In this document: piece after piece, positions 1 to 64,000 of the stretch
Position numbering within the stretch: position 1 is the first letter of the stretch
How the letters are laid out: each line of letters opens with the position of its first letter
NCBI RefSeq assembly: GCF_002211285.1
Contig: NZ_LOKX01000035.1
Location: 186,001-250,000, forward strand
Reading direction: 5' to 3'
DNA length: 64,000 nt
DNA from: Rhizobium sp. R635
GTDB lineage: Bacteria; Pseudomonadota; Alphaproteobacteria; Rhizobiales; Rhizobiaceae
Notes under the pieces: model-generated
The model's input: only the letters and a program-made list of their open reading frames with translations
Databases searched by the model: none
Told to the model about the DNA's origin: nothing
Position numbers and translations under genes: made by a program

Positions 1-702
1 GAGTTCGGCGCGGGTGTTGCAGCCGGTCATTTCGATCTCGGGGGCATCGACGGCGGTGACGCGGCCGCCGAGCGAACGGGCGATCTCGACGAGATCGGTC
101 AGATAGAATTCGCCCTTGGCATTGGCGTTGCCGATGCGCGAGAGAAGATCGAGCGCCTTGCGGCCATTGATCGCCATCAGCCCGCTGTTGCACCAGGTCA
201 CGGTGCGTTCGGCGTCGGTCGCATCCTTCTCCTCGCGAATGGCGATGAGTTCGCCGTCCTTGACGAGCAGGCGGCCGTAGCCGGTCGGGCGATCGGTGTG
301 GAAGCCGATGACGACGACATCGCTGCCATCGGCAAGGCCCTGGCGGGCGGCTTTCAGCGGTCCGTCGGTCTGGAGCGGCACGTCGCCATAGGTGACGAGG
401 ATATCGTCATAACCTTTGGCGATCGCTTCGCGCGCCGCCAGCACCGCATGACCGGTACCGAGGCGTTCCTTCTGCAGATAGGATTGTATGCCGACGCCGC
501 CGACGCTTCCTGCCTTCGCCACCTCCTCGGCATCACGGCCGACGACGAGCGCGACGGACGAAATGCCGGCGGAGGCGACCGCATCGACCACATGGGCAAT
601 CATCGGCCGTCCGGCGACCGGATGCAGCACCTTGGATTTCGACGATTTCATCCGCGTGCTGTCACCGGCGGCAAGGATGACGGCAAGACAAGTACGTTCC
701 AT
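1..702 (-). CDS. glmU: GlmU, bifunctional UDP-GlcNAc pyrophosphorylase / GlcN-1-P acetyltransferase (N-terminal part, gene runs off the window)
   Basis: Reading leftward from an ATG at 702 the frame is open to the window edge, giving about 234 residues of the N-terminal nucleotidyltransferase domain. It begins [20 protein letters not shown] and continues with [11 protein letters not shown], the GlmU nucleotide-binding loop; the usual GxGT of the loop is D-S-T here. GlmU makes UDP-N-acetylglucosamine in the cytoplasm for peptidoglycan and LPS. The C-terminal acetyltransferase domain lies outside the window. The gene points away from the GntR regulator upstream of it in the same direction, with a 142-base gap holding a repeat fragment. 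Confidence 0.93.
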
Positions 703-749
703 GATCTGCTCCGCGAATCCGCGCCGTGAGGCGGCTTTGTTGCCTCATA

Positions 750-783
750 CTGCATAATTCCTGAAATCGGAATCGATTTTCGG
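750..783. repeat. Fragment of a rhizobial intergenic repeat (RIME-like arm)
   Basis: The stretch contains CTGCATAATTCCTGAAATCG followed by GAATCGATTTT. The same CTGCATAATT arm occurs in the intact element at 5310-5356. Only one arm is visible here. It lies between glmU and the GntR gene. Family assignment is from memory of rhizobial intergenic repeats. Confidence 0.5.
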
Positions 784-844
784 AAAGCACGCGACGGAGA
801 TCGAAACAGAAAAGACGCGCGGCCTTGTCGGGGCAAGCACGCTT

Positions 845-1654
845 TCACAAAGGTGAAATAGCGGGCGAAATCGGCTCCAGGACGGCGGGGGAACCGCGGG
901 TCGCGAAGGCTTCGTGCACGTGATCGCGGCCGTCCAGAATGACGAGCTCCATCGCGCTGCGGGCGGCAGCCGCGTCACCGGACGCGATTGCATCGACGAT
1001 GCGCATATGGGTATCGGCGATATAGGCAAAGCCCTTTTCGGCAGGCGGCGTGCTCATGCGGAACATACCGACGAGAGCCGCTTCGATGAGACTGCCCAGC
1101 GTCCGCATGAAGGGATTGTGCGAGGCTTCGGCGAGCGCCAGATGAAAATGCAGGTCGGCGAGCGCCAGGCTGTCGGCGGTATGGCCGCTTGCTGCCATCT
1201 CGAGCGCCAGCCCGCGCAGCATCTCGATATCCTCTGCATTCGCCCGTTCAGCAACAAGGCCGGCGGCGAAGGGTTCGACGGCGAGACGGATATCGTAAAG
1301 CTGCAGCAGGAACTCTTCCGTCACGCCGTTGTCGAAGTGCCAGGCGATGATTTCGCTGTCGAACATGTTCCACAGGTTCTTCTCGGTGACACGCGTGCCG
1401 ACCCGCGCCTTGGCGACGACCATGCCCTTGGCGGCTAGCGTCTTCATCGTCTCACGCAACACGGTCCGGGACACCTTGAAACGTTGCGCCAGCTCGGTAT
1501 CCCCGGGCAGGATCGAGCCTACCGGATAGATGCCGGCAACGATCGCCTTGCCGAGCTCATCGACCACCTGGGCGTGGCTCGTCCGCGTTCTGCGCCCCGT
1601 CTTGCGTGTCTCGTCCAATTTGTTGCGCAAGCGATCCGTCTCCCCCTCAGGCAT
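845..1654 (-). CDS. GntR family transcriptional regulator, FadR/FCD subfamily
   Basis: 269 residues. A winged helix-turn-helix covers roughly residues 28-95 (recognition helix region VSRTVLRETMKTLAAKG). A helical FCD ligand-binding domain follows at about 105-240, with its metal-ligand histidines visible in DLHFHLALAEASHNPF and in the later HMRIVDAI. The family represses catabolic and uptake operons and is released by small organic acids or sugars. The start codon overlaps the end of yjfF by 8 bases, so the gene is the last member of the ytfQRT-yjfF operon and most likely controls it. The ligand cannot be read from the sequence. Confidence 0.9.
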   Translation of the reverse strand: MPEGETDRLRNKLDETRKTGRRTRTSHAQVVDELGKAIVAGIYPVGSILPGDTELAQRFKVSRTVLRETMKTLAAKGMVVAKARVGTRVTEKNLWNMFDSEIIAWHFDNGVTEEFLLQLYDIRLAVEPFAAGLVAERANAEDIEMLRGLALEMAASGHTADSLALADLHFHLALAEASHNPFMRTLGSLIEAALVGMFRMSTPPAEKGFAYIADTHMRIVDAIASGDAAAARSAMELVILDGRDHVHEAFATRGSPAVLEPISPAISPL

Positions 1655-2615
1655 ACCTCTTGTTCAGACTGGAAAGGAACAGGATTGCCTTCTGCATCAG
1701 GATGAATGCAAACAGCAGGAGGCCGATCAGGATCTTGGTCCACCAGCTCGACAGCGTACCGTCGAAGGTGATGTAGGTCTGAATGAGCCCCTGGATCAGG
1801 ATGCCGATCAAGGTTCCTGCTACGAATCCCGCCCCCCCGGTCAACAGCGTCCCTCCGATGACGACTGCCGCGATGGCATCGAGTTCGACGCCCACTGCTG
1901 CAAGGGAATATCCGGCAGAGGTGTACAGCGAAAAAACGATTCCGGATAGGCCTGCAAGAAAACCCGACAGCGCATAGATCTGGATCGTCGTGCGGCCGAC
2001 CGGTACGCCCATCAGCCGGGCCGTCTGCGGGCCGCCACCGAGCGCATAAACATTGGTGCCGAAACGGGTGCGCTGGGCGATGAAGATGCCGGCGGCAAAG
2101 ACCAGGAGCATGATGCCGCCGATCAGCGTCAGCCGTCCGCCGCCGGGCAGGCGCCAATAGAGGCCCGTCAGCGTCGAATAATATTCGTGGTCGATCGGGA
2201 TGCTGTCGATCGAGAGCACGAAAGCCATGCCGCGCGCCAGGAACATGCCGGCGAGCGTGACGATGAAGGCCGGCATCTCGAGATAGTGGATGATCGCTCC
2301 CATGATGGCGCCGAAGGCCGTGGTGATCACGAGGACGAGCGCGAAGGCAAGCAGCGGATGGATCGAAGTGTTCTGCAGGATCACCGCCAGGAAAACGCCG
2401 GTGAAGGCGATGACCGAACCGATCGACAGATCGATGCCACCGGAGATGATGACGAAGGTCATGCCGACGGCGGCGATCCCGAGGAAAGCGTTGTCGGTCA
2501 AAAGATTGCCGATGACCCGCGTCGACAGCATGTTCGGATATTGCAGCGTGCAGCCGGCATAGGCGAGCACGAAGATGACGATGGTCGCAAGCAGCGGCAG
2601 GTATTTGGAATTCAT
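1647..2615 (-). CDS. yjfF: Sugar ABC transporter permease, YjfF type
   Basis: 322 residues, a hydrophobic inner-membrane protein of the RbsC/BPD_transp_2 class with eight or more membrane segments. It carries the family stretches ISGGIDLSIGSVIAF near the N-terminus and VELDAIAAVVIGGTLLTGG near the C-terminus. The chosen start, MNSKYLPLLATIV, overlaps the stop of ytfT in an ATGA, which marks translational coupling; longer frames upstream are only overlap with ytfT. Together with YtfT it should form the heterodimeric channel of a hexose/furanose importer powered by YtfR. In E. coli the equivalent system takes up galactofuranose; the substrate here is inferred only from homology. Confidence 0.9.
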   Translation of the reverse strand: MNSKYLPLLATIVIFVLAYAGCTLQYPNMLSTRVIGNLLTDNAFLGIAAVGMTFVIISGGIDLSIGSVIAFTGVFLAVILQNTSIHPLLAFALVLVITTAFGAIMGAIIHYLEMPAFIVTLAGMFLARGMAFVLSIDSIPIDHEYYSTLTGLYWRLPGGGRLTLIGGIMLLVFAAGIFIAQRTRFGTNVYALGGGPQTARLMGVPVGRTTIQIYALSGFLAGLSGIVFSLYTSAGYSLAAVGVELDAIAAVVIGGTLLTGGAGFVAGTLIGILIQGLIQTYITFDGTLSSWWTKILIGLLLFAFILMQKAILFLSSLNKRYA

Positions 2616-3625
2616 TTCGGCTGCTCCCTTCCGCCCTGCCGGCGGCTGGCGAAGATGGCGAGCGATTGCATCGCCGGCGACTGGATGACGAGGATGACGA
2701 TGATGATGACGGCCTTGATGATCAGGTTGAATTCCGGCGGGAAGCCTGAGGACAGGATACCGGTGTTCACCGCCTGGATGATCATGGCGCCGATCAGCGA
2801 TCCGAGGATGCTGAAGCGGCCGCCGAGCAGCGAATTGCCGCCGACCACCACCGCAAGAATGGCGTCGAGTTCCAGCCACAGGCCGGCATTGTTGGCATCG
2901 GCGCCCTTGATATCGGCTGCGACGATGATGCCCGATATCGCGGCGCAGAGCCCGCTCAGCATGTAGACCGCCATCAGCAGCACCGGGGTCTGGATGCCCG
3001 AAAGCGTGCTGGCGCGACGGTTGATGCCGACGGCTTCGATCAGCATGCCGAGCGCCGTGCGGCGGACCAGCAGGATGACCAGCAGGCCGACGAGCAGCCA
3101 GATGACGACAGGCATCGGCAGGAGGGCCATGGAGCCGCTGCCGAAGAAGATCAGGCCATCATCGTTGAAGGTCAGGATCGCGCCTTCGGTGATGAGCTGG
3201 GCGATGCCGCGCCCGGCGACCATCAGCACCAGCGTGGCGATGATCGGCTGGATGTTGAGGACCGCCACCAGGAAACCATTCCAGACGCCACAGGCAAGCC
3301 CGATCGCCAACGTCAGGAAAATTGTGTAAGCAACTGAATTACCTGCAACAATCGACGATGCGGCGACAGCGCCGCAGATGGCGACGACCGCGCCCACCGA
3401 AAGGTCGATGCCCTTGGTGGCGATCACCAACGTCATGCCGATCGCCAGTAACGCCACCGGCGCGCCGCGGTTCAGCACGTCGATCAAGCTGCCATAGAGG
3501 CGTCCGTTCTGAACCACGATATTAAAAAACTGCGGCGACGTTATGAAATTCAATAGAAGAATGACAACGAGCGCGATCAATTGCGGCGCCAGGCGATAGG
3601 CCAGCGCCTTCAGTGAGGACCTCAT
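2612..3625 (-). CDS. ytfT: Sugar ABC transporter permease, YtfT type
   Basis: 337 residues with about ten hydrophobic segments; the class motif ATKGIDLSVGAVVAI is at about residues 70-84 and LELDAILAVVVGGNSLLGG near residue 255. It is the second permease of the YtfQRT-YjfF importer. Its start codon overlaps the stop of ytfR (ATGA at 3622-3625) and its stop overlaps the start of yjfF in the same way, so ytfR, ytfT and yjfF should be translated as a coupled unit. Confidence 0.9.
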   Translation of the reverse strand: MRSSLKALAYRLAPQLIALVVILLLNFITSPQFFNIVVQNGRLYGSLIDVLNRGAPVALLAIGMTLVIATKGIDLSVGAVVAICGAVAASSIVAGNSVAYTIFLTLAIGLACGVWNGFLVAVLNIQPIIATLVLMVAGRGIAQLITEGAILTFNDDGLIFFGSGSMALLPMPVVIWLLVGLLVILLVRRTALGMLIEAVGINRRASTLSGIQTPVLLMAVYMLSGLCAAISGIIVAADIKGADANNAGLWLELDAILAVVVGGNSLLGGRFSILGSLIGAMIIQAVNTGILSSGFPPEFNLIIKAVIIIVILVIQSPAMQSLAIFASRRQGGREQPK

Positions 3626-5145
3626 GCCTCCTCCATCTTATGTTCGGCGGCGGCGATGGCCTCGACGATGCCGGCGGCGGTGATACGCTCGCCTGTAAGT
3701 TCAGCGATATGCTGCCTGTCACGAAGTACGATGACACGTGAACTATAGGCGACAAGCTCTTCAAGTTCCGAGGAAATTACGATCAGCGACATGCCATCGG
3801 CGCAGAGCTGTTCGATAAGCCGGATGATCTCGGCATGAGCACCGACATCGATGCCGCGGGTCGGCTCGTCGAGGATCAGAAACTTGGGATTGGTCGCCAG
3901 CCAGCGGGCCAGGATCGCCTTCTGCTGGTTCCCACCGGAGAGCAGCCGGATCGGTTTCTCGCGGTCGGTGGTGCGGATGTCGAGCGCCTTGATGTAGCGA
4001 TCGGCGAGCGCATTCTGCTCGGCGCGCGACAACGGCCGCGTCCAGCCGCGGCGGGCCTGCAGCGCGAGCGCGATGTTTTCCCTGATCGAAAGGTCGCCGA
4101 CGATGCCGTCGGTCTTGCGGTCCTCGGGGCAGAAGCCGAAACCTTTTTCGATCGCGGCGCGCGGACTCGAAAGCGTCACCGGCTGGCCGTCGATCGTGGC
4201 GCTGCCGCTGTCGGCGTGTTCAACGCCAAAGAGAAGCTCGGCGGTTTCGGTGCGGCCGGAGCCGAGCAGCCCGGCAACACCGACCACCTCCCCGGCGCGC
4301 ACCTCAAGGTCGAAAGGCTTGACCTTGCCGCGTTTGCCGTAACCTGAGAAACGGTATCGGACCTCGCCCGCCGCGACACTACGCTCCTTCGCCGCCTCTT
4401 CGGCATGCGCCAGCTCGCGGCCGAGCATCATGGCAATCAGGCTTTGGCGCGGCAGATCGGCGGCGTCGCGGGTGCCGACGAGCTTGCCGTTGCGCAGCAC
4501 TGTGATGCGGTCGCTGATCGCATAGACCTGCTCGAGAAAATGAGTGATGAAAACGATGCCCAGCCCGCGTTTCTTCAGGTCTTCGATGATGCGGAAGAGC
4601 AGCGCCACTTCCTGATTGTCGAGGCTTGCCGTGGGCTCATCCAGGATCAGCACCTTGCCGGAGAGATCGACGGCACGGGCGATGGCGACAACCTGCTGGA
4701 CGGCGACGGAGAAACGGCTGAGCTCTGAAGTGACGTCGATGTCGATGCCGTAACCGGCAAGCAGTTCGCGCGCCTTGCGGTTCATGGCGCACACGTCGGT
4801 CATGCCGAAGCGTCTCGGCTGGCGTCCGAGAAAGAGATTTTCGGCGACACTCAGATTGGAGAGGAGGTTGACCTCCTGGTAGACGGTGCCGATGCCGAGC
4901 TTCTGGGCGGCGAGCGTATTGGCCGGATTGATTTCCTGGCCATCCAGCGTCAGGCTGCCCTGGTCACGATGATAGGCGCCGGTGATGCACTTGATCAGCG
5001 TCGACTTGCCGGCACCGTTCTCGCCAAGCAGCGCGTGCACCTCGCCCTTGCGCAGCGTGAAATCGACCTTGTCCAACGCCACCGCGCCGGGAAAGAATTT
5101 CGATATTCCGGAAGCCGCGAGAACGTTCTCGAAATCGTGAATCAT
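3622..5145 (-). CDS. ytfR: Sugar ABC transporter ATP-binding protein with two nucleotide-binding domains, YtfR type
   Basis: 507 residues. The first nucleotide-binding domain has Walker A GENGAGKST and Walker B VLILDEPTASLD, but its signature is degenerate (RFSVAVQQ). The second has an intact LSGGNQQ signature and LILDEPTRGID but no Walker A lysine (GLLGSGRTE). This asymmetry is normal for the RbsA/MglA/AraG class. The start at MIHDFENVLAASG was chosen because it begins the domain directly and is preceded by a weak GGAAA. An upstream frame extension of 47 residues has no domain character. A 223-base gap with a repeat separates it from ytfQ. Confidence 0.9.
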   Translation of the reverse strand: MIHDFENVLAASGISKFFPGAVALDKVDFTLRKGEVHALLGENGAGKSTLIKCITGAYHRDQGSLTLDGQEINPANTLAAQKLGIGTVYQEVNLLSNLSVAENLFLGRQPRRFGMTDVCAMNRKARELLAGYGIDIDVTSELSRFSVAVQQVVAIARAVDLSGKVLILDEPTASLDNQEVALLFRIIEDLKKRGLGIVFITHFLEQVYAISDRITVLRNGKLVGTRDAADLPRQSLIAMMLGRELAHAEEAAKERSVAAGEVRYRFSGYGKRGKVKPFDLEVRAGEVVGVAGLLGSGRTETAELLFGVEHADSGSATIDGQPVTLSSPRAAIEKGFGFCPEDRKTDGIVGDLSIRENIALALQARRGWTRPLSRAEQNALADRYIKALDIRTTDREKPIRLLSGGNQQKAILARWLATNPKFLILDEPTRGIDVGAHAEIIRLIEQLCADGMSLIVISSELEELVAYSSRVIVLRDRQHIAELTGERITAAGIVEAIAAAEHKMEEA

Positions 5146-5254
5146 AAGGGTCTGTTTTCCTGATATCGACGTCAAAAGCCGCGCCGCGGCCGGACATGAA
5201 GTCCCAGGGCGGCAAAGGCGGTTCCGCACCGGTCCATGACGAGCCGGTGCGGTT

Positions 5255-5356
5255 CTGCAGCGTCCCCGCGTCTTCAGACGCATCAAGGACGCTGCAGCGC
5301 TTTGAATTGCTGCATAATTTTCCGCTAAATCAATTCCGATTCAAGCAATTATGCAG
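5255..5356. repeat. Mosaic intergenic repeat with two hairpins (RIME-like)
   Basis: Two perfect inverted repeats follow each other. CTGCAGCGTCC (5255-5265) pairs with GGACGCTGCAG (5287-5297), with an inner GCGTC/GACGC stem at 5268-5281. Then CTGCATAATT (5310-5319) pairs with AATTATGCAG (5347-5356). The bases between the hairpins read CGCTTTGAATTG. Such mosaic elements are scattered between genes in rhizobia. Its place between the binding-protein gene and the ATPase gene could lower downstream expression. Confidence 0.75.
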
Positions 5357-5368
5357 TGTCAAATCAGA

Positions 5369-6331
5369 TCAGTAGCCCTGACCCTTCTTCTCTTCGTAGA
5401 CCTTCATCGGCTCGTCGGCAGGCGTGTAGAGCTTGGACTCGGTCTGGATCCACTTCGGCGGAGCCTTCTTGTCCTTCAGATAGGCGTCGAGTGCATCGAA
5501 AGCCGGACCTGCCATATTCGGCGTCAGCTCGACCGTAGCATTGGCTTCGCCTTCGGACATGGCCTTGAAGATATCGGGCACGGCGTCGATGGAGACGACG
5601 AGGATATCCTTGCCGGGCTTCAGGCCGGCTTCCTTGATCGCCTGGATGGCGCCGACGGCCATGTCGTCGTTATGGGCGTAGAGAGCGCAGATGTCCTTGC
5701 CGCCATTCTCGGCCTTCAGGAAGCTTTCCATGACTTCCTTGCCCTTGGTACGGGTGAAGTCGCCGGTCTGGCTGCGAACGATCTTGAGGTTGTCATGGCC
5801 GGCAAGAGCTTCTTCAAAGCCCTTCTTGCGGGCGATGGCCGGAGAAGAACCGGTCGTGCCCTGCAGCTCGACGACGTTGCACTTCTTGTCGCCTACGGTC
5901 TTGACCAGGAAATCGCCGGCGACCTTGCCCTCATGCACGAGATCCGACGTAACCGCCGTCAGGTAGAGATCGTCCGGAGCCTTGATGGTACGATCGAGAA
6001 GGATGACCGGGATCTTGGCTTCCTTGGCTTCCTTCAGAACGTCGTCCCAGCCGGTTTCGACGACCGGAGCAATGAGAATGGCATCGACGCCCTGGGCGAT
6101 AAAGGAACGCAGAGCCTTAATCTGGTTTTCCTGCTTCTGCTGCGCATCGGCAAACTTCAGATCGATGCCGCGCTTCTTGGCCTGCTCCTTGGTCACGGTC
6201 GTTTCAGCCGCACGCCAGCCCGATTCCGAACCAATCTGCGAGAAACCGACAGTGAGGCCGGCGGCCGAAGCCGAACCGAACATGCAGGCAGCCAGAATCG
6301 TGGCACTCAAAAGTGCAGTCTTCAATTTCAT
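5369..6331 (-). CDS. ytfQ: Periplasmic sugar-binding protein, YtfQ type
   Basis: 320 residues with an N-terminal export signal ending near ASA-AGLTVGF. An LAAC at residues 13-16 could also be read as a lipobox, but the signal I cleavage site is more usual for this family. The mature protein follows E. coli YtfQ closely in recognisable stretches: GFSQIGSESGWRAAE, QQKQENQIKALRSF, VELQGT, QTGDFTRTKGKEVMESF and VELTPNMAGPAFDAL. It captures galactofuranose-type sugar in the periplasm and delivers it to YtfRT-YjfF. The start is set by a strong ribosome site, GGGAGGAAATC just before ATG. It is the first gene of the operon. Confidence 0.93.
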   Translation of the reverse strand: MKLKTALLSATILAACMFGSASAAGLTVGFSQIGSESGWRAAETTVTKEQAKKRGIDLKFADAQQKQENQIKALRSFIAQGVDAILIAPVVETGWDDVLKEAKEAKIPVILLDRTIKAPDDLYLTAVTSDLVHEGKVAGDFLVKTVGDKKCNVVELQGTTGSSPAIARKKGFEEALAGHDNLKIVRSQTGDFTRTKGKEVMESFLKAENGGKDICALYAHNDDMAVGAIQAIKEAGLKPGKDILVVSIDAVPDIFKAMSEGEANATVELTPNMAGPAFDALDAYLKDKKAPPKWIQTESKLYTPADEPMKVYEEKKGQGY

Positions 6332-6384
6332 GATTTCCTCCCAATGCCGCATCTCGCGGCGCAGGGTCAAAAAATCATATAGTA

Positions 6385-6396
6385 TTACTTTTGTAA
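6385..6396. promoter_or_regulatory. Candidate operator dyad upstream of ytfQ
   Basis: TTAC-TTTT-GTAA lies 54 bases before the ytfQ start in an AT-rich stretch (about 6372-6400). GntR-type repressors bind short dyads like this, and a GntR gene closes the operon. The assignment is an inference from position and symmetry. Confidence 0.35.
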
Positions 6397-6422
6397 ATCA
6401 GAATCTTTGCATGCGGCGCAGC

Positions 6423-6452
6423 AAAAAAAGGGCGCCCGCAAGGGGCGCCCTT
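6423..6452 (-). terminator. Rho-independent terminator of the BMP-type transporter operon
   Basis: On the minus strand AAGGGCGCCC-CTTGC-GGGCGCCCTT forms a perfect 10-base-pair stem and runs straight into seven T residues (A run at 6423-6429 on the plus strand). It starts 24 bases after the stop of the BMP binding-protein gene. Confidence 0.9.
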
Positions 6453-6476
6453 CGCAATTGCAAAATAGTTGACGGC

Positions 6477-7553
6477 TTATTGCGCCGGCAGCTTGTCGTC
6501 GACGCCTTCGACATAGAAGTTCATGCCGAGCAGCGTGCCGTCATCGGCCTTTTCGCCCGCCTTCAGCCAGGGCGTACCGTCCTGCTTGTTGATCGGGCCG
6601 GTGAAGGGATGCAGTTCGCCAGACTTGATCTTGGCTTCGGTTTCCTCTGCCATCTTCTTCACGTCGTCAGGCATGTTGGTGTAGGGCGCCATCTTCAGAA
6701 TGCCGTCCTTGAGGCCGTCCCAGCTCTGCTCCGACTTCCAGGTGCCGTCCAGAAGGGCGTGGACACGCTTGGAGTAGTACGTGCCCCACGTGTCGACGAT
6801 CGCCGTCAGCTGAGCCTTCGGGCCTGCCGCAATCATGTCGGACGCCTGGCCGAAAGCATGGATGCCGCGTTCTTCGGCAACCTGCATCGGCGCAGTCGTA
6901 TCGGTGTGCTGCGTCAAGACGTCGACACCCTGGTCGACCATCGCCTTGGCGGCATCGGCTTCCTTGCCGGGATCGAACCAGGTGTTGACCCAGATGACCT
7001 TCAGCTTGAAGCTCGGATCGATCGACTTGGCGCCCTGCTCGAAGGAGTTGATGCCCATGACCACTTCGGGAATCGGGAAGGAGGCGATGTAGGCCGCGCC
7101 GTGATTCTTCGAGGTCTTCGCGGCGATCTGGCCGAGGATATAGCGGCCTTCGTAGAAGCGCGAATTATAGGTCGCGAGATTGGGGCCGGCCTTATAGCCG
7201 GTGCCGTGCTCGAACTTCACATCCGGGAACTTGGCGGCAACCTTCACGGTCGCATCCATGAAGCCGAAGGACGTCGTGAAGATCAGCTTGCAGCCGGAAC
7301 GGGCAAGGCGCTCGATGGCGCGCTCGGCATCCGGGCCTTCCGGCACGTTTTCGAGGTAAGGCGTTTCGATCTTGTCGCCGAATTCGGCCTGGACCTGCTG
7401 GCGGCCGAGGTCATGGGCCTGCGAATAACCGCCGTCGGTATGCGAACCGACATAGACGAAGCAGATCTTTGTCTTGTCCGCCGCCTGAGCGGCAGAGGAG
7501 ATGCCGATCACGGCGGCAGCCGAGGCGGCAAGGGTGAATGCGAACTTCTTCAT
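6477..7553 (-). CDS. BMP family ABC transporter substrate-binding protein (nucleoside-type)
   Basis: 358 residues with a signal peptide MKKFAFTLAASAAAVIGISS ending AQA-AD. The mature part shows the Bmp/Med-family fold: CFVYVG, TTSFGFMDATVKVA, FEHGTGYK and IASFPIPEVVMGINSFEQGA. Proteins of this family bind purine nucleosides or related compounds in the periplasm. The ATG at 7553 follows AGGGGTCACC, a usable ribosome site; the longer frame starts before it without one. It is the last gene of the operon made by the ATPase and two permeases upstream. The substrate is inferred from the family only. Confidence 0.9.
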   Translation of the reverse strand: MKKFAFTLAASAAAVIGISSAAQAADKTKICFVYVGSHTDGGYSQAHDLGRQQVQAEFGDKIETPYLENVPEGPDAERAIERLARSGCKLIFTTSFGFMDATVKVAAKFPDVKFEHGTGYKAGPNLATYNSRFYEGRYILGQIAAKTSKNHGAAYIASFPIPEVVMGINSFEQGAKSIDPSFKLKVIWVNTWFDPGKEADAAKAMVDQGVDVLTQHTDTTAPMQVAEERGIHAFGQASDMIAAGPKAQLTAIVDTWGTYYSKRVHALLDGTWKSEQSWDGLKDGILKMAPYTNMPDDVKKMAEETEAKIKSGELHPFTGPINKQDGTPWLKAGEKADDGTLLGMNFYVEGVDDKLPAQ

Positions 7554-7608
7554 GGTGACCCCTGTTGGTTTGAAGTTATTCCGGAAACCCGTCTTTGATC
7601 TTGTTGCT

Positions 7609-8529
7609 TTATCGCTCCGGCACGAAGGCTTTTCCAAGCGACGCGGGCGTGTTGATCAACGTCGTGCGCCGATTATGGGAAATGATGATGAGAACCACAA
7701 TAGTCGCGGCATAGGGCAGCATCGAGAGGAACTGCGAGGGAATGCCGAGACCGAAGGCCTGCGCGTGAAGCTGCAGGATGGTGACCGCACCGAAGAGATA
7801 GCCTCCGGCAAAGACTCGCCACGGCCGCCAGGAGGCGAAAACGACAAGCGCCAGCGTGATCCAGCCGCGACCGGCCGACATGTTCTCCGCCCATTGCGGC
7901 GTGTAGACGAGCGAAAGCTGCGCACCGGCGAGACCGGCGCAGGCGCCGCCGAACATCACTGCCAGATAGCGCGTGCGGATGACGTGAATGCCGAGCGCAT
8001 GGGCCGAGCCGTGATTGTCACCGATTGCCCTGAGTTTCAGTCCGGTCCGGCTACGGAACAGGAACCAGCTGACGCCGACCACGAGCGCTATCGAAAGATA
8101 GAAGATCAGATCCTGTTTGAAGAGCACGGGACCGACGAGCGGGATATCCGACAGAACGGGAATGACGATCTCTTCCAGCCGAATTCCGGGCACGCTGACA
8201 TAGGCCTCGCCGAGCATGCCGGATGCGCCGAGGCCGAGAAGGGTGAGCGCCAGCCCGGTCGCCACCTGGTTCGTCACGAGCGTCAATGTCAGGACGGCGA
8301 ACAGAAGCGAGAAAAGCGCGCCTGAGGCAATGCCGCAGACGATGCCGACATAGGGCGAACCCGACATCTGCGCACCGGCAAAAGCAGCGACCGCGCCCAT
8401 GATCATCATGCCTTCGACGCCCAGGTTCAGAACGCCGGAGCGCTCCGTTACGAGTTCGCCGAGCGCTGCGATAACAAGCGGTGTGGAGGCTGTGATGACG
8501 GTCAGAAGAATGGCTTCGAAGATGCTCAT
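7609..8529 (-). CDS. ABC transporter permease, BMP/nucleoside importer, second subunit
   Basis: 306 residues, a BPD_transp_2 membrane protein with about eight hydrophobic segments. It contains GELVTERSGVLNLGVEGMM near residues 24-42 and ALGIHVIRTRYLAVMFGGA further on, both typical of the YufQ/NupQ type. Its start overlaps the stop of the other permease by an ATGA at 8526-8529. It should pair with that protein to form the membrane channel of a nucleoside-type importer. Confidence 0.9.
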   Translation of the reverse strand: MSIFEAILLTVITASTPLVIAALGELVTERSGVLNLGVEGMMIMGAVAAFAGAQMSGSPYVGIVCGIASGALFSLLFAVLTLTLVTNQVATGLALTLLGLGASGMLGEAYVSVPGIRLEEIVIPVLSDIPLVGPVLFKQDLIFYLSIALVVGVSWFLFRSRTGLKLRAIGDNHGSAHALGIHVIRTRYLAVMFGGACAGLAGAQLSLVYTPQWAENMSAGRGWITLALVVFASWRPWRVFAGGYLFGAVTILQLHAQAFGLGIPSQFLSMLPYAATIVVLIIISHNRRTTLINTPASLGKAFVPER

Positions 8530-9608
8530 GCCCCGCCTCTCACCCGCGACCAGACAATGCGGATTTTGTAATAGATCAGCGTATCGCAGGAGAGCACGAA
8601 GAAGAGCAGCAAGCCCTGGAAAACGCGGGTGACCTTGTCGGAGACGCCGATCGAAAGCTGCGCGGCCTCGCCGCCGAGATAGGTGAGCGCCAACACCAGG
8701 CCGGAAGCGATGATGCCGAGCGGATTGAGGCGGCCGAGGAAGGCGACGATGATGGCGGTGAAGCCGTAACCCGGCGAGATCGCCGGCTGCAGGTGGCCGA
8801 TCGAACCGGAAACCTCGGCTATCCCGGCAAGGCCGGCGAGCGCGCCGGAGAAGAGAAAGCTGAACCAGATCATTTTCCTCGAGGAAAAGCCGGCGAAGCG
8901 CCCTGCCCGCTCGGACTGGCCGAGCACCACGATCTCGAAGCCCTTCAGCGTAAAACGCAGCATGAACCAGACGCCGATCGCGGCGATGATGGCGAAAATG
9001 AAACCCCAATGGGCGCGGCCCGATTCCTCCCAGATCGCCGGCAGCACCGCTTCCGGTGCGAAATCACGCGAGACAGGGAAATTGAAACCCTTCGGATCAC
9101 GCCAGGCACCGCGGATCAGCCAGTCGAGATAGAGCTGGGCGATATAGACCAGCATCAGCGATGTCAGGATCTCGTTGGTGTTGAAATGGGCCTTCAAAAG
9201 CGCCGGAATGGCAGCAAAAAGCGCGCCGCCGAGTGCGCCGAGCACCAGCATCAGCGGCAGCACGAGCGGAGAATGCCAGTCGTAAAAGACGATCGGGATA
9301 TAGGAGCCGGTGATGGCGCCAATGGTGAACTGCCCCTCGGCGCCGATGTTCCAGTTATTCGAGCGATAGCAGACGGCCAGGCCGACGGCGATCAGGATCA
9401 GCGGCGCCGCCTTGATCGCCAGTTCATGCAGCGACCAGACCTCGAGCAGCGGCTCGACGAAGAATGCATCGAGCGCCTCGACGGGGTCTTTGCCGAGCAT
9501 GGCGAACATGATGGCGCCGAAGGCCAAGGTCAGGACGAGCGCCAGCAGCGGCGAGACGAAACCGAAAAGCTTCGAGACGTCAGCGCGTTTTTCGAGCTCA
9601 ATGCGCAT
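8526..9608 (-). CDS. ABC transporter permease, BMP/nucleoside importer, first subunit
   Basis: 360 residues, YufP/NupP type permease. The hallmark NNWNIGAEGQFTIGAITGS lies at about residues 84-102 and SPGYGFTAIIVAFLGRLNPLG near residue 270. The start overlaps the end of the ATPase gene by 11 bases, and the stop overlaps the next permease, so the three genes are tightly coupled. Confidence 0.9.
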   Translation of the reverse strand: MRIELEKRADVSKLFGFVSPLLALVLTLAFGAIMFAMLGKDPVEALDAFFVEPLLEVWSLHELAIKAAPLILIAVGLAVCYRSNNWNIGAEGQFTIGAITGSYIPIVFYDWHSPLVLPLMLVLGALGGALFAAIPALLKAHFNTNEILTSLMLVYIAQLYLDWLIRGAWRDPKGFNFPVSRDFAPEAVLPAIWEESGRAHWGFIFAIIAAIGVWFMLRFTLKGFEIVVLGQSERAGRFAGFSSRKMIWFSFLFSGALAGLAGIAEVSGSIGHLQPAISPGYGFTAIIVAFLGRLNPLGIIASGLVLALTYLGGEAAQLSIGVSDKVTRVFQGLLLFFVLSCDTLIYYKIRIVWSRVRGGA

Positions 9609-11166
9609 GGGCTGCCTCCGCGGCAGAACTGCTCTCGTGCAGGCCGCCCATCAGCAAGCCGATCTTTTCGCGCGTCAGCTCGCCCGCCGGGAACGGCCTG
9701 GAAAGGCGGCCTTCGGAGATGACGGCGATATCGGTCGCCACTTCGAAGATCTCGTCGAGATCCTGGCTGATGACGACGACGGCGGAACCGCTTCTTGCGA
9801 GATCGACCAGCGCCTGGCGGATACGGCTTGCCGCCCCGGCATCCACGCCCCAGGTCGGCTGGTTGACGACGAGCACAGCCGGCTGGCGGTCGAGCTCACG
9901 GCCGACGATGAATTTCTGCAGGTTGCCGCCGGACAAGGAGCCGGCGGCCGGATCATCGCCGCTCTTGCGGACATCCATTGCCTCGGAAATGCGCCTGGCT
10001 GCGGATTTTACCGCACCGGAGCGGATCATGCCGAGCAGGCCGAGAAAGGCCTTGCGATCGGACTGGCTGCGGGCAAGAACGAGATTGTCGGACAGTTTCA
10101 TGGCGGAGACGGCGGCATGGCCGTGACGCTCCTCCGGCACGAAGCCGGCGCCGAGAAGGCGGCGGGCGGTAATGCCCTGATTGCCGACAGGTTTCTTGCG
10201 GATGACGATCGCCTCAGCCGAAGCGACCGGATATTCACCGGAGAGAGCATCGAAGAGCTCGCTCTGGCCGTTGCCCGCCACACCGGCAATGGCCAAAATC
10301 TCACCGGAGCGCACCGTCATAGACACATCACGGAGCTGCATGGCAAAGGGAGTGCGCGACGCGACGGAAAGGTTGGCGACAGCCAGTTGCTCCTCGCCTT
10401 TGTCGCTACGCTCCGGATGCGTGACGGCAGCCACCTCGCTGCCGACCATCATGCGGGCGAGCGAGGCCGGTGTTTCCTGCTTCGGATCGCAGGCGCCGGT
10501 CACGCGGCCATGGCGCAGCACGGTGGCGCGGTCGCAGATACGCTGCACCTCTTCCAGCCGGTGACTGATGTAAAGAACCGAACGCCCCTCGGCCCGCAGC
10601 TTGAAGAGAGTTTCGAACAGCTTGTCGGCTTCCTGCGGCGTCAGCACCGAGGTCGGCTCGTCGAGAATGATTAGCTTCGGGTTCTGCAGCAGCGCGCGGA
10701 CGATCTCGATGCGCTGGCGCTCGCCGACCGAGAGATCGGCGACATGGGCATGCGGATCGAGCGGCAGGCCGTAGGCGACAGACAGCGCCCTCGCCTCTTC
10801 GGCGATCCTGTCGATCGGGATGGCATCATCGAGCGACAGCGCGATGTTTTCGGCAACCGTCAGCGCCTCGAACAGGGAGAAATGCTGGAAGACCATGCCG
10901 ATGCCGAGCTTGCGGGCCTCACCCGGCGAGGTAATCGAAACCGGCGCGCCCTGCCAGAGGATTCCCCCGTGCGTCGGCTCAAGAACGCCGAACAGCATCT
11001 TCACCAGCGTGGATTTGCCTGCGCCGTTTTCGCCGAGAAGCGCATGAATTTCGCCCGGCGCGATATTGAGATCGATTTCATTGCAGGCGGCAAAGCCGCC
11101 GAAGAACTTGGTCAGCTTCTGGACCGATAACAACGCACCGGAATCCGGCACATTCAATGGCGACAC
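9598..11166 (-). CDS. ABC transporter ATP-binding protein, two-domain, BMP/nucleoside importer
   Basis: 522 residues. The first domain is complete: Walker A GENGAGKST, signature LSVGERQ, Walker B LIILDEPTSVL. The second domain has the signature LSGGNLQ but lacks the Walker A lysine (GVAGNGQSE). Its Walker B reads VLVVNQPTWGVD, with N-Q where D-E is expected. One catalytically weak site is common in this class, so the protein is probably functional. The gene follows qor by 40 bases in the same direction and opens the transporter operon. Confidence 0.9.
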   Translation of the reverse strand: MSPLNVPDSGALLSVQKLTKFFGGFAACNEIDLNIAPGEIHALLGENGAGKSTLVKMLFGVLEPTHGGILWQGAPVSITSPGEARKLGIGMVFQHFSLFEALTVAENIALSLDDAIPIDRIAEEARALSVAYGLPLDPHAHVADLSVGERQRIEIVRALLQNPKLIILDEPTSVLTPQEADKLFETLFKLRAEGRSVLYISHRLEEVQRICDRATVLRHGRVTGACDPKQETPASLARMMVGSEVAAVTHPERSDKGEEQLAVANLSVASRTPFAMQLRDVSMTVRSGEILAIAGVAGNGQSELFDALSGEYPVASAEAIVIRKKPVGNQGITARRLLGAGFVPEERHGHAAVSAMKLSDNLVLARSQSDRKAFLGLLGMIRSGAVKSAARRISEAMDVRKSGDDPAAGSLSGGNLQKFIVGRELDRQPAVLVVNQPTWGVDAGAASRIRQALVDLARSGSAVVVISQDLDEIFEVATDIAVISEGRLSRPFPAGELTREKIGLLMGGLHESSSAAEAAHAH

Positions 11167-11206
11167 GTTCCCCTCATTTCTTCTGCCGACCGGTCCGTTT
11201 CGGATC

Positions 11207-12187
11207 TCATGGAATCAGCAGCGTCGTTCCGGTTGTTTTTCTTGTTTCCAGATCCGCGTGAGCCCGCCCAACCTCACGCAGCGGATAGGTTTGATTGACA
11301 TTGATACGCACTTTGTTGCTTTGCACAACATCAAATAGCGCGTTTGCACTGTCGATCAGTTCCTGGCGCGCGGCGATATAGGTGAAGAGGGTCGGGCGCG
11401 TTGCGAAAAGCGAACCTTTCTGCGCCAGTGCGGAGAGGGTGAAATTCTCGATCGGGCCGGAGGATTGGCCGAAAGAGGCGAAGAGGCCGCGCGGCTTCAG
11501 GCAGTCGAGAGACTGTGGAAAAGTATCGCGGCCGATCGAATCATAGACGACATCCACGCCCTTGCCGCCCGTAATCTCGCGAACACGGCCGAGGAAATCT
11601 TCGCTCTTGTAATTGATGACGTGATCGTAGCCATGGGCGAGCGCCAGCTCGATCTTGTCTTCAGAGCCTGCCGTGCCGATGACGGTGGCGCCGAGCGCCT
11701 TTGCCCACTGGCCGGCGATCAGACCGACGCCGCCAGCCGCGGCATGGAACAGGAGCACCGTCCCGGGGCCGACCTTGAAGGTGCGGTTGAGCAGATATTC
11801 GGCGGTCATGCCCTTCAGCATCATTGCCGCGGCCGTTTCGAGCTCGATGCCGTCAGGCACATGCACCAGATGCCGCGTCTCGACATTGCGTTCGGCGCTA
11901 TAGGCGCCGTCGGCGCTGGCATAGGCGACACGGTCGCCGACCTTGAAATCCGTAACACCAGGGCCAACCGACGTCACGGTGCCGGCACCCTCCTTGCCGG
12001 CGACGAAGGGCAGATGCGGCGCCTTGTAGGTGCCGTTGCGGAAATAGACGTCGATAAAGTTGAGGCCGACCGCCGCCTGCCTGATCTGCACCTCGCCCGC
12101 CGAGGGCTCGGGAAGATCGACCTCGACATAGTCGAAAACCTCCGGGCCGCCTGTCCTGGAGAATGAAACCGCCTGCGTCTTCGTCAT
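11207..12187 (-). CDS. qor: NADPH:quinone oxidoreductase, zinc-independent MDR family
   Basis: 326 residues. An alcohol-dehydrogenase-like GroES fold (GLNFIDVYFRNGTYK at about 42-56) is followed by a Rossmann domain with the Qor-type loop HAAAGGVGLIAGQWAKALGA near residues 148-167. The structural and catalytic zinc cysteines are absent, which fits quinone oxidoreductase rather than alcohol dehydrogenase. The enzyme reduces quinones with NADPH in the cytoplasm. It starts 12 bases after the stop of pcs and may be transcribed with it. Confidence 0.9.
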   Translation of the reverse strand: MTKTQAVSFSRTGGPEVFDYVEVDLPEPSAGEVQIRQAAVGLNFIDVYFRNGTYKAPHLPFVAGKEGAGTVTSVGPGVTDFKVGDRVAYASADGAYSAERNVETRHLVHVPDGIELETAAAMMLKGMTAEYLLNRTFKVGPGTVLLFHAAAGGVGLIAGQWAKALGATVIGTAGSEDKIELALAHGYDHVINYKSEDFLGRVREITGGKGVDVVYDSIGRDTFPQSLDCLKPRGLFASFGQSSGPIENFTLSALAQKGSLFATRPTLFTYIAARQELIDSANALFDVVQSNKVRINVNQTYPLREVGRAHADLETRKTTGTTLLIP

Positions 12188-12199
12188 CTTGGCTTATCC

Positions 12200-12928
12200 C
12201 TATGCTTCGCGTCCGAGGGCGGGGAAGAATTGCAGCACCGCGCCGATAACGTAAAGATAGAGCCCGGTCACGATGAAGAGAATGAGCGCCCATTCCGGCG
12301 TTTCGAAATGCATCAGCAGCGAATAGACGCCGAGCGCCGACCACAGCAGGAAGATGCCGAGATTGAGCGGGCGCAGTCTTTTCACGCGGACCGGATGCAG
12401 GAAATTGATCGGCAGGAAAGTCAGCACCACCGAGATGGTCACGACGACAAGCGCCGTGGTGGCGCTGGCATCGATGACGAACAGGGTGAAGACGATCATA
12501 TTCCAGACGACGGGAAAGCCGGAGAAGAAATACTCGTCCGTCTTCATGCCCATATCGGCATAGTAGATGGCACTGGAAACGACGATCATGCCGGCGGCGG
12601 CGAAGGACCATGGCTCGCCGATCATGCCGCTCTGATAGAGCGCAAACGCCGGCAGGAGCACATAGGTGACGTAATCGATGATATTGTCGAGCGTGTCACC
12701 CGACCAGTTCGGCAGCACTTCCTTGACGCGCACCTTGCGGGCGATCGGCCCGTCTATGCCGTCGACGAGAAGGGCAAGGCCCAGCCACCAGAACATGTCG
12801 ATGAAGCGGTGCTCGGCGGCGGCAACGACGCCGAGAAAGGCAAGGAAAGAGCCGGACGCCGTCAGGATATGGACGGAAAAGGCGCGCATCTCCGCGTAAG
12901 GAACACGCTTGTAGTTGAAAATCTTCAT
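12200..12928 (-). CDS. pcs: Phosphatidylcholine synthase
   Basis: 242 residues, an inner-membrane CDP-alcohol phosphatidyltransferase with about eight hydrophobic segments. The active-site pattern is DGIDGPIARKVRV followed by NWSGDTLDNIIDY, giving the conserved D-G-x2-A-R and G-x3-D-x3-D residues at about 68-94. It condenses CDP-diacylglycerol with choline to form phosphatidylcholine. This pathway is a known hallmark of rhizobia, brucellae and other plant- or animal-associated bacteria. The start MKIFNYKRVPYAEMRAFSVH matches the usual length of about 240; a 13-residue longer frame is unlikely. Confidence 0.95.
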   Translation of the reverse strand: MKIFNYKRVPYAEMRAFSVHILTASGSFLAFLGVVAAAEHRFIDMFWWLGLALLVDGIDGPIARKVRVKEVLPNWSGDTLDNIIDYVTYVLLPAFALYQSGMIGEPWSFAAAGMIVVSSAIYYADMGMKTDEYFFSGFPVVWNMIVFTLFVIDASATTALVVVTISVVLTFLPINFLHPVRVKRLRPLNLGIFLLWSALGVYSLLMHFETPEWALILFIVTGLYLYVIGAVLQFFPALGREA

Positions 12929-13272
12929 ATTCCCCCGACCGCCTATCGCGCTCGCCCCGGCAAGCATGTTTTTTCGCCATCATCACCGGACCCTGTTTCT
13001 GTAGCGGGTTCGACGCCGTAGGTCTTTGTTGTCGCACCGCTTTTGCCGAAAAATCTGCATCCGGCAGCGACGCGCCGCTCTAATATGCATCCTTTGCCGG
13101 GCTTCGCCAGCGGGAAATACGACATTCCCCGCTCACCTTGAATCCTGACAATAACACGCATATTTCCCTTCATGAGCGCTGTGTGGAATGGAATGCCTTT
13201 AATTCCGGCCCGATATGTAATATCTGCCTCGCATCCGATAAGTTTATCGACGAAACGGGATCCTCTACCGCA
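12929..13272. other. Divergent intergenic region pcs / fpr, no gene
   Basis: 344 bases between the divergent starts of pcs and fpr. No convincing reading frame was found; an open frame from 13138 into fpr has no domain character. The fpr-proximal part is AT-rich and holds two short dyads described separately. Confidence 0.7.
13212..13249. promoter_or_regulatory. Two operator-like dyads before fpr
   Basis: GATAT-GTA-ATATC (13212-13224) and CGATAA-GT-TTATCG (13236-13249) are short perfect inverted repeats ending 23 bases before the fpr start codon. The position suits a repressor or activator site. No regulator is named because the motifs match none I can identify with certainty. Confidence 0.35.
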
Positions 13273-14085
13273 ATGAACGCGCCTGCAAAGACCGAAGACT
13301 TCGCCTCGTCCATCCCCGCCGGCGTCTACGCCGAGACGGTGCTTGCCGTGACGCATTATACCGACCGGCTCTTTCGCTTCACGATGACCCGGCCGCAGGG
13401 CTTCCGTTTCCGTTCCGGCGAATTCGCGATGATCGGCCTGATGGTCGAGGGCAAGCCGGTCTTCCGCGCCTATTCGATCGCCAGCCCCGCCTGGGCCGAA
13501 GAGCTCGAATTCTTTTCCATCAAGGTGCCGGACGGTCCCCTCACCTCGCATCTGCAGGCGATCAAGCCGGGCGACCAGGTGCTGATGCGCAAGAAGCCGA
13601 CGGGCACGCTGGTGCTCGACGCGCTGACGCCCGGACGCCGTCTCTACATGTTCTCGACCGGAACGGGCGTTGCGCCTTTTGCCAGCCTGATCCGCGACCC
13701 CGAGACCTATGAAAAGTTCGAGGAAGTCATCCTCACCCATACCACGCGCGACGTTGCCGAACTGAAATACGGCTTCGACCTCGTGCATGAGATCCAGAAC
13801 GATGAGTTGCTGAAGGAAGTGGTCGGCGACAAGCTGCGCCATTACGCGACCGTCACGCGCGAGGATTTCGAATATCGCGGCCGTATCACCGACCTCATCT
13901 CCTCCGGCAAGCTGTTTACCGATCTCGGCGTGCCGCCGCTCGATCCGGCAATCGACCGCGGCATGATCTGCGGCTCCTCGGCCATGCTGAAGGATACCAA
14001 GGAACTGCTCGAAAAGGCCGGCCTCAATGAAGGCGCCAACAGCAAGCCCGCCGAATTCGTCATCGAGCGCGCTTTCGTCGGCTGA
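13273..14085 (+). CDS. fpr: Ferredoxin--NADP+ reductase
   Basis: 270 residues. The FAD domain holds RAYSIASPAW (the RxYS flavin site, about residue 76) and the NADP domain holds MFSTGTGVAPFASLIRDPETY near residue 130. The protein ends in ERAFVG, close to the FAD-contacting C-terminus of bacterial subclass I FPRs, and its length fits that group. It moves electrons between NADPH and ferredoxin or flavodoxin in the cytoplasm, often for oxidative-stress defence or reductive biosynthesis. The start at MNAPAKTEDFASS was preferred over a 45-residue longer frame, although the ribosome site (GGGA) is weak. Confidence 0.93.
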   Translation: MNAPAKTEDFASSIPAGVYAETVLAVTHYTDRLFRFTMTRPQGFRFRSGEFAMIGLMVEGKPVFRAYSIASPAWAEELEFFSIKVPDGPLTSHLQAIKPGDQVLMRKKPTGTLVLDALTPGRRLYMFSTGTGVAPFASLIRDPETYEKFEEVILTHTTRDVAELKYGFDLVHEIQNDELLKEVVGDKLRHYATVTREDFEYRGRITDLISSGKLFTDLGVPPLDPAIDRGMICGSSAMLKDTKELLEKAGLNEGANSKPAEFVIERAFVG

Positions 14086-14110
14086 CGCTCTTTCGACAAT
14101 CAGACCTTAC

Positions 14111-14135
14111 AACGGCTCCGGAAACGGGGCCGTTT
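14111..14135 (+). terminator. Terminator-like hairpin after fpr
   Basis: AACGGCTCC-GGAAAC-GGGGCCGTT forms a nine-base-pair stem with one G-T pair, followed by TTCTAT. The T tract is short. It also abuts the stop of the convergent GntR gene at 14136. Confidence 0.6.
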
Positions 14136-14750
14136 CTATATGTGGGCGAGATAGTCGATCAAAACCGTCATGGCAGCCCGCGCCTCGGCCGGCTTGCCCG
14201 CATGAATGGCGCGGATGACGGCGACATGCAGCGCGATGGAGCGATCCATGCGCTCCGGACTTGCGGTGGAGTACCAAAGACGACGTGAATGCGTCTGCAC
14301 CGGGCCGAGCGCTGACGTGATGAAACCATTCGGACAGGCATCCTCGAGGATTTCGTCGAAGGCCTTGTCGGCGGCGAAGAAACCGGCGAGATCACCGGTC
14401 ACGGCGCATTCTTCCATCGCACGGGCGCAATCGACGAGACGCGCGCGCTGTCCATCACTCGCATGCTCCGCGACGAGGCTTGCCGCGATCGGCTCCAACT
14501 CACGCCGCACCTGCATGACATTGCCATGATCCTCAGGCCCGATCTCGGCGACCTGCAGCCCAACGCGCGGCTTCACGAGGATCAGCCCCTGCCAGGCAAG
14601 CTTCTGGATCGCTTCACGCACCGGCGTCCGTCCATGGCCTGCCATATCGATCAGCTGCTTTTCCGTGACGAACGCCCCGGGCTTCAGCGCCAACGTGACG
14701 ATCAGATGCTCCAGCGCGAGATAGGCAAGATGGCTCTGTGACGTCTGCAT
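14136..14750 (-). CDS. GntR family transcriptional regulator, FCD subfamily
   Basis: 204 residues from the ATG at 14750 (MQTSQSHLAYLALEH). A winged helix is at about 10-75 with GRTPVREAIQKLAWQGLI as recognition region, then an FCD domain to the end (ADKAFDEILEDACPNGF, RSIALHVAVIRAI). A frame start 20 residues earlier is possible but adds a stretch unlike the family. The gene is convergent with fpr and lies 105 bases downstream of the VOC gene in the same direction. Its target is unknown; palindromic TGATATATCA upstream suggests self-control. Confidence 0.87.
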   Translation of the reverse strand: MQTSQSHLAYLALEHLIVTLALKPGAFVTEKQLIDMAGHGRTPVREAIQKLAWQGLILVKPRVGLQVAEIGPEDHGNVMQVRRELEPIAASLVAEHASDGQRARLVDCARAMEECAVTGDLAGFFAADKAFDEILEDACPNGFITSALGPVQTHSRRLWYSTASPERMDRSIALHVAVIRAIHAGKPAEARAAMTVLIDYLAHI

Positions 14751-14812
14751 GCCGAAATCCGAACCTGATATACAATAATCTGAAATGCCCGAAAACCCGA
14801 GGCAAGTCACGC

Positions 14813-14822
14813 TGATATATCA
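14813..14822. promoter_or_regulatory. Palindrome TGATATATCA upstream of the GntR gene
   Basis: A perfect 10-base palindrome lies 63 bases before the start codon; a related TGATATACA occurs at 14767-14775. Their spacing and position suit an autoregulatory operator. Confidence 0.35.
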
Positions 14823-14855
14823 TAACGGAGACAGATAGATAACATACTTTGAGGA

Positions 14856-15221
14856 TCAAACGCCGTCTTTGCGAAAAGCCCGGCTGGAAACCGAGATCGA
14901 ATTTTGACACGGGTCCTTTGTATTGGCGAATACATAGCCATCAGCTTCATGGAGAGGGCCAAACTGCAGGCCGTTCTCCGCGCTTTGCGTGCAAAAGGCC
15001 TCGACATCCGCCACATCGAATACGAGCTTGATGATGGATTGGCCGCTCCGCTGTCCCTTGGCTGCCTGATGAAGCATTATATTGACGCCGCCCTCCTGGG
15101 CGACGAGTTCGACGATCCTGTCGCCAGGCAGACTGATCGCCGTGAAACCGAAATGCTTCTCATAAAACCGTGCCGTTTCCTCGACGTTCCTGGCGTAGAT
15201 CACCAGTCTGTTGAGCGGCAT
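14856..15221 (-). CDS. VOC superfamily (glyoxalase/bleomycin-resistance-like) protein
   Basis: 121 residues with a single vicinal-oxygen-chelate fold: NRLVIYARNVEETARFYEKHFGF at the start, then IVELV, LVFDVADVEAF and a final GYVFANTKDPCQNSISV. Such proteins act as metal-dependent lyases, dioxygenases or resistance-binding proteins; this one cannot be assigned to a substrate. The ATG at 15221 has a strong AAGGAG site 7-8 bases upstream; the longer frame before it is not needed. Confidence 0.8.
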   Translation of the reverse strand: MPLNRLVIYARNVEETARFYEKHFGFTAISLPGDRIVELVAQEGGVNIMLHQAAKGQRSGQSIIKLVFDVADVEAFCTQSAENGLQFGPLHEADGYVFANTKDPCQNSISVSSRAFRKDGV

Positions 15222-15290
15222 GATGTTACTCCTTACGTTCGGTTCACAAGAGTAGAAGGGCTTGGCGCGTTTCCCACCACGAACCATTTC

Positions 15291-16493
15291 TTATTCATGC
15301 CGCAACGCCTCGATCGGATTCAACTGCGCAGCCCTCCTCGCCGGGAAATAGCCGAAAATCATGCCGATTGCGGCGGAGAAGAGGAAGGCGACGGCGATCA
15401 TCATCGGGCTGAAGACGAAAGGTACTTTCAGGAGGGTCACGGCGCCAAAGCCGAGGCTCAAGCCCAGTATGATGCCGGTGATGCCGCCGAAGAGCGAGAG
15501 CGCTACCGCTTCGACCAGGAATTGAGTGAGCACCTGGTTTTCGAGCGCGCCGATCGCCAGGCGGATGCCGATCTCGCGGGTTCGCTCGGTGACGGAGACA
15601 AGCATGATGTTCATGATGCCGATGCCGCCGACGAGGAGGCTGATTGCGGCGACGGCGCCGAGCAGGCCGGTCAAGAGCGTCGTCGTGCCGGTCATCGCCT
15701 CGGCGATCTGCGTCATGTCGTTGACGTTGAAATCGTCCTGCCGGCCGGGAATGATCTTGCGGCGTTCGCGCAGGAGATTTTCGACATCGGACTGCACCTT
15801 GGCGGTCGATACGCCGTCGCGGGCGGAAATGACGATACTCGGCACATTGGAACTGCCGCTGATGCGCCGCTGGAATACTTTGACCGGCATGATCACGACG
15901 TCGTCCTGGTCGTTGCCCATGCCGGACTGGCCGCGCTTGGCGAGCACGCCGATGACGGGGCATGAGACCTTGCCGACGCGGATCTGCTGGCCGGTCGGAT
16001 CGGCTGCGCCGAAGAGCTGCTCGCGGACCGTGCCGCCGATGATGCAACGCGACTGGCCGCGTTCCTCGGCCGGCGTGAAATTGCGCCCGAGCGTCAGATC
16101 CCAGTCCTGGGCGACGAGATAGTCGTTGGTGGTGCCGTAAACGGTGGTGGAATGGTTTTGCCCGCCGAAGATGACGGTCGCCGTCGACTGGTTGGCCGGC
16201 GCGACCGCCCGCAGGCCCGAAACCTGATCGCGGATCGCCGCCACATCCTTCAGCGAGAAGCGCCGCGCCTCGGAACTTGCGCGGCCGGGACCGAACTGGC
16301 CGGGACGGACGAACAGCATGTTGGTGCCGAGCCGCGAGAGCTCAGTCGAAACCTGCGCGGTTGTGCCGTTACCGATCGTCACCAGCGCGATGACGGCGGC
16401 GACGCCGATGACGACGCCGAGCACGGTCAGGAACGAGCGCAGCATGTTGCGGCAGATGGCGCGCAGCGCGAGCTTCAGCGTCTCAAAGAACAT
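15291..16493 (-). CDS. MacB/LolC-type ABC transporter permease
   Basis: 400 residues. One N-terminal membrane helix (NMLRSFLTVLGVVIGVAAVIAL, split here as residues 14-35), a periplasmic MacB-PCD domain at about 40-245, then three C-terminal helices of the FtsX domain, with GIGIMNIMLVSVTERTREIG near residue 285. The protein ends PIEALRHE, typical for the group. In E. coli MacB the ATPase is fused to this part; here it is a separate gene. The start at 16493 overlaps the ATPase gene by 11 bases. Likely exports a peptide, lipid or drug together with the adaptor. Confidence 0.9.
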   Translation of the reverse strand: MFFETLKLALRAICRNMLRSFLTVLGVVIGVAAVIALVTIGNGTTAQVSTELSRLGTNMLFVRPGQFGPGRASSEARRFSLKDVAAIRDQVSGLRAVAPANQSTATVIFGGQNHSTTVYGTTNDYLVAQDWDLTLGRNFTPAEERGQSRCIIGGTVREQLFGAADPTGQQIRVGKVSCPVIGVLAKRGQSGMGNDQDDVVIMPVKVFQRRISGSSNVPSIVISARDGVSTAKVQSDVENLLRERRKIIPGRQDDFNVNDMTQIAEAMTGTTTLLTGLLGAVAAISLLVGGIGIMNIMLVSVTERTREIGIRLAIGALENQVLTQFLVEAVALSLFGGITGIILGLSLGFGAVTLLKVPFVFSPMMIAVAFLFSAAIGMIFGYFPARRAAQLNPIEALRHE

Positions 16494-17199
16494 GATCCGC
16501 CCTCCTCCGGTGCTCGGCTTCCGTCTCCAGCTTGCCGTCGACGAAACGGAGCAACCGCTGCGCATAGGCGGCGATATCGGGCTCGTGCGTGACCATGACG
16601 ATGGTAATGCCCTGCTCGCGGTTCAGCCTCGTCATCAGATCCATGATCTCGACGCTGGTCTTCGTGTCGAGATTGCCTGTGGGTTCGTCGGCGAGCAGCA
16701 GCGCCGGCTCGGTGACGATAGCGCGGGCGATGGCGACGCGCTGTTGCTGGCCACCGGATAGTTCCTGTGTTTTGTGATGCTCGCGGCCGGAAAGGCCGAC
16801 CAGCGCCAAGGCCTCGCGCGCCCGCTCACGCCGTTCGCGCACCGCCATGCCGCGATAGATCAGCGGCAGCTCGACATTCTCGACGGCCGAGGTACGCGAC
16901 AGGAGATTGAAGCCCTGGAAGACGAAGCCGAGCATATGGCGGCGCAACAGCGTCAACTGGCTGCGGTCGAAGCCGCTGGTCGGGATGCCCTGGAAGATGT
17001 AGTCGCCACCGCTCGGCACGTCGAGGCAGCCGAGAATGTTCATCGCCGTCGACTTGCCGGAGCCAGACGGCCCCATGATCGCGACGAACTCACGGGCGTT
17101 GATCGCAAGGTCGACACGATCGAGCGCGCGGATCGCCGCCTCGCCCTCGCCGTAGATTTTCGAGACCTGCCTGAATTCGATGAGCGGCGGGCTTGCCAT
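16483..17199 (-). CDS. MacB/LolD-type ABC transporter ATP-binding protein
   Basis: 238 residues with Walker [11 protein letters not shown]-loop FVFQGFNLL, signature [15 protein letters not shown] and Walker [13 protein letters not shown], all intact. The A-D-E-P-T-G-N-L-D form is typical of the LolD/MacB/FtsE branch. It energises the membrane protein encoded immediately downstream. It starts 12 bases after the adaptor gene ends. Confidence 0.92.
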
Positions 17200-17211
17200 C
17201 CGTCTCTCCGC

Positions 17212-18501
17212 CTAGTTCGTCCGCACCGTGGTGTCCGTCACCACGGCGTCGTTTTCCTTGATTTCGCCGGAGACGACCTGGGTGAACTGGCCATCGGACG
17301 AACCAACCTGGATGACGACGGACGCGGGGCGGCCATTGCGCAAGACCCAAACGCGGCGCTCTGTGCCGGTCAGCGCCGGACCGGCATTGCGGCGCTGGCG
17401 CGGCGGACCGAAGAGGCCGAAAATGCCGCGGCCACGCGTCTCAGTCTGCGGCGGGGCATAACGCAGCGCGCTGTTCGCCACCATTAGCGTATTCTTGACG
17501 GCCTCGACGGTGATGTCGGCAGTCGCCGTCATGCCGGGACGCAGCAGCAGGTCGGCGTTGTCGACTGAAAGTACGGCCTTGTAGGTCACGACATTGTTGA
17601 CCACTTCGGAGGCGAAGCGGATCTGCTCGATCTCGGCGGGGAAGTTCCGGTCGGGATAGGCGTCCACGGTAAACTTCGCCTTCTGGCCGACGGCGATCTG
17701 GCCGACATCGGCCTCGTCGACATCGACCTGCAACTCCATTTTCTTCAGGTCGCCGGCGATGGTGAAGAGGACCGGGGCCGACAGCGAGGCTGCGACCGTG
17801 GCGCCGGGATTGACGGAGCGGGTGAGGATCACGCCGTCGATCGGCGAGACGATCTTCGCTTTGGCGAGGTTGACCTCGGCAAGCTGCAGGTCTGCCTCCG
17901 AGGCCAGCACCTCGGCCTCGTTGATCTGTTTTGCGGCGACGGCGGAATCATATTTGTAGGTGGCGTCGTCGAGGCTCTGCTGGGTGGAGACGTTGCTCCT
18001 GACCAGGCTCTTCAGCCGTTCCAGCGAGGTGCTTGCCGATTCCAAATCCGCATTGGCCTTGGCGACATTCGCCTTGGCCGAATTCAGCTTGGCGCGCGAA
18101 CTCTTCACATCCGCCTCGAGCTTGTTGGTATCGAGTTGAGCCAGTACGTCGCCGGATTTGATGGCGCTGTTGTAATCGACGTTGACGTCGCGAACCGTGC
18201 CGGAAAGCTCGCTCGATATATCGACCTGCTCGGTCGGCTGCACCGAGCCGGTGGCGGTGACGAGCACCGTCAGGTCGCCGCGTTTTACCGGCTGTGTGGC
18301 GTAGCTCACTTCGCTGCGCCCGCGACCTATATAGATGTAGGCGGCGACTGCGGCAGCGGCGACGACGACGAGAAGAACGAGCAGGCGTCCGCGCCAGCGG
18401 CGTCGCTTGCCCTGCTTTCCCGAGGCGGCAAGAACCGCTGCGAGGTCAGGCGTTGCGCCGGCCTTTGCCCCGGTTTCGTTGCCGCTTACGATTTTGTTCA
18501 T
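17212..18501 (-). CDS. MacA-like periplasmic adaptor (HlyD/RND membrane fusion protein)
   Basis: 429 residues. A basic cytoplasmic stretch (KQGKRRRWRGR) precedes one membrane helix at about 40-57. A split lipoyl domain, a coiled-coil hairpin (about 125-200, rich in AKANADLESASTSLERLKS) and a beta-barrel domain follow, with the conserved AKIVSPIDGVILTRSVNPG at the lipoyl closing strand. It bridges the inner-membrane transporter to an outer-membrane channel; no TolC gene is present nearby. An arginine-rich insertion near residue 360 is unusual. It is the first gene of the three-gene unit. Confidence 0.9.
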   Translation of the reverse strand: MNKIVSGNETGAKAGATPDLAAVLAASGKQGKRRRWRGRLLVLLVVVAAAAVAAYIYIGRGRSEVSYATQPVKRGDLTVLVTATGSVQPTEQVDISSELSGTVRDVNVDYNSAIKSGDVLAQLDTNKLEADVKSSRAKLNSAKANVAKANADLESASTSLERLKSLVRSNVSTQQSLDDATYKYDSAVAAKQINEAEVLASEADLQLAEVNLAKAKIVSPIDGVILTRSVNPGATVAASLSAPVLFTIAGDLKKMELQVDVDEADVGQIAVGQKAKFTVDAYPDRNFPAEIEQIRFASEVVNNVVTYKAVLSVDNADLLLRPGMTATADITVEAVKNTLMVANSALRYAPPQTETRGRGIFGLFGPPRQRRNAGPALTGTERRVWVLRNGRPASVVIQVGSSDGQFTQVVSGEIKENDAVVTDTTVRTN

Positions 18502-18685
18502 GTCGTCCTCGATCCGTCAGTGGCCGCTTCGGCCTCCGCAGCGAAGTAATCACACCGCAGATGAACCGGCGATTAGCGCTGTCGCCGGAGTGCCACGGAA
18601 TTGCGGATGGGTGAAATGAAATATTGGTAAGAAAAGTCAAGTTTCGGTGCGGCGGAGCATGTCGCGCAAAACCGTACAGCGTCCG

Positions 18686-19060
18686 TCAGTCCGCATCCTC
18701 GGTAAATTGGTCCGCGCCGGGCAAAGCATGCAGCCATGGTTCGCGCCGTTTGGTCCAGACCTCGTAGCCGGGGGCAAGGTCGGTCGGTGGACCATCGAGG
18801 GACCCGAGGCGGATTTCAACTGCGGCGTCCTGGAGACAAAAGAGCCTGCCGCCGCAGACAGGGCAGAAGCTGCGGCCGGCGAACGTGGCGATTTCGCCGC
18901 TATGGGAGAAAGCCTGACGCGGCCAGACGGCGAAGTAAACGAAGGCGGAGCCGCTCGTTTTGCGGCAATCGGCACAATGGCAGAGGCCGACGCGAAGCGG
19001 CTCACCTTCCACTTTGTAGGCGACCGCCCCGCAAAGGCAGCTTCCGGTTCGGGTCCTCAT
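18686..19060 (-). CDS. GFA family (glutathione-dependent formaldehyde-activating enzyme-like) protein
   Basis: 124 residues. The zinc-binding cysteines of the Mss4-like GFA fold are in place: GSCLCGAVAY near residue 8, CHCADCRKTSG near residue 27 and FCPVCGGRLF near residue 65. The family was named for formaldehyde activation in Paracoccus, but most members are of unproven function. It starts nine bases after the stop of the small gene upstream and is probably co-transcribed with it. Confidence 0.88.
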   Translation of the reverse strand: MRTRTGSCLCGAVAYKVEGEPLRVGLCHCADCRKTSGSAFVYFAVWPRQAFSHSGEIATFAGRSFCPVCGGRLFCLQDAAVEIRLGSLDGPPTDLAPGYEVWTKRREPWLHALPGADQFTEDAD

Positions 19061-19069
19061 GGCGGACCG

Positions 19070-19279
19070 TCAGGAATCCAGATTGGTCGGCAGGCCGGGC
19101 GGGCGCCGCTTCGCCGCCATCAACAGGTCGAGCTCGGTGGCGGATGGGCCGAACTTTTCGTAGAGCCGTTTCGCCTCCTTGTCGTCGAGCCGATATTTTC
19201 TCGCAAACTCGCTCATACTGTAGGGGCGGCCACGCAAAACTCTTCGCGCCGGGGTCGCCGTGTTCGGTGCGTCGGTCAT
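19070..19279 (-). CDS. Small conserved-type hypothetical protein, 69 residues
   Basis: The frame begins MTDAPNTATPARR and continues with a compact helical core, YSMSEFARKYRLDDKEAKRL then YEKFGPSATELDLLMAAKRR. A helix-turn-helix-like layout is possible. The ribosome site AAAGGAGGAAAAC directly before the ATG is close to perfect, which is the best evidence that the gene is real. No function is recognised. It lies directly upstream of the GFA gene. Confidence 0.7.
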   Translation of the reverse strand: MTDAPNTATPARRVLRGRPYSMSEFARKYRLDDKEAKRLYEKFGPSATELDLLMAAKRRPPGLPTNLDS

Positions 19280-19600
19280 GTTTTCCTCCTTTCGTAGGTG
19301 TTCTCTAAGCTAGAGCGACATATCCGTTTGAAAAGAGCCGGCGTGCCGCATCGAGCCTATCGGCGCGAGTGGATGAGGTTGATTTTCCTGGAACCTTCGG
19401 CTGAAAACGCCGTTCCCGAGTGGAGGTTGCGGACCGCGCCAAGCGGACGCGGCGGTGCTGGAGAACAACGGGCTTTTTCCGCTTTCTCCCGATGGCCGAC
19501 GAAACGGCAGACGAGCTCCCTACCCGCCCGGTCCGCTTCCTCATCCCCTATTTTCGAGGCGAGATCAGGAAACATTAAAACGGGGAACGCATGCGCAGGC
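19280..19600. other. Intergenic region without a convincing gene
   Basis: 321 bases upstream of the small gene and downstream of the ATPase stop. Two short minus-strand frames (ending at 19305 and 19357) are arginine/serine-rich, lack ribosome sites and resemble nothing known. The promoter for the 69-residue gene should lie in 19280-19340. Confidence 0.6.
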
Positions 19601-20680
19601 TCAAGACAGGCGCCGACCGTCCTCGCCGAAAAGATGCAGCACCGCGGGATCAAGATGCAGCGGCAGGCTGTCGCCGGATTTCATCCGCTGCTGGCCGGCG
19701 AAGACGGCAATCAGCTTCTTTCCCGCCGCATCGGCATGCACGACCGTCTCGGAGCCCAATTCCTCGACGAGTGTGACGCGTGTGTCCAGCCTGCTATCGG
19801 AGCCCGCGTCGGCAAGGGTGATGTGTTGTGGCCGGATGCCGATGCTGACCCTCTCGCCGATCGGATGCACCTCCCGGGCAACAGCGGAAAGACGATGGCC
19901 GCCAACTGTTTCGACTTGCGTGAAACCGCCTTCGTGACCGGTGACCGACCCCTCCAGGAAATTCATGTGCGGCGCGCCGATGAAGCCGGCGACGAAGCGG
20001 TTCGCGGGCTTATTGTAAAGCTCCAGCGGGGTCCCCACCTGCTCGATCCTGCCGCCTCTCAGCACGACGATGCGGTTTGCAAGCGTCATCGCCTCGACCT
20101 GATCGTGAGTGACATAGATCATCGTCGCCTTCAGGCGAGCATGAAGGGCGGCGAGCTCGGCGCGCATGCTCACCCTGAGCTCTGCATCGAGATTGGACAG
20201 CGGCTCGTCGAGCAGGAAGGCATCCGGCCGGCGGACGATGGCGCGGCCGATCGCGACGCGCTGGCGCTGACCGCCGGAAAGCTGGCCCGGACGGCGCTGC
20301 AGGAAGGGTTCGATCTCCAGCATGCGCGCGGCGTCGGCAATGCGCGCCTCGATCTCGGCCTTGGCCACCTTGGTATTCTCCAAGCCGAAGGCCAGATTCT
20401 CGCGCACGCTCATATGCGGATAGAGCGCGTAGGATTGGAAGACCATGGCGAGACCGCGGTCGGCGGCGGTGATGGCGGTGACGTCCTTGCCGTCGATGAG
20501 GATGCTGCCGCCCGTCGGCTTGTCGAGACCGGCGATCAGGCGCAGCAGCGTCGATTTCCCGCAGCCGGACGGGCCGACGAAAGCGACGAATTCGCCGTCT
20601 CTTACGTCAAGCGAGACATCGCGAATGACCTCGACGGAGCCGAAATTCTTGACGATGTTCCTGAGCTCGAGCCCGCTCAT
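19601..20680 (-). CDS. Carbohydrate ABC transporter ATP-binding protein, UgpC/MsmK type
   Basis: 359 residues. ATPase domain with Walker [10 protein letters not shown], signature [15 protein letters not shown], Walker [12 protein letters not shown] and switch YVTHDQ; a C-terminal TOBE/regulatory domain starts at about 240. All catalytic residues are present. It is the last gene of a five-gene unit beginning with the 838-residue enzyme and follows the permease by 18 bases. The substrate is not identifiable from the ATPase. Confidence 0.92.
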   Translation of the reverse strand: MSGLELRNIVKNFGSVEVIRDVSLDVRDGEFVAFVGPSGCGKSTLLRLIAGLDKPTGGSILIDGKDVTAITAADRGLAMVFQSYALYPHMSVRENLAFGLENTKVAKAEIEARIADAARMLEIEPFLQRRPGQLSGGQRQRVAIGRAIVRRPDAFLLDEPLSNLDAELRVSMRAELAALHARLKATMIYVTHDQVEAMTLANRIVVLRGGRIEQVGTPLELYNKPANRFVAGFIGAPHMNFLEGSVTGHEGGFTQVETVGGHRLSAVAREVHPIGERVSIGIRPQHITLADAGSDSRLDTRVTLVEELGSETVVHADAAGKKLIAVFAGQQRMKSGDSLPLHLDPAVLHLFGEDGRRLS

Positions 20681-20698
20681 GCGCTCTCCTGTTTCATG

Positions 20699-21748
20699 TT
20701 ATTTCAGTCCGGAGCCGGCGATACCAGTCGTGATGAAGCGTTGCAGGAAGACGAAGATCAGCACGACGGGGATCATCGAAACGACGGTCATGGCGAGGAT
20801 GTAGTGCCATTGGACGTTGAGTTCGCCGGCATAGACGTTGAGTCCGACCTGCAGCGTGTAGAGTTCCTTGCGCGAGAGCACGATCAGCGGCCAGAGGAAA
20901 TCATTCCAGCGCCAGACGACCGAGAAGATCGCCAGCACCGCCAGCGCCGGCGCCGACAGCGGCAGGATGATGCGCCAGTAGATCTGCCATTCGCTCGCCT
21001 TGTCCATGCGCGCGGCGTCGATCAGCTCGTCGGGGATCGTCAGCATGTATTGGCGCAGCAGGAAGACGCCTGTCGGCGTGGCGACCGTCGGCAGGATGAC
21101 GCCCCAGAGGCTGTCGAAGAGGTTCAGCGTGCCGATGACGGAGTAGAGCGGCACGACGATCACCGAAAGCGGCACCATCAGCGTCGCCAGGATCATCAGC
21201 ATGACGGCAGTACGGCCGGGAAACTGGTATTTCGACAGCGCGAAGGCGGCCATGGAATTGACGAGCAACGTAATGGCCGTCGCCACCACGGTTACGAAGA
21301 CGGAGTTGCGCAGGAACTGGAAGAAATCGAAACGCCGGAAGGGTTCGGTGTAGTTGCCCCCGGCGAATTCGACCTCACGCACCGGCGTGCGGTCCTTGAT
21401 GTTGACCTTGACGATTTCGCCCGGCTGTTTCGGATCGACCATCTGACCCATGATGCCGATCCGGCGGACTTCGGCGAGCACCCGGGTGCTGCCGTCCGGC
21501 ATCGTGACATTATAGAGCGGCAGCGGCTTGTCGTAGCCGGGCACCACGGCCTGTTGGGTGACATAAGGCAGGAAGGACGGCGGGAACTCGGCAAGGGCCG
21601 CCGGCGTCTTGAATGAGGAGAAGACCAGCCAGATGGCCGGGCCGAACATCAGGAAGACACCCGAGATCAGCCAGATCCAGGTAACGACATCGGTCCAGTG
21701 CCAGCCGCGGCCGCGGCGACGCAGCAGGAAGGCGCCGACAGCGCTCAT
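20699..21748 (-). CDS. Carbohydrate ABC transporter permease, MalG/UgpE type with enlarged periplasmic loop
   Basis: 349 residues, compared with about 280 for most relatives. The first membrane helix (about 22-42) is followed by roughly 90 residues of soluble loop (LYNVTMPDGSTRVLAEVRRI and EIVKVNIKDRTPVREVEF) before the remaining five helices. The cytoplasmic EAA loop is recognisable as IPDELIDAARMDKASEWQIY. The extra loop should face the periplasm and could contact the binding protein. Its start overlaps the other permease by ATGA. Confidence 0.9.
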   Translation of the reverse strand: MSAVGAFLLRRRGRGWHWTDVVTWIWLISGVFLMFGPAIWLVFSSFKTPAALAEFPPSFLPYVTQQAVVPGYDKPLPLYNVTMPDGSTRVLAEVRRIGIMGQMVDPKQPGEIVKVNIKDRTPVREVEFAGGNYTEPFRRFDFFQFLRNSVFVTVVATAITLLVNSMAAFALSKYQFPGRTAVMLMILATLMVPLSVIVVPLYSVIGTLNLFDSLWGVILPTVATPTGVFLLRQYMLTIPDELIDAARMDKASEWQIYWRIILPLSAPALAVLAIFSVVWRWNDFLWPLIVLSRKELYTLQVGLNVYAGELNVQWHYILAMTVVSMIPVVLIFVFLQRFITTGIAGSGLK

Positions 21749-22782
21749 TGGCGTGTTCCCTTCTTCTCGTTGCGGTTGCTGACCCCGAGCTGGATCAGCG
21801 TCAGTACGACGAGCACGAGGCCCATCAGGATCGAGGCGGCCGATGCGAGCCCCGGATTGCGCAACGAACTCGCAAAGCCGGTCTCGTAAATATACTGGGT
21901 GATGTACATGGTGCTGGTGCCCGGCCCGCCGCCGGTGAGCACGAAGACCTCATCGAATATCTGCACGGCGCGGATCAGTGCCAGCACCAGGACGACGATG
22001 AGGTTCGGCATCAGTAGCGGCAGGGTGATGCGCCGGAAAATCCGGGTGGGGCTCGCCTTGTCCATCGCGGCCGCCTCGTAGAGATCTTTAGGGATCGCCT
22101 GCAGGCCGGCGAGCAGGATCAGCGCGTAGAAGCCCATATGCGCCCAGACCGAGACGAAGACGGCGAAGAAGAAGGCCCAGAAGCGATCGCTGAGCCAGGA
22201 GAACGGTTCGAAGCCGAAGGGGCTCAGTGCATAGTTCAGCAGACCTTCGCGCTGGAGGATCCATTTCCAGATCAGGCCAACGACGACGGGCGACAGCAGC
22301 ACCGGGAAGAAGAAGACGGCGCGCCAGAAGCCGCGATTGGAAAGCTCGCGATTGAGGATCAGCGCCGTCGTGAGCGCCGTGATCAGCATCGCGGTAACTT
22401 GAAAGACGACGAAGACGGCGGTGTTGCGCACGGCCGCCCAGAAGGTATCGGCCGCGCAGGTCGCCGGGTCGAGATAGCTGCCGCAATCGAAGAGGAGGCG
22501 GTACTGGTCGGCGCCGACATAGGTCCGGCTCTGAAGGAAGATGGCGCTGCCGCTCGTCGTCGAATAGATGAAATTGATGACCAGCGGCAGCAGCACGAAG
22601 ACCGTGAAAATCAGCATGTTGGGCGCCAGGAAGACGCCCGCCATGCCGTTCAGCCCGGTCAGCTTCTGCCAGGCGCGCATGGGAATATCGACGATCCCCA
22701 TGAGAAGCCGGACAGGCGCATGGAGCGCCTGCCGCAGACCGGCTTTCGCCGGCGGTTCTGGGGAAACAGTCTTCGGAGCCAT
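21745..22782 (-). CDS. Carbohydrate ABC transporter permease, MalF/UgpA type
   Basis: 345 residues from MAPKTVSPEPPAKAG. An N-terminal cytoplasmic tail of about 55 residues leads into six membrane helices; the EAA loop is IPKDLYEAAAMDKASPTRIFR near residue 245. The start lies 11 bases after the binding-protein stop and has GGAAGA upstream; a 46-residue longer frame overlaps the binding-protein gene and was discarded. It pairs with the MalG-type permease encoded next. Confidence 0.9.
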   Translation of the reverse strand: MAPKTVSPEPPAKAGLRQALHAPVRLLMGIVDIPMRAWQKLTGLNGMAGVFLAPNMLIFTVFVLLPLVINFIYSTTSGSAIFLQSRTYVGADQYRLLFDCGSYLDPATCAADTFWAAVRNTAVFVVFQVTAMLITALTTALILNRELSNRGFWRAVFFFPVLLSPVVVGLIWKWILQREGLLNYALSPFGFEPFSWLSDRFWAFFFAVFVSVWAHMGFYALILLAGLQAIPKDLYEAAAMDKASPTRIFRRITLPLLMPNLIVVLVLALIRAVQIFDEVFVLTGGGPGTSTMYITQYIYETGFASSLRNPGLASAASILMGLVLVVLTLIQLGVSNRNEKKGTRQ

Positions 22783-22793
22783 CTGTTCTTCCG

Positions 22794-24053
22794 TCAGTTG
22801 GCGGCGACCTTGGCCTTGATGTCCTCGTCGATGCGCGCATAGGCGTCGTCGAGCTTCATTTCGCCGGCGATCACCTGGCTGATGCGGGCAACGATGGCGC
22901 TGTAGTACGCATCCGACCACTTCCAGCCCGGCAGCTTCATCGCGGGCGCCGCCGTCTGGCCGGCCGCTGCGACGAAGGCCGTCAGCGCCGCTTTCACATG
23001 CGGATTGTCGGTCTTGAAGTTCACCTGGCCGGCAGCCACCCCCTTATGCGCGGGAATGAACAGGCTGCGCTCGGCGAACTCCTTCTGCACGTCGGCACTT
23101 GCCAGATAATCCATCACCTTGGCGACATCCTTGGGGTTCTTGGTGTACTTGACGGCGACGAGACCGGCGCCGCCCTGCATGCCGGAGCAGGCAACCGTGC
23201 CGCAGGGGCTACCGGTCATGACCCAATCGAAATTGTCGCCGATCTTCTGGGCGAAGCCGGAAATCTGCCAACTGCCCGAATAAAAATAGGCAAGCCCTCC
23301 ATTGATGAAGTCTTCGGCCGCGGAGCGATAGGTGGTGCCGGCGGCACTCACCCAGACGTCCTTGTTGACGGTGCCGTCCTCGTTCCATTTGACGAAGCGG
23401 CTGAGGAAATCCTTGGCGCCCTGGTCGATCGGTGCGGGCTTGCCATCGGCGGCGATATAGTTGGCGCCGTAGGAGATGTTCGGGCCGGAGACGCGGTGGC
23501 CGGAGCGGTCGATCGCCATGGCGAAGACCTTCTGACTGTCGGCGACCTTCTTGGCCGCCGCCGCCCAATCGTCCCAGGTTGCCTTCGGTCCGGGAATTTC
23601 AACGCCGGCCTGATCGAACAGCGTCTTGTTGACGAAGCCGCCGGTCAGCGTCAGCTGCGTCATGAAGCCGGTGATGGCGTTCGAGCCGTCAGGACGCATC
23701 CAGTCGGCCTGGGCGCCGAAATTGTCGTCCCAGTATTTCGCGTCGGTGAGGTAAGGGCGAAGATCGAGCCAATGCTGCGCCGGCGCCTTCAGATTGGTGA
23801 CGCGGGCGATATCAGGCCCCTTCCCGGCTTCCAGCTGCACCGGCAGCTGTTCCTTGACGACGTCATAGGAGACTTCGTCGAGGATGACGTTGATGTCGGG
23901 ATTGGCCTTTGAGAAGCGCGACAGCAGGTCCTTGATGACCTCGCCTTCGCCGCCGTCGGAATACCACATGATGCGCACGTCGCCGGCATGAGCTGCTACG
24001 GAACTCAAGAGAACAGCAGCGAAAGCCGCGCCGATCGATTTCATTCTGGCCAT
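22794..24053 (-). CDS. Carbohydrate ABC transporter substrate-binding protein
   Basis: 419 residues, family 1 solute-binding protein. The signal peptide MARMKSIGAAFAAVLLSSVA ends at AHA-GDVRIMW. Recognisable features are NPDINVILDEVSYDVVKEQL, GKGPDIARVTNL and a late AGLVAVKYTKNPKDVAKVMDY. GGAGGAGGAGAAA before the ATG fixes the start. It is 65 bases downstream of the 838-residue gene. The ligand is presumably the saccharide that enzyme attacks (inference from operon position). Confidence 0.92.
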   Translation of the reverse strand: MARMKSIGAAFAAVLLSSVAAHAGDVRIMWYSDGGEGEVIKDLLSRFSKANPDINVILDEVSYDVVKEQLPVQLEAGKGPDIARVTNLKAPAQHWLDLRPYLTDAKYWDDNFGAQADWMRPDGSNAITGFMTQLTLTGGFVNKTLFDQAGVEIPGPKATWDDWAAAAKKVADSQKVFAMAIDRSGHRVSGPNISYGANYIAADGKPAPIDQGAKDFLSRFVKWNEDGTVNKDVWVSAAGTTYRSAAEDFINGGLAYFYSGSWQISGFAQKIGDNFDWVMTGSPCGTVACSGMQGGAGLVAVKYTKNPKDVAKVMDYLASADVQKEFAERSLFIPAHKGVAAGQVNFKTDNPHVKAALTAFVAAAGQTAAPAMKLPGWKWSDAYYSAIVARISQVIAGEMKLDDAYARIDEDIKAKVAAN

Positions 24054-24118
24054 TTTCTCCTCCTCCTGACCGATGAATTGCTGCGCCCGGCCGGTCCTCC
24101 ACCTGCCGGACACTTCGT

Positions 24119-26635
24119 CTACGAGGCCGCGCGCCGAGGCTGCCTGCCCGGTATCGTGAGATGTACCGCGTCTCCCCGCACCGACCAGTCCGAAGGACTG
24201 AGAATGCGGCCTTCGGCGCGCACGGTGCCGTCTTCTTCGAAAACGACCTGGCCATAATCGGGATCGACGACGATCAATGCGCCCTCGTCATCCCGGCGGG
24301 CAGAGAGCCCGGCAAAACGCGCCTGCATGCCGTCAAGGCCGCCTTCCCGCTTGAGATCGGAGAGGCGCACGATCCAGCGGCTCTTCCGACCGGCCAGCCG
24401 CAGTTCCATATCCGTCGTCGGGCCTTCCTTGACGGGCGTCAGCATTCCGCTGCCGATGAGCAGCGCCAGGCCGCTACCAGAGCGGGCGAGTGCCAAGTTG
24501 CCATCAACCACGCTGTCGTCGAAGGCTTCCACCGGGAACCAGGCATGGGTGAAATCCGGCTGACCCTCATGGATGTCGAAATCGAGGATCGCGAGATCAC
24601 GATACTGATGTACGCGCGGAAGCGTTCCGCAGCCGCCCCAGAAGCTTGGCCGGCCGTAGCCGAACTGGATGGTTTCGCCGGGATGGTTGATCCAGATCTG
24701 CGCTTCCGGCCGCGTGCCCAAGCGCAGGTGCAGCACCGTCTCCTGGTAGCCCCAGGCGCCGGGGCGATAATGCGCGATGGTGCCGAGTGCGGTGTCGCGC
24801 GTCTTGTAGTGATAAAGGGCGGCGAAACGGTTCTCGCCCTGGGAAAAGGTCCATTCCTGCGCATCATCGGCGTCATGGGCGGCGATTGCCGCAAGCTCTT
24901 CGGGAAAATGCAGGCCATGATCACGGATGCAGACGGCAAGCTGTGGCAAGGCATGGACGCGCCGGCCGTACCAGCCGCGCCCCCAGAGCAGGCGGGCGAT
25001 GGCCGACAGTTCGACCGAACGGCCGGGACGCAGCGTATGTTCGTAGGAGCGGCCCTGGCTGCCGGTCAGCATGCCATGATGGGCCGAGCGGGCGACGATC
25101 TCCATCAGGCGAACGATGCTGGCGCTCGCGCGGCTGCGGATCGCCTCATCCGGCGCACAGGCGGCGAGCGCCGTCAGGCCCTTGAGGTCGATCGGGAAAT
25201 AGGGAACGGAATTCCACTCGGCCATTTCCCAGCACTCGAAATGATCGAGCCAGGCGCGAACGCGCTCTTCGCCGACCTTCATCTGTTCGGCGCCCGTGCG
25301 GCCGGACCTGATGAAGACGGCCTCGGGGAAAAGCCTGCCACCGAGATAGGCGGCGGTATGGAAGAGAAGCGCGTGGTTTTCCGAAAAATACCACTGAACG
25401 TCGTTGCCCGGCTCGTCCATCCAATAGCGGTAACGGAGGACGGCGTGTTCAATCCTCTCCCGCAGCGCCGGCGACAGCAGATCGCTCCAGCGCGTATAGG
25501 CAAACAGCAGCGGCACCAGCACGAAATCGGCGCAGTCGTGGCAATCCTCGATGACGGGCAGCATGGCCGCTATCATCGCCTCGGTCTCCTCGCCGCCCTG
25601 CCCCAGCGCCAGGCGCGCAAAGGCGCAGACGGTATCGGGCTCGGAATGCGCAGCAACCTTCGCAAGCGCCTCGGCGACGCGGTCCTCCAGCGCAGCGGGC
25701 GCTTCCCCCTGCGGATGACAGATCTCGACGCCGAGCGTGCGGCCGACGGAAAACTCGCCGGTTTTGAAGGCGATGCGGAAGTGACGGAAATCGGCGGGCA
25801 TACGCGCCGAGGTGCCAAGCTCAAGCTTGGTTGCACCCTTCTCCAGCGCGAAATCATAGGCGAAGCGTTCGACCGACATGAAGTCGCCTTCGATCTCGAC
25901 ATGGCAGGTCAGCGCCACCGGCAGCGGCCTGGGAAAAAGGATCGTCACGTCCTCGCCGAGATAGGCGGTGCGGTCGAAGCGCATGCCTTCGAGGATCGCC
26001 TCCAGCACATCCGCGTCACCGGCGGCGGTCGGAACGGGAAGCGATGTTTCGACCTCAGGTCCTTCGAGATAATCCAGCTGGAAATAGAAACGGGCGTCAC
26101 GCTCGGCGAGATCGTCGAAATAGACGCGGATCTCGTTGAGGCCGGCGGACAGCTCGACCTCGAATATCTGCTGGGCTTCGAGATTGCGCTCGTATGGCGC
26201 CATGAAACCCTTTTCGCTGCCGTTGACGAAAAGGATGGCGCCGCCGCAGGTCGACAGGCGCAGCTTGGCGGGGCCAGCCGATCGGGCATCGAGGAAGGTG
26301 CGCGCCCAGCAGCCGATGCGCGTCGGGCGAAACCAGAAGCCGGAGAGATCGACACGTGGCGACGCGAAGGGAAGCCACCAGCGGATAGCCTCGAAGTCGG
26401 CTGAAGGTTGCGGCCGCCGGCTGGAGAAAGCTTTCTTGAATTCAGTGCGGCAGGGATATTCATGCGGAATGAAATTCTTCGTCTTGGTGACGAAGAAGAA
26501 GGGATCCATCCTGCCTTCCATCGGGCGGTCGGCGACATCGTACCGCTCCTGCCATAGGCTTGAGAGCTGCCAATAGACGATCGGGGTTTGCTTCGCGGTT
26601 GTGCGACGAAGATAGGATTGCTGTTCGGCGGCCAT
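24119..26635 (-). CDS. Large uncharacterised protein with lyase/glycosidase-like three-domain layout
   Basis: 838 residues, no signal peptide or membrane segment, so probably cytoplasmic. I recognise no named family with certainty. An N-terminal region at about 90-195 looks like a beta-sandwich (RLSTCGGAILFVNG, GLNEIRVYFDDLAERDARFY). The middle, about 310-560, is helical and carries VQWYFSENHALLFHTAAYLG (414-433), EMAEWNSVPYF (470-480) and GSQGRSYEHTL (525-535). The C-terminal half, about 600-810, is beta-rich with INHPGETIQFG. This order resembles alpha/alpha-toroid polysaccharide lyases, where Asn, His and Tyr act in catalysis; N420, H421 and Y531 are candidates. It is the first gene before an importer and opposite a LacI gene, so it likely processes an imported oligosaccharide. 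Confidence 0.75.
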   Translation of the reverse strand: MAAEQQSYLRRTTAKQTPIVYWQLSSLWQERYDVADRPMEGRMDPFFFVTKTKNFIPHEYPCRTEFKKAFSSRRPQPSADFEAIRWWLPFASPRVDLSGFWFRPTRIGCWARTFLDARSAGPAKLRLSTCGGAILFVNGSEKGFMAPYERNLEAQQIFEVELSAGLNEIRVYFDDLAERDARFYFQLDYLEGPEVETSLPVPTAAGDADVLEAILEGMRFDRTAYLGEDVTILFPRPLPVALTCHVEIEGDFMSVERFAYDFALEKGATKLELGTSARMPADFRHFRIAFKTGEFSVGRTLGVEICHPQGEAPAALEDRVAEALAKVAAHSEPDTVCAFARLALGQGGEETEAMIAAMLPVIEDCHDCADFVLVPLLFAYTRWSDLLSPALRERIEHAVLRYRYWMDEPGNDVQWYFSENHALLFHTAAYLGGRLFPEAVFIRSGRTGAEQMKVGEERVRAWLDHFECWEMAEWNSVPYFPIDLKGLTALAACAPDEAIRSRASASIVRLMEIVARSAHHGMLTGSQGRSYEHTLRPGRSVELSAIARLLWGRGWYGRRVHALPQLAVCIRDHGLHFPEELAAIAAHDADDAQEWTFSQGENRFAALYHYKTRDTALGTIAHYRPGAWGYQETVLHLRLGTRPEAQIWINHPGETIQFGYGRPSFWGGCGTLPRVHQYRDLAILDFDIHEGQPDFTHAWFPVEAFDDSVVDGNLALARSGSGLALLIGSGMLTPVKEGPTTDMELRLAGRKSRWIVRLSDLKREGGLDGMQARFAGLSARRDDEGALIVVDPDYGQVVFEEDGTVRAEGRILSPSDWSVRGDAVHLTIPGRQPRRAAS

Positions 26636-26800
26636 GCTTCAGCCCGCTCTGGAACAGCTGGAGCATGTGACGCTTTTCGGCATCATGCTCGAACCTTGAG
26701 ACGCCGGGCGCAAAGCCGACGCATGGACTGCCCGTCAAGCCGCATCTTCAGCCTCCCTGCTTTGTTGCGGACTCCTCGCGACAATTGTGCATAGGCATTC

Positions 26801-26813
26801 CATTTGCGCAATG
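26801..26813. promoter_or_regulatory. Operator-like palindrome between the divergent enzyme and lacI genes
   Basis: CATTTGCGCAATG contains the perfect palindrome TTGCGCAA at 26804-26811, 43 bases before the LacI-type start. LacI-family operators usually have a central CG inside such a palindrome. The 219-base region also holds TTGTGCATAGG and TTTTTGCATAAC, possible related half sites. Confidence 0.4.
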
Positions 26814-26854
26814 TGAAAGATTTTTGCATAACAGAGAGGGAGCGAGGAGATGTC

Positions 26855-27910
26855 ATGGCAGCGGAGCAGAAAAAAGGCAGGCGCACGCGCCTCGACGATA
26901 TTGCCGCCAGATGCGGCGTATCGATCAGCACCGTGTCGCGGGCGCTGGCCGGCGAAAAGGGCGTGAGGCCCGAGATCCGCAAGCTAGTGCTGGAAACGGC
27001 AAGCGAGGTCAGCTACGCCCTGCCGGCGAGCGTCGCGGGCAAAAAGGTGATGCTCGTCGCCTCCGGTGCGGCGATGATCGATTATGTTCGTAACCAGTTC
27101 ACGCTCTACGTGCTCGAAGGACTGAATGCCCGCGCAGCCGCCCTCGGCATCGAGATGGCGATGCGCCCCATCGCCGACCAGGCGGATGAAGCGCGCGTCA
27201 TCGCCGAGATGCGGGACGATGCGAGCTTCGGCGGCATGCTGATCCTGACCGTCGACGAGGAGGATATGCTTGCCGCGGCCGCCGATCTCGGAAAGCCCGT
27301 CGTGCTCGTCAACAGCGACGATCCCTATATGCGGCTTTCGAGTGTGACGCCCTGCAACCGTTCGGCCGCCTTCATCGCCGCGGAGCGGCTGATCGAGGCG
27401 GGGCATCAACGCATCTTGTTCATGCTGCGGCCGGGACGGCGGACGATCGAGCGACGCCTGGAGGGCTGGCGCGATGCCCTGCTGCATCACGGGCTGACGG
27501 CCGATGCCGATCTGGTGCTCGAAGTCGACGACTGGCTGCCGGAACTCGGCGCCGAGGCCGTCACCCGGCTCATCAGCGAGAAGGGCCTGTTCTTCACAGC
27601 CATTCTGACGGCAGGCGACAGTCTCGCCAACGGCGCCGTGCGCGGATTGCAGGCGATGGGTTATGCCGTGCCCCAAGACATTTCCGTCATGGGCATAGAC
27701 GATCTGCCGCAATCGGCTTTTCTCAATCCGCCGCTCTCGACCGTTCACATTCCGATGCGCGAACTCGGCGCCACCGCGCTCGATCTGCTGCGCGACATGA
27801 TGCTCGGCCTTGCGACGCCGCGGCGGCGCGTCGAGCTTTCCTGCCATCTCGTCGAAAGGGGCAGCGTTGCTGCCGTCAGGCGCCTGCAGGAGGTTATGCC
27901 GCGATCATGA
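26855..27910 (+). CDS. LacI family transcriptional regulator
   Basis: 351 residues. The helix-turn-helix is at about 12-35 (RLDDIAARCGVSISTVSRAL), followed by a hinge region and a periplasmic-binding-like sugar-sensing domain ending DISVMGIDDLPQSAFLNPPL. AGGAGATGTC before the ATG fixes the start; the frame is open 17 codons further upstream without a better site. It is divergent from the 838-residue enzyme and its importer, and is the probable controller of both. The inducer is unknown. Confidence 0.92.
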   Translation: MAAEQKKGRRTRLDDIAARCGVSISTVSRALAGEKGVRPEIRKLVLETASEVSYALPASVAGKKVMLVASGAAMIDYVRNQFTLYVLEGLNARAAALGIEMAMRPIADQADEARVIAEMRDDASFGGMLILTVDEEDMLAAAADLGKPVVLVNSDDPYMRLSSVTPCNRSAAFIAAERLIEAGHQRILFMLRPGRRTIERRLEGWRDALLHHGLTADADLVLEVDDWLPELGAEAVTRLISEKGLFFTAILTAGDSLANGAVRGLQAMGYAVPQDISVMGIDDLPQSAFLNPPLSTVHIPMRELGATALDLLRDMMLGLATPRRRVELSCHLVERGSVAAVRRLQEVMPRS

Positions 27911-28434
27911 AATTCCTGGCAATATCCGGAAGCGCCCGCCGGGCCTCCACCAACACCGCCATGCTCTATGCTTTTCAGTCGGTTGCGGGCGCGACGCATC
28001 AGGTTTCGGTCTATGACCGCTTGGGAGAACTTCCCGTCTTTTCGCCCGACTTGGAGCAGGAACCTCCGCCTGAAGTGGTGGCCTTTGCGAACGCGATCGC
28101 GGATGCCGACGGGCTCATCTTGGCAAGCCCCGAATATATCAGGTCTATTCCCGGCGGACTGAAGAACGCCATCGACTGGCTCGTCTCCCGCAACGAAGTG
28201 ATCGGCAAACCGATCGTGCTTGCGCACGCGTCGCATCGCGGCGACGACATGCTGCACCAGCTTCGCACCGTTCTCGCCACACTGAGCGATCGCTTCAACG
28301 AAAAACTCTTCCTTCGCCTCCATCTGATGAAGCTTTCACCGGATGAGATTGGCGAGCAGCTTTCCCAGCCTCAGCGTCAGGACGAGATGCGCCGTTTCCT
28401 CGACGCTTTCGCAAGCTATTGCAGAACACCCTGA
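27907..28434 (+). CDS. NADPH-dependent FMN reductase family protein
   Basis: 175 residues, flavodoxin-like fold. The phosphate loop is SGSARRASTNTAM at residues 7-19 and the flavin-ring motif is PEYIRSIPGGLKNAIDWL at about 78-95. Relatives reduce FMN, quinones or chromate with NAD(P)H. The ATGA overlap with the LacI gene makes a two-gene transcript likely. A role in the saccharide module is suggested only by this linkage. The stop is directly adjacent to that of the convergent ATPase gene. Confidence 0.87.
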   Translation: MKFLAISGSARRASTNTAMLYAFQSVAGATHQVSVYDRLGELPVFSPDLEQEPPPEVVAFANAIADADGLILASPEYIRSIPGGLKNAIDWLVSRNEVIGKPIVLAHASHRGDDMLHQLRTVLATLSDRFNEKLFLRLHLMKLSPDEIGEQLSQPQRQDEMRRFLDAFASYCRTP

Positions 28435-29178
28435 TCAAGCTTCCATGAAGCTCGCTTCGAACAGCTCTCGCGCATAGGCATCATGCGTGATGCCGGCCTG
28501 CAGATCTTCCTTCGTGAGTTCATCCACGAAGCCGCCATCCTTCATGATCAGTACCCGGTCGCACATATGGGCGATCACAGCGAGATCGTGGCTGACGAGC
28601 AGATAGGTCAGTCCCTTCTCTTCGCGTTGATCGGCAAGCAGGTTCAGGATTTCGGCCTGGACGGAAACGTCGAGCGCCGATGTCGGTTCGTCGAGCAGCA
28701 GGATCGGCGGCGACAGGATGAGTGCCCGGGCGATCGCCACGCGCTGCCTCTGGCCGCCGGAAAGCTCGTGCGGAAAACGACTTGCAAAGCTTGCAGGAAG
28801 CCCCACCTGGATCAATGCCTTTTCGACCTTGGACCAGATATCGGAATGTCCCATGGCGCGCAGCGGCTCGGCCAGTGCGGTGCCGATACGATGGCGAGGA
28901 TGCAGAGACCCGTAGGGGTCCTGAAACACCATCTGGGCTGAGGTCAGTTCCTCGCGGGAGCGCTTCTTTCCGATCGGTTTTCCGCCGAGCTCGATCCGGC
29001 CCGTCCAACCACTTTCCATCCCGGCGAGGCAACGCAGCACGGTCGATTTACCGCATCCGGATTCACCGACGATGCCGAGTGTTTCGCCAGGATTGACCTG
29101 AAAGCTGATGCCCCTGACGACATGGTTCCTGTTCTTGCCTGAGGCGAAGACGACATCGAGGTCCCGCACGTTGATCAT
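28435..29178 (-). CDS. Dipeptide/oligopeptide-family ABC transporter ATP-binding protein (DppF/OppF position)
   Basis: 247 residues with Walker A GESGCGKST, signature [15 protein letters not shown] and Walker B ILLLDEPTSALD. QMVFQDPYGSLHPRHRI near residue 85 is the characteristic Q-loop of the peptide/nickel ATPase class. It is shorter than OppF because the C-terminal oligopeptide extension is missing. The start overlaps the other ATPase gene by ATGA. It is the last gene of the operon. Confidence 0.9.
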   Translation of the reverse strand: MINVRDLDVVFASGKNRNHVVRGISFQVNPGETLGIVGESGCGKSTVLRCLAGMESGWTGRIELGGKPIGKKRSREELTSAQMVFQDPYGSLHPRHRIGTALAEPLRAMGHSDIWSKVEKALIQVGLPASFASRFPHELSGGQRQRVAIARALILSPPILLLDEPTSALDVSVQAEILNLLADQREEKGLTYLLVSHDLAVIAHMCDRVLIMKDGGFVDELTKEDLQAGITHDAYARELFEASFMEA

Positions 29179-30020
29179 TGCGCCGTCTCCAGATCGAGTT
29201 TCGCCCTGTCGAGAACCGCAAGCCGGCGAACCGGGTTCTTCGGGTCGGGCAGCGCTGATATCAGCCCGCGGGTATAGGGATGGCGAGCCTCTTCCAGGCT
29301 GGTCAGGGTTTCCACGATCTTGCCAGCATACATGACGATGATGCGCTCGCAGAAGGCGGCAACCATGCGGATGTCGTGGCTGATCAGGAGCAGGCCCGAA
29401 TTGTTCTCCCGCACCAGTTCGTCGAGCAGCAGGAGCACATCCTTCCGTACGCTGACATCGAGCGCGGAGGTCGGCTCGTCGGCGATGACGAGCTTCGGCC
29501 GCGCCAGCAGCATCATCGCGATCATCACACGCTGGCCCATGCCGCCTGAAATCTGGTGGGGATAAAGCGCCATGACCCGCTCCGGATCGCTGATCCGCAC
29601 GCGCTCGAGCATGGCGCGGACAGCATCCTGCGCCGGCTTGCCGCGAAGGCCGAGGTGAAGGCGTGCGGCCTCGGCGATCTGCTTGCCGATCGAGAGCACC
29701 GGATTCAGGGAATAGCGCGGATCCTGCATGATCAGCGCGATATCCTTGCCGCGAAGCGCGCCCATCTGACGCTCGGTCTTCGAGAGAAGCGAACTGCCTG
29801 TCAGATCCAGACGCTCGGCAGAAACCACGGCGGCCGGCGGCAGAAGGCGCATGACGGCGCGGCCGGTCGTCGATTTTCCGGAGCCGGATTCGCCGACGAT
29901 GCCGACACGTTCTCGTCCGACGTCGAAACTGACATTGGACACGGCGGGGACCGCGCCTCGCCCGAAACGGACGCTCAAGTCCTTGACTGACAGAACGGGC
30001 TGGAGATCACGATCTTGCAT
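29175..30020 (-). CDS. Dipeptide/oligopeptide-family ABC transporter ATP-binding protein (DppD/OppD position)
   Basis: 281 residues: Walker [28 protein letters not shown] as Q-loop, signature ISGGMGQRVMIAMML, Walker B LVIADEPTSALD and a C-terminal HPYTRGLISALPDP, the OppD/DppD hallmark. The start MQDRDLQPVLSVKDL overlaps the permease gene by 14 bases; an earlier start adds 17 residues inside that gene. It couples ATP hydrolysis to the import described for this operon. Confidence 0.9.
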   Translation of the reverse strand: MQDRDLQPVLSVKDLSVRFGRGAVPAVSNVSFDVGRERVGIVGESGSGKSTTGRAVMRLLPPAAVVSAERLDLTGSSLLSKTERQMGALRGKDIALIMQDPRYSLNPVLSIGKQIAEAARLHLGLRGKPAQDAVRAMLERVRISDPERVMALYPHQISGGMGQRVMIAMMLLARPKLVIADEPTSALDVSVRKDVLLLLDELVRENNSGLLLISHDIRMVAAFCERIIVMYAGKIVETLTSLEEARHPYTRGLISALPDPKNPVRRLAVLDRAKLDLETAQ

Positions 30021-30909
30021 GGCGGGGATCCAGAATGTCGCGCAGAGCATCTCCGGCGATGTTGAAGGCAAGGCTCGTCAGCAGGATGGCGATACCCGGC
30101 ATGACGGCGACCCACCAGTAATCGAGCATGAACTTGCGGCCGTTGGAGATCATCGCGCCCCATTCCGGCGCGGGCGGCTGAGCGCCGAGGCCGAGAAAGC
30201 CGAGCGAGGCGGCGGTCAGGATGATGCCCGCCATGTTCAGCGTCAGGCGCACGATGACCGAGGGAATGCACATGGGTGCGATATAGAGGAGAAGAATGCG
30301 GATCGGCGACGCGCCATAAAGGCGGGCAGCGACGACATAATCGGCATTTCTGACGACAAGCGCCTCCGCGCGGGCAAGCCTTGCGATCGGCGGCCATGCC
30401 GTGAGCGAGATGGCGATGATCGCCGTGCCCAGCCCCGCGCCGAGTGCTGCGGCAAAGGCGAGCGCCAGGATCAGCGACGGGAAGGAAAGAACGATATCCG
30501 TGGTGCGCATCAGAAAGGCGTCGGTATTGCCGCCGAAGAAGCCGGCGACGACGCCGATCAGCAGCCCGATCGGCCCGACGATCAGGGAAACCGCAAGCAC
30601 GGTCTGGATGGTGATGCGCGTACCGAAGATGAGGCGGCTCAGAATATCCCGCCCGAATTCGTCCGTACCCGCCAGGTGAGCGAGGCTCGGAGGCTGCAAG
30701 GCATCGCCAAGCGCCTGTATGGTCGGATCATAGGGCGCCAGAAGCGGTGCGAAGATCGCGACGAAGCAGAGAATGCCGAGGACGGCGAAGCCGGCAAGGC
30801 CGAGCGGTTCGTCGGCCAGTTTGCGGCCGGCGCGGGCAAAGGAAGCGGCAACCCGGCTCGGCACGCTTGGAGGACGGATCTGAATCTCGCTGTGAACGGC
30901 ATCGCTCAT
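30007..30909 (-). CDS. Dipeptide-family ABC transporter permease (DppC type)
   Basis: 300 residues, six membrane helices. An N-terminal soluble tail is followed by PYDPTIQALGDALQPPS and HLAGTDEFGRDILSRLIFGTR, the typical DppC entry sequence, and by the EAA loop LVVRNADYVVAARLYGASP. It forms the channel with the DppB-type subunit. The start overlaps that gene by ATGA. Confidence 0.92.
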   Translation of the reverse strand: MSDAVHSEIQIRPPSVPSRVAASFARAGRKLADEPLGLAGFAVLGILCFVAIFAPLLAPYDPTIQALGDALQPPSLAHLAGTDEFGRDILSRLIFGTRITIQTVLAVSLIVGPIGLLIGVVAGFFGGNTDAFLMRTTDIVLSFPSLILALAFAAALGAGLGTAIIAISLTAWPPIARLARAEALVVRNADYVVAARLYGASPIRILLLYIAPMCIPSVIVRLTLNMAGIILTAASLGFLGLGAQPPAPEWGAMISNGRKFMLDYWWVAVMPGIAILLTSLAFNIAGDALRDILDPRHARS

Positions 30910-31934
30910 CGGGCCACCTCCCTCATGCGCGGATCAAGGACGGCGTAGGCGACGTCGGCCAGGAAGTTCAGGAACATGAAGATGAATCCCACGATGATGG
31001 TGGCTGCGACGATGGCGTTCATATCGCCGATCATCAGCGCGTTGGTCATATATTGGCCGATGCCCGGCCAGGAGAAGACGATCTCGGTGACGACGGCGCC
31101 TTCGAGAAGCCCGCCATAGGAAATGGCAAGGATGGTGATCAGCTGCACCGCGATATTCGGCAGGACGTGGCGCAGAACAGTGCCGGTCGGGCTGACACCC
31201 TTGGCGCGGGCGGCAATCACATAATCCTGGCTCAACTGCTCCAGCGTGAAGCTGCGGGTCATGCGCGTGATATAGGCCATGGCGGCATAGGCAAGGATGC
31301 AGGCCGGCAGAATGATATGGCCAAGCGCATTCCAGAAGATCTCGGTCTCGCCCTGCAGGAGGCTGTCGACCAACAGCAGCCCGGTCTGCGGCGTGACGAG
31401 CCCTTCGTAAAACACGTCGACCCTGCCCGGCCCGCCGACCCAGTTCAGGCTGGCATAGAAGATGACGAGCCCGACGATGCCGAACCAGAAAACCGGGATC
31501 GAATGACCGACGAGGGCAACCACGCGGGCGATCTTGTCGATCAAGCTGTCGCGAAACAGGGCCGCGACCAGGCCAAGCGGGACACCGACGAAGGTCGAAA
31601 TTATCACGGCAAGCGTGGCGAGTTCGAACGTCGCCGGGAAGGCCTGAGCGAGGTCCGAAGAGACGGGATTGCCGGTGAGCACGGCCGTGCCGAAATCACC
31701 ATGGGCCAATCCGTTCAGATAGAGGAAAAACTGCTGGTAGATTGGCAGATCGAGGCCGAGGCGCGTGCGCATCGCCGCATAGGCTGCGGGATCGGCGAGC
31801 TCGCCGACGATCGCGCCGACGGGATCAGTGGGCAGGACGCGGCCGATCACGAAGGTGACGCAGAGGAGGATGAACAGGCTGACCAGCAAATGCGCCAGGC
31901 GTCGGCCAAATTCGGCTACAGAGAGTTCCTTCAT
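30906..31934 (-). CDS. Dipeptide-family ABC transporter permease (DppB type)
   Basis: 342 residues, six membrane helices. The N-terminus FGRRLAHLLVSLFILLCVTF and RLGLDLPIYQQFFLYLNGL are characteristic of DppB. The EAA loop reads LSQDYVIAARAKGVSPTGTV and the end is VLDPRM. It follows the binding-protein gene by 20 bases. Confidence 0.92.
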   Translation of the reverse strand: MKELSVAEFGRRLAHLLVSLFILLCVTFVIGRVLPTDPVGAIVGELADPAAYAAMRTRLGLDLPIYQQFFLYLNGLAHGDFGTAVLTGNPVSSDLAQAFPATFELATLAVIISTFVGVPLGLVAALFRDSLIDKIARVVALVGHSIPVFWFGIVGLVIFYASLNWVGGPGRVDVFYEGLVTPQTGLLLVDSLLQGETEIFWNALGHIILPACILAYAAMAYITRMTRSFTLEQLSQDYVIAARAKGVSPTGTVLRHVLPNIAVQLITILAISYGGLLEGAVVTEIVFSWPGIGQYMTNALMIGDMNAIVAATIIVGFIFMFLNFLADVAYAVLDPRMREVAR

Positions 31935-31954
31935 GATCGGCTGCCTCGGGAGTA

Positions 31955-33550
31955 TTACTGGGCTTCAGACTTGGTGACGTTCTCGAGACGCGTCAGCTGG
32001 GTCGGATGCCCCACATATCCTTGCACCTTGCTCGACAGGACGATCGGCTCGAAGCGTTCGAACATCGGAAGCACTGCCGGGTTCTGCTCGACGAACATCT
32101 TCTGCATTTCGACATAGAGCTCGCCGCGCTTCTTGGCGTCCGGCTCCATCGATGCCTTTGCCGTCAGGGCCGTGAGTTCCGGAATGTCCCAGGCCGAGCG
32201 CCAGACGAAGTTGCCGGCATTGTTGGCTTCCTTGGAATTGTCCGGATTGGACGAGAACTGCTCCATCGAACCGAGGACATTCGGCATGTAGGCGCTGGTC
32301 TGCGGGATCAGCAGATCGAAATCCCGGGCGCGGTGGGCGGCGATGATTTCCGAGCCGTTGCCCTGCTGGATATCGATCTTGATGCCAACCTGGGCGAGCG
32401 ATGCCTGGATGGCCGTGGCGAGATCGATGCGCGGCGTCTGGGCGATGGTCTTCAGCGACAGCGAAAAGCCGTCTTTGAACCCTGCCTCGGCCAACAGCTG
32501 CTTGGATTTTTCGACGTCGAGATGCCAATCGGGATTGGGGATCGCATATTCGAAATTCTCCGGAACGGGCACGTTTCTCGCCCGCCCGTAAGGACCCATG
32601 ATCGTCTTTTCGATGCCCTTGTAGTCGATACCGTAGGCAATGGCCTCGCGAACCTTCGGGTTGGAGAGGTACTTGTTGCCGGCATTCATCGACAGCACGT
32701 AAAAGCCGCCGGTGGGAATCCGCTGGATCGTAAAGCCCTTCTTATCGTTGAAGGTCGCAAGATCGGCTGCCGTCAGCGCGCTGGCAATATCGATGTCACC
32801 GCGGTCGAGCATCAATCGCTCGACCTGGCTCTCCGGAACGTGGCGAACGATGACGCGCTTCATTTTCGGAGCGCCGGCCACATAATCCTTGTTGGCGTCG
32901 AGGATCACGAGTTCGTTCGGAGACCAGCGATTGAGGGTGAACGGACCGGAGCCGGCCGAGTGCGTGCGCATCCAGGCATTGCCCCAGTCGTTGTCGGCAA
33001 CATGCTTCTGCACTTCGACACTGTCGACCACGCTGGTGGTCGAGGCCGCGAGCCGGTAGAGCAGCATCTCGGCAGTCACCTGGCCGGAAAAATCGATGCG
33101 AACCGTCTTGTCGTCGACCGCCGTGACGAGCTTGTCGACGTTGTTCTTGTCATAGCCGACGCGCTTGAGGTTTGCGGCAGCAGCCTGGTCGAGCTTCAGG
33201 AGCCGTCCCAGCGAATAGACGACATCCTTCGATGTCACCGGATTGCCGGAGGCGAAATTGGCCTCGCGCAGCGTGAAGGTGATGCCCTTGTCGTCAACCT
33301 TCCAGCTTTCCGCCAGTTGCGGCACGATCTCGCCGTCCGGCGTACTGTTGACCAGCCGATCGTAGAGATTCGACATGATCTCGACCGCTTTTCCCTCCGT
33401 CGCCTGATGCGGATCGAGAGACAGAACCTGTGCCAGCGATGTCCCGATCACCAGCTGGTCCTTCGGTGTGGCGGCATAGAGCTGAGGCGCTGCGATCGTC
33501 AGCGCGCCGATGACGGCACCGACGAACAGGCCCTTGGAAAAATGCTTCAT
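31955..33550 (-). CDS. Dipeptide-family (family 5) ABC transporter substrate-binding protein
   Basis: 531 residues with a signal peptide ending near LYA-ATPKDQ. Typical family-5 stretches are SLDPHQATEGKAVEIMSNLY, PQLAESWKVDDKGITFTLRE and NPKVREAIAYGIDYKGI. Family 5 proteins carry peptides, nickel, opines and also oligosaccharides. Divergence from a FadR-type regulator followed by uronate/aldarate enzymes suggests a sugar-acid or oligouronide ligand; this is inference. It is the first gene of the operon. Confidence 0.92.
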   Translation of the reverse strand: MKHFSKGLFVGAVIGALTIAAPQLYAATPKDQLVIGTSLAQVLSLDPHQATEGKAVEIMSNLYDRLVNSTPDGEIVPQLAESWKVDDKGITFTLREANFASGNPVTSKDVVYSLGRLLKLDQAAAANLKRVGYDKNNVDKLVTAVDDKTVRIDFSGQVTAEMLLYRLAASTTSVVDSVEVQKHVADNDWGNAWMRTHSAGSGPFTLNRWSPNELVILDANKDYVAGAPKMKRVIVRHVPESQVERLMLDRGDIDIASALTAADLATFNDKKGFTIQRIPTGGFYVLSMNAGNKYLSNPKVREAIAYGIDYKGIEKTIMGPYGRARNVPVPENFEYAIPNPDWHLDVEKSKQLLAEAGFKDGFSLSLKTIAQTPRIDLATAIQASLAQVGIKIDIQQGNGSEIIAAHRARDFDLLIPQTSAYMPNVLGSMEQFSSNPDNSKEANNAGNFVWRSAWDIPELTALTAKASMEPDAKKRGELYVEMQKMFVEQNPAVLPMFERFEPIVLSSKVQGYVGHPTQLTRLENVTKSEAQ

Positions 33551-33580
33551 TGTAACTCCTCCCTGGATTACTATAAGAAA

Positions 33581-33613
33581 GACATATTATGTCGTCCGTA
33601 TGTCGTATTATGA
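33581..33613. promoter_or_regulatory. Operator-like sites in the divergent importer / fadR-type promoter region
   Basis: GACATA-T-TATGTC (33581-33593) is a perfect dyad around one base. A second, less regular TATGTCGTATTATGA lies at 33599-33613. The 11-mer CATATTATGTC at 33583-33593 recurs exactly at 34417-34427 before the next catabolic gene, so both are likely bound by the same regulator. Confidence 0.6.
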
Positions 33614-33684
33614 TTTAACGAAGTCGAATATGATTTGCAAGAGCCGAGCGGAAGACGTGATGCAAAGGGAATTGGGGAACGGAT

Positions 33685-34395
33685 ATGACGACACTCAGCC
33701 GCGGTCGGCAAAGACTGGCACAGCAGGTCATCGATCAGCTGCGGGCGCAAATCGAAACGGGCAAGCTGCGCGTCGGCGACCAGCTGCCGACAGAACCGCA
33801 GCTGGAAGCCACCTTCGGCGTCAGCCGCACTGTCGTGCGCGAGGCGATTGCCGATCTCAGGGCAGCCGGCTTCGTCAGGCCGATCCAGGGCAAAGGCGTC
33901 TTCGTCGCCGATCCGAAGGCGCATTCGGTGCTGTCGCTGACGCCGGTGGAAATCAAAAGCATTCCGGAAACCCTGGAATTGCTGGAGTTTCGCATGGCGG
34001 CAGAAGGTGAAGCGGCCGCAATCGCAGCCTATCGCCGCACCGCCGAGCAGGAGGCGGCCATTCGCGAGGCCAACCGCCGGATGGCGCAGTTGATCGAGAG
34101 TGGACAGCAGACGGTGGAGGCCGATTATGCCTTCCACATGGCGATTGCCGCAGCAACGAACAACCGATTCTATGTCGACGTGCTGCGCCATTTCGGCCCG
34201 CGCGCCATCCCTCGCGGCCAGTTTCCGACGCTGCCCGAGGCCAATGACCGCGACTATCTGCAGAAGGTATATGCCGAACATGTCGAGATCCTCTCGGCGA
34301 TTGCCGATCAGGATCCGGAACGCGCCCGCCAAACAATGCGCGCCCATATGATGGCAAGCCAGCGCCGCTACCGGATGCTCGCCGAACAGCAATAG
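33685..34395 (+). CDS. FadR-type (GntR/FCD) transcriptional regulator
   Basis: 236 residues. Winged helix at about 10-80, with LPTEPQLEATFGVSRTVVRE and AIADLRAAGFV. An FCD domain follows with EADYAFHMAIAAATNN, and EHVEILSAIADQDPERARQTM near the end. It is divergent from the dipeptide-family importer and precedes the dehydratase and kdgD genes in the same direction. Both flanking promoters share a palindrome. A sugar acid is a plausible effector, since many FCD regulators of uronate catabolism (UxuR, ExuR, LgoR) belong to this family. Confidence 0.92.
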   Translation: MTTLSRGRQRLAQQVIDQLRAQIETGKLRVGDQLPTEPQLEATFGVSRTVVREAIADLRAAGFVRPIQGKGVFVADPKAHSVLSLTPVEIKSIPETLELLEFRMAAEGEAAAIAAYRRTAEQEAAIREANRRMAQLIESGQQTVEADYAFHMAIAAATNNRFYVDVLRHFGPRAIPRGQFPTLPEANDRDYLQKVYAEHVEILSAIADQDPERARQTMRAHMMASQRRYRMLAEQQ

Positions 34396-34416
34396 GGCTC
34401 GACACCTCTTAAAATT

Positions 34417-34436
34417 CATATTATGTCATATGACAT
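34417..34436. promoter_or_regulatory. Operator-like palindrome before the mannonate-dehydratase-like gene
   Basis: ATGTCATATGACAT (34423-34436) is a perfect 14-base palindrome, overlapping the 11-mer CATATTATGTC shared with the importer promoter. It sits 24 bases before the next start codon, where bound repressor would block transcription. Confidence 0.65.
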
Positions 34437-34459
34437 CGTAAATTTCAGAGGGATTGGGA

Positions 34460-35434
34460 ATGTATCTGGGAACACAGGTGGCCGCCCGCGACGACGACGA
34501 TTATCGCATCTTCGCGCAACTGGGCGTCAAGCATATCAGCGCCGATCCGCCGGGAGCGCCGAGCAGCTGGACGCTTGCCGATATCGAGCGTCATCGCGAC
34601 AAGGTCGAGAGCTTCGGGCTGATCCTCGACATGATCCAGCTCCCCCTGCCCTCGCAGCCGATCGAAAAGGCTTCCTATCCCGATATCCTGCTCGCCGGTC
34701 CCGAGCGCGACCGGCAGATCGACGCCGTCTGCAAGATGATCGAGAATGTCGCGGCCGCCGGCATTCCGGCGGTGAAATATAATCTCAACCTGATCGGCAT
34801 TCCCCGCACGCCGGATGAACCGGGGCGCGGCGGCTCGCTGAACGCCAGCTTCCGCTGGGACAAGACGGACCAGCAGGCAGCACCGGGCCTTGCCGGCGTT
34901 TTGTCCGAGGACGAAAACTGGGAAAGGATCGACTATTTCCTGGAGCGCGTCGTTCCCGTCGCCGAAAGCAACCGCGTCCGGCTCGCCTGCCATCCGCACG
35001 ATCCCTATACGCCGCCGGGCTATCGCGGCGTCACGCGCGTGCTCGGCACGGTCGAAGGCTTGAAGAAGTTCGTGCTGATGCGCGAAAACCCCTATCACGG
35101 CCTCAATTTCTGCCAGGGCTCGGTCGGCGAGATGCTCGAAAATCCCGGCGAGGAAATCGACGACATCATCCGCTGGTTCGGCCAGCGCAACAAGATTTTC
35201 AACGTCCACTTCCGCAACATTCGCGGCGGCAAGCTTTCCTTCATGGAAACCTTCCCTGACGAGGGCGACATGGACATGGCCCGTTCGGCCAGGATCTACA
35301 AGGAAGTCGGCTTCAAATATATGCTGATGCCCGATCATGTGCCGACCGTCAGCGGGAAGGACCCTTCCGCCACGGCCTTCGCCTTCTGCTACGGCTATAT
35401 CGCGGCACTTCTGCAGACGCTCGAAAGCGCCTGA
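34460..35434 (+). CDS. Mannonate dehydratase-like (UxuA family) protein
   Basis: 324 residues, TIM-barrel; the E. coli enzyme is about 390. Metal and substrate motifs of UxuA are recognisable: CHPHDPYTPPGYRGV near residue 175, NFCQGSVGEM near 215, FNVHFRNIRGGKLSFMETF near 250 and LMPDHVPTV near 293. UxuA removes water from D-mannonate to give 2-keto-3-deoxygluconate. Shorter relatives may use other sugar acids, so the exact substrate is open. The ATG at 34460 has GAGGGA six bases upstream; a TTG two codons earlier is less likely. The kdgD gene follows by 36 bases. Confidence 0.82.
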   Translation: MYLGTQVAARDDDDYRIFAQLGVKHISADPPGAPSSWTLADIERHRDKVESFGLILDMIQLPLPSQPIEKASYPDILLAGPERDRQIDAVCKMIENVAAAGIPAVKYNLNLIGIPRTPDEPGRGGSLNASFRWDKTDQQAAPGLAGVLSEDENWERIDYFLERVVPVAESNRVRLACHPHDPYTPPGYRGVTRVLGTVEGLKKFVLMRENPYHGLNFCQGSVGEMLENPGEEIDDIIRWFGQRNKIFNVHFRNIRGGKLSFMETFPDEGDMDMARSARIYKEVGFKYMLMPDHVPTVSGKDPSATAFAFCYGYIAALLQTLESA

Positions 35435-35464
35435 CACGGCCGATTTTCAACACGTAAGGAATAG

Positions 35465-36397
<933 letters not shown>

Positions 36398-36411
36398 GCA
36401 GGAGCGTCGAT

Positions 36412-36435
36412 CGAGGATGGCCGTGGCCATCCTCG
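36412..36435. terminator. Bidirectional terminator-like hairpin between kdgD and a convergent ATPase gene
   Basis: CGAGGATGGCC-GT-GGCCATCCTCG is a perfect 11-base inverted repeat filling nearly all of the 39-base gap between two convergent stop codons. There is no T run, so it may act as a transcript end-protecting hairpin. Confidence 0.65.
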
Positions 36436-36436
36436 C

Positions 36437-37510
36437 CTATAGCGCAACGCCGGTGCCACGATCAAAAATGTGCACCTGGTCGCTGGCGATGCTGGCCTCG
36501 AACACGGCACCGTAACGGGCGGGATATTCGCCGTCGACGATCGCCGTGACCTGCTGTCCGGCAAGATCGAAGACCACATGGGTCTGAGCGCCTGTCGGTT
36601 CCACCAGCATGGTTCGGCCGGCAAGCGGCGTGCCGCCCGATATGCCGGGAATCAGATGTTCGGGGCGCAGACCGATGGTGACGGCCTGGCCGGCCTTCAC
36701 CCGGCGATCGGGCGCGATGCGGATCGCCGTGCCGTCTTCGAGGCGGGCGGCGGGCTCGCCGTTTTCGCCGTCCACCGTGCCCTCGAGCATGTTCATCGCC
36801 GGCGATCCGATGAAGGCGGCGACGAAGAGATTGGCCGGTTTCTTATAGAGTTCGAGCGGCGTACCCGCCTGCTCCACCCTGCCGTGATTGAGCACGACGA
36901 TACGGTCGGCGAGTGTCATCGCCTCAATCTGGTCGTGGGTGACATAGATCGAGGTCGTCCTGACCTTCTGGTGCAGCGTCTTGATTTCCGAACGCATCTG
37001 CACGCGGAGTTTCGCATCAAGGTTGGAGAGCGGCTCGTCGAACAGGAAGACGGCCGGGTTGCGGACGATAGCTCGGCCCATGGCAACGCGCTGGCGCTGG
37101 CCGCCGGAAAGCTGGGCCGGCTTGCGGTCGAGCAGCTTGGCGAGATCGAGCATGCGGGCGGCTTCAGCGACACGAGCCTCGATCTCCGGTTTGGCAACGC
37201 CGGCAAGCTTCAGATTGAAACCCATGTTTTCAGCCACCGTCATGTGCGGATAGAGCGCATAGGACTGGAAGACCATGGCGATGTTGCGCTCGCGCGGCGT
37301 CATGCCGTTGACGACGTTGCCGCCGATGGCAATCTCGCCGTCGGTGATCTCTTCGAGGCCGGCGATCATCCGCAGCAGGGTCGATTTTCCGCAGCCGGAC
37401 GGCCCGACGAGCGCGACGAAGTCGCCATCCTCGATATGAAGAGAGATGCCGTGGATGACGTCGACGGCGCCATAGGCCTTGCGAATATTGTTCAATTCAA
37501 CGGATGCCAT
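36437..37510 (-). CDS. Carbohydrate ABC transporter ATP-binding protein, UgpC/MsmK type
   Basis: 357 residues. Walker [10 protein letters not shown], signature [15 protein letters not shown], Walker [12 protein letters not shown], switch YVTHDQ, and TOBE region from about 240 ([15 protein letters not shown]). It follows the permease by 23 bases and is the last gene of the importer divergent from the ROK regulator. [15 protein letters not shown] with GGAGC upstream sets the start; a much longer frame overlaps the permease. Confidence 0.92.
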
Positions 37511-37533
37511 GATTGCAGCTCCAACGGTTCGGC

Positions 37534-38382
37534 TCAGGATTTCACGGCACCGGCGGTCAATCCGGCGATGATGTGTCTCTGGGCGACGAAGAAGACGATG
37601 ATGGTCGGAAGGATGGTCAGCGTGATGAAGGCCAGCACCAGTTGCCATTCCGTGCCATATTCGCCGCGATAGACCATGATGCCGAGCGGCCAGGGATATT
37701 TGGATTCCGAGTTCAGCATGATCAGCGGCAGGATGTAGCTGTTCCAGCTGCCGACGAAGGAGATGATGCTGACCGTTGCGACGATCGGTCGGGAGAGCGG
37801 CAACGAGATATGCCAGAAGAACCTCATATAACCGCAGCCGTCGACGAATGCCGCCTGAAACAATTCTTCCGGAAGGTTGCGGAAATAGTTCCTGAACAAA
37901 AGAATGCTCATGCCGAGGCCGAAGGCCACCTGCGGCAGCACCACGCCCCAATAGGTATTGAGCAGGCCGAGATCGCGGATGCGGATGAAGAGCGGCAGGA
38001 TCGCGGTCGCCGCCGGAAACATCAGCCCGAGCAGGAAATAGTTGAGCAGGAAGGACGAGCCGAAGAAGCGGACATGGGCAAAAGCGAAGGCCGCCATCGA
38101 CGAGACGATCAGCGTCAGCAGCACGGTCAGCGCTGCGATGACAAGCGAATTGCCGATCTGCAGCCAGTAGCGCTCACCGAAGAGAATGTCGGTGTAGTTC
38201 GCCCATTGCCATTCCGTCGGCAGGCCGAAGGGGTTGGTGCGCAGGTCGCCCAGGGTCTTGAAGCCGCCGAGCGCCGTCGTCAGCAGCGGCACCAGCACGA
38301 TCGCCGCGATCAGGCTCAGCGACACGTAGAGATAGATACGTGTCGACGTGCGCATGCGGATGGAAGAGCTCATATCAGTCAT
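37534..38382 (-). CDS. Carbohydrate ABC transporter permease, MalG type
   Basis: 282 residues, six membrane helices, the usual length. The EAA loop is LPEELFQAAFVDGCGYMRFF near residue 165, and AFITLTILPTIIVFFVAQRH precedes the end. The start overlaps the partner permease gene by 8 bases. Confidence 0.92.
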   Translation of the reverse strand: MTDMSSSIRMRTSTRIYLYVSLSLIAAIVLVPLLTTALGGFKTLGDLRTNPFGLPTEWQWANYTDILFGERYWLQIGNSLVIAALTVLLTLIVSSMAAFAFAHVRFFGSSFLLNYFLLGLMFPAATAILPLFIRIRDLGLLNTYWGVVLPQVAFGLGMSILLFRNYFRNLPEELFQAAFVDGCGYMRFFWHISLPLSRPIVATVSIISFVGSWNSYILPLIMLNSESKYPWPLGIMVYRGEYGTEWQLVLAFITLTILPTIIVFFVAQRHIIAGLTAGAVKS

Positions 38383-39313
38383 GGCGCATGAAAATCCTTT
38401 TGTAACCGAAGGCGAGCGTCACGCAGATGATGAACAGCACGACGCCGACGGCGCTGCCCAAGCCCACCTGCATGCGCATGACGCCGTAGGTGTAGAGGAA
38501 GGTGACCATCGTCTGTGTCGAGTTTGACGGCCCGCCGCCGGTCAGCGGCATGATCATGTCGAAGAGCTGCAGCGAACCGACGACGGCAAAGAAGATCGAA
38601 AGGCGCAGGGTGGAGCCGAGCAGCGGCAGCGTGACATAACGGAACTTTTGCCAGCCGGTGGCGCCGTCGATCTCGGCCGCCTCCAGCACGCTCTTATCGA
38701 CCGATTGCAGGCCGGCGATGAACAGCATCATGTGAAAGCCGAAATATTTCCAGACGATGACCCCGAGCACGGCATAGATCGCCACGTCTTTGTCGGCGAG
38801 CACGTAAGGGTTGGCGAAGCCGAAGAAGTTGGAAATGGCGGCAAACAGGCCGTAGTCGCCATCATAGACGAAGCGCCAGATGAGGCCTGCGGCAACATCC
38901 GCCAGTACATAGGGCAGGAAGAAGATCAGGCGGTAGCCGACGACGCCGGGAATGCGGTGGGCCAGCATGGTGGCAAGCCAGATGGCAAGCGGCACCTGGA
39001 TACAGATCGAGATGACGATGATCAGGCCGTTATTGACCAGCGCCTGGGTGAAAGCCGCGTTGCGGAACAGAACCTGGAAATTGCGGAGCGCGATGAACTC
39101 GGTCGGCGTGCCGTAGCCGTTCCACTTGTAAAGGCTGTACCAGGCCGCCTCGCCCATCGGCATGATGACGAAGAGCGTGAAGAGCAGCAGCGCCGGTGGC
39201 AGAAAGAGCAGCAGCACCGTCAGCCGGTCGTGGGCGACCGAACTCTTCCGGTTTGCGGCTCGTCTTGCCGGCCTTGCGGCGCTCGGTGTCGAGAGGACTG
39301 AGATATTGGCCAT
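38375..39313 (-). CDS. Carbohydrate ABC transporter permease, MalF type
   Basis: 312 residues. A basic cytoplasmic N-terminus (ARPARRAANRKSS) precedes six helices. The EAA loop reads VDKSVLEAAEIDGATGWQKF near residue 205, followed by MPLTGGGPSNSTQTM. It lies 83 bases downstream of the binding-protein gene. Confidence 0.92.
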   Translation of the reverse strand: MANISVLSTPSAARPARRAANRKSSVAHDRLTVLLLFLPPALLLFTLFVIMPMGEAAWYSLYKWNGYGTPTEFIALRNFQVLFRNAAFTQALVNNGLIIVISICIQVPLAIWLATMLAHRIPGVVGYRLIFFLPYVLADVAAGLIWRFVYDGDYGLFAAISNFFGFANPYVLADKDVAIYAVLGVIVWKYFGFHMMLFIAGLQSVDKSVLEAAEIDGATGWQKFRYVTLPLLGSTLRLSIFFAVVGSLQLFDMIMPLTGGGPSNSTQTMVTFLYTYGVMRMQVGLGSAVGVVLFIICVTLAFGYKRIFMRHD

Positions 39314-39396
39314 GGTTCCTGCTTTCGCATCTCGTCGGCAGCGATGCCGGCGCTCCGTTTTTAACAGGAGCGCCGGGAGGGCTCTGCGGGCGCTGG

Positions 39397-40701
39397 TTAT
39401 TGTTCCAGTTCGAAAGCGTCCTGGATCATCTGGGCGCCGTCCTTGGAGTTCATCTGTCCGGAGACGATTTCCACCGAGACGTCGTTGACGACACGGCCGA
39501 CGGCCGCACCGAGATCCTGGTCGAAGAAGTTCTGATGCCAGGTCGAACCCGCAAGCTGCTTGGCCGATTCGGCCAGCAGCGGGTTGACGACGCCATCATC
39601 GGCGCCGACGGCAACCGGCAGGAGCATGCCTGATTTGGCCATCGCCCGCTCGTTGTCCGCATTCGTCAGGAAAGCGAGGAAATCGATCGCTTCCTTGGAG
39701 GCCTTCTTGGTGACGGCCCAGCCGTTCAGACCGCCGAGCGTATCGGTCGGTTTGCCGGCGCCGCCTTCGACCGTCGGGAAGACGAAACGGCCGATATTGT
39801 CGGGTGCAAGGCCCTTGCCGTCGCCGGCATTCTTGCGCTGGTTGGCCTCGGTCGCTTCAAAGCCGAGGATCATCGCCGCCTTGCCGTCACCGAAGACACC
39901 AAGCGTCTGCGGCCAGGTTGCGCCGAGATAACCGGGCTGGAAAGGTTCGAGCTTGCCGAGCTCGGCGAGATCATCGCCGGCCTTGACGATTGCCGGATCG
40001 AGGAAGCCTTCGCCCTCGCCCTTCTTGGCGGCTTCGAAGACCTTCTGGCCGCCCTCACGCATGACGAGATAGCTCCAGTAGAAGTGGATCGGCCATTTCT
40101 CGCCGCCACCGCCGGCAATCGGCACGATGCCGGCAGCCTTGATCTTCTTCACCGCTTCGAGAAAATCGGTCCAGGTTTTGATATCCTCAGCCTTGACGCC
40201 GGCCTTGGCAAACAGCGCCTTGTTGTAGAAGAAGCTGACCAGACCGACCTTATAGGGGATCGCCCAGGTCTTGCCGTCGAAGGTCAGACCGTCGATCGAA
40301 GCCGGGGTGTAGGCCTTGCGCAATTTTCCGCCGTCCGCATCGAGGGCTGCCGTCACATCCTGCAGCGCGCCGGTCTCGGACTGCTGCTTCAGGACGCCGC
40401 CGCCCCAGCTGAAAAAGAAATCCGGCACATCATCGGACTGCAGCAAGGTCGGAAGCTTGGCCTTGAAGGCCTCGTTTTCGAGGAACTGCATCTGGATGTC
40501 GACATCGGGATGCTGAGCCTCGTATTTCTTGACGATATCCTCCCAGGCCGCGACGTTTTTCGGATCGAGTTCGAGATGCAGCCACTTGACCACCGTCGTC
40601 GCCGAGGCAGCACCTGCCCCTGCCAACAACATGCCGGCTGCCGCGGCCATGGATACGATGCGCCTGCCGCCGAAAGCGGCGTTCTTCAGCATAAAATTCA
40701 T
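39397..40701 (-). CDS. Carbohydrate ABC transporter substrate-binding protein
   Basis: 434 residues, family 1 solute-binding protein. The signal peptide ends near ASA-TTVVKWLHLE. KYEAQHPDVDIQMQFLENEA, LLQSDDVPDFFFSWGGG and a late GGLNGWAVTKKASKEAIDFL are typical. GGGAGGAAAATC before the ATG fixes the start. First gene of the importer, divergent from a ROK regulator and a ThuA/dehydrogenase pair, so the ligand may be a disaccharide or glycoside (inference). Confidence 0.92.
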   Translation of the reverse strand: MNFMLKNAAFGGRRIVSMAAAAGMLLAGAGAASATTVVKWLHLELDPKNVAAWEDIVKKYEAQHPDVDIQMQFLENEAFKAKLPTLLQSDDVPDFFFSWGGGVLKQQSETGALQDVTAALDADGGKLRKAYTPASIDGLTFDGKTWAIPYKVGLVSFFYNKALFAKAGVKAEDIKTWTDFLEAVKKIKAAGIVPIAGGGGEKWPIHFYWSYLVMREGGQKVFEAAKKGEGEGFLDPAIVKAGDDLAELGKLEPFQPGYLGATWPQTLGVFGDGKAAMILGFEATEANQRKNAGDGKGLAPDNIGRFVFPTVEGGAGKPTDTLGGLNGWAVTKKASKEAIDFLAFLTNADNERAMAKSGMLLPVAVGADDGVVNPLLAESAKQLAGSTWHQNFFDQDLGAAVGRVVNDVSVEIVSGQMNSKDGAQMIQDAFELEQ

Positions 40702-40809
40702 GATTTTCCTCCCAGGGGACCTATCCTCACAATTTTTCCCCTATGCGGAATAATTCAGCGGAGCTTGCGTCGGATGTCAACCCAATCGCCTCTATTTTTA
40801 CCAAATGCG

Positions 40810-40856
40810 CTTGACAGGCCCGCGTAATTGCCTGCTATTTATTTCGTAACCCGTTA
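40810..40856 (+). promoter_or_regulatory. Possible promoter and TAAC-GTTA dyad before the ROK gene
   Basis: CTTGACA at 40810-40816 resembles the rhizobial -35 box; CTATTT at 40835-40840 is a possible -10, with a spacer slightly too long. TAAC-CC-GTTA at 40847-40856 is a short dyad just downstream, a possible operator. Confidence 0.35.
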
Positions 40857-40900
40857 AAAATATTGGCTTCCGCCCAACGAACAATGCCGGCTAGTTTTTC

Positions 40901-42100
40901 ATGAAGACCGCAGATCCAGAATTGATGCGCGCGATCAATCGCTTGAACGTGCTCGATACTATCAGGCGTCATGGTCCGATCTCGCGCATCGAGATCAGCG
41001 AACGGACTGAACTCTCGACGACAACCGTCTCCGCCATCACTGCCTCGCTGCTCGATGACGGGCTGATCCTGCCGCGCCATGAAGGCGATATCCGCAATGA
41101 GGCCGTGCGTGGCAGGCCGCGCGTGGCGCTGGAGCTCAATCCCGATGCCGCCCGCGTCGTCGGCGGCAAGATCGCCGCCAACCGGATGGTGTTCGTCGTC
41201 ACCAATTTCCGCGGCGACGTGCTGTCGAAGCTCGCTTTGCCGATCCGCATCGACCGGCAGCCGATCGGCGTCATCGCCGATCTGGTCGAGGACGGGGTCC
41301 GGCGCTGCGTCGTCGATGCCGGGCTGTCGCTGGACGATGTCGACAGCATCTGCCTCGGCTTCCCCGGCGTCGTCGAGCATCGCACCGGCTACATCAGAAG
41401 CAGCCCCATCTTTCGCGACACCAATGTCGATTTCGCCGCCGAAATGTCGACGCGGCTGTCGACACCGACCATCGTCGAGAGCGACGCCCATGCCATCACG
41501 CTCGGCCATCACTGGTTCGGAAAGGCCCGCGATCTCGAGGATATGGTATTAATTTCGCTGGAACAGACGCTGGGGCTCGGCGTGTTGCACGGCAACCGCC
41601 TGTTCCGCGGCGCCGGCGGCCTCAGCCACAATCTCGGCGATCTCGTGCTCGGGATGGGACCGAACGGCATTGTGCGGCTTTTCAGCCAGGCCGGCGAAAG
41701 CGCGATCCTCGGCGAACAGCAGGCCGACGGGCGTTTTGCCGAAGCGATCCGTCTCGGGCGCGGCATGACCCACGCCCAGGCGCTGATCAAGGCCGATGAC
41801 GACCGGTTGATCGGCGCCGCCATCCGCGCCGGCGAAGCAGTCGGATTGACCATCGCCAACATCGTCACGCTGTTTGCGCCGCCCCGCGTCATTCTGGTCG
41901 GCTCCAGCCTGGCGCTCGGCGAACCCTTTTTGAACAGCCTGCGCGATGCCTATGCGCTCGCCATCCCACCGTCGCTGAAAGGCGTCAGCGAACTCGTCTT
42001 CGACGATTCGAGCGACGATTTCTGGGCGCAAGGTGCGGCTGCGGTGGCGCTCTACGAACTCTACGAATCGCCCTGGAGCACCACGGGGCCTGCGCTCTGA
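40901..42100 (+). CDS. ROK family transcriptional regulator
   Basis: 399 residues. An N-terminal helix-turn-helix at about 18-60 (GPISRIEISERTELSTTTVS) is joined to a ROK sugar-kinase-like domain. The usual cysteine-rich zinc site C-x-C-G-x2-G-C is missing; the region reads GAGGLSHNLGDLVLGMGPNG. Loss of the zinc site and of kinase residues suggests a pure sensor or repressor. It is divergent from the importer and precedes the dehydrogenase and ThuA genes, which it likely controls. Confidence 0.9.
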   Translation: MKTADPELMRAINRLNVLDTIRRHGPISRIEISERTELSTTTVSAITASLLDDGLILPRHEGDIRNEAVRGRPRVALELNPDAARVVGGKIAANRMVFVVTNFRGDVLSKLALPIRIDRQPIGVIADLVEDGVRRCVVDAGLSLDDVDSICLGFPGVVEHRTGYIRSSPIFRDTNVDFAAEMSTRLSTPTIVESDAHAITLGHHWFGKARDLEDMVLISLEQTLGLGVLHGNRLFRGAGGLSHNLGDLVLGMGPNGIVRLFSQAGESAILGEQQADGRFAEAIRLGRGMTHAQALIKADDDRLIGAAIRAGEAVGLTIANIVTLFAPPRVILVGSSLALGEPFLNSLRDAYALAIPPSLKGVSELVFDDSSDDFWAQGAAAVALYELYESPWSTTGPAL

Positions 42101-42133
42101 CGGGCGACACAATCTAGATCAATGGAGGAATTC

Positions 42134-43234
42134 ATGGACAAGGTCGGTATCGGCATCATCGGATGCGGCAATATTTCGGGCGCCTATCTCACGGCGATGG
42201 CATCCTTCCCCATCCTCGACATCCGCGGCGTCGCCGATCTCAACCGGGACCTCGCAGAAGCGAAAGCTGCCGAATTCAACGTGCCCGCCAGATCAGTCGA
42301 GGAGCTTTTCGCCGATCCCAAGGTCGAGATCATCGTCAACCTGACCATCCCGAAGGCCCATGTCGCCGTGGCGATGCAGGCACTCGATGCCGGCAAGCAC
42401 ACTTACTCCGAAAAGCCGCTCGGGATTAATTTCGCAGAAGGGAAAAAATTGGCGGAGGCCGCCAGGGCGAGAAATCTGCGCATCGGCGCAGCTCCCGATA
42501 CCTTTCTCGGCGGCGGCCACCAGACGGCCCGCACCTTGATCGATCAGGGCGTCATCGGCCAGCCGGTCGGCGGTTCAGCGACCTTCATGTGCCCGGGCCA
42601 TGAACGCTGGCATCCGAACCCCGCCTTCTATTACGAAGTCGGCGGCGGGCCGATGCTCGACATGGGTCCCTATTACATCACCGATCTCGTCAATCTTCTC
42701 GGGCCCGTTGCGCAGGTTGCAGGCTTTGCGACGACGCCGCGGGCCGAACGACTCATTACCAGCGAGCCGCGCAACGGTGAGCGCATCCCCGTGCATGTGC
42801 CGACCCATGTCGCCGGCATGATGGCTTTTGCCAACGGCGCCGTCGTCCAGATCGTCATGAGCTTCGATGTCGCCGGCCACAAGCATGTGCCGCTCGAGGT
42901 CTACGGAACCGAAGGCACGCTTATTGTCCCCGACCCCAACAAATTCGCCGGCCCCGTCGAATATCTGAAGAAGGGCGGCGCCTTCGAGGACCAGCCGGTC
43001 ATCGCGCCCTATGCCGAGGGCAACTTCCGCTCTCTCGGCGTCGCCGACATGGCGCATGCGATCCGCTCGAACCGGCCGCATCGCGCCAACGGCGATCTGG
43101 CGCTGCATGTGCTCGAAGTCATGGAAGCCTTCCATACCGCGTCCGAGACCGGCCGGACGGTCACGATCACCACGGCAACGGAGCGCCCTGCCCCCTTGTC
43201 CCAATCCATCGTCGACGGACGGCTGGCGAAATAG
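42134..43234 (+). CDS. Gfo/Idh/MocA family NAD(P)-dependent sugar dehydrogenase
   Basis: 366 residues. Rossmann motif GIGIIGCGNISGAYL at residues 4-18; the EKP motif, YSEKPLGINFAEGKKLAE, at about 93-110; and GGPMLDMGPYYITDLVNLLG in the C-terminal half, where D and H/Y residues of the family catalyse hydride transfer. GGAGGAATTC directly before the ATG at 42134 sets the start, against an ATG four codons earlier. Paired with the ThuA-domain gene it resembles ThuB, which with ThuA handles 3-keto-disaccharides in related bacteria. Confidence 0.9.
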   Translation: MDKVGIGIIGCGNISGAYLTAMASFPILDIRGVADLNRDLAEAKAAEFNVPARSVEELFADPKVEIIVNLTIPKAHVAVAMQALDAGKHTYSEKPLGINFAEGKKLAEAARARNLRIGAAPDTFLGGGHQTARTLIDQGVIGQPVGGSATFMCPGHERWHPNPAFYYEVGGGPMLDMGPYYITDLVNLLGPVAQVAGFATTPRAERLITSEPRNGERIPVHVPTHVAGMMAFANGAVVQIVMSFDVAGHKHVPLEVYGTEGTLIVPDPNKFAGPVEYLKKGGAFEDQPVIAPYAEGNFRSLGVADMAHAIRSNRPHRANGDLALHVLEVMEAFHTASETGRTVTITTATERPAPLSQSIVDGRLAK

Positions 43235-43251
43235 TTTCAGGAGGAAAGAGA

Positions 43252-43893
43252 ATGCGTGAAGCACTGATCGTCTGGGGTGGCTGGAGCGGCCATGAGCCGC
43301 AGGAATGCGCCGAAATCATCAAGACCATGCTCGAGGAAGACGGCTTCAAGGTCTATCTCGAACACGGCACCGAGGCGCTTGCCGACCCTTCCGTCCACGA
43401 TCTCAGCCTCGTCGTGCCGATCATGACGATGTCGAAGATCGAAAAGGAGGAGGTCAAGAACCTCGCTGCGGCGATCGAAAGCGGTGTCGGCATCGCTGGC
43501 TATCACGGTGGCGCAGGCGATGCCTTCCGCGACTCCGTCGACTACCAGTTCATCATCGGCGGCCAGTGGGTGGCCCACCCCGGCAACATCATCGACTACA
43601 CCGTCAACATCACCCGGCCCGACGATCCGCTGATGGAGGGGATTGCCGACTTCCCCTATACGTCAGAGCAATATTACATGCATGTCGATCCCTCGAACGA
43701 AGTGCTGGCGACGACCAAGTTCACCGGCGATCACGCCTACTGGATCGACGGCGTCGTCATGCCCGTGGTCTGGAAGCGCAAATACGGCAAGGGTCGCGTC
43801 TTCTACTCCTCGCTCGGCCATCAGGCCAAGGAATTCGACGTCCCCGAGATGAAGACCATATTCCGCCGCGGCGCCAATTGGGCGGCGCGGTGA
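43252..43893 (+). CDS. ThuA-domain protein (trehalose-utilisation type)
   Basis: 213 residues, class I glutamine-amidotransferase-like fold of the ThuA family. Recognisable stretches: [57 protein letters not shown], and [19 protein letters not shown] near the end. ThuA in Sinorhizobium is needed for trehalose and related disaccharide use. The gene follows the dehydrogenase by 17 bases with AGGAGGAAAG as ribosome site. Paralogues exist widely in rhizobia, so trehalose itself is not assured as substrate. Confidence 0.9.
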
Positions 43894-43915
43894 GACGAGG
43901 TTCAGAGGGTACTTA

Positions 43916-44068
43916 AAACCCCTCCCCACAAGGGGAAGGGCCTAAGATGCCGCACCGCCTCACATAGCCTCTACCGTACCGGTAGAACGGGAACCAGCAA
44001 GAAAAACCTGTCTTTTTGGTCACCGCCGGGAACCAGAGCTTAGCCCCTCCCCCTTGTGGGGAGGGGTT
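43916..44068. repeat. Long inverted repeat of a pyrimidine-rich rhizobial intergenic element
   Basis: AACCCCTCCCCACAAGGGG at about 43917-43935 is matched in inverse orientation by CCCCTTGTGGGGAGGGGTT near 44049-44068, with about 115 bases between the arms. Each arm is itself partly palindromic. Such arms recur between genes in Rhizobium genomes and could end both flanking convergent transcripts. Confidence 0.6.
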
Positions 44069-44090
44069 GGGGAGGGGTCTCTACGATGGC

Positions 44091-44570
44091 TCAGCGCAGA
44101 ATCAACGCCGTACCGTAAAGCCCCAGCGCAAACACCGTATGAGCCAACAGATTGAAACAGCGGACCTTGTTCGGTGTCGGATGCTTCGAAGCGGCCCAGC
44201 CGAGGCCAAGGCCCGGTTGCAGCAGGAACCACCCTGCCCCCACGGTGACGATGCCGAAGATCCAGGCGGGAAGAAATGTTGGGGCTAACAACCACGCCGA
44301 TCCCATGATGAGCGCAAAGATCACACCATAGAGAATGCCGACGACATAGTGGCTGATCCAGCCGAGCGCCAATTCACCAGCATAGGGCTCGGCGTCGGCG
44401 ATGCTCTCATGAAAAACCTTGCCGCGGCCGAGATGCCAGAACCAGCGGCCGACCGGTGCCCAATTGGGCGCCGGCTGGCCGAAAAACCGGTTGAGCACGA
44501 TCGCCCAGAGGTCCATGAGGATGGTTGCGCCGGCGCCGATCGCCAGACCACGCCATAGAATATCGAACAT
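44091..44570 (-). CDS. DUF2938 family membrane protein
   Basis: 159 residues with four hydrophobic segments (about 5-25, 68-92, 96-120, 137-157). GAGATILMDLWAIVLNRFFG, GRWFWHLGRGKVFHESIA and ALGWISHYVVGILYGVIF are recognisable for the DUF2938 family, whose function is unknown. It is convergent with the ThuA gene across a repeat. Confidence 0.8.
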   Translation of the reverse strand: MFDILWRGLAIGAGATILMDLWAIVLNRFFGQPAPNWAPVGRWFWHLGRGKVFHESIADAEPYAGELALGWISHYVVGILYGVIFALIMGSAWLLAPTFLPAWIFGIVTVGAGWFLLQPGLGLGWAASKHPTPNKVRCFNLLAHTVFALGLYGTALILR

Positions 44571-44791
44571 CGGGAATCACCGGAAAGCGTTAGGATGACG
44601 GAGGCATAGACAATCATTCCCAACGCACGGGCGCAATGGCCTCGGTGAATGCACTCGTCGTATATCAGGCTTCGGATGCTCTCCTCCTCACCCGCCTTGT
44701 CCATGCTGCCTTGGCATTGTCGTCGAGCCAGGCAAGCAAGGTTTCAACTTCCAAGCGTCATCGGGCCAAGCTCGGCTCTTTGCGCAAAGCA

Positions 44792-44962
44792 TCAGTTCAG
44801 CGCCAGCGGCAACTGAACCGGGCGCGGCAACGGCGGCAGCGGCCGGCTGAGTTCGACTTTTTTCTGCCATGCGGCACGTCGCAGCTGATCCCGCTCGCGC
44901 GCGGCGCGGGATGCTTCGACAAGGGCTAGGGCGTTGGCGATCACCTGTTCGGTATGCGTCAT
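44792..44962 (-). CDS. Small hypothetical protein, 56 residues
   Basis: The frame MTHTEQVIANALALVEASRA then ARERDQLRRAAWQKKVEL and a proline-rich tail PLPPLPRPVQLPLALN is preceded by GGAGATGATC, a good ribosome site. The first half should form one charged amphipathic helix. No family is recognised. The sequence before the start is AT-rich and promoter-like. Confidence 0.5.
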   Translation of the reverse strand: MTHTEQVIANALALVEASRAARERDQLRRAAWQKKVELSRPLPPLPRPVQLPLALN

Positions 44963-45082
44963 GATCATCTCCAATGTTCCTTTTTTGTTCTAACTTAGAA
45001 CTTTGGCCGAGGAAGTCAAGCGCCGGACAATCTTCTGTTCGAAAAAGCGGATCGAGCCGAGCTCGGAATCGAGGCGCGGTAT

Positions 45083-45388
45083 TCAGTCCGCGGCTTCTAT
45101 GACGGCGATGCCCGCCTCCTGGGCAGCTCCGACGAATGCCGCCCGCACGTCTTCAGGCCTGAGATCGCCGATGATCGCGTCAAGACATGCCTTTACGGCT
45201 TCGAGATATTCTTCGCCGTCGTCTACCGGCCAATCGTGGAGAAGCGTGCGCGCGGCGTCCCATACAGAGTTAATGACGGCATAATGACCTAGCCCCATTG
45301 AGGCCAAGCCGACCGGTCGAAAATTTGCCGTCTGTCTCACTTTCCTACAGCTTTTCCTAGTTGCGGTGAGCTCATGGGTATCGTGCAA
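45083..45388 (-). CDS. DUF982 family protein
   Basis: Up to 101 residues. The DUF982 core is clear: FRPVGLASMGLGHYAVINS, VWDAARTLLHDWPVDDGEEY, EAVKACLDAIIGD and VRAAFVGAAQEAGIAVIE. The family is abundant in rhizobia, often in several copies, with no known function. The start is uncertain: ATG at 45388, or a GTG at 45340 closer to the domain edge. A second DUF982 gene lies at 46931-47215. Confidence 0.75.
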   Translation of the reverse strand: MHDTHELTATRKSCRKVRQTANFRPVGLASMGLGHYAVINSVWDAARTLLHDWPVDDGEEYLEAVKACLDAIIGDLRPEDVRAAFVGAAQEAGIAVIEAAD

Positions 45389-45837
45389 TTTGCATGCCGG
45401 ATGAGAGCCGAGTCAATCGCAGTCGAAGGGTCGAGTTTCAGAAGGTTGGCTTGCGCTGTCGATGGCAGCCATGTCTCCCAGGTCGCCATAGCCCTCACTT
45501 CGGCGGATTTATCGGAGCGTCGAAATGTTCTCGAACGCCTTAAATGTGCCCAGGGTTCCACCATCGACGAAGGCTTTTCGATTAAAAAACAGTCCTTCTC
45601 CCAGAAATTGCAGCAATCGCGTGTACAATCATGTATCTGCTTCCGATTTCCCTGCTCCACGATGTAAATTCACTGGCAGAGTGAAGAAACCTTTCGGTTC
45701 TTCCGGCAGCGGTTTATTGGTTGAAAGCATCGACTGGGTTTCAATTCTACTCCTCGACTGTGCCTGGTGTAGACGGAGCAGCCTTCAGAACGTACAATGC
45801 GGCATGTCCATATGATGCAGATCGGGAGGAGCGCGCG
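45389..45837. other. Gene-poor region between a DUF982 gene and the cyclase gene
   Basis: 449 bases. Short frames on both strands (45374-45667 plus, 45337-45660 minus) have cysteine- or arginine-rich compositions, no ribosome sites and no recognisable family. The last 60 bases are the likely cyclase promoter. Possibly decayed coding sequence, but nothing can be named. Confidence 0.5.
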
Positions 45838-46665
45838 ATGCCCATCTTCATGGACCGGCACTATCTTGAGGGAACGTCAGCCGCCGAGGTTGCCCAGGCG
45901 CATCGCATGGACCTCGACATTCAGGATAGGTACGGCGTCAAGTTCCTCACCTACTGGTTCGACCAGCGGCGTGGGACTGCCTTTTGTCTCGTCGATGCCC
46001 CGGATATGGAAACGGCGCAATGCGTGCATCGCGAGGCCCATGGCTTCGTCGCCGGCGAGGTCGTCGAGGTGGCGTTATCCGCGGTTGAAGCGTTTCTGGG
46101 ACGCATCCATGACCCCGAGCCTGCGCCCGGACGATCGTCCGCCGAAATGGATTCGGCTCACCGGGCAATCCTTTTTACCGACATCGTCGGATCGACCGAA
46201 ATGACATCGCGCCTGGGCGACCGAATTGCGACGGAAATGGTCAGGGCGCATGATGCCGTGGTGCGTCGATGCCTCAGCCAAAACTCGGGCCGCGAAGTGA
46301 AGCACACCGGCGACGGCATCATGGCAACCTTCGCCGAAACGGTCGCCGCGGTCGAATGCGCGATGGCGATTCAAAAGGAATTCAAGCATTACAATGGCGG
46401 GAATGCCGAGCCCATCCATATCCGCATCGGACTGGATTGCGGTGAGCCGGTCGAGGACAGCAACGACCTCTTCGGCTCGACCGTGCAACTTGCCGCGCGT
46501 CTTTGTGCGGCGGCTTCCAGCGACCAGATTCTCGTCTCGGAGAATGTTTTCAGGGAATACGGCGCCGCCGATCCATTCACTCACGCGACACGCCGGCGGC
46601 TCAAGGGTTTCTCAAAACCCATGCTGGTCTTCCGATGCGACTGGACCAATGCCGGCCCAAACTGA
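45838..46665 (+). CDS. DUF4242 domain fused to a class III adenylate/guanylate cyclase
   Basis: 275 residues. Residues 1-90 form a DUF4242 ferredoxin-like domain (FMDRHYLEGTSAAEVAQAH, CVHREAHGF). Residues 105-270 are a class III cyclase: metal site ILFTDIVGSTE (D115), VKHTGDGIMATF (K155, D159) and HIRIGLDCGEPV. The transition-state asparagine of the usual V-N-x-A-A-R motif is glutamine here (STVQLAARLC, Q217), while the arginine R221 remains. Activity may therefore be altered. GGGAGGAG before the ATG fixes the start. It would make a cyclic nucleotide in the cytoplasm under control of the N-terminal domain. Confidence 0.88.
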   Translation: MPIFMDRHYLEGTSAAEVAQAHRMDLDIQDRYGVKFLTYWFDQRRGTAFCLVDAPDMETAQCVHREAHGFVAGEVVEVALSAVEAFLGRIHDPEPAPGRSSAEMDSAHRAILFTDIVGSTEMTSRLGDRIATEMVRAHDAVVRRCLSQNSGREVKHTGDGIMATFAETVAAVECAMAIQKEFKHYNGGNAEPIHIRIGLDCGEPVEDSNDLFGSTVQLAARLCAAASSDQILVSENVFREYGAADPFTHATRRRLKGFSKPMLVFRCDWTNAGPN

Positions 46666-46767
46666 GATCAGTCGATCTAATGTCCGAGCAAGCATCCGCC
46701 TCTTGCAGATGCCTGTCGCACTTTGCGGCCGAGAACCAGGCGATGACCAGCTTGGCAGACATCGAGA

Positions 46768-46875
46768 CTAAAGCGCGTCGCGATCTTTCAGATCCGCTCC
46801 TCGCGCTTTAGGTCTTTGTTTCTACGCATGTCGTTAACGCAAAACCGTCGCACACTTTTGCGCGACATGCTCTAA
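46768..46875. repeat. Rhizobial intergenic repeat with two hairpins
   Basis: CTAAAGCGCG (46768-46777) pairs with CGCGCTTTAG (46802-46811), and GCATGTCG (46826-46833) pairs with CGACATGC (46863-46870). The intervening GCGATCTTTCAGATCC and the TTTTGCGCGACATGCTCT end are familiar from a repeat found many times in Rhizobium genomes. It lies about 100 bases after the cyclase gene. Confidence 0.7.
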
Positions 46876-46930
46876 AACGCGCCGCAGCGGCGGCGCATAT
46901 TTGCCGTCCGATGGTCGATCCTATATCTGA

Positions 46931-47215
46931 CTAAGCATTGCCGATATTTTGCTCGCTGAATACGCAATCAAATTTGGGACCGCCCTCGAGCACGCCCGAC
47001 ATCTTCAGGAAACGCCGGAAATTCTCGCGCGCGGCGCTGAGCGGAAAACGCCCGCTCGCCGTATCCCTGCATGCCTTCAACAGGGTATCATATGCCAAGC
47101 CCCGCTTGTCCGCCGGCCATTCGTCCAGAACATCGAAGATTTCATCGAGAGATGTGATCTGATCGACGAAATGATTGCGATGAAGAAAAACCGGATCAAA
47201 CCGAGCTTCAGACAT
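46931..47215 (-). CDS. DUF982 family protein
   Basis: 94 residues. The pattern DPVFLHRNHFVDQITSLDEI, FDVLDEWPADKRGLAYDTLL, KACRDTASGRFPLSAARENF and a final FLKMSGVLEGG fits DUF982, though it diverges from the copy at 45083. GGGAGGTTAC before the ATG is a good ribosome site. The upstream region is AT-rich. Function unknown. Confidence 0.78.
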   Translation of the reverse strand: MSEARFDPVFLHRNHFVDQITSLDEIFDVLDEWPADKRGLAYDTLLKACRDTASGRFPLSAARENFRRFLKMSGVLEGGPKFDCVFSEQNIGNA

Positions 47216-47531
47216 AGTAACCTCCCATTTATATTACTTTTATATGCGATAATTCTAATAAAAAACGATCACTCGTTCAAGACAAAATCGGGTTTCTTTT
47301 ATTTTCAAGTATCGTGAAAATACTTCCACAGCGATAGAATAGCTCGATCAGATTATCCTGAAGCAAACTTGATCAGCGGGCTCAGAGGCCGTAGCTGGCA
47401 TCCTCATTGGCCGATCGAGTTCACGAGCGTTCGGATCAAGCGAGAGTGATCAACCAAGCCGCGAGTTTCATGTAGATTTGAAATGGCACAATCGATTGGA
47501 CGAGGGATCAACCTCGCAAGGAGGCGTTCAG
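47216..47531. other. AT-rich divergent intergenic region, no gene
   Basis: 316 bases between the divergent DUF982 and lipoprotein genes. The first 120 bases are the most AT-rich of the window and should hold the DUF982 promoter. No frame, hairpin or repeat was found that could be supported. Confidence 0.6.
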
Positions 47532-47714
47532 ATGAACCGATTTCTCACAGTGTTAGCCGCTGGAGCGCTGATCGGTGCGTCCACGATCACCTCTGCCTGC
47601 ACCTCGACGGCAGGGCCTGATCGCCAGGATTTCCAATATCAGCGTGACACCTCCATAAACCCGGCGTGTGCAGGTGGCTTCCGGCCCAGCAACGCTCGCT
47701 CCTGCAGTTATTAA
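47532..47714 (+). CDS. Small lipoprotein, 60 residues
   Basis: MNRFLTVLAAGALIGASTIT then SAC-TSTAGPD gives a signal peptide with lipobox I-T-S-A-C and lipidated Cys23. The mature part is only about 38 residues, with three further cysteines. AAGGAGGCGTTCAG before the ATG fixes the start. No named family; likely an envelope protein anchored to a membrane. Confidence 0.75.
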   Translation: MNRFLTVLAAGALIGASTITSACTSTAGPDRQDFQYQRDTSINPACAGGFRPSNARSCSY

Positions 47715-47874
47715 CTGAGGTAAATATTCATTCGCGACTCCAGCACCGATAATATTGCGGCCGATTCGCCCAATCTCCGCGTGCACTATTTGAAAGTTGA
47801 GTATGAATCTGCAGCAATGAACCGCTGCTTTCAGTCATTGAAAACTGCAAGACTTCTGCGGCAATCGCTTGGCG

Positions 47875-47899
47875 GGAACTTCAAGCCAGCGCCGCAGTT
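47875..47899 (+). promoter_or_regulatory. Candidate EcfG (general stress) promoter before the 24-residue gene
   Basis: GGAAC at 47875-47879, a 16-base spacer and AGTT at 47896-47899 fit the alphaproteobacterial EcfG consensus GGAAC-N16/17-CGTT with one mismatch. It lies 46 bases before the start codon of the small membrane peptide. Confidence 0.5.
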
Positions 47900-47944
47900 A
47901 GTTATCGAGCCACGGAGGTTCAGTCGAACAGGAGAATAGTTCCC

Positions 47945-48019
47945 ATGAATAATTTGATCTGGCTTGTCGGTGCTGTCGTTATCGTGCTCGCGATTTTGAG
48001 TTTCTTCGGCTTTCGCTGA
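47945..48019 (+). CDS. Single-span membrane micropeptide, 24 residues
   Basis: The complete frame is MNNLIWLVGAVVIVLAILSF followed by FGFR and a stop. It is almost entirely one hydrophobic helix with a basic end, as in other small regulatory membrane peptides. CAGGAGAATAGTTCCC precedes the ATG, with the AGGAG about 10 bases away. It is too short for routine gene callers; I recall near-identical peptides in other rhizobia but cannot check it here. Confidence 0.6.
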   Translation: MNNLIWLVGAVVIVLAILSFFGFR

Positions 48020-48171
48020 GTGCAGACGTCGCCGACGTCATCATGGCGGTATAACCACGCCTCTCTCCGGGGAGCCGGGGATTTCGAAAGCGTGCGGGTC
48101 ATGCAGCGTTACTAAGTTGGGTAATACCGGCTCAGCCGCGACGCAGGTTGTTCAAGTGAGCAGCCGCTCAC

Positions 48172-48196
48172 GGAACGATCATCTCGGGATCTGGTT
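48172..48196 (+). promoter_or_regulatory. Candidate EcfG promoter before the 75-residue membrane protein gene
   Basis: GGAAC at 48172-48176, 16 bases, then GGTT at 48193-48196, close to GGAAC-N16/17-CGTT. The start codon of the next gene is 34 bases downstream. Confidence 0.4.
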
Positions 48197-48229
48197 TTAC
48201 CCACATCCCTCTCGTTAGCGGAGGCCATC

Positions 48230-48457
48230 ATGTGGGCAATCCTGATCGGTGCCGCTCTCATAATCGGCGGACTTCTCTTTCTCTTTTCGTCGGCGCTCGG
48301 TCGAAGACCGAGTCATCCGCATCAAATGCCGCAAGGCGGAAGCACGCTGGAACCACGGCGCCAAGGCCTTAGGTTCCTCGGGATATCCCAGAATTGGCCA
48401 GCTCTGGCTGTTATCGCGGTCGGCGCGCTTCTGTTGGCTTTTGGGGGATATTCATGA
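48230..48457 (+). CDS. Small two-helix membrane protein, 75 residues
   Basis: Hydrophobic helices at about 2-24 (WAILIGAALIIGGLLFLFSS) and 55-73 (WPALAVIAVGALLLAFGG) flank a basic loop. GCGGAGGCCATC before the ATG is a good ribosome site. No family is recognised. It and the 24-residue peptide form a cluster of tiny envelope genes. Confidence 0.65.
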   Translation: MWAILIGAALIIGGLLFLFSSALGRRPSHPHQMPQGGSTLEPRRQGLRFLGISQNWPALAVIAVGALLLAFGGYS

Positions 48458-48536
48458 GATCCGACAGCGCTTGACCGCGGCGAAACGTTCCCTCGACATC
48501 ATCCGGAAAATGAATTTCACACTCTGCGGTCGATGA

Positions 48537-48612
48537 TGGTGAGAGCGTCGGGGTTCGAACCCGAGACCTACTGATTAAAAGTCAGTTGCTCTACCGGCTG
48601 AGCTACGCTCTC
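48537..48612 (-). tRNA. tRNA-Lys (anticodon UUU), CCA encoded
   Basis: The minus strand reads GAGAGCGTAGCTCAGCCGGT onward to a T arm GGGTTCGAACCCC and acceptor CGCTCTC-A-CCA, 76 bases. The seven-base acceptor stem pairs perfectly. The anticodon loop is CTTTTAA with anticodon UUU. D, anticodon and T stems all close. Confidence 0.97.
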
Positions 48613-48819
48613 CCTCTCCGCGGGTGAGACACCCCGGCTGGAAGTGGGCGGAACATAGGCAGGCGACCCATTGCGGTCAACCGAAAAATTCGGCTTTTTT
48701 CGGCGTTCGGCACATTTCTGCCGAGCGCAACGAACATTTCCTGCGCGCGCAAAAAGGTGATTGGCAATCAGGGGCCTGCAAAGCTAGGACATCACGCAGA
48801 TTGCAGCCGGAGAGAATGC

Positions 48820-49569
48820 GTGTCGATTGCCGATATTTCCCTGTGGAGCGCACTGATCGCCGGGGCGCTTTCCTTTCTTTCGCCCTGCGTGCTTCCCCTC
48901 GTCCCGCCCTATCTCTGCTACATGGCGGGCATTTCAGTCGAGCAGTTCCGCGGCGGCTCCGCGGTTGCGGTGGCGCCGGACGTCAGGCGCGGTGTCCTCT
49001 TATCCGCGCTGCTCTTCACGCTCGGCTTTGCCACCGTCTTCGTGGCGCTCGGGGCCGGCGCCTCCAGCATCGGCATGGCGCTTCGCCAGCATCTCGATCT
49101 GCTCTCCAAGCTCGGCGGGCTGATCATCATCGTCATGGGGTTGAATTTCCTTGGCCTGTTCCGAATCGGGCTGCTCGCCCGCGAAGCCCGCTTCCAGGGC
49201 GGCGGCAAGCCGGCGACGCTGACGGGTGCCTATGTCATGGGCCTTGCCTTCGCCTTCGGCTGGACGCCCTGCATCGGCCCGGTGCTCGGCGCGATCCTCG
49301 GCGTCGCCGCCTCGCGCGAGACGGTCGGCTCCGGCGCCGGGCTGCTCGCCGTCTATTCGCTCGGCCTTGCCATCCCCTTCTGGATCGCCGCCGGCTTTTC
49401 CGGCGCCTTCATGCGCTTCCTGTCGCGCTTCCGCCGCCATCTCGGCACGGTGGAGAAGATCATGGGCGTTTTCCTCATCCTGACCGGCCTCGCCTTCCTG
49501 TTCGGCTGGGTCAGCGATGTGGCGATCTGGTTCCAGCAGACCTTTCCCATCCTGATGCAAATCGGCTAA
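48820..49569 (+). CDS. ccdA: CcdA, cytochrome c biogenesis thiol-disulfide transporter
   Basis: 249 residues from a GTG at 48820, preceded by GGAGAGAATGC. Six hydrophobic segments; the two redox cysteines are in LSPCVLPLVPPYLCYMAG and GWTPCIGPVLG. CcdA carries reducing equivalents from cytoplasmic thioredoxin across the inner membrane for cytochrome c maturation and periplasmic disulfide reduction. An ATG 21 codons earlier has no ribosome site. Confidence 0.93.
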   Translation: MSIADISLWSALIAGALSFLSPCVLPLVPPYLCYMAGISVEQFRGGSAVAVAPDVRRGVLLSALLFTLGFATVFVALGAGASSIGMALRQHLDLLSKLGGLIIIVMGLNFLGLFRIGLLAREARFQGGGKPATLTGAYVMGLAFAFGWTPCIGPVLGAILGVAASRETVGSGAGLLAVYSLGLAIPFWIAAGFSGAFMRFLSRFRRHLGTVEKIMGVFLILTGLAFLFGWVSDVAIWFQQTFPILMQIG

Positions 49570-49610
49570 GCAGTTCTCACCGCTTAACAAATGCCCAACT
49601 GGAAGATCCC

Positions 49611-50573
49611 TTGGCCGATATCGTCAGTCTGCTATTGCCGTTCTTCGGCCTGATTCTGATCGGTTATACCGCCGCCAAGACGACGAAGCAGCCGGCCGAA
49701 GCGCTCGGCTGGCTGAACACCTTCATCATCTATGCCGCCCTGCCCGCTCTGTTCTTCAAGCTCGTCTCACGCACGCCGATCGAGCAACTGACGCGCGTCG
49801 ATTTCATCGTCACCGATATTGCGGCGACCTATGCGGTCTTCATCCTGCTTTTCGTCATCGGCCGCGTGCTGCGCGGCAATACGCTCGCCGATTGCACCAT
49901 TCAGTCCTTTGCCGGCGCATACGGCAATATCGGCTATATGGGGCCTGGTCTGGCGCTCCTGGCGCTCGGCGAAGGAGCAGCCGTGCCGGTGGCGCTGATC
50001 GTCTGCTTCGAAAACGCCCTGCATTTCATCGTGGCGCCGGCGCTGATGGCAGCAGCCGGCGACGACAAGCGGTCGGCCGGCCGGCTTGCCGCCGATATCG
50101 CTGGGAAGGTCGCGCTTCATCCCTTCATCCTGTCGACGGCGGCAGGCTTTACCGTCGCCGCTTTGCATATCGATCAACCGCCGGCGTTTCAGCGTCTCGT
50201 CGATTATCTCGCCCAGGCGGCGGCTCCCTGCGCCCTCTTCGCTATGGGCGTGACGCTGGCGCTCAGGCCGCTGAAGCGAATCCCGGCGGAAATCTCATAT
50301 ATCGTGCCGGCAAAGCTCATCCTGCATCCCATCGTCGTCTTCATCGCGCTGACGGCGGTGGGCGGTTTCGAGCCGGTATGGATCTATGCCGCCGTGCTGC
50401 TCGCCTCGCTGCCGACGGCGACCAATGTCTTCGTCATCGGCCAGCAATACGGCGTATGGCAGGAGCGCGCCTCGGCGACGATCCTGATCACGACGGTATT
50501 TTCCGTGGTGAGCGTTTCGCTCTGGCTGATCGTGATCCGCTCAGGCCTTCTTCCGCTTCAGCTTTTCCCGTAA
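49611..50573 (+). CDS. AEC family (auxin efflux carrier-like) transporter
   Basis: 320 residues and about ten membrane helices. LLPFFGLILIGYTAAKTTKQ at the N-terminus, SFAGAYGNIGYMGPGLALLA near residue 100 and CALFAMGVTLALRPL near 205 match the AEC/MdcF group of small carboxylate or malonate-type carriers. The likely start is TTG at 49611 with GGAAGA upstream; no in-frame ATG fits. The gene follows ccdA by 41 bases and its last 33 bases overlap the convergent monooxygenase gene. Confidence 0.87.
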   Translation: MADIVSLLLPFFGLILIGYTAAKTTKQPAEALGWLNTFIIYAALPALFFKLVSRTPIEQLTRVDFIVTDIAATYAVFILLFVIGRVLRGNTLADCTIQSFAGAYGNIGYMGPGLALLALGEGAAVPVALIVCFENALHFIVAPALMAAAGDDKRSAGRLAADIAGKVALHPFILSTAAGFTVAALHIDQPPAFQRLVDYLAQAAAPCALFAMGVTLALRPLKRIPAEISYIVPAKLILHPIVVFIALTAVGGFEPVWIYAAVLLASLPTATNVFVIGQQYGVWQERASATILITTVFSVVSVSLWLIVIRSGLLPLQLFP

Positions 50574-51752
50574 GGAATCGGGAATATCACGGAAGCCACG
50601 GCCCGGCTCGATGCCCTCGCGCATGACGATGTTGCGCAGGGGCGGAATGGCCGACAGGATATGCAGGCCGGCAGCGCGCAGCATCTGCACGGGCAGGAAA
50701 TCCGAAAGCAGCGAGCGGTTGAGAAGATCGACGCTCGCCGTGCGCGTCATGATATCGGCGCGGCGCCTGCGATCGAAGCTGTCACCGGCATCAGCCGGCA
50801 CCGGCAATTCGGCCCTGTCGCAAAGGATCTCGGCAAGCGTCATGATATCGCGAAGGCTGAGATTCAGGCCCTGCGCCCCGATCGGCGGGAAGACATGGGC
50901 TGCCTCGCCGATCAGCGCAATGCGCCCCTTGCCGAAGCGATGCGCCATCATGCCGGAGAGCGGCCAGACCTGGACGCCTTCTTCGACGTCAACCTTGCCG
51001 AGTATGGATTGCATGCGCGCCTCGACGAGAGAGCCGAGTTCGGCCAACGGCAATTCCCTGCGGCTTGCCGCCTCAGCGGGATCCTGGACCCAGACGAGGC
51101 TGGAGCGGTTTCCGGGCAGCGGCACTTGGGTGAAAGGGCCGTGTTTGGTGTGGAATTCCGTCGAGATGTTCTGGTGCGGCAGCGAATGGGCGAAATTCAG
51201 CACCATGGCCGACTGCGGATAAGACCATTTGCGGGTGTCGATTGCCGCCGTCTCCCGCAGCTTCGAGCCGCGGCCATCGGCGCCGACGGCAAAATCGGCA
51301 GAAAGCGTCTCGCCGCCGGCGAGCGTGATCAAAACCGCCTCAGCCGATATCTGGATCGATTCGGCCATATCGGTGAATCGGGTGATATCGCCCTCGCCGG
51401 CCGCCGCTTCTTCAAGCACATCGGCCAACGCTTCGTTGGGGAAATTGTAGCCGAAGGCATCGAGGCCGACCTCGGGTGCGCGGAAGGTGGTCGTCGGAGC
51501 GCGCAGCAACCGGTCGGTGCCATCGACGATGCGCATGCTGGTGAGAGGAGCCGCCGCCGGGCGCAGCTTTTCCCAGAGGCTCAGCCGATCGAGGAAGCGG
51601 ATCGATTGATCCATCAGCGCCGTAGTGCGCCGATCCTCTCTCGCAGCAACGGGCGCGATGAGCGCCACGTTGCGGCCGCCACGCGCAAGCGCAATCGCGG
51701 CGATCATGCCGGCAAGACCGCCACCGATCACCGCCACTTCGAATGTCTTCAT
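50541..51752 (-). CDS. UbiH/UbiF/VisC-family FAD-dependent monooxygenase
   Basis: 403 residues. FAD motif VAVIGGGLAGMIAAIALARG at residues 6-25, the second flavin motif AVGADGRGSKLRE near 160, and GEAAHVFPPIGAQGLNLSLRD near 285, the hallmark of ubiquinone-biosynthesis hydroxylases. It probably hydroxylates a ubiquinone precursor ring, but the ring position cannot be told. The start MKTFEVAV was chosen over a 23-residue extension. The next gene upstream in this direction is the DUF934 gene, 38 bases away. Confidence 0.9.
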   Translation of the reverse strand: MKTFEVAVIGGGLAGMIAAIALARGGRNVALIAPVAAREDRRTTALMDQSIRFLDRLSLWEKLRPAAAPLTSMRIVDGTDRLLRAPTTTFRAPEVGLDAFGYNFPNEALADVLEEAAAGEGDITRFTDMAESIQISAEAVLITLAGGETLSADFAVGADGRGSKLRETAAIDTRKWSYPQSAMVLNFAHSLPHQNISTEFHTKHGPFTQVPLPGNRSSLVWVQDPAEAASRRELPLAELGSLVEARMQSILGKVDVEEGVQVWPLSGMMAHRFGKGRIALIGEAAHVFPPIGAQGLNLSLRDIMTLAEILCDRAELPVPADAGDSFDRRRRADIMTRTASVDLLNRSLLSDFLPVQMLRAAGLHILSAIPPLRNIVMREGIEPGRGFRDIPDSLREKLKRKKA

Positions 51753-51790
51753 GCTATTATTCCGCCATCGTAAAAAGGCGGATCGGTCGC

Positions 51791-52303
51791 TTATGCGGCC
51801 GGCTTCGCCTGACGGCGCCAACTATAGCCCTTGCCGGCTTCGGCGTCACGCACCGCCGGCTGATAATGATGCGGAATCGCCGGAAGACGGTTTTCCGCGA
51901 GCCGCTTCAGCGCCGTGGCATTGGTCACCGAAAAGCTGTCGATGCCGACGCGCAGCATCAGCGGCACCTGATCGATCAGCACGTCGCCGACGGCGCGCAG
52001 CTCGTTGGTGTAACCCAAGCGCTGGCGCAGCAGCGAGGCATGGCTGAAGGCGCGGCCGTCGTTGAATGCCGGAAAGGCAACGGCAACGATTGCGAGGCGA
52101 TCGAGGTAAGGTTCAAGCCGGCGCACGTCGTCGGCCGGCTTGATCAGAACACCGAGGCCGACATCGTTGCTTTCATCTGCCTTGGCGATCAGTTCGTCGA
52201 GACCGAGCAGCGGCTTCTGTTCGCCGGTCGCCTTCACCTCGTCTGTTTCGATCACCCAGGGATCGTTTTCGACAAAACCGGTTTCTCTCCAGATCTTCGT
52301 CAT
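51791..52303 (-). CDS. DUF934 family protein of the sulfite reduction operon
   Basis: 170 residues. ALADESNDVGLGVLIKPADD-like stretches (AKADESNDVGLGVLIKPADD), FPAFNDGRAFSHASLLRQRL and LRAVGDVLIDQVPLMLRVGI are diagnostic of DUF934. The family always sits beside sulfite reductase genes in proteobacteria and is presumed to assist the enzyme. AAGGAGGGGATG precedes the second of two ATG codons (52303), which suits the spacing. It starts 10 bases after the cysI stop. Confidence 0.9.
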   Translation of the reverse strand: MTKIWRETGFVENDPWVIETDEVKATGEQKPLLGLDELIAKADESNDVGLGVLIKPADDVRRLEPYLDRLAIVAVAFPAFNDGRAFSHASLLRQRLGYTNELRAVGDVLIDQVPLMLRVGIDSFSVTNATALKRLAENRLPAIPHHYQPAVRDAEAGKGYSWRRQAKPAA

Positions 52304-52313
52304 CATCCCCTCC

Positions 52314-53984
52314 TTATGCCGCTTCCGCAGCCGAGCCGTAGAGCGCGGCCTTGAAAGGCTGCGGCCCGACGCGGCGATAGGCGGCGAGGAAGGTTTCGGA
52401 TTGATCAAGACGCAGGCCGAGATAGGTATCGACGATCGTCTCGATCGCGTCCGTCACCCGGTCCGGCTCGAAGCCGCGGCCGATGATCTCGCCGATCGAG
52501 GTATGTTCGTCGCCGGAACCGCCAAGCGTGATCTGATAGAGTTCGGCACCCTTCTTCTCCACACCGAGCAGGCCGATATGGCCGACATGGTGATGGCCGC
52601 AGGCGTTGATGCAGCCGGAGATCTTGATCTTCAGCTCGCCGATCTCGGCCTGACGTTCGGGACTGCCGAAGCGGCGGGAGATTTCCTGCGCGACCGGAAT
52701 GGAGCGCGCATTGGCGAGCGCGCAGTAGTCCAGCCCCGGACAGGCAATGATATCGGTGATCAGGCCGGCATTGGCTTCCGCCAGATCGATGGCGACGAGG
52801 CCGCGATAGACCGCTTCGAGATCGGCCAGCGCCACATGCGGCAGGATCAGGTTCTGCTCGTGGCTGACGCGGATTTCATCGAAGGCATATTCTTCGGCGA
52901 GATCGGCGATCGCATCCATCTGCGCGTCTGTGGCATCGCCCGGAATGCCGCCGATCGGCTTCAGCGAGATGGTCACCATGCCGTAATCGGGGTTCTTGTG
53001 CGGCTGGACGTTCTGCTGGACCCAGCGGGCGAATCCGGCATCGGCCTTCTTCCAGCGGGCGAGATTTTCCCAGCCTTCGGCGCGCTCGGGCAGAGCCGGG
53101 GGTGCGAAATAGGCGGCGATCGCCTCGACATCCTGTTCCGGCAGCTTGAGCTCGGTATCCTTCAGCGCAGCGAATTCGGCTTCCACCTGGCGCGTCAGCT
53201 CCTCGGTGCCGGTTTCGTGCACGAGGATCTTGATGCGCGCCTTGTACTTGTTGTCGCGACGGCCGTGCAGATTGTACACGCGCACGATTGCCGTGGTGTA
53301 GGAGAGCAGATCCTCCTCGGGCAGGAAGTCACGGATCAGCTTGGCGATCATCGGCGTGCGGCCCTGGCCACCGCCGACATAGACGGCAAAGCCGATTTCG
53401 CCCTTGTCGTTCTTCTTCAGGTGCAGGCCGATATCATGGACTTGGATCGCGGCGCGGTCGCGGTCGGCGCCGGTGACGGCGATCTTGAACTTGCGCGGCA
53501 GGAAGGAGAACTCCGGGTGAACCGACGACCACTGGCGCAGGATTTCCGCATAGGGCCTGGGATCGGCGATCTCATCGGCGGCAGCGCCGGCGAAGTGATC
53601 GGCAGTCACGTTTCTGATGCAGTTGCCCGAGGTCTGCAGGGCATGCATCTCGACGCTTGCGAGGTCGGCCAGCGCATCGGGGATTTCCGACAGCTTCGGC
53701 CAGTTGAACTGCAGGTTCTGGCGCGTGGTGAAGTGGCCGTAACCGCGGTCATAGGTGCGGGCGATATGGGCGAGCATGCGCATCTGGCGCGCGCTCAGCG
53801 TGCCGTAGGGAATGGCGATGCGCAGCATATAGGCATGGAGCTGCAGGTAGACGCCGTTCATCAGGCGCAGCGGCTTGAACGCATCCTCGGCGAGCTCGCC
53901 GGCAAGGCGACGCTGAACCTGGTCGCGAAACTGCTCGACGCGCTCGGTGACAAAGGCATGGTCAAATTCGTCGTAACGGTACAT
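52314..53984 (-). CDS. cysI: Sulfite (or nitrite/sulfite) reductase hemoprotein
   Basis: 556 residues. Siroheme and 4Fe-4S ligands are present as ACPGLDYCALA (about 410) and SGCINACGHHHVGHIG (about 453). The substrate-side HFTTRQNLQFNWP near residue 84 and ASVEMHALQTSGNCIRNVT near 109 are conserved. It reduces sulfite to sulfide for cysteine synthesis. The flavoprotein partner CysJ is not encoded nearby, so electrons probably come from ferredoxin; fpr in this window is a candidate source. Confidence 0.92.
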   Translation of the reverse strand: MYRYDEFDHAFVTERVEQFRDQVQRRLAGELAEDAFKPLRLMNGVYLQLHAYMLRIAIPYGTLSARQMRMLAHIARTYDRGYGHFTTRQNLQFNWPKLSEIPDALADLASVEMHALQTSGNCIRNVTADHFAGAAADEIADPRPYAEILRQWSSVHPEFSFLPRKFKIAVTGADRDRAAIQVHDIGLHLKKNDKGEIGFAVYVGGGQGRTPMIAKLIRDFLPEEDLLSYTTAIVRVYNLHGRRDNKYKARIKILVHETGTEELTRQVEAEFAALKDTELKLPEQDVEAIAAYFAPPALPERAEGWENLARWKKADAGFARWVQQNVQPHKNPDYGMVTISLKPIGGIPGDATDAQMDAIADLAEEYAFDEIRVSHEQNLILPHVALADLEAVYRGLVAIDLAEANAGLITDIIACPGLDYCALANARSIPVAQEISRRFGSPERQAEIGELKIKISGCINACGHHHVGHIGLLGVEKKGAELYQITLGGSGDEHTSIGEIIGRGFEPDRVTDAIETIVDTYLGLRLDQSETFLAAYRRVGPQPFKAALYGSAAEAA

Positions 53985-53992
53985 CGTCTTCC

Positions 53993-54307
53993 TCAGACTG
54001 CAATGAATTCGGGATCGGCAGGAGCGTAGCCCGGTGCGTATTCCATGGTGGGGCCTTGCGCGCGGATGCGCTCGCGCAGGCGAAGCGGCCAGAGAATGCC
54101 GTTGGTTTCCTGAACTTCGACGACGGCGACGTCAACGACCTCGTTGTCGGCATAGGATTTCTTGCCGATCGCCTCCAGCGCTTCAACGGCTTCGTTGTGA
54201 CGGGCGACAAGCGCTTCCTGCAGCGAGGTGGACCACTTCCCGTTCGCATCCAGCCAGACGGCAATGCCGTCCGTCAGCCGGTTGGCCGTCAGAACCTTGT
54301 CTACCAT
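53993..54307 (-). CDS. DUF2849 family protein of the sulfite reduction operon
   Basis: 104 residues: VLTANRLTDGIAVWLDANGK at the start, then ALVARHNEAVEALEAIG and PLRLRERIRAQGPTMEYAPG, the DUF2849 pattern. Found between cysG and cysI in many alphaproteobacteria; function unproven. It begins 2 bases after the cysG stop and ends 8 bases before cysI. Confidence 0.9.
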   Translation of the reverse strand: MVDKVLTANRLTDGIAVWLDANGKWSTSLQEALVARHNEAVEALEAIGKKSYADNEVVDVAVVEVQETNGILWPLRLRERIRAQGPTMEYAPGYAPADPEFIAV

Positions 54308-54309
54308 AT

Positions 54310-55746
54310 TCAGCTCCTTGCAAGTTCCTCGAGCCGGGCGTTCGCACGCACCAGCGGCTCGGACAGTTCGAAATTGGCGCCGGCGACCGCATCGCCGATA
54401 ATGACCATGACCGGCCCTGACAATTCGTCACGGTGCTGCAGATCGGGCAGATCGGCAAGCGTGCCATGCAGCAGACGGCGCTCAGCGCGGCTGGCGTTTT
54501 CGATGACGGCGACTGTGGTCTCGGCGGGAATGCCCGCCTGCATCAGCCGCTCGGCGACGGAGGCGGCAACCGTGCGCCCCATATAGACGGCAATCGTCGC
54601 GCCGGAGACGGCAAGGCTTGCCCAATCGGGCAGAACGTCGCCTGTAAGATCATAGCCCGTCGTGAAGACCAGCGAGGAGGCGACGCCACGCAGCGTCAGC
54701 GGCAGCTCGAAATCGGCAGCGGCGGCAAAAGCCGAGGTGATGCCGGGCACGACCTCATAGGTAACGCCGGCAGCGCGCAGCGCGGCCATCTCTTCCCCTG
54801 CCCGGCCATAGACCAGCGGATCGCCCGATTTCAGCCGGACGACGCGTTTGCCCTGACGGCCGAGATCGACGAGCAGTTCGTTGATCTCTTCCTGCGACTT
54901 GGAATGACAGCCTTTGCGCTTGCCAACGGAAAGGCGCTCGGCATCCCGGCGGCCCATATCGACGATCGCCTGCGGTACGAGCGCATCGTAAACGATGACG
55001 TCGGCTTCCATCATCACGCGTTGGGCGCGCAGCGTCAGCAGGTCTTCGGCGCCCGGACCGGCGCCGACGAGCCAGACATGGCCCGCGACCTTGTCCATTG
55101 AACCCAACAGCCGGTCGGCGGCGTGGCGGGCCTGAGGCAGGTTGCCATTGGCAACCGCATCGGCAACGGGGCCAGAAAAGAAACGGCGCCAGAAGACGCG
55201 GCGGGAAACGCCGCGGGGAACCAGTTGATCGACTGATTTGCGGTAGCTTGTAGCCAACGCAGCGAGGCGGCCGAGCGAAGGGGAAAGAAGCTGATCGATC
55301 TGGGCGCGGATCATCTGCGCCAGAACCGGCCCCGCCCCTTCGGTGCCGATCGCGACGGCGACGGGCGCGCGATTGACCAGCGCCGGCGTGAAGAAATCGC
55401 AGTAATCGGGCTGATCGACGGCATTGGCCGGGATTCTGGCAGCGCGGGCGGCATCAACGATGCTGCGATCCTCAGCGGCATCGCCGGTCGCGGCGAAAAC
55501 GAGGGTGGCCCCTTCGATCTGCGCGGCGGAAAAAGCCGCGCGCACGGTTTCGATGCGGTTTGCGATCAGGAAGGCATGATAGTCGGCTTCCGGCCGATCG
55601 GCATAGGCGACGATATGCGCCCGCGTGTTCATGAGCAGCCGCACCTTGGCGAAAGCTTCGTCGCCATTGCCGAAGACAGCGGTCTTCTGGCCTTCCACGC
55701 GAAAGAAGGCGGGAAATACCGAAAGCTGTTCAGTCCTGGGAGGCAT
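54310..55746 (-). CDS. cysG: Siroheme synthase, trifunctional CysG
   Basis: 478 residues. N-terminal precorrin-2 dehydrogenase/ferrochelatase domain at about 1-205 (FFRVEGQKTAVFGNGDEAFA; IPANAVDQPDYCDFFTPALV). C-terminal uroporphyrinogen-III methyltransferase at about 220-460 with VWLVGAGPGAEDLLTLRA and VVRLKSGDPLVYGRAGEE. It produces siroheme, the cofactor of CysI encoded two genes downstream. The start MPPRTEQLSVFPAFF was chosen over a 27-residue extension. First gene of the operon. Confidence 0.93.
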   Translation of the reverse strand: MPPRTEQLSVFPAFFRVEGQKTAVFGNGDEAFAKVRLLMNTRAHIVAYADRPEADYHAFLIANRIETVRAAFSAAQIEGATLVFAATGDAAEDRSIVDAARAARIPANAVDQPDYCDFFTPALVNRAPVAVAIGTEGAGPVLAQMIRAQIDQLLSPSLGRLAALATSYRKSVDQLVPRGVSRRVFWRRFFSGPVADAVANGNLPQARHAADRLLGSMDKVAGHVWLVGAGPGAEDLLTLRAQRVMMEADVIVYDALVPQAIVDMGRRDAERLSVGKRKGCHSKSQEEINELLVDLGRQGKRVVRLKSGDPLVYGRAGEEMAALRAAGVTYEVVPGITSAFAAAADFELPLTLRGVASSLVFTTGYDLTGDVLPDWASLAVSGATIAVYMGRTVAASVAERLMQAGIPAETTVAVIENASRAERRLLHGTLADLPDLQHRDELSGPVMVIIGDAVAGANFELSEPLVRANARLEELARS

Positions 55747-56014
55747 TATCAATCCACTTCGAAGTTGCCAGAATATGCCCTTGATCGACAAGGGATTGAA
55801 GGAACAGAAATTCGAAAGCCCCAGCAAGCGCGTATTCTTTTGCTCGCGCCATCCATGATTTGAGAAAAGTCACCCATGCTGACCAAAACAGCACATCCCG
55901 CAAGCGCTTGCTGCAGTGCACTATAAAGCCTGTGACAAACGGCGTCCACCGGCGACTGACGCATTTCACTTGCGCCGCCAAGGCGATAGACTACGGCGAA
56001 AACCGGAGATATCA

Positions 56015-56602
56015 ATGCCCGACAAGACCATCGCCTCCCGCCTGCTTTCGGTCATCGAAGACGATATCCTGCCCTTGACGGAGCGCGGCGTTTCGCTGGG
56101 CAATAAAGTTTTCGGCGCGGCAATCCTGAGGAAATCCGATTTTTCGCTCGTCGTCGCCGAGACCAATAACGAGCTCGAGAACCCGCTCTGGCATGGCGAG
56201 GTGCATACGCTGAAGCGGTTTTACGAGCTTGGCGACAAGCCGCAAACCAAGGATCTGATCTTTCTGTCGACGCACGAACCCTGCAGCATGTGCATGTCGG
56301 CGATCACCTGGGCGGGCTTCGACAATTTCTACTATTTCTTCAGCCATGAGGATTCGCGCGACGCCTTCGCCATTCCGCACGACCTGAAGATCCTGAAGGA
56401 GGTCTTCGGGCTTGAGCCCGGCGGCTACCGCAGGCAAAACGCCTTCTGGAACAGCTTTGCCATCTCCGATCTCGTCGAGACCGAAGAGACTTCTCTGAAG
56501 ACGGCGCTGGAAGCGCAGACCACCCGCATCAAGGCGCGCTACGACGCGCTGTCTTCTACCTACCAATCATCGAAGAGCGCCAACGACATTCCCCTGAACT
56601 GA
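56015..56602 (+). CDS. Cytidine/deoxycytidylate deaminase-like zinc protein
   Basis: 195 residues. The zinc and catalytic residues are NPLWHGEVHTLKRF (H-G-E, about 55-68) and HEPCSMCMSAITW (about 88-100). CGGAGATATCA before the ATG fixes the start. Members deaminate nucleosides, nucleotides or tRNA bases; the 95-residue C-terminal part is unlike TadA, so the substrate is open. mazG follows by 6 bases, and both genes may act in nucleotide clean-up. Confidence 0.85.
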   Translation: MPDKTIASRLLSVIEDDILPLTERGVSLGNKVFGAAILRKSDFSLVVAETNNELENPLWHGEVHTLKRFYELGDKPQTKDLIFLSTHEPCSMCMSAITWAGFDNFYYFFSHEDSRDAFAIPHDLKILKEVFGLEPGGYRRQNAFWNSFAISDLVETEETSLKTALEAQTTRIKARYDALSSTYQSSKSANDIPLN

Positions 56603-56608
56603 GGCATC

Positions 56609-57454
56609 ATGGAACCTTCCAAAGACATTTCGCGCCTGATCGAGATCATGGCGGCGCTGCGCCATCCCGAGACCGGCTGCCCGTGGGACATCGAGCAGAA
56701 CTTCGAGACGATCAAGCCCTATACGATCGAGGAGGCCTATGAGGTATCCGACGCGATCGAGCGCGGCGATATGGACGATCTGTGTGACGAGTTGGGCGAC
56801 CTTTTGCTGCAGGTGGTCTTCCATGCCCGCATGGCCGAGGAGGCCGGCGAATTCTCGTTCGGCGATGTTGTGAACGCGATCACCACCAAGATGATCCGCC
56901 GCCACCCTCACGTCTTCGCCCGCTCGGCCGCCGATACGCCGGACGCGGTGAAGATCCAATGGGATGAGATCAAGCAGGCCGAGAAACGCGAGCGCGCCGA
57001 GCGCCGGGCAAGGCGCGGCATCACCGAGGATTTCAAGGGCGGCTTCCTCGGCTCGGTACAGCGCAGCTTTCCCGCCCTGACGGAGGCGCTGAAGCTGCAG
57101 GAACGCGCCGCCAAGGTCGGCTTCGACTGGTCTGCACCTGAACCGATCCTCGACAAAATAGAGGAAGAGATCGGCGAATTGCGGGCGGCGCTAAGTGAAG
57201 GCGACCGGGCGAAGGTCAGCGACGAACTCGGCGACCTGATCTTCGCGGTCGTCAACATCGGGCGGCATGTGAAGGCTGATCCAGAAGATGCGCTGCGTGG
57301 AACGAACACGAAGTTTCGGCGTCGTTTCAATCACATCGAGCATGTTCTTGAAGCGGAAGGCGAGACGCTGGAAGATGCGACGTTGGAACGGATGGAAGAA
57401 ATCTGGCAGGCGGCCAAGGCGATTGAGCGTGCGGTGACTGCTGGAGGTGGGTGA
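56609..57454 (+). CDS. mazG: MazG nucleoside triphosphate pyrophosphohydrolase
   Basis: 281 residues with two MazG helical domains. Metal-binding motifs are EEAYEVSDAIERGDMDDLCD with ELGDLLLQVVFHA (about 36-68) and EEIGELRAALSEGDRAKVSD with ELGDLIFAVVN (about 190-222). GCPWDIEQNFETIKPYTIEE near the start is strongly conserved. It hydrolyses NTPs to NMP and pyrophosphate, which removes faulty nucleotides. Convergent with hflX. Confidence 0.95.
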   Translation: MEPSKDISRLIEIMAALRHPETGCPWDIEQNFETIKPYTIEEAYEVSDAIERGDMDDLCDELGDLLLQVVFHARMAEEAGEFSFGDVVNAITTKMIRRHPHVFARSAADTPDAVKIQWDEIKQAEKRERAERRARRGITEDFKGGFLGSVQRSFPALTEALKLQERAAKVGFDWSAPEPILDKIEEEIGELRAALSEGDRAKVSDELGDLIFAVVNIGRHVKADPEDALRGTNTKFRRRFNHIEHVLEAEGETLEDATLERMEEIWQAAKAIERAVTAGGG

Positions 57455-57551
57455 GCTTTCTCCCCTTCGCCCCAGCGGGGCCATCCGGCCCTCGGTGCAC
57501 TGTCCGATAAGCCCTTTAGATGGATGGGGAAAGCCTGCCTCAAAGGCCAGC

Positions 57552-58877
57552 CTACCGCTCCCAGTCTTCCCTGGCAGCCTTCGGTCCATTACCGATGCGG
57601 CGTTCGAGTTCGGCCGCCTCGGTTTCCGACAAGCGCAGGTCGAGCGTGATCGAACCGTCCTCATTGTCCTCGCGGCCATCGACGATCGCGTGGTCGTAGA
57701 GCCAGGGCAGCAGCGCCAATTTGTCGACGGGAAGGCGGATCGTCGTTTCGGTCATCACGCCTGACAGTCTGCGGCTGATCTCTTCCATCAGCGTGTCGAC
57801 GCCCTCGCCGCTGACGGCCGAGACCGCGACGACGTTGCCGGCGCCGGCAGCCTTCTGCACCATGGTGTCGTGCACCTCCGGCTCCAGCCGGTCGATCTTG
57901 TTCCAGACTTCGATCAGGCGCTTGGCGGCTTCGGCCTCGTCGATGCCGAGGTCGTTCAGGATGCGCATGACGTCGGCGCTCTGCGCCTGGTTGTCGACAT
58001 CGGACATGTCGCGGACATGCAGGATGAGATCGGCTTCCAGCACTTCTTCCAGCGTCGCGCGGAAGGCGGCGACGAGATGGGTCGGCAGGTCCGAAATGAA
58101 GCCGACGGTGTCGGACAGGATGACGGTGCGGCCGTGCGGCAGCTTCATGCGCCGAAGCGTCGGGTCGAGCGTGGCGAAGAGCATATCTTCGGCGAGAACC
58201 CCTGCCCCGGTAATGCGGTTGAACAGCGTCGACTTGCCGGCATTGGTATAGCCGACCAGCGCCACGATCGGATGCGGCACCTTGCGGCGCTTGGCGCGGT
58301 GGAGCTGGCGCGTGCGCACGACCTGCTCCAGCTCGCGTTCGAGCTTGATGATGCGGTCCTGCAACAGCCGCCGGTCGGCTTCGATCTGGGTTTCACCGGG
58401 GCCGCCCATGAAGCCGCCGCCGCCGCGCTGGCGTTCGAGGTGGGTCCAGCTGCGGACCAGCCGGCCCTTCTGATAATTCAAATGGGCGAGATCGACCTGC
58501 AGCGTGCCTTCCTTGGTGGAAGCGCGGCGGCCGAAGATTTCGAGGATGAGGCCCGTCCGGTCGATGACCTTGGCGTTCCATTCCTTTTCGAGATTGCGCT
58601 GCTGCACCGGCGTCAGGGGATGATCGACGATGACGAGACCGGAATCGCGCTCGTCGAGCAGCGCCTTGATCTCCTCGATCTTGCCGGTGCCGAGCAGCGT
58701 CGCCGGTCTCGGATCGTTGACCGGAACGATCGAGCCGCTGACGACGTCGAGATCGATCGCCTGAGCAAGGCCCGTCGCCTCTTCTAGCCGGCTTTCCGGT
58801 GTGCGGGTGGAAGCCGATTCGGTCTGACTGCCGCGGCTGCGCGATTTCAGAACCGGCACGACGACGGTCGCGCGCAT
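57552..58877 (-). CDS. hflX: HflX ribosome-associated GTPase
   Basis: 441 residues. N-terminal HflX domain (VVDHPLTPVQQRNLEKEW-like stretch near 83-100; LAHLNYQKGRLVRSWTHLER; GGGGFMGGPGETQIEADRR) followed by the GTPase domain: G1 GYTNAGKST (209-217), G3 DTVGFISDLP, G4 NKID. It splits stalled or heat-damaged ribosomes. The ATG at 58877 has AGGGACG upstream. The frame stays open about 26 codons further, with no ATG or GTG start before the hfq stop region. hfq lies 77 bases upstream. Confidence 0.93.
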   Translation of the reverse strand: MRATVVVPVLKSRSRGSQTESASTRTPESRLEEATGLAQAIDLDVVSGSIVPVNDPRPATLLGTGKIEEIKALLDERDSGLVIVDHPLTPVQQRNLEKEWNAKVIDRTGLILEIFGRRASTKEGTLQVDLAHLNYQKGRLVRSWTHLERQRGGGGFMGGPGETQIEADRRLLQDRIIKLERELEQVVRTRQLHRAKRRKVPHPIVALVGYTNAGKSTLFNRITGAGVLAEDMLFATLDPTLRRMKLPHGRTVILSDTVGFISDLPTHLVAAFRATLEEVLEADLILHVRDMSDVDNQAQSADVMRILNDLGIDEAEAAKRLIEVWNKIDRLEPEVHDTMVQKAAGAGNVVAVSAVSGEGVDTLMEEISRRLSGVMTETTIRLPVDKLALLPWLYDHAIVDGREDNEDGSITLDLRLSETEAAELERRIGNGPKAAREDWER

Positions 58878-58954
58878 ATCGTCCCTGTGCTTGGCGGCCT
58901 CAGGGATGATCGAATCGTTCTTGGTATCGCGTGTCGAAATGACGGCTGATCCTG

Positions 58955-59197
58955 TTAGGACGCGGCTTCTTCACTCTCGAACATCTGCATGGGCTGACCC
59001 GGCATGATCGTCGAGATCGCATGCTTATACACCAGCTGCGAATGGCCGTCACGGCGAAGAAGAACACAGAAATTGTCAAAAGAGGTAACAACGCCCGTGA
59101 GTTTCACGCCGTTGATCAGAAAGATTGTCAGGGAAATCTTTTGCTTGCGAACAGTATTGAGAAATAAGTCCTGCAAATTCTGAGAACGTTCCGCCAT
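58955..59197 (-). CDS. hfq: RNA chaperone Hfq
   Basis: 80 residues. Sm1 motif [20 protein letters not shown] and Sm2 motif region [12 protein letters not shown] are intact; [14 protein letters not shown] carries the rim arginines. The C-terminal tail is short, as in alphaproteobacteria. Hfq pairs small RNAs with mRNAs, including nitrogen-fixation regulators in rhizobia. [10 protein letters not shown] is the usual start; an extra 17 residues upstream are not conserved-looking. Confidence 0.97.
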
Positions 59198-59219
59198 CGC
59201 GCCGCTTCTTTCTTTATTG

Positions 59220-59254
59220 CCGGCCTGAGCTGGCCGGTTGAATATCAATCAACC
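59220..59254 (-). promoter_or_regulatory. Two mutually exclusive hairpins in the hfq leader
   Basis: On the minus strand GGTTGA-TTGATAT-TCAACC (59254-59236) is followed by CCGGCC-AGCTCA-GGCCGG (59237-59220). The arms share two bases, so both cannot form fully. They end 22 bases before the hfq start. They may end the dat transcript or control hfq translation. Confidence 0.45.
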
Positions 59255-59308
59255 TCTCCATGCAAGACCGGCGGCACCCTCATTCCACCTGTCCAGCAAA
59301 TCTTGGTA

Positions 59309-60172
59309 TCAAATCGCAATCTTTTCCGCAACGTCGAAAAAGGCTTCGCGAACTTTCTGCGAGACGCTGCCGGGATGGCCGTTGGCAATCGCCTGATCAT
59401 CGACGGAAACGACCGGAAAACAAATACTTGTGGCTGCCGTCAGGAAGACTTCGCGGGCCGCGAGCATCTCGGAAACGGAGAAGTTCCGCTCGGCGATCTT
59501 CAAGCCCAGCCTGGCCGCGACATCCATCAATGTGGTGCGGGTAATGCCGCGCAAAATGCCGTGTTCGGCCGGGCGCGTCACCAGCGTTCCGTCCGAATCG
59601 ACGATCCAGACATTGGTCGCCGCCCCTTCCTTCACCATGCCGTCGGCATCGACATAAATCGCTTCCTGGGCGCCGGCTTCCTTGGCCTGCTGGCGAGCCA
59701 TCGCATTCGGAAGCAGGCCGACGGATTTGATATCGACGCGGTCCCAGCGGTTGTCGGCAACGGTGATCGCCTTGATCCCGTTGGCATTCTTGGCGGCGAT
59801 GATCTTCGGGTCCGTGCTCTTGGCCGTTATGACGAGCGAAGGCGGGGTTCCCTCGGCCGGGAAAACATGGTCGCGCCGGGCGACGCCGCGTGTCACCTGC
59901 ATGTAGAAGAGCCCGTTGCGGACATGATTGCGGCGCAGCGTCTCGCGAATGACCTGCGTCATCGCCGCCCGGCTCATCGGCCAGACGATGCGGAGTTCAC
60001 CGAGCGAACGGTCGAGACGGTTCAGATGGCGGGTGAGATCGACGATATAGCCGTGGCGCACCTCGCACACTTCATAGACGCCGTCGGCAAATTGATAGCC
60101 GCGATCCTCGATATGCACGCTTGCATCGGAATGCTTGACGTATCGGCCGTTCACATAAGCAATTCTCGGCAT
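59309..60172 (-). CDS. dat: D-alanine aminotransferase-like class IV PLP transaminase
   Basis: 287 residues. HIEDRGYQFADGVYEVCEV at about 20-38 and the PLP-lysine region IKSVGLLPNAMARQQAKEAG near 150-169, with GAATNVWIV and GILRGITRTTLMDVA later, are typical of D-amino-acid/branched-chain transaminases. It exchanges amino groups between D-alanine and 2-oxoglutarate. The gene is often found between ntrX and hfq in Rhizobiales. It follows ntrX by 65 bases. Confidence 0.9.
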   Translation of the reverse strand: MPRIAYVNGRYVKHSDASVHIEDRGYQFADGVYEVCEVRHGYIVDLTRHLNRLDRSLGELRIVWPMSRAAMTQVIRETLRRNHVRNGLFYMQVTRGVARRDHVFPAEGTPPSLVITAKSTDPKIIAAKNANGIKAITVADNRWDRVDIKSVGLLPNAMARQQAKEAGAQEAIYVDADGMVKEGAATNVWIVDSDGTLVTRPAEHGILRGITRTTLMDVAARLGLKIAERNFSVSEMLAAREVFLTAATSICFPVVSVDDQAIANGHPGSVSQKVREAFFDVAEKIAI

Positions 60173-60237
60173 GGGAAACCTGGACTTCCGGGAGATAATT
60201 GAGGGACGCGGCGCGGCTTGCGCAGCGCCTTATATAA

Positions 60238-61602
60238 TCAGACGCCGAGCGACTTCAGCTTGCGGTGCAGCGCTGAACGCTCCATGCCGACGAATTCGGC
60301 GGTGCGCGAGATATTGCCGCCGAAGCGGTTGATCTGGGCGATCAGGTAGTCCTTCTCGAACATCTCGCGGGCTTCGCGCAGCGGCAGCGTCATGATGTGA
60401 TAATCATTCTTGGCTGAAACTTTCGGCAGCATGTCGCCGAGATCGGTCGGCAGCATGTCGGCGGTGATCGGCGCATCCGGGCCGTCGGTTCGGGCAAGAA
60501 TCATCAGCCGCTCGATGTTGTTGCGCAACTGGCGGATATTGCCCGGCCAGTCATGGGCCTGCAACACGGCCATGGCGTCGTCGCCGATGCGGCGCGGACG
60601 GATGCCGGCCTGCTCGGAAATCTGGCGCATCAGCTGATCGACCAGGAAAGGAATGTCCTCGCGGCGCTCGGCAAGCTGCGGCACACGCACCGGCACGACC
60701 GCGAGGCGATGATAGAGATCCTCGCGGAACCAGCCTTCGGCAATGCGGCTTTCGAGATTATAGGCCGTCGAGGAGATGATACGGACATCGACCTTGACGC
60801 GCTTGGAGCCGCCAACGCGCTCGAACTGCTGATCGACCAGCACGCGCAGGATCTTGTTCTGCGTCTCGCGCGGCATCTCGCCGACTTCGTCGAGGTAGAG
60901 GATGCCGCGATGGGCCTCTTCGAGCGCGCCGATCTTGCGGGCCTGGCCGGGCGTGCCCTCGGTGCCGAAGAGCGCCACTTCCATGCGGTCGGGCGTGATA
61001 TTGGCGGCGTTCAGCGCGACGAAGGGGCCGCTAGCGCGGCTCGACTTCTTGTGGATCATCCGCGCCACCAGTTCCTTGCCGGAGCCGGATGCACCGAGGA
61101 TCATGATACGGCTGTTGGTCGGCGATACCTTCTCGATCGTCTGGCGCAGCTGCGACACGGCGACCGAGGTGCCGATCAGCTCCAGAGCGTCGCCGGTGCG
61201 GCGCTTCAGCTCGGAGACTTCGCGCTTGAGCTTGGAATTTTCCAGCGCGCGTTCGGCGATCAGAATCAGCCGGTCGGCCTTGAAGGGTTTCTCGATGAAA
61301 TCGAAAGCGCCGCGCTTGATCGCCGAAACGGCGGTCTCGATGTTGCCGTGACCTGATATCATGACGACGGGCAGATCCGGATGGCGGGTCTTGATCTCGT
61401 CGAGCAGCGACAGGCCGTCGAGCTTGCTGCCCTGCATCCAGATATCGAGGAAGATCAGCCGCGGCACCCGATCTGATATCGCCGCCAGCGCGCTGTCGCT
61501 GTCATGAGCCGTGCGCGTCTCGTGTCCCTCGTCGGAGAGAATGCCGGAAACGATCTCGCGAATATCGTGCTCGTCGTCGACGACAAGAATATCAGAGGCC
61601 AT
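60238..61602 (-). CDS. ntrX: NtrX nitrogen-regulation response regulator
   Basis: 454 residues. Receiver domain 1-120 with phosphoacceptor D53 (LIFLDIWMQG) and K105 in EKPF. AAA+ domain 145-385 with Walker A GASGSGKE (170-177) and Walker B GILYLDEVGEM. The sigma-54-contacting GAFTGA loop is absent; the place reads ALFGTEGTPGQARKIG (210-225). A Fis-type DNA-binding helix ends the protein (ISRTAEFVGMERSALHRKL). The start MASDILVVDDE overlaps ntrY by 11 bases. It is phosphorylated by NtrY and adjusts nitrogen and redox-linked genes. Confidence 0.95.
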   Translation of the reverse strand: MASDILVVDDEHDIREIVSGILSDEGHETRTAHDSDSALAAISDRVPRLIFLDIWMQGSKLDGLSLLDEIKTRHPDLPVVMISGHGNIETAVSAIKRGAFDFIEKPFKADRLILIAERALENSKLKREVSELKRRTGDALELIGTSVAVSQLRQTIEKVSPTNSRIMILGASGSGKELVARMIHKKSSRASGPFVALNAANITPDRMEVALFGTEGTPGQARKIGALEEAHRGILYLDEVGEMPRETQNKILRVLVDQQFERVGGSKRVKVDVRIISSTAYNLESRIAEGWFREDLYHRLAVVPVRVPQLAERREDIPFLVDQLMRQISEQAGIRPRRIGDDAMAVLQAHDWPGNIRQLRNNIERLMILARTDGPDAPITADMLPTDLGDMLPKVSAKNDYHIMTLPLREAREMFEKDYLIAQINRFGGNISRTAEFVGMERSALHRKLKSLGV

Positions 61603-63862
61603 AAACGCTTTCCTTGTCATTGGCTGCGGGAGAGGTGGGCGCCGGATCCAGACGCGGCAGATGCACGCGGATCATGGCCCCTCTTCCCCGGTCAAAATCG
61701 GCGGGCGCATCGTGCAACTCGAGCTGCCCGCCATGTTCCTCGATGATCTTCTTGACGATGGCGAGCCCAAGGCCCGTGCCCTTCTCGCGCATCGTCATAT
61801 AGGGTTCCAGAATGCTGTGGCGGTTCTCCACCGGCAGGCCGCGGCCATTGTCGATCACGTCGACGGTGAAGCGGTCGCGGGCGGCATCGAGCACGGCTCG
61901 CACGAGAATCTTGCGTTCGTCCCGTTCGTCGCTCGGAACCGCCTCGATCGCTTCCACGGCATTCTTGATGAGATTTCCGAAAGCCTGGCCGAGCATACGG
62001 CTGTCGAACATACCCTCCAGCGGCTGATCGCCGAAATCCTGCCCGAAAGTGACGTGGTTGTTGCCCATCTCGCGCAGGAAGATCGCGTCGCGCAGGATGT
62101 CGCGCAGGTCGCTCGGCTCCTTGGTGGGCTTCGGCATACGGGCAAAGGCGGAGAATTCGTCGACCATGCGGCCGATATCGCCGACCTGGCGGATGATCGT
62201 ATCCGTGCACTGGTCGAAGACGGCCCGGTCGCCCTGGTCGATCTGCTTGCCGTAGCGGCGCTGGATGCGCTCGGCGGAAAGCTGGATCGGCGTCAGCGGG
62301 TTCTTGATCTCATGGGCGATGCGCCTTGCGACGTCCCCCCAGGCGGTCGAGCGCTGGGCGATGACGAGGTCGGTGATGTCGTCGAGCGTGATCACGTAGG
62401 ATTCGCTCATGTCGCGCACTTCCTCGCGGGTGACCTGCACGCTGAGCGTCCTCACAGTTCCGCCGCGCACGAGTGCGATCTGCTTGCGGAAATCGCCGCG
62501 ATGGCGCGCCGCCGCTTCGGTCAGCACCTGATCGACCTCGGGCGCGATATCGGCCAGCTGCTTGCCGAGCATCTCGTCGGCCGAGAGTGCCATCAGCGTC
62601 TCCGCCGAGCTGTTGACGATGGCGATGCGGCGGTCGTGCTCGACGCCGATAACGGCGGCGGTGACGCCCGATAATACGGCTTCGATGAAGCGGCGACGGT
62701 CGTCGACCTCGTCCTTGGCCTCGAGGATTTCGTCGCGCTGGGTGCGGATTTCGGAGATCATCTTGTTGAAGGTGCGCGAGAGATTGGCGACGTCGCCATC
62801 GACGGCATGTACGGGCACGACGATGTCCATATTGCCCGACGCGACGCTGTCGGCCGCCGTGATCAGCAGGCGGATCGGCCGGACGATGCGGTCGGCGACG
62901 GCAATCGCCGTCCAGATCGCCGCAAGCAGCACGATCAGCGCGAAGCCGATATAGAGCACGGCGAAGGCGATCTGCAGCGAGAAGCGGTTGGCTTCCATCG
63001 AGCGGTATTCGGTGGCGTTCTCCTCCATCATGCGCATGGCGCCCATGACCTTGGGATCGACGGCGCGCACCGTATAGAGGAAGGTGCCCTGGATGGCATC
63101 GAGCTTGATGATGGCGCCGACGAGATTGGTAACGCCGGGCGGAATGAGCGTCGGCTGGCCGGCGGCGGCCTTTTCCAGCGCGTCCTGCGGGATCGCCGGC
63201 AGCGGCTTTTCGGTGGCGATATCGGCCTGGACGATCACCGAGCCGTCGCGCTCGACGAGGAAGGAGCCAAGCAGGCCGCGGCCCCTCGCCTGGCGCGTCA
63301 TCAGCTCGGCAAAACCCGTCCGGTCGAGACTGTAGAGGGCACGGTTGCGCTCCAGGTCGTTGGCCATGGAGACCGTCTGCCCCTGCAGGTAGCTGGCGTT
63401 CTCCATCATATAGGCTTGGCCGATATTGCGCGACGAGCTAACGATCGACTGGGTGCGCAAGGCAAACCAGCGGTCGAGACCGGCATTCAGCGTGATGCTG
63501 GCGAAGATGGCGACGAGGATCGCCGGCGTGATCGCCACGATCGAGAAGAGCACCACGATGCGGATATGCAGCCGCGCGGCCGCCCTGCCCCTGGTGCGCG
63601 CCTTGAGCAGCCTTGCCACCTCGCGCGCAATCAACGCCAGCAGCGTCAGGACGAAGAAGGAATTGACGATCACCGAAGTGATGACGACATGCGAAGTCGG
63701 GGCGATCGGCGTCAGGCCAAGCAGCACGAACAGCGTCACCGTGGCACAGAGAAGTGCGCCGCCCGCGAGCACGAGGCCGGGCACGGCAAAAAGGGCGCGG
63801 CGATCGGTCACCGTCGTCACCACCGTCTCGCCCGCCGCCGGCGATACCCCATCCTGCGTCAT
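61592..63862 (-). CDS. ntrY: NtrY sensor histidine kinase
   Basis: 756 residues. Three N-terminal membrane helices (about 25-50, 58-80, 100-122), a periplasmic sensor region, and a fourth helix at about 297-322. Then a HAMP domain (about 323-375), a PAS domain (about 385-495), and the kinase core with H517 in RIAHEIKNPLTPIQLSAER, the N box NLIKNAVEAIEA and DNGRGLPVENRHSILEPYMT. It phosphorylates NtrX. GAGAGGCCGA before the ATG supports the start. The operon continues upstream outside the window, probably to ntrC. Confidence 0.95.
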   Translation of the reverse strand: MTQDGVSPAAGETVVTTVTDRRALFAVPGLVLAGGALLCATVTLFVLLGLTPIAPTSHVVITSVIVNSFFVLTLLALIAREVARLLKARTRGRAAARLHIRIVVLFSIVAITPAILVAIFASITLNAGLDRWFALRTQSIVSSSRNIGQAYMMENASYLQGQTVSMANDLERNRALYSLDRTGFAELMTRQARGRGLLGSFLVERDGSVIVQADIATEKPLPAIPQDALEKAAAGQPTLIPPGVTNLVGAIIKLDAIQGTFLYTVRAVDPKVMGAMRMMEENATEYRSMEANRFSLQIAFAVLYIGFALIVLLAAIWTAIAVADRIVRPIRLLITAADSVASGNMDIVVPVHAVDGDVANLSRTFNKMISEIRTQRDEILEAKDEVDDRRRFIEAVLSGVTAAVIGVEHDRRIAIVNSSAETLMALSADEMLGKQLADIAPEVDQVLTEAAARHRGDFRKQIALVRGGTVRTLSVQVTREEVRDMSESYVITLDDITDLVIAQRSTAWGDVARRIAHEIKNPLTPIQLSAERIQRRYGKQIDQGDRAVFDQCTDTIIRQVGDIGRMVDEFSAFARMPKPTKEPSDLRDILRDAIFLREMGNNHVTFGQDFGDQPLEGMFDSRMLGQAFGNLIKNAVEAIEAVPSDERDERKILVRAVLDAARDRFTVDVIDNGRGLPVENRHSILEPYMTMREKGTGLGLAIVKKIIEEHGGQLELHDAPADFDRGRGAMIRVHLPRLDPAPTSPAANDKESVYGL

Positions 63863-64000
63863 TCGGCCTCTCTTCAGACGGCGCCTGCCGCCTTCGCCAC
63901 GCAATCGAAACCGAACAACGCCGGCTCAAGAAAGCCAGCGCCGCAAGACTCGATCGGGAGCGAATGTCCAAAACCCTTGCGTGACCTTTAAGCAACGCAT
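63863..64000. other. Start of the region upstream of ntrY, no gene seen
   Basis: 138 bases up to the window edge. On the minus strand this is the ntrY leader. No stop-terminated frame of a preceding gene such as ntrC is recognisable here, so that gene must end beyond the window. Confidence 0.5.

Follow-up and report, generated by a model that had tools for sequence, protein, structure and literature searches.

A predicted intracellular uronate lyase encoded at the head of a carbohydrate importer operon in Rhizobium sp. R635

Locus organization and the 838-residue protein

The window analysed here is a 64,000-nucleotide stretch of the Rhizobium sp. R635 genome (contig NZ_LOKX01000035.1, positions 186,001 to 250,000), to which all coordinates refer. 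It carries an operon in which the gene for an 838-residue protein precedes those of a carbohydrate ABC importer, with a regulator gene transcribed divergently:

24119..26635, minus strand: predicted intracellular uronate lyase (group A), 838 aa, first gene of the operon (ORF, homologue and fold searches)
22794..24113, minus strand: carbohydrate ABC transporter substrate-binding protein (PF01547, SBP_bac_1; probable ATG start at 24053)
21745..22920, minus strand: ABC transporter permease 1 (PF00528, BPD_transp_1; probable ATG start at 22782)
20699..21748, minus strand: ABC transporter permease 2 (PF00528, BPD_transp_1)
19601..20680, minus strand: UgpC-type ABC transporter ATPase (NCBIfam PRK11650)
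26804..27910, plus strand: LacI-family regulator (PF00356 and PF13377; probable ATG start at 26855)
27907..28434, plus strand: NADPH-dependent FMN reductase (PF03358, FMN_red), a neighbour outside the module

An initial annotation of this DNA had described the operon, its importer and the divergent LacI gene as a module, and the ORFs together with Pfam and NCBIfam matches bear this out; the ATPase scores 475.8 bits against an NCBIfam cut-off of 432 for PRK11650.

The 838-residue protein scored above no Pfam or NCBIfam cut-off, and phmmer returned no match among PDB sequences at E<=10. A profile of 18 homologues, hand-picked for alignment A2 (the structure alignments A1 and A3 hold 45 and 43 sequences), gave three unrelated PDB matches, with a best E of 0.3, and no relative. 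The Hepar_II_III_C domain (PF07940) was absent from all 18 homologues at E<=1. Comparison of this profile by hhalign with an alignment of 11 oligoalginate lyase-like sequences yielded a probability of 0.1% and an E of 0.64; six of the 11 were scanned and every one matched the model for oligoalginate lyases, if in one case weakly, and the one member compared with the PDB is PL17. Judged by these searches the protein looks like a member of a family without a name in Pfam, NCBIfam or the PDB, as had been proposed, and no confident match to a non-carbohydrate family arose. Inspection of the N-terminus by eye revealed no signal-peptide-like hydrophobic stretch, in keeping with the earlier view that the protein lacks a signal peptide.

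Relatives are encoded in at least 239 stretches of a one-genome-per-species collection, and 47 of 297 genomes sampled from the bacterial family contain a match, so the gene is no chance ORF. Those annotated records that were examined label them hypothetical, and literature searches by general terms listed no paper describing the family among their matches.

Predicted fold and candidate catalytic residues

Structure prediction and fold search were used to follow up the proposed resemblance to toroid polysaccharide lyases. In the predicted model of the catalytic part an (alpha/alpha) toroid is followed by an antiparallel beta-sandwich:

24881..25690, minus strand: codons of residues about 316-585, which form the (alpha/alpha) toroid in the prediction (secondary structure of models)

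When residues 308-838 were searched with Foldseek, 12 PDB chains were recovered at E<=0.001, comprising 11 uronate lyase chains (families PL17, PL35, PL15 and PL12) and the dermatan sulfate epimerase DSE1. These are moderate fold matches, with TM scores by query of 0.34-0.47 and VIA-align Z scores of about 10-11: Z was 11.2 for PL35 (8khw; 6.5 A over 404 residues), 10.2 for PL17 (4nei; 5.4 A over 426 residues) and 10.5 for DSE1 (6hzn; 5.6 A over 450 residues). For the full-length model the first Foldseek row was exoHep, a PL15 exo-heparinase. The models of the whole protein also contain a second beta-sandwich and an N-terminal domain similar to those found in GH2 enzymes, and their active-site loops are of low confidence. 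The suggested resemblance is supported by the 11 lyase chains among the 12 best, and the protein is predicted to belong to the (alpha/alpha) toroid plus beta-sandwich fold class of uronate lyases, a fold that does not by itself show function.

The following positions were considered as candidates for catalysis:

25373..25378, minus strand: N420-H421 (SENH), candidate carboxylate neutraliser/catalytic pair; invariant in 18 of 18 homologues, codons checked
25199..25201, minus strand: Y479, at +59 from N420 and a candidate for the catalytic tyrosine; invariant in 18 of 18, codon checked
24683..24685, minus strand: H651 (NHPGE) in the C-terminal beta-sandwich, candidate catalytic histidine by inferred role, +231 from N420; invariant in 18 of 18, codon checked
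25043..25045, minus strand: Y531 (GRSY); invariant in 18 of 18, low model confidence

An adjacent Asn-His pair is listed for PL15 exoHep and for PL39 (PMC12088678, Table 4), and the spacing of N420/H421, Y479 and H651 is near that of the toroid lyases computed from the same table, with +59 and +231 falling slightly beyond the values for PL12, PL15, PL17, PL21, PL35 and PL39. PL8 (1RWA) does have a Tyr at +59, but there, as in PL23, the His precedes the Tyr. When the invariant residues were permuted, 4.9% of the permutations reproduced the pattern; the ranges used had been widened after the protein was inspected. A low-threshold local hhalign run placed N420-H421 on the N-H and P478-Y479 on the P-Y of PL17; its probability (0.14%) is not significant, so we take this alignment as unproven, and the global mode returned nothing. 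The acidic residues E473, D407 and D483 are likewise invariant among the 18 homologues.

The initial annotation had named N420, H421 and Y531. The first two are retained; Y531 was set aside as the catalytic tyrosine on spacing only, Y479 lying nearer to the published spacing. Conservation and spacing are suggestive of a catalytic set of N420/H421, Y479 and H651 rather than one with Y531.

Gene neighbourhoods of orthologues and paralogues

Gene content was counted at 80 loci of the 239 relatives, 27 of them in the Rhizobium leguminosarum/etli-type clade and 53 outside it. GH105 enzymes are unsaturated uronyl hydrolases. Within 9 kb of the lyase gene, loci outside the clade carry a GH105 gene in every case (53/53), kduI in 52/53 and kduD in 21/53, and 18 of the 53 have an esterase-like gene; GH105 and nearly always kduI lie inside the same LacI-flanked operon. 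This comparison, which had been suggested as a check, favours the idea of a lyase acting on an imported oligosaccharide. In the clade itself, three loci of which (L004, L013 and L015) have only about 1.4 kb of upstream sequence, GH105, GH28, kduI and kduD were found at none of the 27 loci, also when every match at E<=1e-5 was admitted whatever its identity, and the R635 operon likewise has neither GH105 nor kduI. The LacI gene directly adjoins the lyase gene at all 27.

The association extends to more distant relatives. Homologues of 49% identity in Pseudosulfitobacter and Salipiger adjoin GH105/kduI-type partners too, and the same partners accompany homologues of 48-53% identity in three further genomes, of which two lie outside the class. 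A more distant locus (L103) has GH105, kduD and kduI, with no ABC or TRAP transporter among the genes sought. The GH105 assignment was compared for two partner genes labelled 'GH88', from Shinella and pRL12: both match 3qwt (putative GH105), 3pmm and 4xuv (GH105) at E<=6.9e-69, against 1.2e-9 and 4.4e-9 only for 5noa of family 88.

Importer and regulator genes of the two operon forms are also similar. The R635 substrate-binding protein is 70.5% identical to that of the Shinella GH105/kduI operon and the LacI regulator 65.5% identical to the Shinella LacI, and permease 2 is 78-83% identical to permeases of GH105/kduI operons. The FMN reductase, named beside the LacI regulator in the initial annotation, is rejected as a partner: at >=45% identity within 9 kb it occurs at 7 of the 27 close loci and 0 of the 53 others, and we therefore regard it as a local neighbour outside the module. 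An oxidoreductase adjoining the lyase in Pseudosulfitobacter gave no BLAST match to it.

The region of the divergent promoters contains an operator-like element that the forms with and without GH105/kduI have in common:

26803..26816, minus strand: TCACATTGCGCAAA, the shared operator-like element

The motif was picked after the promoters of the window, L001, L006 and Shinella had been viewed, so the comparison with control stretches somewhat flatters it. The Pseudosulfitobacter and Salipiger promoters match with 3 mismatches, a level reached or bettered by 63 of 400 control stretches; the group B promoter has 4 mismatches at best and the region upstream of kduI has 5, levels that are usual in the control and lend no support to co-regulation in trans. 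A second site of the element in the R635 genome lies at C16:69664.

Paralogues with 33-34% identity to the group A lyase form group B, whose neighbours are GH105 and GH28 genes on pRL12 and p42f and, in Thioclava, kduI-kduD and rhamnose genes. The R635 genome has a GH105 gene at C32, adjoining a 34%-identical paralogue, and a separate kduI-kduD pair at C23. The GH105, KduI and KduD steps are presumably supplied in trans in R635, and GH105/kduI would have been lost from the leguminosarum-type operon rather than gained elsewhere. The two operon forms may record how steps of a pathway left a common operon and came to be supplied in trans.

Proposed reaction, alternatives and known systems

The 838-residue protein is probably an intracellular beta-eliminating lyase whose unsaturated uronosyl ends feed GH105, KduI and KduD, an activity predicted here from genome context and fold, of which context weighs more. 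Elimination rather than hydrolysis is most likely because the relatives share operons with enzymes that process unsaturated uronates. The earlier proposal that an imported oligosaccharide is cut in the cytoplasm by a lyase of the toroid type is strengthened by the fold searches and, more so, by these conserved neighbours. In the proposed pathway the ABC importer would bring a uronate-containing oligosaccharide into the cell, where the lyase would abstract the proton at C5 of a uronosyl residue and break the bond at O4, so that a 4,5-unsaturated uronosyl end results. The carboxylate would be neutralised by N420/H421, with Y479 and H651 as base and acid. GH105 would then release the unsaturated uronate, and KduI and KduD would convert it to 2-keto-3-deoxygluconate. 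The substrate is perhaps pectic, rhamnogalacturonan-like or arabinogalactan-type. Rhamnogalacturonan, suggested by group B and the GH105 class, is a guess, since no rhamnosidase is among the annotated genes of two Shinella stretches.

GH105 would be equally required downstream of an oligosaccharide dehydratase, which would eliminate water from a saturated non-reducing-end uronate and leave the chain uncut. The ulvan enzyme P29_PDnc, called a lyase by an earlier study, offers a precedent in the description given in PMC8511951; there D248N, R230E and K303I (as printed) abolish activity and Y306F remains active, whereas the candidate Asn/His/Tyr/His set of the 838-residue protein resembles that of toroid lyases and differs from these key residues. 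We consider such a dehydratase unlikely, and hold the same of the broader version in which a toroid-fold enzyme removes water or another small C4 substituent without chain cutting. If true, it would be another enzyme kind, preparing saturated uronate ends for GH105 in soil and root bacteria.

That an alpha/alpha-toroid glycoside hydrolase trims the oligosaccharide, with GH105 serving ends made by extracellular lyases, also seems improbable. Alpha/alpha barrels are common among hydrolases, the N-terminal domain is GH2-like, an acid pair is conceivable from the invariant E473, D407 and D483, and GH116 and cellobiose phosphorylase (VIA-align) and GH9 and GH146 (Foldseek) are among the fold matches. 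Against this, the catalytic part matched nothing but lyases and DSE1 at E<=0.001; the rows for GH116 and the phosphorylase, with Z 8.8, cover 224-235 residues only and lie below most lyase rows, if above a few, and those for GH9 and GH146 have E values from about 0.05 upwards. Dermatan sulfate epimerase has the fold of these lyases and the same first chemical step, and DSE1 is among the best matches. That the protein is such a uronyl C5-epimerase is very improbable, as it would leave unexplained neighbours, GH105 and kduI, that need an unsaturated product.

Among known enzymes, the predicted lyase most resembles the PL17 and PL15 oligoalginate lyases (Alg17c and Atu3025, the latter named exotype in its own PDB title) and the PL15 exo-heparinase, which have the toroid plus beta-sandwich predicted here and an Asn/His, Tyr, His set like the candidate one. 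It differs from them in having no PDB sequence match or PL17 profile match, in its extra GH2-like N-terminal domain and second predicted sandwich, and in lacking Hepar_II_III_C. The glycosaminoglycan and alginate lyases of PL35, PL12, PL21, PL8 and PL39 share the fold class and are among the top VIA-align matches; they too give no PDB sequence match, and the gene context of the 838-residue protein, with GH105 (and GH28 for the paralogue), is not a glycosaminoglycan one. PL26 rhamnogalacturonan exolyase and the PL27/PL42 rhamnosyl-glucuronate lyases yield unsaturated uronosyl products for GH105 and are possible functional analogues; the general Pfam and PDB sequence searches gave no significant match. 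With respect to pectin oligosaccharides, a large protein of another kind would presumably replace the oligogalacturonate lyase. That pathway (Tog, oligogalacturonate lyase, the GH105 enzyme YteR, KduI-KduD) has ABC import, intracellular depolymerisation and the KduI-KduD steps in common with the one proposed here, to the extent that PMC12838403 sets it out. P29_PDnc also makes unsaturated ends for GH105, with different key residues by its published description (PMC8511951). Lyase activity, if true, would explain the cargo of these importers and point to a plant oligosaccharide eaten by root bacteria; rhamnose use has been linked to nodule competition in rhizobia, in the account of PMC9025865. 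Set beside these systems, the 838-residue protein is likely to add a new lyase family to a known kind of enzyme.

The 838-residue protein and its relatives

The window (G000:C35:186001-250000) lies in a Rhizobium-like genome and carries the following elements:

24119-26635, (-) strand: ORF of the 838-residue protein (ORF map of the window)
26803-26816: operator-like TTGCGCAA element in the divergent region of the operon

The ORF map and Pfam/NCBIfam assignments place a substrate-binding protein, two permeases and an ATPase downstream of this ORF on the (-) strand, with a LacI-family gene and an FMN reductase gene divergent from it; the layout proposed in the initial annotation, a carbohydrate importer operon opposite LacI and FMN reductase, was thus recovered. 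The absence of a named family, also claimed there, was borne out: no Pfam or NCBIfam model scored over its cut-off, no PDB sequence was matched, and a PDB search with a profile of 18 diverse homologues returned three chains only, all unrelated (best E 0.3). The protein is presumably cytoplasmic, as no signal peptide is visible by eye. Beyond the FMN reductase gene lies a second ABC transporter operon (28435-33550, (-) strand; two ATPases, two permeases and an SBP_bac_5 protein, of which one ATPase and the SBP_bac_5 protein were confirmed), which is not linked to the 838-residue protein.

Relatives are encoded in 239 stretches of genome_contigs, the nearest named matches being R. pisi and R. 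vallis (92%). Matches occurred in 9/398 genomes of a phylum sample and 47/297 of a family sample, the window's own genome counted in both. Identity classes and gene-context counts were taken from the best 80 of the 239 relatives: 27 are about 88-92% identical and belong to Rhizobium of the leguminosarum/etli type (close loci), and 53, from Neorhizobium, Ensifer, Shinella, Mesorhizobium, Phyllobacterium and others, are about 61-63% identical (distant loci). Homologues of 48-53% identity occur in Pseudosulfitobacter, Salipiger and three further genomes, of which two lie outside the class. The protein and its orthologues are referred to as group A; a paralogous group B is also found on rhizobial plasmids, e.g. 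pRL12 and p42f.

G000:C32:235451-237646: group B paralogue of the window's own genome, 33-34% identical to group A
L098:11791-13776, (+) strand: homologue of 661 residues in the archaeon Haladaptatus, most of the N-terminal part missing

The Haladaptatus homologue (tblastn E 2e-24) has a different gene context: its neighbours include many genes for Gfo/Idh/MocA oxidoreductases and one for a heparinase II/III protein. Near the group A locus of genome G178, an ice nucleation repeat protein is encoded (L162:8213-9265, (+) strand).

Gene context, mechanism and substrate

Neighbours were sought by tblastn with Shinella, pRL12, Pseudosulfitobacter, Thioclava and window genes as queries, and called present at at least 45% identity and half coverage within 9 kb. 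A gene annotated as GH88 was found near 53/53 distant loci and kduI near 52/53 (exception L073); the two genes with this annotation that were tested, from Shinella and pRL12, were closest to structures of GH105, the unsaturated uronyl hydrolases. The binding protein and LacI were each present at all 53, the permeases at 52 and 51, the ATPase at 50 (some contigs end), kduD at 21 and an esterase-like gene at 18. Genes are usually arranged as a divergent LacI, then GH105, kduI, lyase candidate, binding protein, permeases, ATPase and sometimes kduD. A TRAP transporter replaces the ABC importer in Pseudosulfitobacter, Salipiger and loci L104 and L105, where GH105, kduI and kduD are kept; locus L103 has these three genes, with neither transporter among the genes sought. 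Group B neighbours include GH105, in rhizobia also GH28, and in Thioclava also kduI-kduD, adjoining rhamnose catabolism genes.

This conserved gene context is the key evidence for a lyase. GH105 and kduI neighbours make sense only with a supplier of 4,5-unsaturated uronosyl ends, and among the conserved genes only the candidate has no other role assigned to it. Most likely, the enzyme would act intracellularly by beta-elimination; GH105 would come next, and then KduI and KduD, which would process the released unsaturated uronate. A dehydratase, as described in PMC8511951, would fit the same GH105/kdu neighbours and is kept as a main rival. A hydrolase or an epimerase accounts for them less well.

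For the candidate lyase, the GH28 gene of group B and the GH105 class of the partner suggest pectin or rhamnogalacturonan as substrate. Arabinogalactan side chains that end in rhamnosyl-glucuronate are an alternative. No rhamnosidase was found among the annotated genes of two Shinella stretches. A DUF2264 protein (L110:3989-5710, (+) strand) is encoded together with kduI, DUF624 and ABC importer genes immediately upstream of one group B operon, neighbours that suggest a pectin-related role for DUF2264.

The operon form of the window

GH105, kduI and kduD were each detected at 0/27 close loci, both under the thresholds used for neighbours and at E<=1e-5 with no identity limit. LacI, binding protein and both permeases are present at all 27, the ATPase at 26 (the L015 contig ends), and LacI directly adjoins the lyase gene throughout. 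Between the window and Shinella, LacI is 65.5% and the binding protein 70.5% identical. The 13-base form of the operator-like element, TCAGATTGCGCAA, a motif chosen after inspection of some of the tested promoters, occurs with at most two mismatches in 20/20 sampled distant loci (14 exact) and 4/4 sampled close loci (3 exact), and in 7/400 random 550-base control stretches (0 exact); the Pseudosulfitobacter and Salipiger promoters have three mismatches, inside the control range. Because the element and LacI are common to both operon forms, the close form looks like the same regulatory unit minus two genes. We infer loss rather than gain, as GH105 and kduI are present in more distant relatives. 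In the divergent promoter of group B another palindrome, ATGAAAA(C/T)ATTTTCAT, occurs twice (by eye; L108:9192-9382 and L094:11763-11952), and for this reason the paralogous operon may be under another regulator; a ROK gene lies near it in pRL12.

G000:C23:226327-227708: kduI-kduD pair of the window's own genome (46% and 63% identity to the Shinella counterparts)

Since this genome holds a separate kduI-kduD pair and, next to group B, its one strong Glyco_hydro_88 match (333 bits; the only other match is weak, at 67 bits), the GH105 and kduI-kduD steps could possibly be supplied in trans. In the family sample, counted by hand, group B occurs in 4/4 genomes with close-form group A vs. 6/35 other group A genomes, the four being close relatives and so not an independent test. 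Another locus of the same genome (C32:206000-220000), perhaps a further uronate-oligosaccharide module, encodes a Hepar_II_III_C protein (596-residue ORF), a weak Glyco_hydro_88 match and a MalK-type ATPase.

Predicted structure and relation to known lyases

The AlphaFold2 model of the full protein, built with 44 orthologues (45 sequences in all), had a mean pLDDT of 79.4 and a pTM of 0.80; residues 308-838 modelled alone gave 82.6 (43 sequences). By our reading of the listed secondary-structure elements, the model starts with two sandwiches, a beta-sandwich at about 105-201 and another sandwich at about 229-306; a helical toroid spans 316-585, and the C-terminal domain at 592-826 is a beta-sandwich. 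Foldseek with residues 308-838 gave 681 matches at E<=10, 12 of them at E<=0.001, and the thirteenth row was unrelated (4.5e-3).

Foldseek matches of residues 308-838 at E<=0.001
Six Alg17c chains, PL17: 4ojz, 4ok2, 4ok4, 4nei
GAGase II, PL35: 8khv
Three Atu3025 chains, PL15: 3a0o, 3afl
Heparinase III, PL12: 5jmd
Human dermatan sulfate epimerase 1: 6hzn

The likeness to toroid polysaccharide lyases first noticed in domain order and sequence motifs reappears in the model, with 11 of the 12 best chains being uronate lyases. VIA-align Z scores reached 11.2. When the full model was searched, 6lja, an exo-heparinase of PL15, headed the Foldseek list; most rows after it were GH2 enzymes matching the N-terminal domain. 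As these scores are moderate, the predicted fold is assigned to the toroid uronate lyase class and membership of one family is not claimed.

Among 43 columns invariant across 18 homologues are a single Asn, N420, next to H421, two Tyr (Y479 and Y531) and four His (H421, H426, H651 and H697). The catalytic residues listed for PL12, PL15, PL17, PL21, PL35 and PL39 in Table 4 of PMC12088678 are Asn or His, Tyr and His, with computed spacings of +53 to +57 for Tyr and +184 to +220 for His; in that table, Tyr stands at +59 in PL8 (1RWA) and +63 in PL23, in both of which His precedes Tyr. From N420, Y479 lies at +59, Y531 at +111 and H651 at +231. The likeness in spacing is suggestive only, as 4.9% of 200,000 permutations of the invariant labels over positions reproduced it when the ranges were widened to take in the 838-residue protein. 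In the full model, the surroundings of N420, Y479 and Y531 are predicted less well than other parts; in the 308-838 model those of N420 and Y479 are somewhat better, those of Y531 are not.

Lacking a sequence tie to any family in Pfam, NCBIfam or the PDB, the protein probably represents a new family relative to these collections, which may already be named elsewhere; no paper on it was found by title or abstract opening among the full-text matches listed. In its modelled fold and gene partners, it appears to be of a known kind, a toroid uronate lyase acting with GH105 and Kdu enzymes.
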